DNA from: Saprospiraceae bacterium
Lineage (GTDB): Bacteria; Bacteroidota; Bacteroidia; Chitinophagales; Saprospiraceae
NCBI GenBank assembly: GCA_013214355.1
Contig: JABSSL010000050.1
Coordinates: 1 to 39,320 of the forward strand
DNA: 39,320 nucleotides
Direction of reading: 5' to 3'
A program made the position numbers and the translations under genes. Positions 1-39,320 of the stretch are shown here, one piece after another; within the stretch, counting starts at the first letter, position 1; each line of letters starts with the position of its first letter. The notes under the pieces were generated by a model that worked only from the letters and a program-made list of their open reading frames with translations, had not been told where the DNA came from and did not search any database.

Positions 1-254
1 TTCAAAGGATACAGATAATGTCCTCCAGATCGCCTGGGATCAGCTAGTGGGGCAAATATTTCTAATACGTTCCTCGACATGACTTTTCATGTTAAGGTAA
101 TTCTTTATTTTAAATGCGATCGCCCTGTGGTACCCCAGACAAGCTATCAAATCACCAGAATCAAAGCAAGTCCCAATTTTCCATTAAAAATTCACCCCTA
201 TTAATTATAACCCCTCAATTATTCATTATGCATTCAACATTATCCATTAAAAAG
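1..254. other. Gene-free, AT-rich array flank
   Basis: I see no coding frame or complete tRNA here. The first 160 bases contain short dyads: an ACATGA/TCATGT pair around 79-94, a GCGATCGC palindrome at 117-124, and TGGGG near 49 that could pair with CCCCA near 134. They may be the end of another structured RNA or a terminator of something outside the window. Bases 216-249 carry an AT-rich repeat unit (ATTCATT.. CATTCAACATTATCCATTA) that recurs inverted at 2084-2131 and directly at 2245-2277. Confidence 0.4.
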
Positions 255-328
255 TTGCCCCGACAGGATTCGAACCTGCAACCCTCGGTTTAAAAGACCG
301 ATGCTCTGCGCAATTGAGCCACGAGGCA
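255..328 (-). tRNA. tRNA-Lys (TTT)
   Basis: Full cloverleaf on the minus strand. The acceptor TGCCTCG pairs with CGGGGCA, followed by discriminator A. The D-arm begins GGCTC. The anticodon stem TCGGT/ACCGA closes a CTTTTAA loop, giving anticodon TTT (Lys). The T-arm GCAGG-TTCGAAT-CCTGT is normal. CCA is not encoded. This is the last tRNA of the array in transcription order inside the window. Confidence 0.9.
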
Positions 329-387
329 ATGTGAAGTCGGAATAGTAAAGTTGGAAATCGGAATTTCGTAGCCATTCCGACTAGGGG

Positions 388-460
388 TGGCAATCCGGGA
401 ATCGAACCCTACCCTCTGGTGCTTCAAACCAACGCTCTCGCCCTGTGAGCTAGATTGCCA
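388..460 (-). tRNA. tRNA with GAA anticodon (Phe-like, weak T-stem)
   Basis: The acceptor pairs as TGGCAAT/ATTGCCA, or shifted by one as GGCAATC/GATTGCC. The D-arm is normal (TAGCTCA...GAGC). The anticodon stem TTGGT/ACCAG closes loop TTGAAGC, giving anticodon GAA (Phe). Position 37 is G, where Phe tRNAs normally carry A. The T-arm has the conserved TTCGATT loop but an A-G mismatch in the stem, as if one base were lost. It may be a decaying second Phe gene, or a gene of other identity with a changed loop. Confidence 0.75.
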
Positions 461-474
461 TGAATTAATATTTT

Positions 475-502
475 CAAAATAAAAGCTTGAGACTACAGCT
501 TT
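475..502 (-). terminator. Intrinsic terminator ending the large structured RNA
   Basis: On the minus strand AAAGCT pairs with AGCTTT (482-487/497-502) around a 9-nt loop, followed by TATTTT. It lies just after the last long helix of the structured RNA (507-513/593-599), so it is a natural 3' end. The tract is short, so read-through to the distal tRNAs at 388-460 and 255-328 is possible. Confidence 0.5.
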
Positions 503-1395
503 ATGGGGACATTCTTTCCGTGGATTATGACCGGGTGTGCTAAACCCAGTGTTCCCGCGTTATCCACCCGTTTCTGTCGCCAGAGCGAGGTAAATGTCCA
601 ATGCCGTTGGTGTTCTCTCAAAAGAGAACTACGTCGTGGTTGATCAGCACCTTAGACGTGGCTTGCATAGCGGCTCTGGTGTCCGCGCTTTGCAATTAGA
701 GGGTTGGTTCCCTCGCCATTAACAGGCGTTCCCCGAGGCATGCCTCGAAGCCGGCCTGACCGAATGTGTACCGCCTGAAGTGATCTTGCGGATCCCTTCA
801 GCCCGTATATCGCAACGGGTTTAGGCATCTACTACACCTCGACGCCCGGGACTTGGGCTTACATACATAAGACAGGACTCGAACCTGCATACTCAAGGTT
901 TTCAGCCTTGCTGCTTTCCAATTAGCATACTTTTGCAATAAAAGTTTTTCTGGACATTTAGAAGAAGCGTCCCGGGTGTGGCTCCGTAGATTTTCGCCTA
1001 CAAAATACCAGGCTCCTTCTTGTGGACCTCCCGATCCACGGTATGGCTGGACAACGACCCGTTACCAGGCACCTATCCTTAATACTGGTTGCAGCTACAT
1101 GAAAGAGGATAACTCCCATGCAACCCACAGCCTACAACTTTCCCTATTGATGTCTCCATCTCAATACCGATATCCTTCTCGGTATATGCTGTTCCCGCCA
1201 CCTCAGCGGTCGCCCCTGGTGGCCTGGACCCAACATGTTCGTTGCTTGCTTACTCCAACTCTCTCGAAAGAAAGTCTCCACTATTGTTACTTCAATGAGC
1301 AGATTTATCCCCGTTACCAGGTTTATGTGACGACAGTAAGCTGCCGATGAAAACTAGATGCCAGGGCATAGCCCCAAGCTCTAGTTTTACATTTC
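480..1395 (-). ncRNA. Large ornate structured RNA with embedded tRNA (GOLLD-like candidate)
   Basis: About 900 bases without a plausible gene form a dense run of hairpins. These include 1350-1358/1380-1388 (9 bp), 1331-1336/1341-1346, 1258-1264/1269-1275 (7 bp, UUCG loop on the minus strand), 1197-1202/1218-1223, 1164-1170/1179-1185 (7 bp), 1149-1152/1157-1160 (GAGA tetraloop on the minus strand), 1022-1026/1035-1039, 962-967/1016-1021, 802-806/815-819, 775-780/796-801, 734-747, 699-703/710-714, 612-618/623-629 (7 bp), 520-525/562-567 and 531-536/544-549. A perfect 10-bp helix, 591-600/951-960, encloses tRNA-Phe and most of the distal half. A terminator-like hairpin follows at 482-502. The loop types favour the minus strand, the same as the tRNAs. 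Giant RNAs of the GOLLD and ROOL classes are known next to tRNA arrays, and some GOLLD RNAs carry tRNAs inside. Membership is inferred from architecture and size only. The 5' end is uncertain and may be made by processing of the upstream tRNA-Met. Confidence 0.5.
864..936 (-). tRNA. tRNA-Phe (GAA), embedded in the large structured RNA
   Basis: Cloverleaf with acceptor GCAAAAG/CTTATGT (one A-A mismatch and a terminal G-T pair), discriminator A, D-arm TGCT/AGCA with a GG-containing loop, anticodon stem CAAGG/CCTTG around CTGAAAA (GAA, A37), and T-arm GCAGG-TTCGAGT-CCTGT. It lies between two halves of a hairpin-rich RNA, and the perfect inverted repeat 591-600/951-960 brackets it. It could therefore be presented as a domain of that RNA or be cut out by RNases P and Z. 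Confidence 0.8.
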
Positions 1396-1415
1396 TTATG
1401 TCAAAGAACGACTGG

Positions 1416-1488
1416 ACGCGCAGCTGGGAATCGAACCCAGAATTACAAGCTTATGAGACTTGCGTGTTGCCCTTACATCCACCGCGCG
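1416..1488 (-). tRNA. tRNA-Met (CAT), unusual D-arm
   Basis: The acceptor CGCGCGG pairs with CTGCGCG. The discriminator is T, directly followed by CCA on the minus strand (1413-1415), which may be chance. The anticodon stem CAAGT/GCTTG closes CTCATAA, anticodon CAT. The T-arm CTGGG-TTCGATT-CCCAG is canonical. The D-arm is irregular: only TGT/ACA pair around an AAGGGCA loop. CAT could mean elongator Met or a lysidine-modified Ile tRNA. The C1-G72 pair argues against an ordinary bacterial initiator, which usually has a C1-A72 mismatch. Confidence 0.8.
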
Positions 1489-1493
1489 TATTG

Positions 1494-1567
1494 TCCCGAT
1501 GAGTGGACTCGAACCACTAACCACTCGCGTATCAGGCGAGTACTCTAACCACTTGAGCTACATCGGA
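1494..1567 (-). tRNA. tRNA-Ile (GAT)
   Basis: Regular cloverleaf: acceptor TCCGATG/CATCGGG, discriminator A, D-arm GTAGCTCAAGTGGTTAGAGTA, anticodon stem CTCGC/GCGAG closing CTGATAC (GAT) and T-arm AGTGG-TTCGAGT-CCACT. The terminal T1-G72 wobble is atypical. This is one of the best-preserved members of the array. Confidence 0.9.
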
Positions 1568-1580
1568 ATAATCTGCTAAA

Positions 1581-1643
1581 AGCTGGTACACGGATAAGCT
1601 CTCGATAACAAGTCGAGTACAATGCCGATTATGCTATACCAAC
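1581..1643 (-). tRNA. T-arm-less tRNA-like gene (anticodon TGT)
   Basis: The acceptor GTTGGTA pairs over 7 bp with TACCAGC. T8, A9, A14, G18, G19 and A21 are all present, with D-stem GCA/TGT. A perfect 5-bp anticodon stem CTCGA/TCGAG closes CTTGTTA, which places TGT (Thr codon ACA) at 34-36. Between the anticodon stem and the 3' acceptor strand there are only 12 bases, with no GTTCGAA-type T-loop, against about 22 in a normal class I tRNA. The whole is 62 nt plus discriminator. T37 is abnormal. It is either a pseudogene with a deleted T-arm or a truly minimal tRNA. It sits in register in the array, between Asn and Ile. Confidence 0.5.
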
Positions 1644-1659
1644 GAAAGAACGCCTTTTG

Positions 1660-1732
1660 CGGAAAGGGATGGATTCGAACCATCAACCTTCTGGTTAACA
1701 GCCAGTTGCTCTGCCGATTGAGCTACCAATCC
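1660..1732 (-). tRNA. tRNA-Asn (GTT)
   Basis: The D-arm (TAGCTCAATCGGCAGAGCA), anticodon loop CTGTTAA (GTT) on stem CTGG/CCAG, T-arm GATGG-TTCGAAT-CCATC and discriminator G all fit Asn. The acceptor GGATTGG/CCTTTCC has two adjacent T-T mismatches at 4-69 and 5-68, which is a sign of decay or of RNA editing or tolerance. Confidence 0.85.
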
Positions 1733-1740
1733 GTCTATTA

Positions 1741-1813
1741 GAGCAAGTAGTCGGACTCGAACCGACATCCTCTGGGTGGAAGCCAGGAATTCTACCTTTG
1801 AACTATACTTGCT
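1741..1813 (-). tRNA. tRNA-Gly (TCC)
   Basis: Acceptor AGCAAGT/ACTTGCT, D-arm TATAGTTCAAAGGTAGAA typical of bacterial Gly tRNAs, anticodon stem CTGG/CCAG closing CTTCCAC (TCC), and T-arm GTCGG-TTCGAGT-CCGAC. The first pair A1-T72 is unusual, because most bacterial Gly tRNAs start with G1-C72. The outermost anticodon stem pair is a C-A mismatch. Confidence 0.85.
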
Positions 1814-1845
1814 TAAAACTAGAAATCAATAAGTCCTTCTAACTG

Positions 1846-1932
1846 CGGAAGAGGTGGGAGTCGAACCCACACGAGCCGTTAACTCCTAACTGTTTTCAAG
1901 ACAGCGGCCACCGCCGGTTGGCTTGCTCTTCC
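1846..1932 (-). tRNA. tRNA-Ser (TGA)
   Basis: Class II tRNA with acceptor GGAAGAG/CTCTTCC, discriminator G (normal for Ser), anticodon stem GCTGT/ACAGT closing CTTGAAA (TGA), a long variable region around TAGGAGTTAACGGCTCG, and T-arm GTGGG-TTCGACT-CCCAC. Length 87 nt. Well preserved. Confidence 0.92.
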
Positions 1933-1998
1933 AAAAAGCGAGCGCGTGATTAGATTGTTATTTCACTTTAACTAGAGGGTCTTTTTTGATTTAATTTG

Positions 1999-2072
1999 TA
2001 CCTGTCGAGAGATTTGAACTCCCACTCACTTGCTTCTAAAACAAGCCGCTTTTCCGGTTAGCGCAGACAGGT
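1999..2072 (-). tRNA. Class I tRNA with anticodon TAG
   Basis: Good cloverleaf: acceptor ACCTGTC/GACAGGT, discriminator A, D-arm CGCT/AGCG, anticodon stem CTTGT/GCAAG closing TTTAGAA (anticodon TAG, complementary to the Leu codon CTA), variable region of only 5 nt (TGAGT), and T-arm GGGAG-TTCAAAT-CTCTC. Bacterial Leu tRNAs are class II with a long variable arm, so a Leu identity is doubtful. The gene may be charged with another amino acid, may be a drifted copy of another isoacceptor, or may be inactive. Confidence 0.8.
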
Positions 2073-2074
2073 AG

Positions 2075-2281
2075 TTGTAATTTTTAATGTTGAATGAACA
2101 ATGGATAATGTTGAATGAAGGATGGATAATATAGGTGGTAAAAGATTGATTACCTGGGGATATACTCAAAGAAAGAGAGAAACGCGTTTCAATAGTTTTC
2201 CTTGGTTTTTTGGTGCATACCCCTCCAGTAATCACCTACCTTTCCAATTATTCATTAAACATTATCAACTATACATTACAA
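2075..2281. mobile_element. MITE-like palindromic element between tRNA genes
   Basis: The ends TTGTAAT (2075-2081) and ATTACAA (2275-2281) are inverted repeats. Both arms stay alignable across the element: the GATTACC..GGGGATATAC motif on the left matches the complement of GTATACCCC-like sequence with GTAATC on the right. The centre is the perfect palindrome GAAACGCGTTTC (2179-2190). The flanks read TAG on both sides, fitting a 3-bp target duplication. No transposase or coding sequence is present. Inserted between tRNA-Asp and the TAG tRNA. Confidence 0.5.
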
Positions 2282-2284
2282 TAG

Positions 2285-2357
2285 CGGTGACGACGAGACT
2301 CGAACTCGCAATCTTCGGATAGACAATCCGCTGCCCTAGCCATTAGGCCACGCCACC
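2285..2357 (-). tRNA. tRNA-Asp (GTC)
   Basis: Acceptor GGTGGCG/CGTCACC, discriminator G as expected for Asp, D-arm GGCCTAATGGCTAGGGC, anticodon arm CGGA/TCCG closing TTGTCTA (GTC), and T-arm GCGAG-TTCGAGT-CTCGT. T37 is unusual for Asp. It is the first tRNA of the array in transcription order, so the array promoter should lie above 2357. Confidence 0.88.
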
Positions 2358-2822
2358 AAATTGATGAATATAGATGAACCTCGATCTGAAGCTCACCTTT
2401 TATATACCTTTGGTCGTATAAGCATTTTGATGTTGGGCAATTGCCACAAGATCATTTTGCTTTATACCTCAATTATTTCTTAATTCTATAAATCAAAATT
2501 TGAAGTGAACCTAGAGACAGCGTAGAAGAGAAAATAGAAAGGAAAGTTTCTGTTCGAAGCTGTCTTCCCAACAGCCCGAACACTTTTGTCGGTAACTGCT
2601 AGGAGATAAGATTCTCTTTGCCCTCAATGGAGCCGAAATCGAAATCGATACCATCGAAATTCGATTCGCGTCTGCCTAGTGCTAGGCTGGACTGCCCCTC
2701 CAAGAGGGATTCGCAAGAGATAATATGTATGATAGATAAATACATCTGAAAGTAGTATATTTTCTTTATCAGTTACGGCATTATAACTTCAGGAGATATG
2801 TGAATAGTTCCGAGTGATTCAT
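2358..2822. other. Gene-free region upstream of the array, with a structured block
   Basis: No coding frame is convincing. Bases 2508-2720 are rich in dyads. GTTCG/CGAAC stacked on GCTGT/ACAGC occupies 2552-2581. CCGA/TCGG lies near 2576-2592. A bulged hairpin of repeated CGAAATCG sits around 2634-2668. GCCTAG/CTAGGC lies near 2680 and CCCTC/GAGGG near 2696-2709. This could be a small RNA or another part of the array. It does not match the parts of 6S RNA, tmRNA or RNase P RNA that I know. A promoter firing into the array on the minus strand would lie in 2358-2500, but I could not fix one. Confidence 0.35.
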
Positions 2823-2893
2823 AAAAAATGCCTCTTTTTTCAAGATTCCAGTACAAACTACTGATTATCAACTCAAAAAAAGCGGCATTTTTT
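2823..2893 (-). terminator. Terminator of the glycosyltransferase operon (bidirectional shape)
   Basis: AAAAAATGCC (2823-2832) pairs perfectly with GGCATTTTTT (2884-2893), and the stem continues through CTTTTTT/AAAAAAG around a 34-nt loop. It lies 57 bp past the stop of the minus-strand glycosyltransferase and ends in a T-run on both strands, so it also insulates the tRNA array. Confidence 0.6.
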
Positions 2894-2949
2894 GTTGGCC
2901 TTAATAAAAGATCAGCTTAGAAAAGATAGCATTTCAGCAGTTAAACGTC

Positions 2950-3900
2950 CTAAACTGGTACCTTCTCGCCAACTTTAACCTCTCTAATCTTGTACGGTTT
3001 CTTCTGTTGTGATTCGAAGTAGGTCCGCATTTGAATTTCTACCACAATACCAATCGTGATAAATTGAACTCCTCCGATCACAAGCATCAGGCCAAGAATC
3101 ATTAGCGGTTTTCCCCAAATGTCTTGTCCCATAATTTTGAGCACCATTAAATAGAGATTGATCAATACCCCCACCACAAAAAGTAGTACCCCAGTGTTCC
3201 CAAAGAGGTGCATGGGTTTTTGCATATACTTCTTAAAGAATAACATCAGCAACAGGTCGCTAACCACTTTGAAGGTGCGGCTTAAACCATACTTCGAAGT
3301 ACCAAACTGACGAGCATGGTGCTTAACGGGTACTTGTGTGATTCGTGCTCCTTCCAAGTGTGCGAGTACAGGGATGAAGCGGTGTAACTCTCCATATAAG
3401 CCTAAGTCTTTGGCTAACTCACTTTTGAAAACTTTCAAAGCACAGCCATAATCCCTCAACTTGACTCCAGAGGCATTTCTAATGATATAGTTGGCAATAC
3501 GACTTGGAATTTTTCGGAGTACCATTCCGTCCTGACGATTAGCACGTTCACCTGCCACCATATCCCATCGCCCTTCCTCAGCTAGCTTCAACATGGCTGG
3601 AATATCAGAAGGGTCGTTTTGGAGGTCGCCATCCATGGTGGCAATATATTCACCTTGAGCTTGGTCAATTCCAGCCATCAAGGCAAGACTTTGGCCGTAA
3701 TTCTTCATCAACTCGATCACCTTAAGGCGAGGATGGTCATTGCCATATAGTTCCTTTAATGTATTGTCAGATGAGCCATCATCCACGTAGACTATTTCAT
3801 AATCGTACCCCTCAAGTGCATCATTAATCCGCTCTATCAATGGCTTAATGTTAAGTTCCTCATTGTAAACGGTGACTACCACCGAAATTTTAGGTCGCAT
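2950..3900 (-). CDS. GT2 polyprenyl-phosphate glycosyltransferase (GtrB/ArnC/DPM1-like)
   Basis: This family moves a sugar from a nucleotide donor onto undecaprenyl or dolichyl phosphate at the cytoplasmic face of the membrane. The N-terminal GT-A domain starts with ISVVVTVYNEE and has VDDGSSDNT around residues 39-47 and the metal-binding MDGDLQ around 89-94. Two hydrophobic segments near residues 230-255 and 265-290 anchor it. The length of 316 aa is normal. The gene follows the ArnT-like gene with a 2-bp gap, so the two are one transcript: this enzyme would make the lipid-linked sugar and the neighbour would transfer it to an acceptor outside. The sugar and acceptor cannot be read from sequence. 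Confidence 0.9.
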   Translation of the reverse strand: MRPKISVVVTVYNEELNIKPLIERINDALEGYDYEIVYVDDGSSDNTLKELYGNDHPRLKVIELMKNYGQSLALMAGIDQAQGEYIATMDGDLQNDPSDIPAMLKLAEEGRWDMVAGERANRQDGMVLRKIPSRIANYIIRNASGVKLRDYGCALKVFKSELAKDLGLYGELHRFIPVLAHLEGARITQVPVKHHARQFGTSKYGLSRTFKVVSDLLLMLFFKKYMQKPMHLFGNTGVLLFVVGVLINLYLMVLKIMGQDIWGKPLMILGLMLVIGGVQFITIGIVVEIQMRTYFESQQKKPYKIREVKVGEKVPV

Positions 3901-3902
3901 AG

Positions 3903-5543
3903 TTATTGATTTATAGGTAGTTGCCCGATGACATAGTACTTAAGTTCACCATGTCTCACTTTTACTTTTTCTACTTCTTTGTAGGGTAGTTCAGGGTAGT
4001 ATCTTGGGTCTATAAAGTAGTAATCTTTAGCATCAAAACCTCCTATCTTTCGTTTCACAATCCTACCATAGCTCCGAGTCATATAGAAAGAGGTAGCCGC
4101 CTGATAGGGGGTAATTCCATACACAAAAAGTGATTCATTTTTCAGACTATCGCCTACGGCTGTAGCTGAGATTCGACATTCATCACCGTAATCATTCTGA
4201 TTTCTGTCTGGTAGGACAAACCAGTCAAAACCGATTCGAAATACTACCAAAAATACGACTAAAATAACCATCTGCGAATTACTCTGCTTATGGTACAAGT
4301 AGGCTAGCGTGCCCAATCCGAGAAATAGCACCAACCCTTTTAGAGTTCGATAGGGAATATCCAGTGGCCGATCTACAAAAAAGGTGGTCAAACTCCCCAA
4401 GGCAATTAGTGTACAGACCACCAGGAACAGATTGGATAGCAACCGATATTGCCAAGTGTTCTCGTCTTTGTGTATTTGGTGCAAATACACATAACTTGAG
4501 AACACCAATGGCGCCATCATTAGTAAGTATCGAGGATAAACTTCCGGAGAGGTCCAATACAGGATAATATTTACCAGAAAGATCAACAGATTATAAGTAA
4601 TGAATTCATCCTGTAAAATGAGTTTCTTAATATCTCTTCGAATGAAGTAGATTATTAGTAAAGTCCAAGGCAAGAAATGATAAATCATTTCAAAGGGAAA
4701 ACTAAAGATGTGGAGAATGGTATCTCCAATCCCATAATTTGTAATCGTCCGCTTACTTGACTCTGAAAAAAGCGTAGCAAAGACCCGTTCTAGATCGGGA
4801 TTCTTGAGATAATAGGCTGTGTAATAGCCTCCTACAATGATTAGGAAAACTAGGCCTCCCACAATATGTTGAAGGGAGAAGAGTCGCTTAAAGGATCTTT
4901 TATAGGTAAACCAAGCCAGCAGTGTAAAACCCAGAAATACTACTGCAGGTAGTCCTTTCAATAAGAAACCAATGGCTCCAAACAAATAGGCTCCCACAAA
5001 TAAGGTGTACCATCTTTCTGATTTAAAGTGATGGAACACCCACATAAATAAACTAAAGATCACCCAAGAAAAGCAGGTGTCGATCAAGCCCAGCATCGAA
5101 TCCCAAAACAGCATCCTACCACAGGTAACCAGAAAGAAGGCATTTAGGAAAGCTACTTTCACACTATAGTGCTTTCTGAAGAAGTAGAAGATCGTAGCTG
5201 CATACCCTAACAGAAATAAGGCGGTCGGAAAACGTGCCACAAACTCATCAAATCGGCCAAAAAGCGTAAAGAAAATAAGTAGTAGCCAATTATACAATGG
5301 GGGTTTATTGTAGTAGTAATCCCCATGCATAGTAGGCGTAATGTAATCCCCTGAGAGCTTCATCTCCATTGCCACCAGAGCGCGTATCCCCTCATCATCA
5401 ATAAAGGCAAGTACTCCTAAATTTATGAGCAGGGCAGGAACCAATAGTATGATACCTGCCCAATAAAGCCATGATTCTTTAATTACTAGGTCTTTCACGC
5501 CGTTGCTACTGTTTCGGCGCAAAAGTAGGGATTTTTTCACCAA
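3903..5543 (-). CDS. ArnT/PMT-like membrane glycosyltransferase
   Basis: Integral membrane protein of 546 aa with about a dozen hydrophobic segments. The motif GDYITPTMHGDYYYNKPPLY in the first periplasmic loop (residues about 65-85) is typical of ArnT and related GT-C enzymes, which use a polyprenyl-phosphate sugar and modify lipid A, glycans or proteins in the periplasm. A soluble tail follows the last membrane span. It lies immediately upstream of the GT2 gene and is co-transcribed with it. The acceptor is unknown. ArnT itself makes aminoarabinose-lipid A, but no other arn genes are nearby, so a generic name is safer. Confidence 0.85.
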   Translation of the reverse strand: MVKKSLLLRRNSSNGVKDLVIKESWLYWAGIILLVPALLINLGVLAFIDDEGIRALVAMEMKLSGDYITPTMHGDYYYNKPPLYNWLLLIFFTLFGRFDEFVARFPTALFLLGYAATIFYFFRKHYSVKVAFLNAFFLVTCGRMLFWDSMLGLIDTCFSWVIFSLFMWVFHHFKSERWYTLFVGAYLFGAIGFLLKGLPAVVFLGFTLLAWFTYKRSFKRLFSLQHIVGGLVFLIIVGGYYTAYYLKNPDLERVFATLFSESSKRTITNYGIGDTILHIFSFPFEMIYHFLPWTLLIIYFIRRDIKKLILQDEFITYNLLIFLVNIILYWTSPEVYPRYLLMMAPLVFSSYVYLHQIHKDENTWQYRLLSNLFLVVCTLIALGSLTTFFVDRPLDIPYRTLKGLVLFLGLGTLAYLYHKQSNSQMVILVVFLVVFRIGFDWFVLPDRNQNDYGDECRISATAVGDSLKNESLFVYGITPYQAATSFYMTRSYGRIVKRKIGGFDAKDYYFIDPRYYPELPYKEVEKVKVRHGELKYYVIGQLPINQ

Positions 5544-5587
5544 CCCTAGTTGATAGCTTGGTTATAAAGCCTTTGATTTTCTTATTG

Positions 5588-8581
5588 TTAGCGGATCACA
5601 GTTACATCCCCAGAATAGGTTTCCACCACGCCATCAATGAATCGAATATCTACCACATAGACATACACGCCGTTATTTACTAATCTACCATTGATCGTTC
5701 CATCCCAGCCATCCGCCAGGTTATTTAGCGCCAAATCTTGACCATCAAAGATCAAGTCTCCCCATCGATCAAAGATCTTTAAAGACTCGATCATATCAGC
5801 AGCAGGGCCTCCATAGGCTATAAAGCTGTCGTTCCGGCCATCATTGTTAGGACTTATGGCATTAGGAATATAAATAGGACGTTTCTTGGACAAAGTAACT
5901 AGGACATCATCCGTAGCTTGGCAGCCATTGGCATCAGTTACGGTCACTGTGTACACCGTATTGTCTGGAGGTGCTACTGAAATCCAAGAGCAATCGCTAT
6001 TAACACAGATCAGGCTATCTTCGGGGGTCCACGCATAAGTCACTATCGGATCAGAAGGAACAGCTCGAATTCGAGTATCAAACCCAAGGTCTACTATTTG
6101 ATCTGGACCCGCGTCTACTGTCAGTTCAGGAGGCTGATTCACCGTAGCTTCAATGGAAGCAACACAATTGCCCGCATCTCGAACTGAAACTGTAAAGGTA
6201 CCGGCAGGTAAACCGGTTAAAGTTGGACTAGCTTGAAATGCACCGCCATCAACGCTGAATTCGAATGGACCTGTCCCGCCAATACTCGCAGCCGTTATGC
6301 TACCATTGGATTCCCCGAAGCAAACATTATCGAGAACTTCAACGATTTCAATATCTAGTACCTGTGGTTCGATTAATGCAATTACAGCGCTGATCTCACA
6401 ACCATTAGCATCTGTAACTTCAACATTGTATTCAGCTGCTGGTAAGTCTTGGATTGTAGGTCCGGTAGCACCAGTATTCCAGTTGTAATTGTAAGGAGGA
6501 GTACCTCCACCGACGACCGCAGTTACCAGTCCATCATCTGCTCCGTTACAGGTAATATCGTCAAAATCAAAATCTAAGGTAAGCGGAGCGGGATCGATCA
6601 ATATGAACTCAAATTGTCCCATACAAAGATTAGCATCGAGTACGTCTACGATGTATGAGCCCGCAGTCAGGCCCGTCAGTGAGCTTTCATCGACAAAACC
6701 ATTACCATCATTCCAATTGAATTGGTAAGGCGGGAGTCCATTGTCAATAACAATGGTGATGGCTCCATCGGAAAAGCCCGTACAAGAGGGGGGCGTAATC
6801 GCTTGGATAGTAGGATCAAGCACTAACTCCAACTCCCGAACAGGAATCACTAGATCTGTCAAACAGCCATTCTGATCCCGAATCGTAACGGTATAGTCCC
6901 CTTGGGAAATATTAGTTAAGGAGTTATTATTGGTAAAACCACTATTATTCCAATCGAACTCATAGGGAGGGGAACCTCCAGTAATCTGTAAAACCACTGC
7001 ACCATCAGTCCCTCCATTACAGGTAGGTTGGGTAATCAAGGTATCAATTTCCAGCGCACCTGGACTTTCTACCAGGAAAGTAGCTGTTCCCATACAATTG
7101 AACATATCCGAAACGGTAACCATATACTCACCTTCCACTAGATTGGAGGGATCTTCATCTGTACTTCCGTTACTCCAGATATAATTATAGGGGGGAAAAG
7201 GGCTCGTAGCAGTAAGGTCGATGAATCCATCCGATGAGTCAGGGCAGGAGGGACCATTGACTTGTCCGTCAAAGGTGAAGGAATCATCACAGCAAGTGAT
7301 GACTATTTGAGCTACCTCCGAAACGATACAGCCTCTATCCGTTTCAATCGACAATAGGACGGACTTGAGGCCAGGGGTGGTGTAAGAAACCTGTGGTGGT
7401 ATTTGCCCATTAGCCGTTGGAGGGTTGGCTCCTTCTCCGAAATTCCACTGCCAATCCACTATCTCTCCAACAAAAGTAGATCCATCCGAAAAGCTAAGGG
7501 ATTCGCCTACACAGGCTTCAGTTGGGTTTACACTGAAGGCCGCTTCAGGTCCAAGGAAAGTTCCTGTACCGCCAAATTCAATGGAAAATCCACTCCCAGA
7601 ATTACTGAAGTTACTAATAATCAAGGCATAACTTTTACCAGCTTCCATATCCAATGGAGCAAGAAAGTTGTTGTCTCCAGGCTGGCATCCACAATCTTCT
7701 GAAACATCTGTATCCGTCAAACTCAATCCAGTAGCTCCGGTACAGTCAATCCATTCATTCAAGGGAGAATTGTTGTTTCGCCCTGAGGTCATATTTCGTA
7801 ATAAAATCTTATTGTTACAGTCCTCTATACTGGCCGGTAATTCAAAAATCCAAAAGTCTAAGTCGTCAGCTGGGTTTTGCGGGGTAAGGGTAAAGGAAAG
7901 CGTTCCTGCTTGATCGCAAGTCCACTTATACCAAGTTGATGCATCTTCCAGAATAGGTTGGGTACCTCCACAGAAAATGCCTTGCAATTCTGAAGGATCA
8001 TTTCCTGAACCACTGATCTTCTCTACGGCGAAGGAGGATTTATCACACAAGATCACTCCGGGGTTACAATCTCCGGAGGGATCGGGCACAGAATTATAGT
8101 TATTCACACATAGGGTAAAGTCTCCGGTTTGTCCATCTTCTCCATTGATTCTGATATAATAGGTGGCGCCGATAATTAGATTTGAGGTTACCGTATTGAT
8201 TACATGTCGGCCAATACCATCTGAACTACAGGTAAGTTCTTGTAGGTTATCGCAGTTGCCAGCATAAATAGCAATACCTGGATTCCGTAAATCTCCCCAA
8301 TCAATATTATCATTAAAATCTCCAGTGACACCAACATTCAAGGTATTGCCGATAGCAGTAAAGGAAAACCATATATCAGTGGGTGGAAAGTTATCCGGAA
8401 AGCAACCTGGCGCTGGAATGCCTTCATCCGTAGCTCCAACATTGCTGACAGCGGCTATGTCAGAACACCAGTTTTCTACTTCCGTTAATTCGGTAGCATC
8501 AATACAATTGTCATTAGCAGGTTGAGCCCATAGGCTAGACCCTACTAATAGAAATAGGAGGGAGAGGTAAAAAAAACGCAT
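5588..8581 (-). CDS. SprB-repeat adhesin with type B T9SS (gliding motility) C-terminal domain
   Basis: Secreted surface protein of 997 aa. The signal peptide MRFFYLSLLFLLVGSSLWAQ is clear. The N-terminal half looks like one or two jelly-roll or CUB-like domains with many paired Cys. A PKD-like domain follows (EAAFSVNPTEACVGESLSF onward). Five SprB-type repeats come next, each with a CNG..DG..GG.PPY.Y.W core and ending NGC/NLC, then an Ig/PKD-like unit. The last 90 residues (IPNAISPNNDGRND...WDG...NGVYVYVV) are the gliding-motility-associated type B sorting domain that directs export through the type IX secretion system. SprB-like proteins act in gliding or adhesion. The gene lies alone, 44 bp upstream of the ArnT-like gene on the same strand, so the glycosyltransferases could modify it, but that is only a guess. 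Confidence 0.92.
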   Translation of the reverse strand: MRFFYLSLLFLLVGSSLWAQPANDNCIDATELTEVENWCSDIAAVSNVGATDEGIPAPGCFPDNFPPTDIWFSFTAIGNTLNVGVTGDFNDNIDWGDLRNPGIAIYAGNCDNLQELTCSSDGIGRHVINTVTSNLIIGATYYIRINGEDGQTGDFTLCVNNYNSVPDPSGDCNPGVILCDKSSFAVEKISGSGNDPSELQGIFCGGTQPILEDASTWYKWTCDQAGTLSFTLTPQNPADDLDFWIFELPASIEDCNNKILLRNMTSGRNNNSPLNEWIDCTGATGLSLTDTDVSEDCGCQPGDNNFLAPLDMEAGKSYALIISNFSNSGSGFSIEFGGTGTFLGPEAAFSVNPTEACVGESLSFSDGSTFVGEIVDWQWNFGEGANPPTANGQIPPQVSYTTPGLKSVLLSIETDRGCIVSEVAQIVITCCDDSFTFDGQVNGPSCPDSSDGFIDLTATSPFPPYNYIWSNGSTDEDPSNLVEGEYMVTVSDMFNCMGTATFLVESPGALEIDTLITQPTCNGGTDGAVVLQITGGSPPYEFDWNNSGFTNNNSLTNISQGDYTVTIRDQNGCLTDLVIPVRELELVLDPTIQAITPPSCTGFSDGAITIVIDNGLPPYQFNWNDGNGFVDESSLTGLTAGSYIVDVLDANLCMGQFEFILIDPAPLTLDFDFDDITCNGADDGLVTAVVGGGTPPYNYNWNTGATGPTIQDLPAAEYNVEVTDANGCEISAVIALIEPQVLDIEIVEVLDNVCFGESNGSITAASIGGTGPFEFSVDGGAFQASPTLTGLPAGTFTVSVRDAGNCVASIEATVNQPPELTVDAGPDQIVDLGFDTRIRAVPSDPIVTYAWTPEDSLICVNSDCSWISVAPPDNTVYTVTVTDANGCQATDDVLVTLSKKRPIYIPNAISPNNDGRNDSFIAYGGPAADMIESLKIFDRWGDLIFDGQDLALNNLADGWDGTINGRLVNNGVYVYVVDIRFIDGVVETYSGDVTVIR

Positions 8582-9106
8582 AGTTTTCTACTAATTTTGG
8601 CGATCGAATAGGGCAACTCTCATCTGTCTTTCTCTGATCAAGTCTTATGGGGCTTTACTATATAATAGTCTTATTTACAGTGTATTTGTCCTTGGTTTAT
8701 TCAAACATCCTGTACAAAGCAGGACTACTAAACTTGCTTTTAATAGATATCTATTTCTAATCTACCCCCCCACTCACCAGGCTTTGCCAAGACTATTCTT
8801 GCCAGGCAGCCGACTGTTCTGCCTCTGATCCAAGTTACAAGAGTAACAAACGGAACCTCAAAAAGGCTCTAAATTTGTCCTACTATCTCGGTTCCCTTTC
8901 CTCAATATTCTCAGCAATGGCCACCAGAAGTATTCTGGCCCCGTTTCTTTCCGAGCAAATCGACCTTGCTCAATTCTTTAGTTGTAGACCGGCTGCTTAC
9001 TCAAAAGGGTTGGACCATCTTTCATAAAGTATAACGCTAAACGAGCTATAAACTCATTTTTGTTTAGGTTTGCAGCATGTTAAAGTTTGTTAAAGTTTAG
9101 CTTTCT
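8582..9106. other. Long intergenic region before pssA
   Basis: 525 bases between divergent genes. I see no convincing coding frame; the longest candidate near 8915-9030 would be about 36 residues and looks random. A short hairpin CCAGAA-GTA-TTCTGG lies near 8922-8936. Bases 9079-9099 contain a tandem GTTAAAGTTT repeat just upstream of pssA. A run of seven C at 8765-8771 is notable. Promoters for both flanking genes must lie here. Confidence 0.4.
9065..9072 (+). promoter_or_regulatory. Bacteroidota -7 element of pssA (TAGGTTTG)
   Basis: TAGGTTTG matches the Bacteroidota TAnnTTTG consensus, 34 bp before the pssA ATG. No clear -33 TTG is found at the normal distance, so the call rests on the -7 element and position alone. 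Confidence 0.4.
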
Positions 9107-9823
9107 ATGAAAAAATGGATTCCCAATGCGCTAACCCTACTCAATCTTTTCCTGGGATGTTGTGCCTTGGTAGCCTTATTTAATCAGGACTATCTACTTG
9201 CCATTGGATTTATTTCCGGTGGTTTGATAGCTGACGTTCTTGACGGTGCGGTAGCCAGAATACTGCAAGTAAACTCTCCATTGGGAAAGGAGTTAGATTC
9301 CTTTGCAGACATGGTCACCTTCGGTGTAGTCCCAGGTTTAATTTTGTATATCCTGATTGCAGAGGGATTTAGCGGCGGGGGTTTTAGTGGACAGTTGCAG
9401 TGGAGTGCCTTACCGGCTTTTGTCTTAAGTGCATTTTCGGGTCTAAGACTTGCTAAATTTAACCTAGATACTCGGCAAAGTCAAACATTTTTGGGATTAC
9501 CTACACCTTCCTCCACTATTTTTGTGGTCGGCTTATTGCTAATCTGGCATTTCAATAGTTTTGAGCTAGGCCGAGTGGTAGGACAACCGATCTTACTTTA
9601 TATAGTCATAACTGTGTTGTCTTACCTACTTATTTGTGAAATTCCAATGTTTAGTTTTAAGCTTAAGACAGTAGGATGGAAAGGGAATGAGATCCGTTTT
9701 TCTTTTCTGGGTGCTTGTGTTTTATTGATCCTCTTTCTCCAGGAAGCTGCGGTGAGCGCCATCATTTTATTTTACTTGCTAATAAATATTTCGCTACATT
9801 TAAGTGGCAGGAAAGTCAGTTAG
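9107..9823 (+). CDS. pssA: CDP-diacylglycerol-serine O-phosphatidyltransferase
   Basis: Makes phosphatidylserine from CDP-diacylglycerol and L-serine in the inner membrane, the first step toward phosphatidylethanolamine. The complete CDP-alcohol phosphatidyltransferase motif is present: D43, D46-G47, A50-R51, G60, D64 and D68 with the exact spacing D-x2-DG-x2-AR-x8-G-x3-D-x3-D. Six or more hydrophobic segments fill its 238 aa, the usual size of the short membrane-bound PssA. rsmI follows after 17 bp on the same strand and is probably co-transcribed. Confidence 0.95.
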   Translation: MKKWIPNALTLLNLFLGCCALVALFNQDYLLAIGFISGGLIADVLDGAVARILQVNSPLGKELDSFADMVTFGVVPGLILYILIAEGFSGGGFSGQLQWSALPAFVLSAFSGLRLAKFNLDTRQSQTFLGLPTPSSTIFVVGLLLIWHFNSFELGRVVGQPILLYIVITVLSYLLICEIPMFSFKLKTVGWKGNEIRFSFLGACVLLILFLQEAAVSAIILFYLLINISLHLSGRKVS

Positions 9824-9840
9824 GATTGAAGATTTCAGCT

Positions 9841-10515
9841 ATGTTATACATTGTACCGACCCCAATTGGGAACATGGAAGATATTACGCTCCGAGCCCTT
9901 CGTATTTTGAAGGAGGTACAATTAGTATTAGCTGAAGACACGAGAATGACGAAGAAGCTCTTGAGTCATTACGAAATCGACACTCCTTTACGGTCTTTTC
10001 ACGCCCATAATGAACATCAGGTAACTGAAAACTTAATCGCTCAATTAAGCCAGGGAGCCCAAATGGCATTGGTATCAGATGCTGGCACTCCGGGAATTTC
10101 AGACCCTGGTTTTCTGCTAGCTCGTGCCTGTCATGAGGCTGGTGTCCAGGTATCAGCCTTACCAGGAGCCACTGCTTTTGTCCCTGCCTTAGTCGCTTCC
10201 GGTTTACCCAGCGACAAATTTCATTTTGAAGGATTCTTACCGCATAAGAAAGGCCGTCAAACCCGCTTGGAATATTTAGCTAGCCTACCCAATACTTTTA
10301 TCCTATATGAGTCCCCTCATCGTTTAGTAAAATGCTTGGGTCAATTGGCATTGCATTGCGGAGAAGATAGAGAAGCTTGCGTTGCCCGTGAGTTGAGCAA
10401 AGTGTACGAGGAAATCCGAACTGCCCCACTAGCTGAGCTACAAGCACATTTTGAAAATCAACCCAAAGTAAAAGGGGAGATTGTGGTGGTGGTATCGGGA
10501 AAAAGGAAGAAGTAG
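9841..10515 (+). CDS. rsmI: 16S rRNA (cytidine1402-2'-O)-methyltransferase
   Basis: SAM-dependent tetrapyrrole-methylase-fold enzyme that 2'-O-methylates C1402 in the decoding centre of 16S rRNA. The start at 9841 gives MLYIVPTPIGNMEDITLRAL, the conserved beginning of the family. The frame is open further upstream to 9715, but that part overlaps pssA and is not conserved. Motifs AEDTRMTKKLL, ALVSDAGTPGISDPG and PGATAFVPALVASGLP are typical. 224 aa is normal. There is no Shine-Dalgarno sequence, as is common in this phylum. Confidence 0.96.
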   Translation: MLYIVPTPIGNMEDITLRALRILKEVQLVLAEDTRMTKKLLSHYEIDTPLRSFHAHNEHQVTENLIAQLSQGAQMALVSDAGTPGISDPGFLLARACHEAGVQVSALPGATAFVPALVASGLPSDKFHFEGFLPHKKGRQTRLEYLASLPNTFILYESPHRLVKCLGQLALHCGEDREACVARELSKVYEEIRTAPLAELQAHFENQPKVKGEIVVVVSGKRKK

Positions 10516-10931
10516 TATGCAGCTCCTATCCTTTTAATTTACTTTTGTCAGCTTCCAGGCGAATTCTAGTATACTACACACTTGGGTAGTTACTATTTTG
10601 CAGGCCTTTTATTTACCTTTCGTCCCTAAGGAGATAAGTAGACAGAAACAGTGAAATCGTCGATATTTGAGGGGATCTGCTTTGAATGAGAAAAAAATTT
10701 GCATAAACTGCAACCCGAAAGCAACTATCTGAAAAGACGGTTGTCTTTTATAAAAACTGACTGTTATATCTAGTAGCCAAGTACGGCTACTAGGCCCTGG
10801 TTGTGTGCATGAAGTAGCGGCTCGAATTACTCACATCTCGTTATTAGGTGTAGAGCGAGTTTACTAGATCAGGTACGTAAATCACCGGATAGACCAAAGT
10901 AAATATTTATTCACCCGACTAATCAACTACC
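10516..10931. other. Intergenic region with stable hairpins (terminator or small RNA)
   Basis: No coding frame is convincing. A TACTTTTG sequence at 10540-10547 matches the -7 consensus, but no -33 is visible. AAAAGAC-GGTT-GTCTTTT (10732-10749), followed by ATAAAAA, may end the pssA-rsmI transcript. A perfect 9-bp hairpin CTAGTAGCC/GGCTACTAG occupies 10770-10793. Together they would fit a short RNA between 10550 and 10800 or a structured leader of the regulator gene at 10932. Confidence 0.35.
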
Positions 10932-11561
10932 ATGATTTTCGTAGCTATCGTTGATAGTGATAAAGCTATCAGAGAAACGTGGCGGCGTATGTTAGATACA
11001 ACCGAAGGCTTTGGTTGTAGTGGGGTCTATCCTGATGCACATTCCGCAATCGAGCAGATCGCTACCCATCAAACTGACGTGGCTTTAGTAGGAGCAGAAT
11101 TAGAGGACCTGTCAGGTATTGAGTGTGTTAAAATGCTAAAGCGGGAAATTCCCGATATAGATATTATCCTGTTGTCCGCTGATATAAGTGATGATGAAAT
11201 GATTTTCCAGGCTTTCAAAGCCGGAGCATGTGGATTCTTACCCAAGGACATTTTTCCTTCTGATTTATTAGAGGCTATTCAAGAGGCCAAAATTGGCGGC
11301 GCTCCCATGCCAAGGGAAATAGCGCGCAAACTGGTGGTTTCCTTTAGCCAGCAACAAAGTCAAACAGAAGTTTTCTCCAAAAGAGAAATGGATGTACTAG
11401 ATCTATTGTGTGAAGGCAATAGTTATCGGGAAATGGCTGAGAAGTTATTTGTAAGCCCGAACACTATTCGTTTTCACCTGAAAAACATATACAAAAAACT
11501 AGACGTAAGCTCTAGGCATGAAGCCGTTATAAAGGCTATGCAAAATTTTCTACTGATGTGA
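10932..11561 (+). CDS. NarL/LuxR-family response regulator with degenerate receiver
   Basis: 209 aa: receiver domain (residues 1-125) and a C-terminal LuxR helix-turn-helix (about 140-209, FSKREMDVLDLLCEGNSYREMAEKLFVSPNTIRFHLKNIYKKL). The acidic pocket is partly kept (V7-D8-S9-D10), as are the switch Ser of LLSAD and the Lys of LPKD. However, the position of the phospho-acceptor Asp in DVALVGAELEDLSG is Gly54. Such pseudo-receivers cannot be phosphorylated normally and often work by dimerisation or ligand binding. The convergent neighbour is a LytS-type kinase, but that family usually pairs with LytTR regulators, so a direct pairing is doubtful. A strong terminator follows at 11568. Confidence 0.9.
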   Translation: MIFVAIVDSDKAIRETWRRMLDTTEGFGCSGVYPDAHSAIEQIATHQTDVALVGAELEDLSGIECVKMLKREIPDIDIILLSADISDDEMIFQAFKAGACGFLPKDIFPSDLLEAIQEAKIGGAPMPREIARKLVVSFSQQQSQTEVFSKREMDVLDLLCEGNSYREMAEKLFVSPNTIRFHLKNIYKKLDVSSRHEAVIKAMQNFLLM

Positions 11562-11567
11562 AAAACT

Positions 11568-11600
11568 ACTCAAGTGGGCAGTATTGTCCACTTGAGTTTT
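11568..11600 (+). terminator. Intrinsic terminator of the LuxR-type regulator
   Basis: ACTCAAGTGG (11568-11577) pairs perfectly with CCACTTGAGT (11588-11597), followed by TTT. It begins 7 bp after the stop codon. Confidence 0.75.
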
Positions 11601-11624
11601 GAACTAACTTGCTCTGAAATTGGA

Positions 11625-11657
11625 ACAAAAAAAAAGTTGCCATTACACTGACAACTT
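11625..11657 (-). terminator. Intrinsic terminator of the LytS-type kinase
   Basis: On the minus strand AAGTTG (11657-11652) pairs with CAACTT (11639-11634), followed by a run of nine T. It lies downstream of the kinase stop at 11798. Confidence 0.65.
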
Positions 11658-11658
11658 C

Positions 11659-11737
11659 AACTCTTTAGAACTAGTGAGAGTTTTTTTCATACTAATCCAA
11701 TTTAGTTGCCGCGTTGCGCAGCGCGGCAACCTTTTTT
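11659..11737 (+). terminator. Two further plus-strand terminator-like hairpins
   Basis: AACTCT/AGAGTT (11659-11664/11677-11682) runs into TTTTT. GTTGCCGCG/CGCGGCAAC (11705-11713/11722-11730), with an 8-nt loop, runs into TTTTTT. The second is very GC-rich and stable. Since a terminator already lies at 11568-11600, the extra ones may end a short RNA or back up termination opposite the convergent kinase gene. Confidence 0.5.
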
Positions 11738-11797
11738 GGTTAATCAAATGTAAACAATCCTGCTGAATTTCCAAAAATTCGGGGAGCAAAAGGCGGG

Positions 11798-12907
11798 CTA
11801 ACTTATCCCAAAAGTCGCCAATTGAGCTTCTATTAAAGGCAGGCTTACTCTAAAAGAGGTAGGTGTTTCTTGCACCACAACCTTATCCTCCGTAAAAAAA
11901 GCATACCTAGTTTTGATGTTTTCCAAACCTACATTGGTAGAAGGCATTTGCTGTACCTTCTTTTGGAGATTGTTTCTAACAATCAAACGCCCTTCCTCAT
12001 CAATAAAGACCTCGACTAGCAAAGGTTTACTCTTGGAAATCACATTGTGTTTGATTGCATTTTCAAGGAGCATCTGTAGGGAAAGGGGAACAAGCTTCTG
12101 TGGATGATATTCTGTTGGTACGTTTATGGATACTTGGAAGCTATCCCCAAAACGTTCCTTAAGTAAGAATATATAGGACTGTAAAAAGACTAATTCCTCT
12201 GAAACAGGAATTAGCTCTTTGTCTCGAATTTCCAAAATATACCGATATACCTTAGACAACTTCCTAACAAAGGTTACCGCTTTGTCCGGATCTTCCGGAA
12301 TGATGTAGATCAAGGTATTCAAGCTATTAAACAAGAAGTGTGGATTAACTTGGCTCTTTAACCCCTCCAACTGTGATTGCACATTCTCGCGTTTCAATCT
12401 CTCCGTTTCGACAATAGCCTCTTTCCAGCGTTGGTAAAAGAAAATCCCCTCATATATAGACGCCACTAAGATTATCACAGTTAGCGAAGGCAACCGATAA
12501 TCAGAATGGGTTAGCCCATTATCATCCATTGTGCTGTCGAAGGGAGGGCCTAAAAGATCGTGGTGTATGAACCCAACCACAGAGTTGACAATAATAAAAG
12601 TTATCAGGATACCGATGATTGTATAAATAATCCGGCGAGGGGTCTCTTCGGGGGTTCGATAACGGAGTCGCATATAAAATAACAACTCACGTATGCCTAT
12701 CCAATAGCTAGTGGTATACAATAGGGAAACCGTGAACTTAGGGAGGTAGGCTACCAATCCGTCACTCAGGTCAGCCTTAAAGAATACGATCGGAAAAAAG
12801 AAAGCCACCACAGGAATGCCGATCAGCAGGTGCGGGATATCACTGAAGCCCAGATATTGGATTGCTCTTTCCTTATTCAGCATATGAAAAGAATTTGCTA
12901 CGAACAA
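11798..12907 (-). CDS. LytS/YehU-family sensor histidine kinase
   Basis: 369 aa. Four hydrophobic segments fall in the first 170 residues (around 25-45, 55-75, 90-115 and 140-160). A short coiled coil follows, then the His_kinase domain with LKSQVNPHFLFNSLNTLIYI (phospho-acceptor His in NPHFLFN) and the HATPase N box LLENAIKHNV near residue 285. The G boxes are short (NVGLENIKTR). Such kinases normally phosphorylate a LytTR response regulator from the same operon. None is present here; the nearest regulator is the convergent LuxR-type protein. The ATG at 12883, giving MLNKERAIQYLG, is an equally good start. Confidence 0.88.
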   Translation of the reverse strand: MFVANSFHMLNKERAIQYLGFSDIPHLLIGIPVVAFFFPIVFFKADLSDGLVAYLPKFTVSLLYTTSYWIGIRELLFYMRLRYRTPEETPRRIIYTIIGILITFIIVNSVVGFIHHDLLGPPFDSTMDDNGLTHSDYRLPSLTVIILVASIYEGIFFYQRWKEAIVETERLKRENVQSQLEGLKSQVNPHFLFNSLNTLIYIIPEDPDKAVTFVRKLSKVYRYILEIRDKELIPVSEELVFLQSYIFLLKERFGDSFQVSINVPTEYHPQKLVPLSLQMLLENAIKHNVISKSKPLLVEVFIDEEGRLIVRNNLQKKVQQMPSTNVGLENIKTRYAFFTEDKVVVQETPTSFRVSLPLIEAQLATFGIS

Positions 12908-13069
12908 TTTCTACTTTCAAATTACTGCATTTCTCGGTCAGAATCCGGAAAAATGCAGTTGAATCGTGGAAAAAGCAGATTGAATTGCAGCTCCTTCTTA
13001 TTGAATAGTAAGAGCATGTAGAGTAGAATCAAAGATCTCAGCAGTGTATCACCTTATTGAGTCATTGCT

Positions 13070-14620
13070 CTAGTTCAACCGAATTTCGTCTTCGTTCTCA
13101 TCATAGAACTTGTACTCCGTCATACTGAAATCGGACACTTCCTTGATTTTAATCCATTTATGATACTTGAAATACCAACGCATTTGCATACTGGGCAAAC
13201 CTCTCTTGACGAAGGCTGCTAAGTAAGGATGTAAATGGAGTGATAAAGGCGATTTTGGTCGAGACTGATAAATAAAACTTAGATCCCTCTCCACCTCGTC
13301 TGTCAATAGTATGGTAGGATTGATCTTTCCTGTTCCTTTACAGCTGGGACAAATCTCGGCAGTATTGATTTTCAACTCCGGCCTTACACGCTGTCTCGTG
13401 ATCTGCATGAGGCCAAATTTGCTAAGCGGCAGAATAGTATGTTGAGCACGATCCTTCTTCATGAACTGCCGCATGGCTTTCACTAGATTCTTTTTGTGCT
13501 CCACATTTTTCATATCAATGAAATCGATGATAATGATTCCACCGATGTCTCGCAGTCGAAGTTGGCGAGCAATCTCTCCGGCTGCCTCTAAATTAACGTT
13601 CAGGACCGCTTCCTCCTGGTTGTTGCTGGGCATTTTGTGGCCACTGTTGACGTCAATTACGTGCATTGCCTCTGTATGCTCAATCACCAAGTAAGCCCCG
13701 CTATTCATCGTTGCGGTCTTCCCAAAAGAGGATTTGATCTGACGGCTAACACCAAAGGAATCGAATACCGGTTTATTCGATTTATATAGCTGTACGATTT
13801 TTACTTGTTCTGGGGAAATGGAGGCGAGATAATTCTTGATATTATAATGTAACTCCTTATCATTTACCACAATGCGGTTGAAGGAATCACTCAATACATC
13901 TCGAAGAATACTAGAAGTTTTATCTAACTCACTCAGCAATTTTGATGGCGCTTTGGCTTTGTGTAACTGGCTGTGTATGCTTTCCCACTTCTGCATCATA
14001 TAACGCAGTTCATCGTGCAAATCAGCCACTTTCTTACCCTCTGCTGCTGTCCGAACAATCACACCAAAGTTTTTCGGTCTGATACTATCTACTAGTAGCT
14101 GCAATCTCTTTCGTTCTTCAGCATTGCCAATTTTTTTGGAAACGGCAACTACATTAGAAAAGGGAGTGAGTACTAAGTAACGGCCTGGAATAGTGATCTC
14201 ACAACTCAACCTCGGGCCTTTGGTAGAAATGGGTTCCTTCAATATCTGGACGAGTAGATGGCTCCTTTTTTCCAAGACCTGATCGATCTTTCCAGTCTTA
14301 ATGATTTCCGGTTCCATTTTGAAGTTTTCCAAAAGTGGAGTACCTATCTCTCCCGAGATAGCTCCATTGGTAAACTTGATAAGTGAACGAAGCTTAGGTC
14401 CAAGGTCGGTATAATGTAAGAAGGCATCTTTCTTGTGGCCGATCTCAACAAAGGCAGCGTTGAGGCCGGGCATCAAGCGCTTGATTTTGCCAAGGAAAAT
14501 GTCTCCAACGGTGAAGTTGTTATTGGTTTTTTGGTAATGGAGTTCTACCAGTTTGGACTGCTCCAACAACGCGATTTCCACCTCGGTGGGTTTCGCATGG
14601 ATAATTAGTTCTTTTTCCAC
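13070..14620 (-). CDS. rng: Ribonuclease E/G family protein (RNase G)
   Basis: Endoribonuclease for rRNA 5' maturation and mRNA decay, acting in the cytoplasm. A GTG start at 14620 gives VEKELIIHAKPTEVEIALLE, the usual Bacteroidota start, and 516 aa, the usual length. The frame is open to an ATG at 14743, but those 41 extra residues look unconserved. The S1 domain is near residues 35-120 (TVGDIFLGKIKRLMPGLNAAFVEIGHKKDAFLHY). The catalytic Asp residues sit in HVIDVNSGH and GGIIIIDFIDMKN. The Zn-link is CPSCKGTG. In its minus-strand context it lies downstream of the small basic protein gene and upstream of nothing co-directional within 160 bp. Confidence 0.93.
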   Translation of the reverse strand: MEKELIIHAKPTEVEIALLEQSKLVELHYQKTNNNFTVGDIFLGKIKRLMPGLNAAFVEIGHKKDAFLHYTDLGPKLRSLIKFTNGAISGEIGTPLLENFKMEPEIIKTGKIDQVLEKRSHLLVQILKEPISTKGPRLSCEITIPGRYLVLTPFSNVVAVSKKIGNAEERKRLQLLVDSIRPKNFGVIVRTAAEGKKVADLHDELRYMMQKWESIHSQLHKAKAPSKLLSELDKTSSILRDVLSDSFNRIVVNDKELHYNIKNYLASISPEQVKIVQLYKSNKPVFDSFGVSRQIKSSFGKTATMNSGAYLVIEHTEAMHVIDVNSGHKMPSNNQEEAVLNVNLEAAGEIARQLRLRDIGGIIIIDFIDMKNVEHKKNLVKAMRQFMKKDRAQHTILPLSKFGLMQITRQRVRPELKINTAEICPSCKGTGKINPTILLTDEVERDLSFIYQSRPKSPLSLHLHPYLAAFVKRGLPSMQMRWYFKYHKWIKIKEVSDFSMTEYKFYDENEDEIRLN

Positions 14621-15079
14621 AATGACGTGTTTGGTCGGCAAGGGTAGTGGGCTAGAGTCGCACTTCGTAGAAAAAGTCTTTCCCGCTTGTAAGCCAGGAA
14701 GGGAAAAAAAGAACTCAAGGGACCAATCTAGTGTATCATCCACTAGTGGACTTATCCATAGATATGCGTTGGTGGTTGGTGATTTGATAGAAGGTGGAAA
14801 TAGGTCAGTACCATTTCAGCTTTTTACTGCATACCCGTCAATCCGTAGTCGTTTTTGCGGCCTATCGACCTCTACGTCATCAAATAATCAGGTAGTAATT
14901 TTGCTGTATGATCTGGAATGTTGGTTTTGTAGAGGTGAAATTTTCTTTACGATCACTGTTGTTAAGTGGTCTAATTTCTTTGAGCGCTTATCTTTTTGTT
15001 TATTTCCAGTGACAGCTTACTAGATTACCGATTATCTGAATCACTAATCATCTAAACATATCTTAGATAAATACTAAAA
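14621..15079. other. Upstream region of the RNase G gene
   Basis: About 460 bases without a convincing gene. A plus-strand frame at 14553-15023 reads antisense through the start of the RNase G gene and has no recognisable protein features. A minus-strand frame extending RNase G to 14743 is open but not conserved in character. I could not place a TAnnTTTG promoter on the minus strand with confidence. Confidence 0.35.
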
Positions 15080-15117
15080 CCCAGGTCTTTAAACACCATT
15101 GTGATTAAAGACCTGGG
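15080..15117 (-). terminator. Intrinsic terminator of the small basic protein gene
   Basis: CCCAGGTCTTTAA (15080-15092) pairs perfectly with TTAAAGACCTGGG (15105-15117) around a 12-nt loop that can itself pair CAC/GTG. On the minus strand it is followed by TTTTAGTATTT. It lies about 95 bp past the stop at 15213. Confidence 0.65.
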
Positions 15118-15212
15118 CGTCAATATTATATACCGTTGAGTTGAAGGATCATACATTGTATTTCAATAGGTTAGAAATCACGAGTACCCTTCTACCCAAT
15201 GCCGAATATTAT

Positions 15213-15308
15213 TTACCGGTTTTTCTTCTTGTGACGATTCTTGCGCAATCTCTTCTTGCGTTTGTGCGTCGCTATCTTATGTCGTTTACGCTTTCTTCCA
15301 CACGGCAT
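15213..15308 (-). CDS. Small basic AURKAIP1/COX24-domain protein (31 aa)
   Basis: The frame reads MPCGRKRKRHKIATHKRKKR followed by LRKNRHKKKNR and a stop. This is the very short, Lys/Arg-rich protein conserved across Bacteroidota and usually annotated as an AURKAIP1/COX24 domain protein, a family whose mitochondrial members include a small-subunit ribosomal protein. The almost purely basic make-up with no hydrophobic core fits an rRNA-binding role. It has its own terminator at 15080-15117 and follows the TPR lipoprotein and HU genes on the same strand. The family is recognised from the sequence pattern; the ribosomal role is inferred. Confidence 0.88.
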   Translation of the reverse strand: MPCGRKRKRHKIATHKRKKRLRKNRHKKKNR

Positions 15309-15338
15309 AATCAAAAATCATTTAAAGTTATAAAAATA

Positions 15339-16133
15339 TTAGTTTATAGTATTACACTTTTCCATAAAGGGTACTGCCATTTCTGCTTTTCCCGCTTTTT
15401 CATAGGCTTGCCCCATCAAGCAATTAGCAGTATTATTTTCTGGCTCATTACCCAATACAGTCTGCAGACGTTGTATGGCGCGATCGAATTGCCCTGTCTG
15501 GATAGCTAATCTTGCCAAACTGGTATTGACCAGGGCATTTTCAGGGCTTTCATCGTCTAAGGACCTCAGCATCAATATCCCTTTCATTGGATTATCCGCT
15601 GGTGGGTTCTCTGTGTAGCAAAGCGCCAAATTCACCTTATGCTGAATATTATCTGGATTTAAAGAAATAGCACTTTCAAAAGACTGAATGGCTCTATTTG
15701 TACAGAACTCCCTGACTTTTTTTACTTCGGAACGTTGCACACAAATGGTGTAAGTGGTTCCAGCAATTGACCAAGACTCCTCTGTATTTTCCAAAGTCGC
15801 GATTTCCTGTGCATAATATCCTGAAATGCCAGGATGGCCAAGGGAAAACCACTTGCTTGCTAGTTCTTTATACGTGTCAATCTTTAAGGTGTCGTCCGTT
15901 GTGATTTCAGCTAAGGCTTCCTCCAAGAGAAACACCTCTGCTTGCTGACCGGATGTCATTGCTGCTTTCGCTTCTTTAATTAAAACATTGACATCGGTTT
16001 GTTCGGCATTCAGCAACCTTGACTTTTCAATATCTTGCTGGGCCGGTGGCTTTGTTTTACAGCCAAAATAAAGTAAGAAGAATAATAGTAGAGCAGATCC
16101 GCTTAGCCAGTATTGTCCCTTCGTCATATTCAT
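15339..16133 (-). CDS. TPR-containing lipoprotein
   Basis: 264 aa. Lipoprotein signal with a hydrophobic stretch SGSALLLFFLLYFG and lipobox Cys25, so it is probably anchored in a membrane on the periplasmic side. From residue 60 the protein is helical with tetratricopeptide-like repeats: an AIQSFESAISLNPDNIQHKV unit around 145-165, and units near ALVNTSLARLAIQTGQFDRA and NNTANCLMGQAYEKAGKAEM. TPRs bind partner proteins, but the partner is unknown. An internal Met at residue 3 is an alternative start. The stop lies 30 bp before the start of the small basic protein gene, and HU lies 37 bp upstream, so the three may be one transcript. Confidence 0.85.
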   Translation of the reverse strand: MNMTKGQYWLSGSALLLFFLLYFGCKTKPPAQQDIEKSRLLNAEQTDVNVLIKEAKAAMTSGQQAEVFLLEEALAEITTDDTLKIDTYKELASKWFSLGHPGISGYYAQEIATLENTEESWSIAGTTYTICVQRSEVKKVREFCTNRAIQSFESAISLNPDNIQHKVNLALCYTENPPADNPMKGILMLRSLDDESPENALVNTSLARLAIQTGQFDRAIQRLQTVLGNEPENNTANCLMGQAYEKAGKAEMAVPFMEKCNTIN

Positions 16134-16170
16134 CTATTTTCGGAAACTCCCTACCACAGCCGAAGCAAAA

Positions 16171-16479
16171 TTATTCTCCATCTTCTTCTGGTAGAGCAGT
16201 AACGTTATCTTTTACCTGCTCAACGAAAACCTTTGCAGGCTTGAATGCAGGAATATAGTGTTCTGGTATTTCGATCGCTTTGTTCTTCTTAATATGTCGA
16301 CCGATCTTTTTTGCTCTCTTCTTCACGATGAAGGAACCGAAACCTCTTACATAAACATTTTCCCCATCAGCCAGGGAGTTTTTAACTTCCTTAAAAAATG
16401 TCTCCAAGGTTACTAACACATCGACCTTTGGAACTCCCGTCTTTTCAGAGATGGCCGCTACTAGATCAGCTTTTCTCAT
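16171..16479 (-). CDS. HU-family DNA-binding protein
   Basis: 102 aa. Nucleoid protein that binds and bends DNA as a dimer. It starts MRKADLVAAISEKTGVPK. The beta-arm region is GENVYVRGFGSFIVKKRAKKIGRHI with IPEHYIPAFKPAK, the usual HU/IHF core. A short acidic tail (LPEEDGE) follows, as in several Bacteroidota HU proteins. It lies first in a probable unit with the TPR lipoprotein. The AT-rich upstream sequence should contain its promoter. Confidence 0.95.
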   Translation of the reverse strand: MRKADLVAAISEKTGVPKVDVLVTLETFFKEVKNSLADGENVYVRGFGSFIVKKRAKKIGRHIKKNKAIEIPEHYIPAFKPAKVFVEQVKDNVTALPEEDGE

Positions 16480-17097
16480 CGTTATATATTGGTTTATAGT
16501 AAGTTATAATAAATGACATAGGTGTCGAAAAATGAGAGGCAAATTTCGCAATTTTTTCATTATTCCGAAAAAAATGGCCATTTTATTTTACATAATTTCA
16601 CTAACAGTCAATTGGTTATGATTTAAAAGGAGCTGCATCTGATCTCAATCCTTCAAAGTCATGAAATAAAATAGGCTCAATTGGAATGGTCAACGACTAA
16701 TATTTGTCAGATAATGAGACTTACTGAATTTGCTTTGTTAGTGGTACATAACATAAAGGAAGGAGGAAGCATGTGGTAATAGTGGAAGAATTGGCCTGCG
16801 CACTCATAATATACCTAATCGGTTTTTAGCTGAATCAATCTGAACAGTGGTAATCTTACAGTGAGGTTGCCATACCGTCCATAGTTTAATCTACAATCAT
16901 TTTTATCTTACTGTTAGCCAGAAAAATAGTAACTTTTTTTTATGTAAGCTTTAGTTATCTTTGCGGTTGCTTTTGGAGCTATCCTGATTATTAGCCTTGT
17001 TTATATACAATAGATAATTTTTGAAAACGCGTTTTCTTTCGAAGCTGTTTTCTTCTTTACGAACAAAGCTATTCACAGCAGAATAAATCAATACTAT
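16480..17097. other. Divergent intergenic region HU / yicC
   Basis: 618 bases. The only good regulatory signal is TATCTTTG at 16956-16963. The yicC leader of about 130 nt contains the perfect palindrome GAAAACGCGTTTTC (17023-17036), followed by TTCGAAGCTGT-TTTC, which resembles 2553-2567. A plus-strand frame of 21 codons near 16714-16779 is too short to support. Confidence 0.4.
16956..16963 (+). promoter_or_regulatory. Bacteroidota -7 element of the yicC-gmk-apaG operon
   Basis: TATCTTTG matches TAnnTTTG exactly. A T-rich tract (16934-16941) lies where a -33 element is expected. Transcription would start near 16970, leaving a leader of about 130 nt before the yicC ATG. Confidence 0.55.
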
Positions 17098-17973
17098 ATG
17101 TTGCTATCGATGACAGGTTATGGGAGAGCTAAGCTTCCCTACAAGGAAAAGGTCATTTCAGTGGAGATCAGGTCCTTAAACAGTAAGTTTACTGACCTCA
17201 GGATCAAGTATCCTCAAACCTACAGAGAGAAGGAAGTTGAGCTTCGGAAGATGGTTAGCAACTATGCCCAGAGGGGCAAGATTGATATCAACATCGAAGT
17301 GAAGTCAGAACAAGGGGATGAAGCCTTTGGACTTAACAAAGCTCTTTTTAAAAGATACTACCAAGAATTGGATGGAATGGCTACCGAATTAGGTTTACCT
17401 AAAGGCGATATGTTACAGGCCATTCTCAGAATTCCAAATGTCATTTCTACCGATGGAGAAATGATAGATGAGCAAGAATGGAAAACGCTGATGGATACCA
17501 TGAACGCCGCTTTGAAGAATTTCGGCCAGTACCGAGAGGACGAAGGCAAAGCCATGGAAACAGATCTACGTGGTCGTATTACCAATATCTTGGAGCTACT
17601 TGGACAACTTAACCCGCATGAAGAGGAAAGAGTAACCCGCCTTCGTCAACGACTCAATCAAAACCTAGAAGAATACCTAGGGAAGGAAAAGATTGATGAG
17701 AATCGATTTGAGCAAGAGATCCTATTCTATCTAGAAAAAATAGATATCACAGAGGAAAAAGTTCGTTTGGATCAACACTGTAAATATTTCCTAGAGCAGC
17801 TTGATAAAAAAGTACCTTCCAAAGGACGCAAGCTTAACTTCATCAGCCAGGAAATGGGGCGTGAGATTAATACCATGGGAGCTAAAGCATATTCTGCTAA
17901 TATTCAGCGCCTAGTGGTAGGGATGAAGGATGAACTGGAAAAAATTAAGGAACAAGTAGCCAACTCCTTATAG
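17098..17973 (+). CDS. yicC: YicC-family endoribonuclease
   Basis: 291 aa. It starts MLLSMTGYGRAKLPYKEKVISVEIRSLN; the internal Met5 of SMTGYGRA is the classical family signature and an alternative start. The C-terminal DUF1732-like part has EILFYLEKIDITEEKVRLDQHCKYF and GRKLNFISQEMGREINTMGAKA, both diagnostic. The E. coli member is an endoribonuclease implicated in small-RNA turnover. gmk starts at the very next base after the stop codon, the usual linkage of these two genes. Confidence 0.95.
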   Translation: MLLSMTGYGRAKLPYKEKVISVEIRSLNSKFTDLRIKYPQTYREKEVELRKMVSNYAQRGKIDINIEVKSEQGDEAFGLNKALFKRYYQELDGMATELGLPKGDMLQAILRIPNVISTDGEMIDEQEWKTLMDTMNAALKNFGQYREDEGKAMETDLRGRITNILELLGQLNPHEEERVTRLRQRLNQNLEEYLGKEKIDENRFEQEILFYLEKIDITEEKVRLDQHCKYFLEQLDKKVPSKGRKLNFISQEMGREINTMGAKAYSANIQRLVVGMKDELEKIKEQVANSL

Positions 17974-18546
17974 GTGAAAAAGGATAGAAAACTATTAATC
18001 TTCACTGCCCCATCTGGAGCAGGAAAAACTACGATCGTTAGGCATTTGCTTTCACGATTTGATGAGCTGGCATTTTCCGTATCAGCGACTACGCGCACTC
18101 AGCGACCACACGAGCAACATGGCAAAGATTATTACTTCGTTTCGCCAGAAAGGTTTAAAGAATTGCTAGCAGAAAAGGCTTTTGTAGAATCTGAGGAAGT
18201 GTACGAAGGACTCTACTATGGAACCCTACGCAGTGAGCTAGAACGCTTGTGGTCCTTGGGTAAATGTATTATCTTTGATATAGACGTCCAGGGAGCACGA
18301 AACTTGAAGAAGCAATTTCAAACTGAAGCCTTAACGGTTTTTATTCGTCCTCCTTCAGCGGCAGTTTTACAAGAAAGATTGAAAAATAGAGAAACTGAAA
18401 CACCAGAAAGCCTCAAAAGACGAATCGATAAAGCACAGGAGGAGTTGGCTCTGGAAAGCGAGTTTGATGTTGTCTTAGTCAACGATAAACTCGAAATCGC
18501 CCTACAGGAAGCAGAAAATATAGTAGAGACGTTCATCAATCAATAA
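17974..18546 (+). CDS. gmk: Guanylate kinase
   Basis: Phosphorylates GMP to GDP with ATP, essential for GTP and dGTP supply. The start is GTG at 17974, abutting the yicC stop. The P-loop APSGAGKTT is at residues 12-20. GMP-binding motifs SATTRTQRPHEQHGKDYYFV and EGLYYGT, and the IDVQGARNLK segment, are all in place. 190 aa is normal. Operon order is yicC-gmk-apaG. Confidence 0.97.
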   Translation: MKKDRKLLIFTAPSGAGKTTIVRHLLSRFDELAFSVSATTRTQRPHEQHGKDYYFVSPERFKELLAEKAFVESEEVYEGLYYGTLRSELERLWSLGKCIIFDIDVQGARNLKKQFQTEALTVFIRPPSAAVLQERLKNRETETPESLKRRIDKAQEELALESEFDVVLVNDKLEIALQEAENIVETFINQ

Positions 18547-18558
18547 GCAAGTGGACCG

Positions 18559-18945
18559 ATGGAAACGATGACCACTAATGGAATAAAGGTAAGTGTAGAG
18601 AATAAATATCGGCCGGATTATTCCCACCCTCTGGCTAGCAGATACGTCTTTTCTTATCGGATTATTATCGAAAACCAAAGCGCTGGAACCGTGCAATTGA
18701 TGCGTAGACACTGGTTTATTCAAGATGCAAGCGGTAAACTAAAGGAAGTGGAAGGCGAAGGCGTCATTGGCAAACAACCCATCCTAGCACCGGGAGAAAG
18801 TCATGAGTACTCCTCTTGGTGTCAATTAGCTACTCCTTTTGGTCGCATGTACGGCTCATACCTTATGATCAAAAAACCTGTAGATGAGCCCTTTGAGGTA
18901 AAGATTCCGGAATTCAGACCCGTTGCTCCGTACCTCTTAAACTGA
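18559..18945 (+). CDS. apaG: ApaG domain protein
   Basis: 128 aa, or 125 aa from Met4. Fibronectin-III-like ApaG fold: VENKYRPDYSHP, the YRIIIENQSAGTVQLMRRHW core, GEGVIGKQPILAPGESHEY and GRMYGSYLM are family motifs. Despite the common name Co2+/Mg2+ efflux protein, its biochemical role is unsettled. It follows gmk by 12 bp and closes that operon. Confidence 0.93.
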   Translation: METMTTNGIKVSVENKYRPDYSHPLASRYVFSYRIIIENQSAGTVQLMRRHWFIQDASGKLKEVEGEGVIGKQPILAPGESHEYSSWCQLATPFGRMYGSYLMIKKPVDEPFEVKIPEFRPVAPYLLN

Positions 18946-19019
18946 TCCAGGGGATTGAGCCTTCTCCTCTCACAAAACCACTATTCTTCCTTTATTCATC
19001 AGCATAATCATTCCTATTT

Positions 19020-19874
19020 ATGCAGGGAATTCAATTAAAAAATGCAGTCAAAGCTCGCGCTCATTCCCAGGAAGTTTTCACCGATCATGTCGTTATTGAG
19101 GAACCTCTAGAAATTAGAATCTGGGATCCTGAGAACCAGACCTACCTGCCCCTAAGTGTGACTATGCGTACCCCGGGGCAAGATGTTGAATTGGTGACTG
19201 GACTTCTATTTGCAGAGGGGATTATCAGTTCTAAAGAGGACATTCTACAGGCAGAAAAGCAAGGAAAACATATACTGCTCCTTACCCTAAGTCCTAAAAT
19301 TTCGATACAGAAGCTCCGAGATCAAAGAAGTTTCCTTAGTACAGCTAGTTGTGGTATTTGCGGTAAAAAGCACCTTGGTTCTGTCCAACAACATAGCTGC
19401 TATTTTCCAGCTACAGACTGGCCTACTATATCTTTGAAAGAGCTCTTGCAGCTCCCACAAAAACTACGTGACCAACAATCTCTTTTCGAACTTACAGGTG
19501 GCATTCATGCCGCTGGCTTATTTGACCGGCAGGGGCAACTTTTATACCTGAGAGAGGATGTGGGCAGACACAATGCCCTAGATAAACTCATAGGTGTGGC
19601 TGTTCATGCGGGGGAAGTTCCTTGGCGAGAAAACATCGTGGTATTGAGTGGAAGGATTGGTTTTGAGTTGGTACAGAAAGCTAGCATGCTTGGTACGCCC
19701 ATGATTATAGCTGTAGGCGCTCCATCCTCTTTAGCTATCGAAACAGCAGAGGAAAATGGTATCAGTTTGATTGGATTTACGAGAGCAGAACATTGTAATA
19801 TTTACACTGGTGCGGCTAGGGTTACTGAAGATTCAATCTTGATCACCAATAACAACACCCAGGGAAAAGTCTAA
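19020..19874 (+). CDS. fdhD: FdhD sulfurtransferase for molybdoenzymes
   Basis: Transfers sulfur from a cysteine desulfurase to the bis-MGD cofactor of formate-dehydrogenase-type enzymes. 284 aa. The catalytic Cys pair lies in STASCGICGKKHL (C111 and C114). Other family motifs are TGLLFAEGII, LTGGIHAAGLFD, LREDVGRHNALDKLIG and VLSGRIGFELVQKASMLG. The likely client is the FdhF/YdeP-family oxidoreductase at 29800-32118, since no other such enzyme is in the window. It ends 4 bp before the stop of the convergent HxlR gene. Confidence 0.95.
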   Translation: MQGIQLKNAVKARAHSQEVFTDHVVIEEPLEIRIWDPENQTYLPLSVTMRTPGQDVELVTGLLFAEGIISSKEDILQAEKQGKHILLLTLSPKISIQKLRDQRSFLSTASCGICGKKHLGSVQQHSCYFPATDWPTISLKELLQLPQKLRDQQSLFELTGGIHAAGLFDRQGQLLYLREDVGRHNALDKLIGVAVHAGEVPWRENIVVLSGRIGFELVQKASMLGTPMIIAVGAPSSLAIETAEENGISLIGFTRAEHCNIYTGAARVTEDSILITNNNTQGKV

Positions 19875-19878
19875 CTTT

Positions 19879-20226
19879 TTAGGCTTCCACTGTGCTTGGC
19901 ATATTTTCTACTCCCCAATCTCGCATTTGCTGGATAATGGGAAACAAGGTTTGCCCATGATCCGTAATGCTGTACTCTACACGAGGAGGTATTTCTGCAA
20001 AAATTTTCCGATGGAGAATATTGTCTTCTTCTAGTTCTCTCAGCTGCTTAGTAAGCATTTGCTTACTGATCCCTTCAATACCTCGTTGCAATTTCCCAAA
20101 CCGGTTAACTCCTTTGGAAATAAGAAATAGAATAATAGGTTTCCATTTACCACCAATCTTGCTCATGCAGTAGGTCACCGGACAATCATAAATTGCAACA
20201 GATTTCTTTGTTTCTTCTACAGTCAT
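19879..20226 (-). CDS. HxlR-family transcriptional regulator
   Basis: 115 aa single-domain winged helix. It starts MTVEETKKSVAIYDCPVTYC. The CP motif (Cys15) before MSKIGGKWKPIILFLI is typical of HxlR proteins, some of which (HypR, QorR) sense oxidants or electrophiles through this Cys. The recognition region is GISKQMLTKQLRELEEDN and the wing is around PPRVEYSITDHG. A perfect 17-bp dyad lies 3 bp upstream of its start, so autoregulation is likely. The divergent O-methyltransferase is the natural target. Confidence 0.93.
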   Translation of the reverse strand: MTVEETKKSVAIYDCPVTYCMSKIGGKWKPIILFLISKGVNRFGKLQRGIEGISKQMLTKQLRELEEDNILHRKIFAEIPPRVEYSITDHGQTLFPIIQQMRDWGVENMPSTVEA

Positions 20227-20229
20227 AAC

Positions 20230-20246
20230 TTATTGATAATCAATAA
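20230..20246. promoter_or_regulatory. Perfect 17-bp dyad, probable HxlR operator
   Basis: TTATTGAT-A-ATCAATAA is a perfect inverted repeat 3 bp upstream of the HxlR ATG, in the divergent region with the O-methyltransferase gene. Its size and placement fit a dimeric winged-helix operator. The assignment is inferred. Confidence 0.55.
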
Positions 20247-20339
20247 TAGTCTTATATTCAATACTATATCATTTATTTATTACTACTTGCTATATATAGA
20301 CAAATATAGGAATTTTGTAAGCAAAAAGAAGATTTGCCA

Positions 20340-20978
20340 ATGAGAAAGATCAATGATCAAAAGGCCCTACGGACACTCAATCGATTACACGGAGAGTCTT
20401 CTAGGGAGATGGGGAAGATATTAAAAGGACTGTCAAAAGGGATATTTCGGAAGTTACAACCCAAGGACATGAAAGACACCTACATAGCTATTTCACGTAG
20501 TCAGGGAGAGTTTCTTTACAATCTATTGGTAGAGAATCGGGCTAAAAACATAATAGAATTTGGTACTTCCTTTGGAATATCAACCCTCTATCTTGCCGCG
20601 GCGGCCAAGACAAACGGTGGCAAAGTAATCACTACTGAGTTACTTCCTGAAAAATGCGCCGTTGCGCAAAAGAATTTCGAGGAAGCTGGCTTAGAGGATT
20701 TCATAGAACTCCGTGAGGGGGATGCATTACAAACCCTGCGCCACCTAGACGATAGTATAGATTTCCTATTGATGGATGGATGGAACGACTTGTATCTCCC
20801 TTTGCTACAACAGTTGGAGCCATTCTTCAAAGATGGTACAATAATCTATACGGATAATGCCAGTTTTAAGAGTGCCAAGCCTTATCTGGACTATATCTAT
20901 AGCAGGCCAGAAATGTATAAGAGTCGACGCATAGGAGACGATAAAGGAGGCTCAGAACTGACGACCGTAGCCGCTTAA
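20340..20978 (+). CDS. Class I SAM-dependent O-methyltransferase
   Basis: 212 aa from the ATG at 20340 (an in-frame TTG lies 6 bp earlier). Catechol-O-methyltransferase-like fold: NIIEFGTSFGISTLYLAAA is motif I, TTELLPEKCAVAQKNF motif II, REGDALQTL motif III, and IDFLLMDGWNDLYLPLLQ the metal-binding region. The family methylates small aromatic or phenolic compounds, or acts as a YrrM-like protein; the substrate is unknown. It is divergent from the HxlR regulator, which suggests induction by a reactive aromatic or oxidant. A terminator follows at 21031. Confidence 0.85.
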   Translation: MRKINDQKALRTLNRLHGESSREMGKILKGLSKGIFRKLQPKDMKDTYIAISRSQGEFLYNLLVENRAKNIIEFGTSFGISTLYLAAAAKTNGGKVITTELLPEKCAVAQKNFEEAGLEDFIELREGDALQTLRHLDDSIDFLLMDGWNDLYLPLLQQLEPFFKDGTIIYTDNASFKSAKPYLDYIYSRPEMYKSRRIGDDKGGSELTTVAA

Positions 20979-21030
20979 GCGATATAAAAGATTGTATCAG
21001 GATGTTTTATCACATCCTTCAGTTGGTTAT

Positions 21031-21062
21031 AGTGGATATCATAGGTGGTATCCACTTTTTTA
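21031..21062 (+). terminator. Intrinsic terminator of the O-methyltransferase gene
   Basis: AGTGGATA (21031-21038) pairs with TATCCACT (21049-21056), followed by TTTTTT. It lies 52 bp past the stop. Confidence 0.75.
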
Positions 21063-21169
21063 TTTGAAGTTTGAAGAACGATGCTCCCAGCCGCCTAAGA
21101 ATTTTCGTTGAACTACCTTCGTCAAGCAAATGAGTTACCGTAACTTCACAAAAAAAGAAGCATTCAATA

Positions 21170-23452
21170 GTGAGATATTTACCGTCCCAAATCCCAGCGG
21201 TCTGCCTGGCATTCGTCATGATGTTTTTCGGTCTTCCGATAGCCCGCTCTCAGTCCATAGCAATGGAAGATTACCAAAGAGCTGTTAGTTTTCTTTGGTC
21301 TAATGTCGAGAATAAAACCGCATTCAATCTAAACATCCGACCCAACTGGCTACCAGATAGCACTGGTTTTTGGTGGGTGCACCATAGTCCGGAGGCTAAG
21401 GAGTACCGGTACGCATCCTTTGCGGAGGCCAAACCTAAAGCCCTTTTTGACCATGAACGGCTTGCCGCAGCCTTACAAAGCAGATTTAAGAAAACATTTG
21501 ATGCCAAAAATCTAAGGTTGAATAAATTAGAACGGCCATCAGGTGAAGTGGTCCGCTTTGAGATAGAGGGCAATCGGTATGAAGTGAATTTGAAAACCTA
21601 TCTTATCACCGCACCTAAAGAAGAAAAACCAATTTCCTCTCCATATGCGTCCACTTCTCCTGACGGAAAATGGGTGGCCTACACCAAAGACTACAACCTT
21701 TTTATTCGCTCTACCGAAACTGGAGCTATTCATCAGTTAAGCACAAATGGTCGAAAGAACTACGAATATGCTAGCTACTACGGTTGGTTTGATAAAATGG
21801 AAGGAGAAAATGGGGAACGTCCTCGCCGTTTTTCGGTGAGCTGGTCGCCTGACTCCAAGTACCTGCAGACCTATATTTGTGATTTGCGCTCGGCTGACAA
21901 GATGTATATGTTAGATTGGAGTGTAGACACGCTATACCGTCCCCGCCTGCTTTCCTATTATCGAGGGTCACCAGGCGACACCACGATGGTACATTTAATA
22001 CCTGCCTTTTACAATGTTGACAGTAAGAAGCAATTACTCCTTGACCTTCCGAGGCTAACACATATCAATTCGATTTCTTTTCGCTGGTCTGAAACACCCG
22101 GTCAGGTCTATGGAGATTACCTTGAAAGAGGTTTCCAGAAGGCACAAGTTTTACAACTAGATCTGGCCAAAAACCGAGTAATTACTCTAGTGACGGACAA
22201 TAGTAAAACCAATATTGACAATTTCAACTATTGGCTAGTAGAAGAACAAAACAAGTTATTATTTGCCTCTGAACGGAGTGGCTGGCGGCAATTGTATGGG
22301 TTTGACTTAAAAAAGGGAGGGATCTACCCATTGGCCCTTGGGGATTATTACACCCATAGTATCGTTCATATATCAGATGAGGGTTGGGTCTACTTTCTGG
22401 CGTCAGGGAAAGACCCCAATCGCAATCCCTATCATCAACATTTATACAAGGTTAGGCTTGAAGGAGGAGTACCCATATTGCTTACTCCGGAAGATGCCCA
22501 CCACTCCATTTCCTTTGCACCTAAGGGAGGATACTTCATTGATAATTATTCTACAGCTACTCAACCAACACGGACGGTGCTGCGTGATACTAAGTCAGGC
22601 GAGGTGCTTATGGAACTGGGAAAAGCCAATATAACAGCACTACAAGCCAAAGGGTGGAAGGCACCGGAGATTTTCACAGCTATTGGACGAGATGGTAAAA
22701 CTACCATCTACGGTGCCCTGTGGAAGCCCACCAATTTTAATCCCACCAAGAAGTACCCAATTATAGACCATAGTTACACCGGGCCACACACTCAAATGTT
22801 CCCAAAGGACTTTCGGCGAGTACTCAGTGTTAGTAATCAAGCTTTGGCGGAACTAGGGTTCATTGTCATGATGGTAGATGGTTTAGGAAGTTCGGGACGA
22901 TCAAAGGAGTTTCATAACTATTCTTACAAGAATATGGGAAATAACCTTGCGGATCACGTCCTAGCCATGCGCCAATTGGCGCAGCGTCATGCTTGGATTG
23001 ACTTAGACAGAGTGGGAATATTTGGACATTCTGCCGGAGGCTACGATGCAGGGCACGCCATGCTGCAGTTTCCGGATTTCTATAAGGTGGCAGTGGCGAG
23101 TTCCGCCGATCACGATTTCAGAATGGAGAAAGCTTGGTGGCCAGAAATGTATATGGGGTGGCCCGTGGATTCTTCTTATCATAGCGTTTCTAATGTCACA
23201 ATGGCTAATCGTCTGAAAGGAAAATTACTTTTGGTGCATGGAGCCCTCGATGATAATGTCAATGCTTCCGCCACCTTCAAACTTGCCGAGGCGCTGGTAA
23301 AGGCGGATAAGCAATTCGACCTACTCGTTCTTCCAAGTCAGCGCCATGGCTATCGTGGTACTTTTATGGACTACTTCCGAAAAAAGCGTTGGAATTATTT
23401 CGTTGAACACCTATTGGGAGCAGAACCAATATGGGATTTTAGTTGGCAATAA
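21170..23452 (+). CDS. S9 family dipeptidyl peptidase IV-like protein
   Basis: 760 aa. A GTG start at 21170 gives a proper signal peptide (MRYLPSQIPAVCLAFVMMFFG, ending near RSQ), whereas the internal ATGs would remove it. Residues about 100-480 form the beta-propeller (repeated SPDGKWVAY, SWSPDSKYLQ). The C-terminal alpha/beta-hydrolase carries the triad: Ser621 in FGHSAGGYDA, Asp694/695 in HGALDDNVN and His726 in SQRHGYRG. DPP-IV-type enzymes release X-Pro dipeptides in the periplasm. GHSAGG, rather than the usual GWSYGG, is a small departure. Stands alone. Confidence 0.92.
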   Translation: MRYLPSQIPAVCLAFVMMFFGLPIARSQSIAMEDYQRAVSFLWSNVENKTAFNLNIRPNWLPDSTGFWWVHHSPEAKEYRYASFAEAKPKALFDHERLAAALQSRFKKTFDAKNLRLNKLERPSGEVVRFEIEGNRYEVNLKTYLITAPKEEKPISSPYASTSPDGKWVAYTKDYNLFIRSTETGAIHQLSTNGRKNYEYASYYGWFDKMEGENGERPRRFSVSWSPDSKYLQTYICDLRSADKMYMLDWSVDTLYRPRLLSYYRGSPGDTTMVHLIPAFYNVDSKKQLLLDLPRLTHINSISFRWSETPGQVYGDYLERGFQKAQVLQLDLAKNRVITLVTDNSKTNIDNFNYWLVEEQNKLLFASERSGWRQLYGFDLKKGGIYPLALGDYYTHSIVHISDEGWVYFLASGKDPNRNPYHQHLYKVRLEGGVPILLTPEDAHHSISFAPKGGYFIDNYSTATQPTRTVLRDTKSGEVLMELGKANITALQAKGWKAPEIFTAIGRDGKTTIYGALWKPTNFNPTKKYPIIDHSYTGPHTQMFPKDFRRVLSVSNQALAELGFIVMMVDGLGSSGRSKEFHNYSYKNMGNNLADHVLAMRQLAQRHAWIDLDRVGIFGHSAGGYDAGHAMLQFPDFYKVAVASSADHDFRMEKAWWPEMYMGWPVDSSYHSVSNVTMANRLKGKLLLVHGALDDNVNASATFKLAEALVKADKQFDLLVLPSQRHGYRGTFMDYFRKKRWNYFVEHLLGAEPIWDFSWQ

Positions 23453-23617
23453 GGATAAGTAAATATGCCCGCATAGAATATGAAGGCAGGTTTCGTCCTA
23501 GTCAAGCAGCAACAAGACCATAATTTGCCTAAAAAATAATGCAATAGTTAGACCAACTTAACTTAAGATACAGACAGGGCTATTATTTTTACTCAACAAA
23601 TAAAAGCCTAAAGCAAC

Positions 23618-25162
23618 ATGCGTCTAATTACCTTGCTCCTTCTGATTGGGTTAATTTCTTGTAAGCAAGAACCTACTTACCCCCCTCTAGAGGAGAATAC
23701 CAGCCAATTCCAAGATGAGCGTTTAGCTCCTTTTTACCATGGAGTAGCTTCAGGAGATCCACTGTCCAATGGTGTGGTCCTCTGGACTAGAGTAACACCT
23801 ACTACCGAGGTACCTGAAATTGAGGTCGAATGGGAAATTTCAAAGGATCAGAACTTCCAGGAAATCGCTTTATCTGGGAAAGAAATTACCAGCCCAAGTA
23901 AAGATTACACGCTCAAGGTCGATATCACCAGCGGGCTTGAACCTGGTACCCAATACTATTACCGTTTCAAAGCATTAGAGGCTACCTCTATGACTGGAAA
24001 GACTAGAACGGCTCCTCAATTAGCCGAACGATTGCGTTTTGCGGTGGTCAGCTGTAGCAATTATGAATTCGGATACTTCAATGCCTACGCTCGGATTGCT
24101 GAGGAAGAGAACCTAAGTGCCGTAGTCCACCTTGGTGATTACATCTATGAATATGGTCCTGGAGTATATGGAGACACCGCGATCGGACGTATCAATGTGC
24201 CTCCTCACGAAATTGTAAGTCTGCAAGATTATAGAGATCGTTATGCTCAGTATCGGCTTGATCCAGATTTAAGAGCTGCTCATGCCAATCATCCTTTCAT
24301 CAACATTTGGGATGACCACGAAATCACCAATAACTCATATAAGGATGGAGCTGAGAACCACCAAGCGGACGAAGGGGACTACAATACTCGAAAAGGCATA
24401 GCTCGGCAGGTCTATTACGAATGGCTTCCGATCCGGGACGGCGCTGCACATTATCGAGCCTTTTCTTTTGGCGAATTGGCAGATCTGATTATGCTAGATG
24501 AAAGACTAGCTGGTCGAACCAAGCAAGTAGACAGTCTGAGTGATGTCACGTTGCAAGATGCGGATAGAAGTATGCTAGGCGCAGAGCAATTGGCTTGGTT
24601 CCAGGAGCAACTTACCTCTTCAAAAGCCCGTTGGAAACTCATCGGCAACCAAGTGATCTTCTCCTATTTAGATTGGGGATTCCCTACTTTCAGTATCAAT
24701 CTCGATGCTTGGGATGGTTATCCAGCAGAACAACAAAAAGTAGCTGATTTCATTAAAGAGAATCAACTTAAAAACTTGGTTTTCTTAACTGGAGACACTC
24801 ATTCTTCCTGGGCCTTTGAGGTAACTAATAATCCAAAAGAAGCATACGACCCAAGCACCAGCGAGGGTGCCTTCGCGGTAGAATTTGGCGTAACAAGTAT
24901 CAACTCTAGTAATTCCAATGAAAGGGCCTCAACGGAAGACGTCTTAGCGCACGAGAAGAAAATCGTAAATACTGAAATCAATCCACACCTTAAATATGCC
25001 AATATGAGAGATCATGGCTATATGGTTTTAGAATTAGATGCCGAAAAAGCAGAAGCTTCCTACAAATATGTGGAAACTTTAAAAGAAAGAGACAAGCGCA
25101 TTCGTACGGAAGCTACCTTACAGGTGAACTCGGGAGAAGTGAAGATTCAGAGACAGGACTAA
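23618..25162 (+). CDS. PhoD-like phosphodiesterase/alkaline phosphatase (lipoprotein)
   Basis: 514 aa. Lipoprotein signal MRLITLLLLIGLISC with Cys15. An N-terminal PhoD Ig-like domain (FYHGVASGDPLSNGVVLWTR, residues about 38-125) is followed by the metallophosphatase domain: AVVSCSNYEFGYFNAY, VHLGDYIYEYG, NIWDDHEITNNSY and FLTGDTHSSWAFEV supply the Ca/Fe ligands. PhoD enzymes release phosphate from phosphodiesters and monoesters outside the cytoplasm. I saw no TAnnTTTG promoter in the 165-bp upstream gap. The lipid anchor suggests outer membrane placement. Confidence 0.93.
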   Translation: MRLITLLLLIGLISCKQEPTYPPLEENTSQFQDERLAPFYHGVASGDPLSNGVVLWTRVTPTTEVPEIEVEWEISKDQNFQEIALSGKEITSPSKDYTLKVDITSGLEPGTQYYYRFKALEATSMTGKTRTAPQLAERLRFAVVSCSNYEFGYFNAYARIAEEENLSAVVHLGDYIYEYGPGVYGDTAIGRINVPPHEIVSLQDYRDRYAQYRLDPDLRAAHANHPFINIWDDHEITNNSYKDGAENHQADEGDYNTRKGIARQVYYEWLPIRDGAAHYRAFSFGELADLIMLDERLAGRTKQVDSLSDVTLQDADRSMLGAEQLAWFQEQLTSSKARWKLIGNQVIFSYLDWGFPTFSINLDAWDGYPAEQQKVADFIKENQLKNLVFLTGDTHSSWAFEVTNNPKEAYDPSTSEGAFAVEFGVTSINSSNSNERASTEDVLAHEKKIVNTEINPHLKYANMRDHGYMVLELDAEKAEASYKYVETLKERDKRIRTEATLQVNSGEVKIQRQD

Positions 25163-25199
25163 GCCTGCTTTGTATATAGTAAAGAGAGGGCAAACTTGT

Positions 25200-25322
25200 A
25201 CTGTGGAACATAAATAGGTTAAAAAGCAGCGCGGCAAATATCCGAAGTTTTGCGTAGCCATGTCTCAGGGAAACTGCGGATATCTCGCATGGGTTTCTTC
25301 TACTAAACTTTTGTTCCACGGT
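25200..25322. repeat. Imperfect palindromic element (about 120 bp)
   Basis: The ends ACTGTGGAACA and TGTTCCACGGT are inverted repeats with one mismatch. Inside, ATATCCG (25238-25244) pairs with CGGATAT (25276-25282), and the arms align in between. The whole could fold into one long interrupted hairpin. It lies between the PhoD-like and GNAT genes and codes for nothing visible. A MITE remnant or a processing hairpin are both possible. Confidence 0.45.
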
Positions 25323-25415
25323 GCTGGTTTACTGAGCTAAAATCATACGAGCAGAAAATTGTGCCTCTATCGTGCTTTAGCCTTAATTTCACGGATAACC
25401 CTTGCTCACAATTGA

Positions 25416-25943
25416 ATGCGAATGGATATACTTATTAGACCTGAGACAGCAGCTGATCATCCAGTAATCTTTCAACTTCATGCCCTAGCTTTTGGCCAGG
25501 AAAACGAAGGCAAATTAGTTGACTTACTACGCCAAGACAATTGCTACGTTCCAGAATTATCCCTAGTTGCGGTCCTAAATGAAGCAGTTATAGGACATAT
25601 TCTATTTAGCAAAATAGAAATTGTGGAATCAGCTGATCAAAAGTCAGACAGTTTAGCCTTAGCGCCGATGGCTGTTCTACCGCAATACCAAAAGACGGGA
25701 ATTGGCGGGAAACTGATTAATGCCGGATTGGCGATGGCAAAGCAATTAGGGCATCAGTCCGTGATCGTTCTCGGTCATAAAGACTATTACCCTAAGTTTG
25801 GATTTGAACCGGCTGAAAAGTGGGAGATTCGGACACATTATGACGTGCCGAGCGAATACTTCATGGCACTAGAATTATTTCCTGGCGCACTATCAGCAGT
25901 TAGGGGTGTGGTAGAATATGCGGCTCCTTTTAGTCAAATCTAA
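25416..25943 (+). CDS. GNAT family N-acetyltransferase (YhbS-like)
   Basis: 175 aa. Acetyl-CoA-dependent transferase. IRPETAADHPVIFQLHALAFGQENEGKLVDLLR is the typical YhbS start. The acetyl-CoA pocket is LAPMAVLPQYQKTGIGGKLI (Q/RxxGxG/A motif as QKTGIGG), followed by VIVLGHKDYYPKFGFEPA. The substrate is unknown. The start could also be ATG at 25422. The convergent AraC gene begins its stop 4 bp downstream. Confidence 0.9.
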   Translation: MRMDILIRPETAADHPVIFQLHALAFGQENEGKLVDLLRQDNCYVPELSLVAVLNEAVIGHILFSKIEIVESADQKSDSLALAPMAVLPQYQKTGIGGKLINAGLAMAKQLGHQSVIVLGHKDYYPKFGFEPAEKWEIRTHYDVPSEYFMALELFPGALSAVRGVVEYAAPFSQI

Positions 25944-25946
25944 TTA

Positions 25947-26780
25947 CTATTTATACAAAGAAGGAGCACAACCATAAGTATCCTTGAAAGCAATAGAGAA
26001 ATGGGCTAGGTCTTTAAATCCACATTCAAAGGCTACTTGAGTTACATTCATATCACTGACCTTCAGCAACTCCGCCGCCCTCTTGAGTTTTTGCTTGCGC
26101 AAGTACCGCCTAGGACTCTCTCCATATATTCGTTTAAATTCTCGTTTAAAAGAGGACAAACTTAGATGGGTAAGTTCTGCTAACTCAACATTTGTAGTAT
26201 GGGAATATAAGTGCCGTTCGATCACTTCCCTAAAGGTATAAATTTGGGGTGTGAACAAGCTATTGATGATCTCTTTGAGCTGTTGACTATCGGTTTTTTC
26301 CAATAATAGAAAAAGCTCTCTTACCTTGAGAATCAGCAGCTCTTCACTCGCCAATTCCGGGTTAGCAAAATAGAATAGAATACTGTCAAAGTACTTTTCC
26401 AATAACCTATCCACTTTGATCTTGATCATAGAATTCTTGGGTGGGTCTTGCTGCTCCTCCTTCAAGAAAGCTGGAAGCTCATTTTCGAACACTTTCTTTA
26501 ATACCTCTGGATAAAAATGCACTGCGACCGCCTCGTAGGTTTTCGCCTGTTGACTTGGCAACATTTCATAGACATAGTTGTCACACTTCATCATCAATGC
26601 CTGCTTCTCCTGTACTAGCTCCGCTTGAGTAGGAGAAATGACATCATTAGCCCCTTTGACAATGTACAATAGGCAAGCCTCATTAGGCATCGCTAACGGC
26701 TTTCTCATGGGAGGGCGAATCTCTGCCTTCTCGAAAAGCATCTTATCAAATAAGTCAAGTCTTTGATGATCTAAGAACAT
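25947..26780 (-). CDS. AraC-family transcriptional regulator
   Basis: 277 aa. The N-terminal part (1-150) resembles the cupin-like AraC_N sensor domain (PNEACLLYIVKGANDVIS). The C-terminal pair of helix-turn-helix motifs is complete: NVELAELTHLSLSSFKREFKRIYGESPRRYL and MNVTQVAFECGFKDLAHFSIAFKDTYGCAP. The ligand and targets are unknown. The minus-strand SRPBCC gene lies 70 bp upstream in the same direction and could be co-transcribed or regulated. A strong hairpin lies between them. Confidence 0.92.
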   Translation of the reverse strand: MFLDHQRLDLFDKMLFEKAEIRPPMRKPLAMPNEACLLYIVKGANDVISPTQAELVQEKQALMMKCDNYVYEMLPSQQAKTYEAVAVHFYPEVLKKVFENELPAFLKEEQQDPPKNSMIKIKVDRLLEKYFDSILFYFANPELASEELLILKVRELFLLLEKTDSQQLKEIINSLFTPQIYTFREVIERHLYSHTTNVELAELTHLSLSSFKREFKRIYGESPRRYLRKQKLKRAAELLKVSDMNVTQVAFECGFKDLAHFSIAFKDTYGCAPSLYK

Positions 26781-26793
26781 AGATAGTTTATGT

Positions 26794-26835
26794 AGAGACT
26801 TGCCGCTAAGCCAGTCAACATAGCAGCAAGTCTCT
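26794..26835. terminator. Hairpin between SRPBCC and AraC genes
   Basis: AGAGACTTGC (26794-26803) pairs perfectly with GCAAGTCTCT (26826-26835) around a 22-nt loop. No T-run follows on the minus strand. It may be a weak terminator or an mRNA-stabilising hairpin between the two minus-strand genes. Confidence 0.4.
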
Positions 26836-26850
26836 ATTTTGCAATACTCA

Positions 26851-27279
26851 TTAAGCAGCTAATCCTGCCTCTTCTTTAATCAAACTTTCAATGCCCGTGA
26901 TTCCCATATTACCTACCATGCTGAGCATTTCTTTGGCAGAAGCCTCATTGGCTTCCTCTACATCGAAGTCCCATGTCCAGCTAACCGAAGCTTTTCCTTC
27001 CTGCTCTATCACTTGCATCCGCCCTTCGATATTTTCAATGGGCATCATGTTCTGACTAGGTATACGATACTCCAAAACTCGGTTTTGATGATCCACATTG
27101 AGTATATCCTCCGAGAATTCCCCCTCTTCTGTGGTGCAAAATCGCTTATTCCCTTCTACCCTACAAGCTTGAATAGGTGCTAACCACCTATCGACACCAC
27201 TTACAGCTCCAATGATCTGCCAAGCCTCAGCGGGAGTAACATCAATTGTAACGGCAATCTTGTGATTTGACTTTTTCAT
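26851..27279 (-). CDS. SRPBCC-family (START-like) protein
   Basis: 142 aa from the ATG at 27279, giving MKKSNHKIAVTIDVTPAEAWQII, the natural beginning of this fold. The frame continues to an ATG at 27309 with ten extra residues. Polyketide cyclase/dehydrase type: VTIDVTPAEAWQIIGAVSGVDRW at the N-terminus, a central beta sheet and a C-terminal helix (EANEASAKEMLSMVGNMGIT). Such proteins bind hydrophobic ligands, and the ligand cannot be inferred. Lies in the direction of the AraC regulator and DUF1330 genes. Confidence 0.82.
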   Translation of the reverse strand: MKKSNHKIAVTIDVTPAEAWQIIGAVSGVDRWLAPIQACRVEGNKRFCTTEEGEFSEDILNVDHQNRVLEYRIPSQNMMPIENIEGRMQVIEQEGKASVSWTWDFDVEEANEASAKEMLSMVGNMGITGIESLIKEEAGLAA

Positions 27280-27415
27280 CCTTTTAGTTTTGATGAGCTG
27301 TTCAAACAACTCTAATGAAACGATAGGACAAATTTGCGCATATCACCTTCCCTCTGCTTTGGTCAATGGCCCAGCTATTTGTGATTTTGGGTCAAATTTA
27401 GATGTACCTTTTCTA

Positions 27416-27718
27416 TTAGATCAACCTCCCCTCAAGTAGTAGGGACCGATCAATGGAAGCTTCCTTGAGTGGAAGCAAGCTCTTCCGGGTTTCATCCTGT
27501 GCAAAAGCCTCAAAATCTTCTCTAGTCTCAAAGCTGACGATATGCACCTCATAGGGTCTGGGATATTCTCCCGCGATCCACGAATCATCATTGGGTCTAA
27601 ATCTAGTTAGAAGCTTTCCATTGTATTGTTTCAGGATCGGAATAGCCTTCTCCTCAAAACGATGAAATGTCTCCTCTTTCCCTTCCTTCACATAGATCAG
27701 TTGTGTTAGATACAGCAT
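27416..27718 (-). CDS. DUF1330-like small dimeric alpha/beta barrel protein
   Basis: 100 aa. It starts MLYLTQLIYVKEGKEETFHRFEEKAIPILKQYNGKL, then IVSFETREDFEAFAQDE. The beta-alpha-beta ferredoxin-like pattern and size match DUF1330 or the related NIPSNAP and ABM-type domains. Function is unknown; relatives bind small hydrophobic compounds or act as monooxygenases. It lies upstream of the SRPBCC gene on the same strand with a gap of about 100-140 bp. Confidence 0.75.
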   Translation of the reverse strand: MLYLTQLIYVKEGKEETFHRFEEKAIPILKQYNGKLLTRFRPNDDSWIAGEYPRPYEVHIVSFETREDFEAFAQDETRKSLLPLKEASIDRSLLLEGRLI

Positions 27719-27954
27719 CGGGATAGCTTATGTTGAAAAATTATACAAGTTGCGATTCATTCTGCAGCGGCCAAATACTTCAGACATTTACAGCAAAATC
27801 AGACTCTCGGCTGTTTTTTGTGAAATCCTCCATTTTGTGTGGATTCATCGCAATTTGGGTTGATTAATTGGCTATCAGGTAAGGTTTCAATTGATTAAAG
27901 CTTAATTTCCGGTATAGATTCCACCTATTCTAGATCTCTTTTAAGATTAAACAG

Positions 27955-28596
27955 ATGAAAAACATTGGCCGTATAGTGATGGTTGTACTGAGCCTAAGCA
28001 TTGGAGCTTATGCTTTTACTTTTCTAGATTTCAAGATAAAAAGCATTCTACAGACAAAGGAAGAACTTGCTCGGGTACTTATTTACCAAATTGGATTTTA
28101 CTCCCACGTAGTTGGCGGAGGAATAGCTTTGATTAGCGGTGCATTTCAGTTTTTCCCCAAGTGGCGGCAAAAAAGAATCACTTTGCATCGTTTCTTAGGT
28201 AGAATATATGTAATTGCCTGCGCATGGGGCGGAATTAGTGGCTTAGGCATAGCATTATATGCAACGGGAGGCACTCCAGCCAAAATTGGTTTTACAAGCC
28301 TCGCACTGCTTTGGCTATACACTACAAGCATGGCCTACACTACCATTAAAGGGAAAAACATAGAAGCACATCGGGAATGGATGCTGCGCAGTTATGCCCT
28401 AACCTTTGCGGCTGTCATCCTACGATTACAACTACCTCTCTATCTATCGGTCCTCGCCATGGACTTTCTTCCAGCCTATCGGATCGTAAGTTGGTCCTGC
28501 TGGCTCCCCAATCTTTTATTGATTGAATGGTTCATACAGCGCCAACCCAAGGTCTTTACCCATTGGATTCCCTCAATTCAAAACTCAAAAAGTTGA
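27955..28596 (+). CDS. DUF2306 membrane protein
   Basis: 213 aa with six or so hydrophobic segments. GFYSHVVGGGIALISGAFQF, LHRFLGRIYVIACAWGGISGLGIA and EAHREWMLRSYALTFAAVILRL are the family motifs, with conserved His residues in LHRFLGR and EAHREWM that could bind heme or metal. Function is not established. Divergent from the DUF1330 gene across a 236-bp region. Confidence 0.85.
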   Translation: MKNIGRIVMVVLSLSIGAYAFTFLDFKIKSILQTKEELARVLIYQIGFYSHVVGGGIALISGAFQFFPKWRQKRITLHRFLGRIYVIACAWGGISGLGIALYATGGTPAKIGFTSLALLWLYTTSMAYTTIKGKNIEAHREWMLRSYALTFAAVILRLQLPLYLSVLAMDFLPAYRIVSWSCWLPNLLLIEWFIQRQPKVFTHWIPSIQNSKS

Positions 28597-28675
28597 GGTA
28601 TCTTGCTATTTCCCTTATCTTTCGGATGAGATTTACAATAGCCCCTAATACCTAAATTCCCAAGGAGAAAAGAAT

Positions 28676-29272
28676 ATGATCGAAGATCAAAATCGCTTTG
28701 ACAAAGTGATCCACACCATAGATCAAGCCAACCTAGCTGACCCTAATCAAGAAGAATGGGAAGGGCAAACACATGCGAAAGAATGGTTGTACGCCCAACG
28801 TATGACACAGTGGCTAAATAAAGTTTACCCAGAGGCCTCTGAAGAACTGCGAATTGCAGCCCATGCCCAGCACATTTGCCGGTGGGAAATCCCAAGATCT
28901 GATTATCCAATGGGTAAAGTGGGTTACCATCAGTGGAGAACTTCATTGCAACAGTTTCATGCCGATAAGACTGGCCAAATTCTTGAGGCTGAAGCGTATC
29001 AAACAGATCAGATTACGCGTGTACAGCAGCTGTTGAAAAAAAAGAATCTAAGAAAAGATCCTGAATGTCAACAATTAGAAGATATTATCTGCCTTGTTTT
29101 CTTAGATTACTATTTTGCACCTTTTGCCGCTAAACATGAGGATCAAAAAGTGATCGACATCCTTCGAAAGACCTGGCGCAAAATGAGTGCTTATGGGCAA
29201 GGCGAAGCACTTAAGATTGAGTATCCGGACAAGGCAAAATCGCTCATCGAACAGGCCCTGGCCGTGAATTAG
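28676..29272 (+). CDS. DUF4202 family protein
   Basis: 198 aa, mainly helical. It starts MIEDQNRFDKVIHTIDQANL. Conserved HD-like residues appear in AAHAQHICRWEIPRSDYPMGKVGYHQWR and LEDIICLVFLDYYFAPFAAKH. The pattern suggests an HD-type metal-binding fold of unknown activity. An unusually good Shine-Dalgarno sequence for this phylum, AAGGAG, lies 8 bp before the ATG. It begins a run of four plus-strand genes with the molybdoenzyme, so a role in formate or molybdenum metabolism is possible. Confidence 0.82.
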   Translation: MIEDQNRFDKVIHTIDQANLADPNQEEWEGQTHAKEWLYAQRMTQWLNKVYPEASEELRIAAHAQHICRWEIPRSDYPMGKVGYHQWRTSLQQFHADKTGQILEAEAYQTDQITRVQQLLKKKNLRKDPECQQLEDIICLVFLDYYFAPFAAKHEDQKVIDILRKTWRKMSAYGQGEALKIEYPDKAKSLIEQALAVN

Positions 29273-29340
29273 ACTACTTCTGTAAAGCGCCCTTTCCAAG
29301 AAAAAAATAATAAGTAGTTGAACTGATAAAATGATCCGTC

Positions 29341-29727
29341 ATGAAAATGCGTTGTGTCCAAAACAGCATCCGTTTGCGGTTGCGGAAATCGGAAATTGAC
29401 CAATTGGGAAAAGGAGCGACAATTGTTGAAGAAGTAGGGTTCCCTGGTGAAACCCCGTCACTCAGCTTTTCGTTAAAGATGGCCGATAAAGTCATGGCCA
29501 TTGAAGCCAATTATGTTGGTCATCAAATTCAAATTACTATTCCCCAAACTCAGGCCACTAAATGGATCAACTCCAACCAGGTGGGCTTAGAGACCTTCCT
29601 TCCGCTCCAGAACCCACAGCAACTCCATGTTTTAATCGAAAAAGATTTCCCTTGTAAGGATAGGGAAAATGAGGACAAGAGTGATCTATTTGGAGATTTA
29701 GCGGAGGAAGAGGTTAAGGCCTGTTAA
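29341..29727 (+). CDS. Small conserved protein next to the molybdoenzyme (DUF7009-like)
   Basis: 128 aa. It starts MKMRCVQNSIRLRLRKSEIDQLGKGATIVE, continues with a beta-rich stretch (FSLKMADKVMAIEANYVGHQIQITIPQTQ) and ends in a Cys-containing acidic tail (KDFPCKDRENEDKSDLFGDL). I recognise it as the type of small protein often found beside FdhF/YdeP oxidoreductases in Bacteroidota, for which DUF7009 is the name I recall, but the function is unknown. Two Cys (residue 5 and in DFPCKD) and the context suggest an accessory or chaperone role, which is inference. Confidence 0.7.
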   Translation: MKMRCVQNSIRLRLRKSEIDQLGKGATIVEEVGFPGETPSLSFSLKMADKVMAIEANYVGHQIQITIPQTQATKWINSNQVGLETFLPLQNPQQLHVLIEKDFPCKDRENEDKSDLFGDLAEEEVKAC

Positions 29728-29799
29728 AGTAAGTTTTAAGGAAGAACAATCAACTACCATATTAGGTATAGCCTACTACACCATTTATTAAGCAATTTC

Positions 29800-32118
29800 A
29801 TGTCAGTACAAGAAGAGAACAAAATAAAAGAGGCAGAAACCGGACAACCACCCGCAGAATTTACCGGCCTTAAACTCGGCAAACCCAAAACGAAGGCAGC
29901 GGGAGTCCAAGGCGTAACTGCTGCCCTAAAGCAAGCCAATAAGTACATGGGCGTCAGTACGGCGAGAAAAACGATGGCGGCAGTTAATCAAAAAGGAGGA
30001 TTTGACTGCCCTGGTTGTGCTTGGCCTGACCCGGATGATGAACGTTCAAAATTAGGAGAGTACTGCGAAAACGGCATCAAAGCCATTGCTGAAGAAGCCA
30101 CTAAAAGACGTATTGACAGCCGCTTCTTTGCCAAGCATACCATTAGTGAAATGCTGACTTGGTCTGATTTTGAAATTGGGAAAAAAGGACGTTTAACCGA
30201 ACCGATGTTCCTTCGTGAGGGCAGTGATCGTTATGAACCCATCAGCTGGTCTGATGCTTTTGACATCGTCGCCAAAAACCTTAATGCCTTAGATTCCCCC
30301 GATGAAGCCATTTTCTACACCTCAGGACGAACTAGCAATGAAGCGGCATTCCTCTATCAACTATTCGTCCGAGAATTTGGCACCAATAATCTGCCGGATT
30401 GTTCCAACATGTGCCATGAGTCTAGTGGCCTTGGTCTTTCGAAAACACTGGGTATCGGCAAGGGCTCTGTAACCCTCACAGATCTCTACGAAGCTGAAGT
30501 CGTCATCGTGATGGGGCAAAACCCTGGAACCAATCACCCCAGGATGCTGACGGCCTTGGAAAGATGTAAGGAGAATGGAGGTAAAATCATCACGATCAAC
30601 CCTTTACCAGAAGCTGGATTGATCAACTTTGTAAATCCACAACGCCCTAGTAAAGTTCTGTCAGGCGGAACTCCCTTGACAGATTTGTTCTTACAAGTGA
30701 AGGTTAATGGCGATGTAGCCTTACTGAAGGCCATTATGTTGCTGTTATGGTATGAGGAAAAGAGTCGACCGGGTTCAGCGTTTGACTTTGACTTCATTGT
30801 AGAAAATACAGAAGGTTACGAAGCATTCTTAGAAGACCTGAAACAGTACGACTTCAATACCTTGGCGGAGGCTTGCGGTGTAGCACGCGACAAGATTAAG
30901 CAAGCAGTAGATCTGATTAGACGCAATAACAAGATTATCATCTGTTGGGCTATGGGCTTGACCCAGCACGAAAATGGAGTCGCTAATATTCAAGAAGTGG
31001 TTAACCTACTTCTATTGAAGGGAGCTATCGGAAAACCTGGCGCTGGGACCTGTCCAGTCAGAGGGCATAGCAATGTTCAAGGCGATCGTACCATGGGGAT
31101 CTGGGAGGCTCCACCAAAACGCTTTCTGGATAAATTAGAAGAAACTTATGGTTTTAACGTGCCACGAAAACATGGTTTTGCGGTAGTGGATGCTATTAAT
31201 GCCATGCATAATGGACAAGGCAAAGTTTTCTTCGCCATGGGAGGGAATTTCATTTCTGCTACTCCGGATACTGCCTATACAGCGGAAGCCTTAAAACGCT
31301 GTAATCTGACGGTTCATGTTTCTACTAAACTCAACCGCAGTCATCTTATTCACGGTAAAGAAGCCTTAATTCTACCCTGTTTGGGTCGAACGGAGAAAGA
31401 TGAGCAAACTGCTGGTGAGCAGTTCGTTAGCGTGGAAAATTCTATGGGAATTGTGCACTCTTCGCAAGGCATACTTCCTCCCGTCTCTAGTGATCTGAAA
31501 AGTGAACCCGTAATTGTGGCTGGCCTTGCCCTTGCCACTCTAGGCAATAGAAGTAAAGTAGACTGGGAGGGAATGATTTCGAACTACGACCTGATCAGAA
31601 ACGATATCGAAAAGGTAATCCCTGGGTTTGACAACTATAATGAACGCGTACGAGAACCAGGAGGGTTTTATCTTCCGAATGGAGCCAGAAATGGGAAGTT
31701 CGATACGGATACTGGTAAGGCCAAATTTACTATTAATAAGCCTCCACATCGGACAGCAAAGGAGGGAGAGTATATCATGATGACCATTCGAAGTCATGAT
31801 CAATATAACACTACGATCTATGGTCTTAATGATCGCTATCGGGGCATCTACAATGAACGTCGAGTGATATTGATGAATCCTGCGGATATGAAAAAGGAAG
31901 GCTTCCAAAAGAAATCGATCGTTAACCTCATAGGCGAGTATGAAGGCGACACAAGAAGAGCCGAGCGATTCCTAGTCGTTCCTTACGACATACCAAGTGG
32001 CTGTGTTGCTACTTATTTTCCAGAAGCCAACGTCTTGGTTCCCATTAATAGCTTCGCTAAAGGGAGTAAAACACCGAGTTCGAAATGGGTGGCTATCCGC
32101 CTTGAAAAAGCAAATTAG
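29800..32118 (+). CDS. FdhF/YdeP-family molybdopterin oxidoreductase
   Basis: 772 aa, soluble, no signal peptide. Members bind bis-MGD; E. coli YdeP is linked to acid resistance, and its reaction is not known. Near the N-terminus C70 and C73 (FDCPGCAWPD) with C89 are positioned like iron-sulfur ligands. C201/C205 in DCSNMCHESSGLG fall where FdhF has its Mo-binding Sec, so a Cys ligand is likely. VVIVMGQNPGTNHPRML, GAGTCPVRGHSNVQGDRTMG and the C-terminal molydop-binding domain (SHDQYNTTIYGLNDRYRG) are typical. moaC follows after 6 bp. fdhD at 19020 would supply sulfur to the cofactor. Confidence 0.93.
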   Translation: MSVQEENKIKEAETGQPPAEFTGLKLGKPKTKAAGVQGVTAALKQANKYMGVSTARKTMAAVNQKGGFDCPGCAWPDPDDERSKLGEYCENGIKAIAEEATKRRIDSRFFAKHTISEMLTWSDFEIGKKGRLTEPMFLREGSDRYEPISWSDAFDIVAKNLNALDSPDEAIFYTSGRTSNEAAFLYQLFVREFGTNNLPDCSNMCHESSGLGLSKTLGIGKGSVTLTDLYEAEVVIVMGQNPGTNHPRMLTALERCKENGGKIITINPLPEAGLINFVNPQRPSKVLSGGTPLTDLFLQVKVNGDVALLKAIMLLLWYEEKSRPGSAFDFDFIVENTEGYEAFLEDLKQYDFNTLAEACGVARDKIKQAVDLIRRNNKIIICWAMGLTQHENGVANIQEVVNLLLLKGAIGKPGAGTCPVRGHSNVQGDRTMGIWEAPPKRFLDKLEETYGFNVPRKHGFAVVDAINAMHNGQGKVFFAMGGNFISATPDTAYTAEALKRCNLTVHVSTKLNRSHLIHGKEALILPCLGRTEKDEQTAGEQFVSVENSMGIVHSSQGILPPVSSDLKSEPVIVAGLALATLGNRSKVDWEGMISNYDLIRNDIEKVIPGFDNYNERVREPGGFYLPNGARNGKFDTDTGKAKFTINKPPHRTAKEGEYIMMTIRSHDQYNTTIYGLNDRYRGIYNERRVILMNPADMKKEGFQKKSIVNLIGEYEGDTRRAERFLVVPYDIPSGCVATYFPEANVLVPINSFAKGSKTPSSKWVAIRLEKAN

Positions 32119-32124
32119 AGATTT

Positions 32125-32607
32125 ATGTCAGATCAATTTACCCATCTCGATGCCTCCGGTAATCCCAATATGGTAGATGTGGGAGAAAAGAAGGTGAGCA
32201 GACGATCAGCAAGAGCACAGAGCATTGTCATCTTGGATGACAAAATCATGGACCTGCTGGAAAAGGATGAAATTAGTACCAAAAAAGGGCCTGTTTTTCA
32301 AACGGCTATCCTAGCAGGAATTATGGCAGCCAAGAAAACGGGGGAATTGATCCCCCTTTGCCACCCGCTAGGCTTGGATAATTGTCATATTGATATTCAG
32401 GTTCGAGCTGATCGAGCTGTTGTCATCAACTGTACCGCGTCCCTCACCGCTAAAACAGGGGTCGAAATGGAAGCCCTGGTAGGAGCTTCGCTAGCAGCAC
32501 TGACGATTTACGATATGTGTAAAGCCTTTTCCCATAACATCGTGATCCAAGAGACCAAACTTATGGAGAAAACGGGTGGCAAAAGAGATTTCAAAAGAGA
32601 CGAATAA
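32125..32607 (+). CDS. moaC: Cyclic pyranopterin monophosphate synthase
   Basis: Second step of molybdenum cofactor synthesis, forming cPMP with MoaA. 160 aa. Motifs FTHLDASGNPNMVDVGEKKVSRRSA, LIPLCHPLGLDNCHID, and LTAKTGVEMEALVGASLAALTIYDMCKA cover the active site. Unlike most moaC it lies downstream of its client enzyme, with a 6-bp gap, which couples cofactor supply to the oxidoreductase. No other moa/moe genes are in the window. Convergent with the ABC permease, 8 bp apart. Confidence 0.96.
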   Translation: MSDQFTHLDASGNPNMVDVGEKKVSRRSARAQSIVILDDKIMDLLEKDEISTKKGPVFQTAILAGIMAAKKTGELIPLCHPLGLDNCHIDIQVRADRAVVINCTASLTAKTGVEMEALVGASLAALTIYDMCKAFSHNIVIQETKLMEKTGGKRDFKRDE

Positions 32608-32615
32608 ATTCCGTC

Positions 32616-35213
32616 TTATTCCGATGATAATATCGTACTAGGATTAATCTTAGTTGTTCTGTGTAAATGGTATACAATCACGGCGGCAGATAGCACCAGA
32701 CATATCATAACAGCATACATCAACACCAAAGGATTCAACTTGATGCTGTAGGCAAAGTTATCAAGCCACTGTCCAATTAGGTACCATGCCATCGGCAAGG
32801 CAAAGATCAGTGCAATGAAAAACACCACGAAAAAGTCCTTGCCTAAAAGCTGAGTAAGCTGGAGCTCTGTAGCACCCAAGATTCTTCGAATACTGATTTC
32901 TTTGAGTTTACGCTGGACAGTGAAACTAACCAATCCAAAAAGACCAACAATTGAGATAGCAATTGCGATCAAGGTGAAGAAACCCACCAAGCTACTAAAT
33001 CGCTCCTCAGCCTCATAAGCCTCAGCAAAAGCCTCGTCCACGAAGTTATAGGTAAACGGATCTCCAGAAAACTCCTTCCAAACATTCTCCAACTGCCCTA
33101 GTTGTGAAGACAACTGATCTGTATTTACCTTTACCAGTAAATTGTCCGCACTTACCCTGAATCCTGGAGCAAAAATCATATAAGCAATGGGCAACACTTT
33201 CGAGTGCAGCGTAATATTGTGATGATTTTCTACCACTCCTATTAGTTTCCTATTCCGGCCATTTATAAACACCTCTTGTCCCTGCTGATATTGATCTCCT
33301 AAGTACTTCTTAGCCTCCTCGTTAAAAACAACCGTACGGGCAGAATCCAATGCATAACCAGCCCTAAAGTTGTGACCATCCGTAAAGTTGATACCAATCA
33401 ACTCAAAGTAGTCTTGATCCACTCCCACAATATCTATGGGTAAGGGGTTTTCCCTGCCTGAGCCATTCCAATTGAGATCCCAAGTATTGTTGAGTTCACT
33501 TGGCAAATCTTCTCCAGTCGTGGCAACCCCTTGCACACCAGGCAAACCTTTAATCTGTTCTTTGATCAAATCTAGCTTTTGCTGCATATCTCGGTCATCT
33601 ACAGGAATATGTACGAGCTGGCTAGAATCAAATCCCAAATCAAAATTCTTGAGGTATTGGTATTGTTTGTAAACTGCAAAAGCACCTACCAAAAGTCCCA
33701 AACTAACGAAGTACTGTATCCCGATGAAGGCCTTACGGGTCCAACTCCCCTGACCAGGTTGGAAATTCAAGGCAGCCTGAGTATCTCCCAAGGTTGGCAA
33801 CTTAGCCATGGCCAGAGCAGGAAGGATTCCGGTAATGATTCCTAACAAGACTAGACTCACCAGCAGAAACAAGCCATCCCAAATAGTGACCACTTCCAAT
33901 GAAAGATCCAAGCCCAGTAAATTGTTGATGTACGGCAAACCACTCACTACTAAACACACAGCAGCAATTGCTCCTACCAGTGTAAATAATACGGATTCAA
34001 CAATGAATTGTCCCATAATCCCCATTGGAAGTGCGCCTAAGGTTTTCCGTACGCCTACTTCCTTCACCCTGGTTACAGCTCGAGCTGTAGCTAGATTGAC
34101 ATAATTCAGCAGGGAAATCAACAGAATCAATAGACCAATAGCAGCGAATATCTTCAAGTTTCGGATGTTCCCTTTGAAAGTACTGGCAGCAATATCCTGT
34201 GACCTCAAATACACGTCCCTAAATGCTTGCAAGTCAATGCCAAAGGAAGCAGGGCGGTCGTCTCCCATTACTCTATCAATCATTCTAGGTATGCCATCTT
34301 CCACTTCTGCCAGTCGATCATCAGGTATTTCAATGTAGGTCCGCAACCAGGAGAAGCCCCATTGTTTCAGCAGTCGATTATAGAGCGTTTCGGCATTCTC
34401 CATCGGCCCCAATGCGGAAAACTGTATATGAGATTGTTTTGGTAAATCTTTCACCACACCTTTGACCTCCATCAAAAACTCTTGGTTCCCATCATATACT
34501 TTCACGGGAATTGTTTTCCCCAATGAATTCGTAGTACCAAACAACTGTCGACTTAGGGAAGCCGTAATGACTAGACTATTCACTTTGTCCAAACAGCTGC
34601 TTGGATCGCCAGCGATAAAATCGAAGGAAAAAAGCTCAAAAAAGGAGGAATCTGCCCAATAGAAATCCTCAACGAGAAGCGGCTTCACTTCACCCATTTT
34701 CACTGGATCACTTCCGTAACGACAAAGATTAATAAAGGGAAACTCTTCTTTCAAGGTAGCTCCATGTAAAGAAGAGGTGGCATGGCCACGTGCACCATCT
34801 AAAGGATTGTATCGCAATACACGATATAGTTGGCCTCCTTTTTCATGCATGTGATCATAACTGAACTCATATTTGACGTAGAGGGCAATGAAGAAAACTG
34901 CCGTCAATCCTAACATCAGACCAAGTGCCTGAATGAAGGTGGAAGAACGATGCCTTACAGCATGGCGAATCGCAACTTTAAAGTGACTTTTATACATAAT
35001 AACAGGGTGATAATTACTAAGCTTAGGGAGTCGGTGCCAACGGGGAGACAGGAGGGCCTTTTGGACAAATCGGCGTCGAGCTTTCTCTGGTCCCACGCGC
35101 TCAAGATCTCTATCAAATAGCTCCAATAGGTCGCCTTCCAACTCATCTAAAAAAGTAGAAGAGCAAGTCCATTCTAAAAATTTCATCGCCCACTTCGGAG
35201 GTTGTACCGGCAT
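32616..35213 (-). CDS. FtsX-type ABC transporter permease with permease prefix domain
   Basis: 865 aa. The N-terminal prefix domain (WAMKFLEWTCSSTFLDELEGDLLELF, about residues 8-65) is typical of PadR-linked permeases. A MacB-like periplasmic domain (residues about 110-330) and FtsX four-helix sets follow: first set around 350-470 (LLNYVNLATARAVTRVKEVGVRKTLGA), then a second periplasmic domain and second set near 770-860 (SIVGLFGLVSFTVQRKLKEISIRRILGA). Such permeases export peptides or transmit mechanical signals with an ABC ATPase. No ATPase gene is adjacent, so it must use one encoded elsewhere or act differently. The PadR gene lies 1 bp upstream. Confidence 0.9.
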   Translation of the reverse strand: MPVQPPKWAMKFLEWTCSSTFLDELEGDLLELFDRDLERVGPEKARRRFVQKALLSPRWHRLPKLSNYHPVIMYKSHFKVAIRHAVRHRSSTFIQALGLMLGLTAVFFIALYVKYEFSYDHMHEKGGQLYRVLRYNPLDGARGHATSSLHGATLKEEFPFINLCRYGSDPVKMGEVKPLLVEDFYWADSSFFELFSFDFIAGDPSSCLDKVNSLVITASLSRQLFGTTNSLGKTIPVKVYDGNQEFLMEVKGVVKDLPKQSHIQFSALGPMENAETLYNRLLKQWGFSWLRTYIEIPDDRLAEVEDGIPRMIDRVMGDDRPASFGIDLQAFRDVYLRSQDIAASTFKGNIRNLKIFAAIGLLILLISLLNYVNLATARAVTRVKEVGVRKTLGALPMGIMGQFIVESVLFTLVGAIAAVCLVVSGLPYINNLLGLDLSLEVVTIWDGLFLLVSLVLLGIITGILPALAMAKLPTLGDTQAALNFQPGQGSWTRKAFIGIQYFVSLGLLVGAFAVYKQYQYLKNFDLGFDSSQLVHIPVDDRDMQQKLDLIKEQIKGLPGVQGVATTGEDLPSELNNTWDLNWNGSGRENPLPIDIVGVDQDYFELIGINFTDGHNFRAGYALDSARTVVFNEEAKKYLGDQYQQGQEVFINGRNRKLIGVVENHHNITLHSKVLPIAYMIFAPGFRVSADNLLVKVNTDQLSSQLGQLENVWKEFSGDPFTYNFVDEAFAEAYEAEERFSSLVGFFTLIAIAISIVGLFGLVSFTVQRKLKEISIRRILGATELQLTQLLGKDFFVVFFIALIFALPMAWYLIGQWLDNFAYSIKLNPLVLMYAVMICLVLSAAVIVYHLHRTTKINPSTILSSE

Positions 35214-35214
35214 A

Positions 35215-35538
35215 TCAAATAGAGGTTTTAGGCATTAGTTTCCACATACTTTCTCTTTGCTCTCGGACCTTCTCCAAAGCGCGCTGACCGGCTTGATTGA
35301 TTTTGTAGAACCGCTTGCTTCTACCTCCACGAGTAGCAGATGCCCCTCCGGTAAATGATTCTATAAACCCCTTCTTCTCAAGGCGGTGTAAGGTGGCGTG
35401 AATGGTACTTACACTGGATGTTCTACCGGTATGAGTTTCGATCTCATCCATAACCGTAATACCATACGCATTGCCGTTCAGGATGCCTACTGTCAGCAGA
35501 ACGAGTTCTTCAAATTCACCTAAATGGGTTCCTTTCAT
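35215..35538 (-). CDS. PadR-family transcriptional regulator
   Basis: 107 aa winged helix. It starts MKGTHLGEFEELVLLTVGIL, with the NAYGITVMDEIETHTGR and ATLHRLEKKGFIES helices, the GGRSKRFYKINQAG wing and a C-terminal dimerisation helix with ALEKVREQRESMWKLM. PadR proteins of this type repress the adjacent permease gene, which begins 1 bp after the stop, and respond to antibiotics or peptides. A 17-bp dyad lies just upstream. Confidence 0.94.
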   Translation of the reverse strand: MKGTHLGEFEELVLLTVGILNGNAYGITVMDEIETHTGRTSSVSTIHATLHRLEKKGFIESFTGGASATRGGRSKRFYKINQAGQRALEKVREQRESMWKLMPKTSI

Positions 35539-35549
35539 GATTTAATTCG

Positions 35550-35566
35550 TATTTGCAAGACAAATA
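35550..35566. promoter_or_regulatory. 17-bp dyad upstream of padR, probable operator
   Basis: TATTTG-CAAGA-CAAATA is a perfect 6-bp inverted repeat with a 5-bp spacer, 12 bp upstream of the PadR start. The spacing would allow autorepression. The assignment rests on position and symmetry. Confidence 0.45.
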
Positions 35567-35694
35567 AGTGATCAATGGTACATTTTCTAGAATTCAAATT
35601 GAATTTTCTTACACAGATCCCCTATTTTATACATATTTAGCCAGCTCAAAAATATGTACTAAATGTCCTCAGGCCTGCCAAAGTGATGGCCTCA

Positions 35695-35725
35695 TTGTGA
35701 AGATCAAAGCAAATACCTACCTTTG
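35695..35725 (+). promoter_or_regulatory. Promoter of the B12 uptake operon
   Basis: -33 TTG at 35695-35697 and -7 TACCTTTG at 35718-35725, with 20 bp between, fit the Bacteroidota consensus well. Transcription would start near 35731, shortly before the riboswitch. Confidence 0.6.
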
Positions 35726-35794
35726 CTGTCGCATTGGTGATTTATGCTCTAATGAAATTCGGTTCTTCAACAAGGATCGTACTCAAAGAAGGAT

Positions 35795-35945
35795 AAATCT
35801 TAAAAGGGAATCCGGTGTGAATCCGGAGCAGTCCCCGCTGCTGTAAGTTCCAATTAACATTTTCAATAGGTAAGCCACTGCCTTAACTAAAGTAGAAAGG
35901 TGGGAAGGCATTGAAAATGGAACGAGCCAGAAGACCTGCCAAAGC
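35795..35945 (+). promoter_or_regulatory. Cobalamin riboswitch
   Basis: Contains GGTGTGAATCCGGAGC, CAGTCCCCGCTGCTGTAAG, GCCACTG, GGGAAGGC and the B12 box GAGCCAGAAGACCTGCC (35924-35940), in the standard order and spacing. It is followed by about 180 nt of leader to the receptor start. Adenosyl- or other cobalamin binding would turn off the TonB-dependent receptor operon. The 5' boundary of the P1 stem is approximate. Confidence 0.95.
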
Positions 35946-36123
35946 AATTCGCCAATAAATTGAGGCTTTCGGAGGAAAAGTCGGCGGTAGATGAATATTT
36001 TCTGTTATAGCATGCCTTGCTATAGCAGCTAACTTGGTCCATGGTAGTGGTTCCATACTACTATGTCTATCCATTCCTACATCTATCCGGCCTTCCTGTC
36101 CGCCTCTTCAAAGGACTGGGATC

Positions 36124-38022
36124 ATGAGGCTGAATCTACGCCTACTTTTTGTTCTGTATTTTGCTTGCCTACTGAGCGCTATCCATGCTCAGGTAGATAC
36201 CAGTCTTATACTGCCCACTTTAGAAGTAAGAAAGACGCGCCTAGGTACAAGCACCATCGGAAGTCAGAACCTGGAATGGAATACTACACAACTCCAGGGG
36301 CGATCATTTCAGAACTTGACCAGTCTTTTGGAGCAAGAGGCTGGGATCTACATGAAAAGTTACGGCCTAGGTAGTTTAGCTACCTCCTCTATTCGGGGAG
36401 GCAGTGCCGGTCATACGCTGATTCTTTGGAATGGGCTTCCTATTCAAAGTCCGATGCTTGGCCTATTAGATCTTTCGCTCTTACCCCTGCAAAGCATGGA
36501 CCATATCCATGTACAACGAGGAGGAAATACCGCTTTGTGGGGTAGTGGAGCCGTTGGAGGAATCATTTCCTTGGATAATGAAGCTCATGCTGAAAAAGGG
36601 TTTCGCATAAGTAGTCAATCTTCTTTTGGCAGTTTTGGAAACTTTCAGCAAAACTTTGATTTATCCGTCGGTAATAAGCACTGGCAGAGTCGCACCCGGT
36701 TCTCTTTTCAAGAAGCAACCAATGATTTCTACTATGATATCGCACCCGGATTTCCCCAGCGACAGCAAACTAATGCGGCTTTGCTTCAACACAACTTCAA
36801 TCAAGATGTCTATTGGAAACCTTCCAAAAAGCAACAAATAGCTCTCCATTATTGGAGACAATTTTCAGATCGTCAAATCCCACCTACCAATACACAGACT
36901 CGAAGTGAAGCTTACCAGCTTGACCGATCAGATCGTTTGGTGTTGGAATGGCGCAAAGTCAACGATAAGTCTGTTTACCAAGCCAAGTTGGCTGGCTTTG
37001 ATGAAGATTTGCAATTTTTTGATCCGCAAATCCAGCTGAAATCTCCAAGTCATTTCTATAGTCTAATTGGAGAGTTTAGTGGGCAGTGGTATGGGAAAAA
37101 TGGTTACCAACTATTAGCCGGCTATACTCAAACCTATAATCGGGCACAGTCTAACGGCTATCAGGCCAATGAGCAGGAAAGTCGATCTGCTCTTTTTACT
37201 TCCATCGTGCAACGCAAATCTAGATGGGAATGGCAACTTAGCTTGAGACAGGCCCTCGTTGACGGTGTGTTCATCCCCTTAGTTCCTACCCTAGCTGGTC
37301 AATACCAGATTCTGCCCAACCTAAGGATTAAGGGAAAGCTAAGTCGAAATTATCGCCTACCAACACTCAATGATAGATTTTGGCGGCCTGGTGGAAATCC
37401 CGATCTCAAGGCAGAATCCGGCTGGAGTGAAGAGCTTACGCTCGAAAGTAGTTGGAGCAATAACGTGTTTGCCATTAGTGGCTCTCTTACAGGCTTCAAT
37501 AGACAAATTGACAATTGGATTTTATGGAGCATTCGCAGTGGACAGAGTTTTTGGTCCGCCAATAACATAGCTGCTGTTTGGAGTAGAGGATTGGAGCCTA
37601 GGTTGAACTTATCTTATCAGCTATCTGAGCTCCGTTTTCAGTTGCAGTTGGGATATGACTATACGCGCTCCACCAACCAAATTGCTCTAGAGAACCCTAG
37701 AATAGCTGCAGGGGAACAGCTCTTATATACTCCTATTCACCAAGGCTTCGGCAACCTGCAGCTGAGCTGGCAATCCTTGCAAGTGAATTATCATCATCGA
37801 TTTGTTGGAGCCTCGCAGGGTATTAATGACCCGCTGGCAGCATTTGATATTGGCCGAGTTAACCTTCAGTATCACCTATCCGAGGAAAAAGCCGAAAGCC
37901 ACCTCTTCTTTCAGGTCAACAACATTTGGGATCGTACCTATTTGGTGGTCGAGCGAAGACCTATGCCAGGGATAAACTATCAATTCGGAATTAAACTATC
38001 ATTCTACAATAAACAATTATGA
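36124..38022 (+). CDS. TonB-dependent receptor, probable vitamin B12 transporter (BtuB-like)
   Basis: 632 aa from the ATG at 36124, which yields the signal peptide MRLNLRLLFVLYFACLLSAI..HAQ; the frame is open 90 bp upstream without a signal. The plug domain (residues about 45-150) has SLLEQEAGIYMKSYGLGSLATSSIRGGSAGHTL, WNGLPIQSPMLG and RGGNTALWGSGAVGGII. The 22-strand barrel follows. Under cobalamin riboswitch control, so the substrate is most likely B12 or another corrinoid. The stop TGA overlaps the ATG of the next gene (ATGA), coupling translation. Confidence 0.94.
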   Translation: MRLNLRLLFVLYFACLLSAIHAQVDTSLILPTLEVRKTRLGTSTIGSQNLEWNTTQLQGRSFQNLTSLLEQEAGIYMKSYGLGSLATSSIRGGSAGHTLILWNGLPIQSPMLGLLDLSLLPLQSMDHIHVQRGGNTALWGSGAVGGIISLDNEAHAEKGFRISSQSSFGSFGNFQQNFDLSVGNKHWQSRTRFSFQEATNDFYYDIAPGFPQRQQTNAALLQHNFNQDVYWKPSKKQQIALHYWRQFSDRQIPPTNTQTRSEAYQLDRSDRLVLEWRKVNDKSVYQAKLAGFDEDLQFFDPQIQLKSPSHFYSLIGEFSGQWYGKNGYQLLAGYTQTYNRAQSNGYQANEQESRSALFTSIVQRKSRWEWQLSLRQALVDGVFIPLVPTLAGQYQILPNLRIKGKLSRNYRLPTLNDRFWRPGGNPDLKAESGWSEELTLESSWSNNVFAISGSLTGFNRQIDNWILWSIRSGQSFWSANNIAAVWSRGLEPRLNLSYQLSELRFQLQLGYDYTRSTNQIALENPRIAAGEQLLYTPIHQGFGNLQLSWQSLQVNYHHRFVGASQGINDPLAAFDIGRVNLQYHLSEEKAESHLFFQVNNIWDRTYLVVERRPMPGINYQFGIKLSFYNKQL

Positions 38023-38996
38023 AGAAACATTTACTTACCTCCTTCTTATGCCTAGCTTCATTGATAGGTGTAGCTCAAACATTAAGTGATTTCGAAACTC
38101 AACCGGTACTTGCTGATTCCTTCTTAAATGGCAGCGATATGTCGGGCGGGTTTGAAGATGGAAACATCTTTCTACCTAACTCTTTTAATCCCGATTTTAA
38201 CTCCTGGTCGGGTTGGGCCATTTCTAATCAAACAGACACCCTAACTCCAGGCTTTATGAATCAGCATAGTGCCAGCACGGGTTCAGGTTATGATGGATCC
38301 TCCAATTTTGCCATTTTCTTCTCCTCCAGTCCAAGAATTCTGGAATTGCGAAATGAAGCAGTTGGAAATCCTGTAGAGGGATTCTATATCTCAAATAATA
38401 CTTACGCATATCTGAGTATGCGCGATGGGGACAGCTTTGCCAAGAAGTTTGGAGGTGTGACTGGGGACGATCCAGACTATTTTCTGCTGACGATAAAGGG
38501 ATTTTACAATGGTGAGCTTTCGGCAGATAGCGTTGATTTCTACCTTGCCGATTATCGTTTTGATGATAACACTCAAGATTATATTGTCAAGGATTGGACC
38601 TACATTGACCTATTAAGTCTCGGCTCAGTTGATAGCTTACAATTCAGTTTATCTTCCACAGACAACGGGATGTTTGGGATGAATACTCCGGCCTATTTCG
38701 TGATGGATAACTTCACCACCACGGACGGACTAACCAGCACAAAGGAGGTAGTCTCTGCTAAGGAATGGATGCGTGTTTATCCCAACCCTTCTTCCGAATT
38801 TCTTAGGATTCGTTCCAGCTTAGTAGACGCCAACTCATTTGTTTCTATTTATAGCCTGGATGGTTCGCTACTACAACAGACCCGATACAATATTGAAGAG
38901 GAAGTCATTAATATTCAAAACCTGCCCAAAGGAAGTTATCTCATAAGACTAGAGACTGCTGAAAAAGTAAGTACTCAACTATTTATCAAATCCTAA
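38019..38996 (+). CDS. DUF4465 T9SS-sorted protein of the B12 operon
   Basis: 325 aa. Signal peptide MKKHLLTSFLCLASLIGVAQ. The DUF4465 domain (residues about 25-240) has SGWAISNQTDTLTPGFMNQHSA, a jelly-roll-like pattern, GFYISNNTYAYLSMRDGDSF and VDFYLADYRF. The last 80 residues (MRVYPNPSSEFLRI...LPKGSYLIRLET) are a type A T9SS C-terminal signal, so the protein is delivered to the cell surface. Its translation is coupled to the receptor (ATGA overlap). From memory, DUF4465 proteins of Bacteroides are B12-binding surface lipoproteins (BtuH). Here a T9SS signal would replace the lipid anchor. Corrinoid capture is inferred. Confidence 0.88.
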   Translation: MKKHLLTSFLCLASLIGVAQTLSDFETQPVLADSFLNGSDMSGGFEDGNIFLPNSFNPDFNSWSGWAISNQTDTLTPGFMNQHSASTGSGYDGSSNFAIFFSSSPRILELRNEAVGNPVEGFYISNNTYAYLSMRDGDSFAKKFGGVTGDDPDYFLLTIKGFYNGELSADSVDFYLADYRFDDNTQDYIVKDWTYIDLLSLGSVDSLQFSLSSTDNGMFGMNTPAYFVMDNFTTTDGLTSTKEVVSAKEWMRVYPNPSSEFLRIRSSLVDANSFVSIYSLDGSLLQQTRYNIEEEVINIQNLPKGSYLIRLETAEKVSTQLFIKS

Positions 38997-39003
38997 AAGT
39001 TCG

Positions 39004-39039
39004 TTTCCCCTCTACTGAATGTAATCAGTAGGGGGGAAA
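39004..39039. terminator. Bidirectional intrinsic terminator
   Basis: TTTCCCCTCTACTGA (39004-39018) pairs over 15 bp (one G-T) with TCAGTAGGGGGGAAA (39025-39039) around a 6-nt loop. It lies between the convergent B12 operon and the glucosaminidase gene. T-rich on the minus side, shorter on the plus side. Confidence 0.7.
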
Positions 39040-39083
39040 TAAATAGCTTAGCCTTGATAAGCAGCGTACGCATTGTCATGAAC

Positions 39084-39320
39084 CTATTTATCATGCTGAT
39101 ACAGCTTAAGATCCTCAATTAGTGCAATGATCTTTTCCGCATATTTCGGATCCGTTGCGTACCCTGCCTTTTTCAAGCCTTTCGCCCAGCCTTTGTAGTC
39201 CGTTTTTTTCAATTTGTAGAGCTTACCGTAGCGCTTTGCAGTCAACAACTTGCTATGTGCCCGATAGCTTTCCCATGCACTCCTATATATACGAAAGAAA
39301 TCTTTATGGGAATCATCCGT
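39084..39320 (-). CDS. Glucosaminidase (FlgJ/LytG-like), C-terminal part
   Basis: 78 codons of the 3' end; the gene continues past the window edge. The reading frame gives FFRIYRSAWESYRAHS, KRYGKLYKLKKTDYKGWAKG and LKKAGYATDPKYAEKIIALI, the end of a mannosyl-glycoprotein endo-beta-N-acetylglucosaminidase domain that hydrolyses peptidoglycan glycan strands. The catalytic Glu lies earlier and is not seen. The protein ends shortly after the domain (YQHDK), so a LysM tail, common in relatives, is absent at this end. Confidence 0.9.
   Translation of the reverse strand, partial: TDDSHKDFFRIYRSAWESYRAHSKLLTAKRYGKLYKLKKTDYKGWAKGLKKAGYATDPKYAEKIIALIEDLKLYQHDK

What the first reader, a model, noticed from the sequence alone, without database searches (positions are those of the whole stretch)
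480..1395. Giant ornate RNA candidate inside a tRNA array, with a tRNA-Phe embedded
About 900 bases hold more than fifteen perfect or near-perfect hairpins, including UUCG and GNRA-type (GAGA) loops that are correct only on the minus strand, and no gene. A tRNA-Phe lies in the middle, bracketed by the helix 591-600/951-960, and a terminator closes the unit. GOLLD and ROOL RNAs, among the largest bacterial non-coding RNAs, are known for lying next to tRNA arrays and, in GOLLD, for harbouring tRNAs. A member in a Bacteroidota chromosome, or a new class, would be worth describing. The class assignment is by architecture only.
Basis: partly seen in the sequence, partly recalled or inferred. Interest (0 to 1): 0.85.

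Follow-up and report, generated by a model that had tools for sequence, protein, structure and literature searches.

The report
GOLLD cage RNA carrying tRNA mimic
The stretch encodes a GOLLD RNA, of a kind known to build hollow RNA cages, with a tRNA look-alike in the loop that should face the inside; in related bacteria the look-alike is wired in scrambled order and the gene often sits near machinery that repairs broken tRNA and ribosomes, which gives a testable idea of what these cages are for.

Summary
Window 482-1409 (minus strand) encodes a GOLLD RNA: RF02032 matches 484-1020 end to end (119.1 bits, E 2e-32; under the 150-bit cut-off, so a default scan misses it). Among 15 aligned copies, 155 of 234 predicted pairs show compensatory double changes, 5' domain included. 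The tRNA-Phe-like element lies in the model's variable linker, which cryo-EM of another GOLLD places inside the 14-mer cage.

New here: the linker is a tRNA-like cassette. Twenty of 26 Saprospiria-type copies hold one in normal order, with changing and often broken anticodon loops. Twenty-two of 26 flavobacterial copies hold the parts circularly permuted (T arm, closed acceptor stem, D arm), the order of YrlA Y RNAs. In 10 of 19 flavobacterial genomes an RtcB RNA ligase lies within 10 kb; PrfH, Rnl2 ligase or Ro60 occur at some loci. No such gene was found beside the window's copy, whose contig ends nearby.

I infer that GOLLD presents tRNA mimics within a response to damaged tRNA or ribosomes. 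Identity is firm; function is inference, and no expression data were available.

The parts
482..1409 (-). GOLLD RNA, whole unit (5' end at the higher coordinate), about 930 nt
   Evidence: RF02032 match plus conserved 5' domain in 15 aligned copies; ends inferred from conservation, no transcript data
1400..1409 (-). boxA-like GTTCTTTGAC at the RNA's 5' start, 3 nt behind tRNA-Met
   Evidence: position; motif of this type in 39 of 52 copies, in 36 of them 379-420 nt before the 3' domain; GTTC[AT]TTGA occurs 0.062 times per kb in all loci
1021..1399 (-). 5' domain of GOLLD (not in the Rfam model)
   Evidence: aligned and covarying in 15 copies
484..1020 (-). 3' domain of GOLLD (Rfam RF02032, model 1-416)
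   Evidence: 119.1 bits, E 2e-32; gathering score 150 not reached
959..1020 (-). first hairpin of the 3' domain (about model positions 1-62)
   Evidence: cmscan alignment
864..936 (-). tRNA-Phe(GAA)-like element in the variable linker; one acceptor mismatch, U10-A25 in the D stem
   Evidence: the nearest relative has a different tRNA-like element there
593..599 (-). 5' strand of the supported long-range helix GGACAUU
   Evidence: 7 of 7 pairs with double changes
507..513 (-). 3' strand of the supported long-range helix AAUGUCC
   Evidence: Rfam structure
482..502 (-). conserved last hairpin with loop GUAGUCUCA, followed by a T-rich tail
   Evidence: no terminator called there
1413..1488 (-). 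tRNA-Met(CAT) directly upstream of GOLLD
385..460 (-). tRNA-Phe(GAA) directly downstream of GOLLD
254..328 (-). tRNA-Lys(TTT), last tRNA of the array on this contig
1493..2357 (-). rest of the tRNA array: Ile, Asn, Gly, Ser, Leu, Asp

Best explanation
The element is a GOLLD RNA of a Lewinella-like member of Bacteroidota, apparently chromosomal. It is probably transcribed as part of the tRNA array (a tRNA ends 3 nt before its boxA-like start and another begins about 21 nt after its end) and freed by tRNA-processing nucleases. By homology it should assemble into the GOLLD 14-mer cage. Its linker, which in the solved GOLLD lies inside the cage, carries a tRNA-like element that acts as a tRNA mimic rather than as a decoding tRNA: D arm, T arm and most of the acceptor stem are kept in most relatives, while the anticodon loop and even the anticodon arm are free to change. 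I think the cage presents many copies of a tRNA mimic to enzymes that cut, process or repair tRNA, as a bait or holding site used when tRNAs or ribosomes are damaged, together with the spare tRNAs and, in many Flavobacteriaceae, RNA ligases encoded nearby. Shown: identity, structure, linker contents, neighbourhood. Inferred: transcription, processing, cage formation, mimic function.
For: Identity: RF02032 E 2e-32, full length. Relatives: 14 of 150 same-family genomes, the own one included (17 places), and 43 of 44 loci from a DNA pattern scan, Bacteroidota by their record titles. Covariation: 155 of 234 pairs.

Mimic: 19 of 52 unique copies parse automatically as normal-order tRNA-like, L006 by ARAGORN; only 10 of those 19 have a 7-nt anticodon loop with U33. 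The 20 embedded elements are 0.68-0.77 identical to the nearest array tRNA of any locus and 0.71-0.90 to the nearest other embedded one, while 60 sampled array tRNAs find a median 0.93 relative in other loci. The window's core is 94.7% identical to that of its nearest relative L020, the tRNA only 66.7%.

Permuted form: 20 of 22 flavobacterial linkers given fit fixed anchors, 2 more anchored by hand. Acceptor pairing is 4.95 of 7 within a species against 2.93 between species (none of 20,000 permutations as high) and 2.55 in shuffles; 69.5% of cells against 47.1-57.1% when slid. ACC at the acceptor end in 15 of 22, CCA in 14 of 22, whereas 10 of 187 tRNAs at the same loci encode CCA. A viral GOLLD (L076, 138.2 bits) has the same order with a 7-bp acceptor stem and GCCA.

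Neighbourhood: RtcB within 10 kb in 10 of 19 flavobacterial GOLLD genomes; PrfH in 3 of 3 islands checked for it, chosen for having two RtcB genes; Rnl2-type ligase; Ro60 (TROVE) beside a Saprospiraceae copy.
Against: No expression, processing or assembly data. The repair genes lie near flavobacterial copies, not the window's: none of the repair-island proteins used as queries hits the window, and the own genome's RtcB genes are on other contigs. Of 19 flavobacterial genomes 5 have no RtcB, and in 4 it is far away or on another contig. Of four 20-kb regions first taken, two (L091, L092) showed no repair gene in the 4 and 5 ORFs scanned. In Saprospiraceae, repair-type genes were seen at 2 of 8 loci, with 20 of 36 ORFs scanned. 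Slid versions of the permuted acceptor stem also have double changes in 6-7 of 7 pairs, so those changes by themselves say little. Seven of 51 copies carry no full tRNA-like element, and a T-loop motif was found in only 2 of 18 viral contigs (several near-identical), so the mimic is not essential to GOLLD. The window's own element has a regular GAA loop and 59.3 bits as a tRNA, so it could be a working tRNA; folded alone it does not give the cloverleaf (z 0.36). YrlA matches in linkers are weak (21.7-30.9 bits, cut-off 69).
Confidence: 0.4

Rival explanations
1. Processing site: the tRNA-like element is there to be cut. RNase P and the 3' tRNA nucleases cleave at it, removing the tRNA (normal order) or opening the acceptor loop (permuted order), so that GOLLD becomes a two-piece RNA like permuted tmRNA.
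For: What is kept in the permuted forms (T loop, D arm, acceptor stem, ACC at its end) is what RNase P is known to read (recalled), and the anticodon arm is dispensable. A weak match to permuted tmRNA in the L076 linker (19.2 bits, cut-off 47).
Against: The first acceptor base is not a consistent G, acceptor ends are often mismatched (pair 7 is standard in 8 of 22), and none of the 19 parsed normal-order copies encodes CCA. In the 9 flavobacterial loci scanned the permuted-tmRNA matches lie outside the linkers. No cleavage data.
Confidence: 0.22
2. Tolerated passenger: the linker is a loop without function that accepts insertions, and tRNA pieces from the neighbouring array land there and decay.
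For: Copies without any tRNA exist; the cassette is replaced fast; anticodon loops decay; tandem tRNA arrays offer the raw material, a 3' half followed by a 5' half; slid acceptor stems also show double changes.
Against: Acceptor strands pair better within than between species; T and D arms kept after loss of the anticodon arm; little similarity to array tRNAs; the permuted order is also seen in a viral GOLLD and with a Leu-like body in L050.
Confidence: 0.24
3. Working tRNA carried by a phage-derived RNA: the embedded tRNA-Phe is processed out and used in translation, and GOLLD is a relic of a phage tRNA island.
For: GOLLDs occur in viral contigs with tRNAs; an integrase lies near one array (L030); the window's element has GAA, U33 and 59.3 bits.
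Against: The four window ORFs beside the array scanned in Pfam show no phage gene (the other ORFs were only read by eye); no hit of two clade patterns in viral contigs; 9 of 19 parsed sister elements lack a 7-nt loop with U33.
Confidence: 0.12

Closest known systems
GOLLD RNA (Rfam RF02032)
   Same: Full 3' domain, separate 5' domain, about 930 nt, tRNA array, tRNA in the linker; tRNAs in GOLLD linkers are already reported (PMC12286853, sections 7-9 read; PMC6582537, passages).
   Different: Scores 119 bits, under the curated cut-off, as do 19 of 19 flavobacterial genomes searched; apparently chromosomal Bacteroidota lineage; linker cassette permuted in most flavobacterial copies.
YrlA bacterial Y RNA (RF02553)
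   Same: Order T arm, closed acceptor hairpin, UA, D arm in the Rfam model equals that of the flavobacterial linkers; in some bacteria encoded in RNA repair operons with RtcB (PMC7790460, PMC8394870, passages).
   Different: Linkers score far under the cut-off, sit in GOLLD, about half have an anticodon arm and many an ACC(A) end; Ro60 in 1 of 20 genomes searched, 61 kb from GOLLD. The window's copy is in normal order.
Permuted tmRNA (RF04321) and permuted tRNA genes
   Same: 3' half encoded before the 5' half, with the acceptor end between them.
   Different: No tag peptide identified; weak matches only, in one linker (L076) and in elements outside linkers. A 2014 review lists permuted tRNA in archaea and algae and none in bacteria (PMC4033280, passages); the elements here are not shown to become tRNAs.
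ROOL RNA
   Same: Large ornate RNA near tRNAs, cage-forming (PMC12286853, passages on ROOL).
   Different: No ROOL match in 330-1700 at E up to 10.
GOLLD in Mycobacterium tRNA arrays
   Same: tRNA gene cluster with GOLLD and a pseudo tRNA inside it (PMC6582537, passages).
   Different: Another phylum; there reported with an HNH endonuclease; no permuted element mentioned in the passages seen.

Membership tests
GOLLD | Homology over the whole covariance model of the universally conserved 3' region | tested here: met
   RF02032 1-416 of 416, E 2e-32. A published survey took E 1e-5 as its limit (PMC12286853, methods passage). The Rfam gathering score of 150 bits, a database cut-off, is not reached (119.1).
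GOLLD | Structure kept by compensatory change | tested here: met
   155 of 234 pairs; long-range Rfam helix 7 of 7
GOLLD | Separate, less conserved 5' domain, total over 800 nt | tested here: met
   5' domain aligns in 15 Saprospiria-type copies; equivalence to the 5' domain of the solved GOLLD was not tested
GOLLD | Lies near tRNAs | tested here: met
GOLLD | 14-mer cage | not testable with these tools
   known for one GOLLD, env-38 (PMC12286853)
GOLLD | Encoded by phage or prophage | tested here: inconclusive
   no phage gene in 4 window ORFs scanned; not a defining feature, as it is also reported in mycobacterial tRNA clusters
ROOL | Match to the ROOL covariance model | tested here: not met
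   not among matches at E up to 10 in 330-1700
YrlA | Match to RF02553 over its cut-off | tested here: not met
   flavobacterial linkers 24.3-30.9 bits in 6 of 9, L076 21.7, cut-off 69; none in window 330-1700
YrlA | Order T arm, closed acceptor hairpin, D arm | tested here: met
   22 flavobacterial linkers against the model; not met by the window's copy, which is in normal order
YrlA | Ro60 (TROVE) partner gene | tested here: inconclusive
   1 of 20 genomes; beside GOLLD in L056
working tRNA | Complete cloverleaf with decodable anticodon loop | tested here: inconclusive
   window: 6 of 7 acceptor pairs, 7-nt loop GAA, MFE fold not a cloverleaf; 9 of 19 parsed elements lack a 7-nt loop with U33

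The most novel reading that the evidence does not exclude
GOLLD is an RNA counterpart of the Ro60-Y RNA particle: an RNA-only cage that holds tRNA mimics inside and belongs to a defence against damage of tRNAs and ribosomes. In many Flavobacteriaceae it is part of islands with a tRNA array, RtcB ligases, PrfH and Rnl2 ligase, and its mimic has been rewired into the permuted Y-RNA order, an order seen also, perhaps by separate origin, in a viral GOLLD.
Probability: 0.25. Interest if true: 0.87.

Novelty: new variant of a known kind. Interest (0 to 1): 0.65.

Why it matters
What GOLLD cages do is unknown. A lineage that the standard cut-off hides, whose presumably lumen-facing linker is a fast-changing tRNA-like cassette, and which in about half of the flavobacterial genomes searched sits near an RNA ligase, turns that question into a concrete test in culturable marine bacteria (Winogradskyella, Maribacter and Dokdonia strains are in the set). 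It also ties GOLLD to Y RNAs and permuted tmRNA by shared architecture.

Tried and rejected
ROOL or another known class: not found, only GOLLD. New class: rejected. Bracketing helix 951-960/591-600: second to the Rfam helix, though above its slid controls. Terminator at the 3' end: not supported. Protein-coding: rejected. Close phage or plasmid relatives: none by blastn and none with two clade patterns in viral contigs; more general patterns found 18 and 1 viral contigs (L093 was not analysed). 'First permuted tRNA in bacteria': dropped as a headline once the YrlA model proved to have the same order. Ro60 as the general partner: 1 of 20. PADLOC: of 8 proteins only the WYL regulator matched. 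16S leader in the own genome for the boxA comparison: none found, nor in G062; leaders of three relatives were used. Literature: I saw nothing on permuted or Y-RNA-like elements in GOLLD, or on GOLLD with RtcB, in the listings of the ten searches, some of them cut (30 of 39 papers shown, 10 of 35, 5 of 128). The library holds open-licence papers only; the 2009 discovery paper and the 2020 Mycobacterium GOLLD paper are not held and were not read.

Rows dropped: 8 duplicate loci and L032 (unconfirmed) before the 52 copies; L042 (truncated) before the tree; three misparsed linkers (L025, L027, L051) before the first pairing test; L025, L038, L042 and L055 were not given, and L027 and L051 failed the anchors; the last two were added by hand.

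Full report
Identity. A default Rfam scan of the window lists tRNAs (one as tRNA-Sec) and a cobalamin riboswitch only. With an E-value threshold, 484-1020 on the minus strand matches RF02032 (GOLLD) from first to last model position at 119.1 bits, E 2e-32; the curated cut-off is 150 bits. The tRNA-Phe-like element is an insertion in the long unpaired linker after the first hairpin of the model. In the cryo-EM structure of another GOLLD a linker of this region is disordered and points into a closed 14-mer cage (PMC12286853, sections 7-9 read). That the two linkers correspond is my inference from their place in the RNA.

Distribution. In the host's family 14 of 150 genomes have GOLLD, the own one included (17 places, 5 genomes over the cut-off). 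Two wider draws found only genomes of that family: 2 of 149 in the order (the own genome and G066) and 1 of 148 in the phylum (the own genome). A pattern taken from the family's conserved core hit 44 loci in named genomes; 43 were confirmed by nhmmer, by their titles in Saprospiraceae, Lewinella, Flavobacteriaceae genera and a Crocinitomix, 12 of the 43 on contigs over 500 kb. Nineteen of 19 of these genomes searched have exactly one GOLLD, at 115-139 bits, none over the cut-off (one of 20 handles was not held). This lineage is thus hidden by the default threshold. The nearest relative of the window's copy is from an uncultured Lewinella (L020).

Structure. Fifteen Saprospiria-type RNAs, the window included, were aligned from about the end of the upstream tRNA to the 3' end. 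RNAalifold predicts 234 pairs, 155 with a double change. The 5' domain is conserved. The distance from the upstream tRNA to the 3' domain is 386-427 nt in 13 of the 14 copies of this clade with a tRNA upstream (461 in L015). The RNA starts with a boxA-like GTTC(A/T)TTGA. A slightly broader motif was found in 39 of 52 copies, in 36 of them 379-420 nt before the 3' domain (two of the 52 search windows were mis-set and gave none); GTTC[AT]TTGA occurs 0.062 times per kb over all loci. Of three 16S leaders looked at, that of Dokdonia carries GTTCATTGACATATT, that of Psychroserpens GTTCATTAACATATTG, and that of Allomuricauda a looser GTTCATATACATATTG. Calling this a boxA, a signal that lets polymerase finish long untranslated RNAs, rests on recall. 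GTTCTTTGAA lies upstream of 9 of 18 viral GOLLD contigs.

The linker cassette. Of 26 Saprospiria-type copies, 19 parse automatically as normal-order tRNA-like elements, L006 is called tRNA-Trp by ARAGORN, and 6 have none. Anticodon loops differ from copy to copy; loops of 6 or 8 nt and loops without U33 occur; 10 of 19 have a 7-nt loop with U33. Some have a Ser or Leu anticodon on a body without the long variable arm (L011, L012, L019). The elements are not close copies of array tRNAs. Between the window and L020 the core is 94.7% identical and the tRNA 66.7%, so the cassette has been exchanged or has changed fast.

The permuted form. Of 26 flavobacterial copies (one of them Crocinitomix), 22 hold a T arm, the acceptor 3' strand, a short loop, the acceptor 5' strand, UA or similar, a D arm and, in about half by my reading, an anticodon arm. 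Two (L038, L055) are in normal order by my reading, L025 has a T arm only, L042 is truncated. The acceptor strands pair within a species (4.95 of 7) better than between species (2.93) or in shuffles (2.55). Standard pairs fill 69.5% of cells against 47.1-57.1% when slid; double changes occur in 7 of 7 pairs (47 cells), but also in 6-7 of 7 pairs of the slid versions (38, 30 and 16 cells), so they add little. MFE folding of single linkers gives all four arms for L029, L061 and L076, all but the T arm for L053 and L024, and only T arm and acceptor for L050; 0 to 41 of 200 shuffles fold as well. In a tree of cores the permuted copies fall in one flavobacterial clade that also holds L038 and L055. 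L050, sister of L060, has a Leu-like D arm and is still permuted. A viral contig (L076, 93 kb, many tRNAs and a tmRNA) has a GOLLD of 138.2 bits with a permuted element, a 7-bp acceptor stem and GCCA; whether its order arose separately was not tested.

Relation to Y RNAs. The Rfam model of YrlA has the same order. YrlA matches far under the cut-off occur in 6 of 9 flavobacterial linkers scanned (E 0.0098 to 0.83) and in L076 (E 0.082), and as separate elements 3' of GOLLD in 7 of 9 loci (best 41.0 bits, E 1.2e-5); some overlap tRNA-like hits and could be tRNA debris. [quoted passage not shown] the authors suggest it may inhibit an anticodon nuclease (PMC8394870 and PMC7790460, passages).

Neighbourhood. 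Of four 20-kb regions first examined, two (L089, L090) carry RtcB with, variously, Rnl2-type RNA ligase, an AlkB-type oxygenase, R2K ATP-grasp enzymes, WYL regulator and DUF3825; L091 and L092 showed no repair gene in the 4 and 5 ORFs scanned. RtcB is within 10 kb of GOLLD in 10 of 19 genomes, far or on another contig in 4, absent in 5. In three further islands, chosen because two RtcB genes were near, PrfH is present over its NCBIfam cut-off; RtcB2-PrfH is reported to protect E. coli from colicin E3 (PMC9223846, title and start of abstract in the listing). In Saprospiraceae, Ro60 lies beside GOLLD in L056, and the Tpt1 RNA 2'-phosphotransferase and an integrase near it in L030, that is 2 of 8 loci with 20 of 36 ORFs scanned. 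The window has no such gene in the flank on hand; its contig ends 480 bases downstream of GOLLD, and the own genome's RtcB genes are on other contigs, one beside a WYL gene.

Interpretation. Identity and architecture are well supported. Function is inferred from what the cassette keeps (D and T arms, acceptor stem, its ACC end) and drops (decoding), and from where many relatives sit. A tRNA mimic held in a cage, serving a response to damaged tRNAs or ribosomes, is the reading I favour. A processing site or a tolerated passenger are serious rivals, and the three cannot be told apart without experiments.

Noticed in passing
window 35743-35957 (+): Cobalamin riboswitch (98.2 bits) just upstream of a 662-aa ORF at 36034-38022 that looks like an outer-membrane receptor (not tested).
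   Followed up: no
window 1581-1643 (-): Degenerate tRNA-like stretch (27.0 bits, under the 29-bit cut-off) between tRNA-Ile and tRNA-Asn.
   Followed up: no
L003, L016, L056 (one contig of G033): Two GOLLD RNAs of different clades 1.3 kb apart in one tRNA array; a Ro60 (TROVE) gene lies at L056:3725-5305, about 250 nt behind the second.
   Followed up: partly
L035:4029-4118, L041:1021-1132, L036:3459-3564, L029:1348-1431, L048:2144-2228, L053:5796-5856, L024:5694-5815: Separate YrlA-like matches under the cut-off just 3' of GOLLD, partly overlapping tRNA-like hits.
   Followed up: no
L090:7662-9503, L096:14307-16139, L097:5434-7266: A protein of 610-613 aa near GOLLD, 86-87% conserved in three genera. 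The L090 copy has no match in Pfam and PADLOC, the L096 copy none in Pfam, PADLOC and NCBIfam.
   Followed up: partly
18 of 26 flavobacterial loci, for example L040, and L089:7905-9005: A Band_7/SPFH protein, mostly 71-79% identical, is a frequent neighbour of GOLLD in Flavobacteriaceae.
   Followed up: partly
L071-L088 (viral contigs): Nine of 18 viral GOLLD contigs have the boxA-like GTTCTTTGAA upstream of the RNA, as many Bacteroidota copies do.
   Followed up: no
L030:5827-7242 and 1388-1933: Phage-type integrase and Tpt1/KptA RNA 2'-phosphotransferase on either side of a GOLLD tRNA array, with a QueG-type gene at 380-1162.
   Followed up: no
L047, L051, L053: ARAGORN calls a tRNA-Tyr with anticodon ATA upstream of GOLLD in two Winogradskyella, and a tRNA-Phe with AAA in L053.
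   Followed up: no
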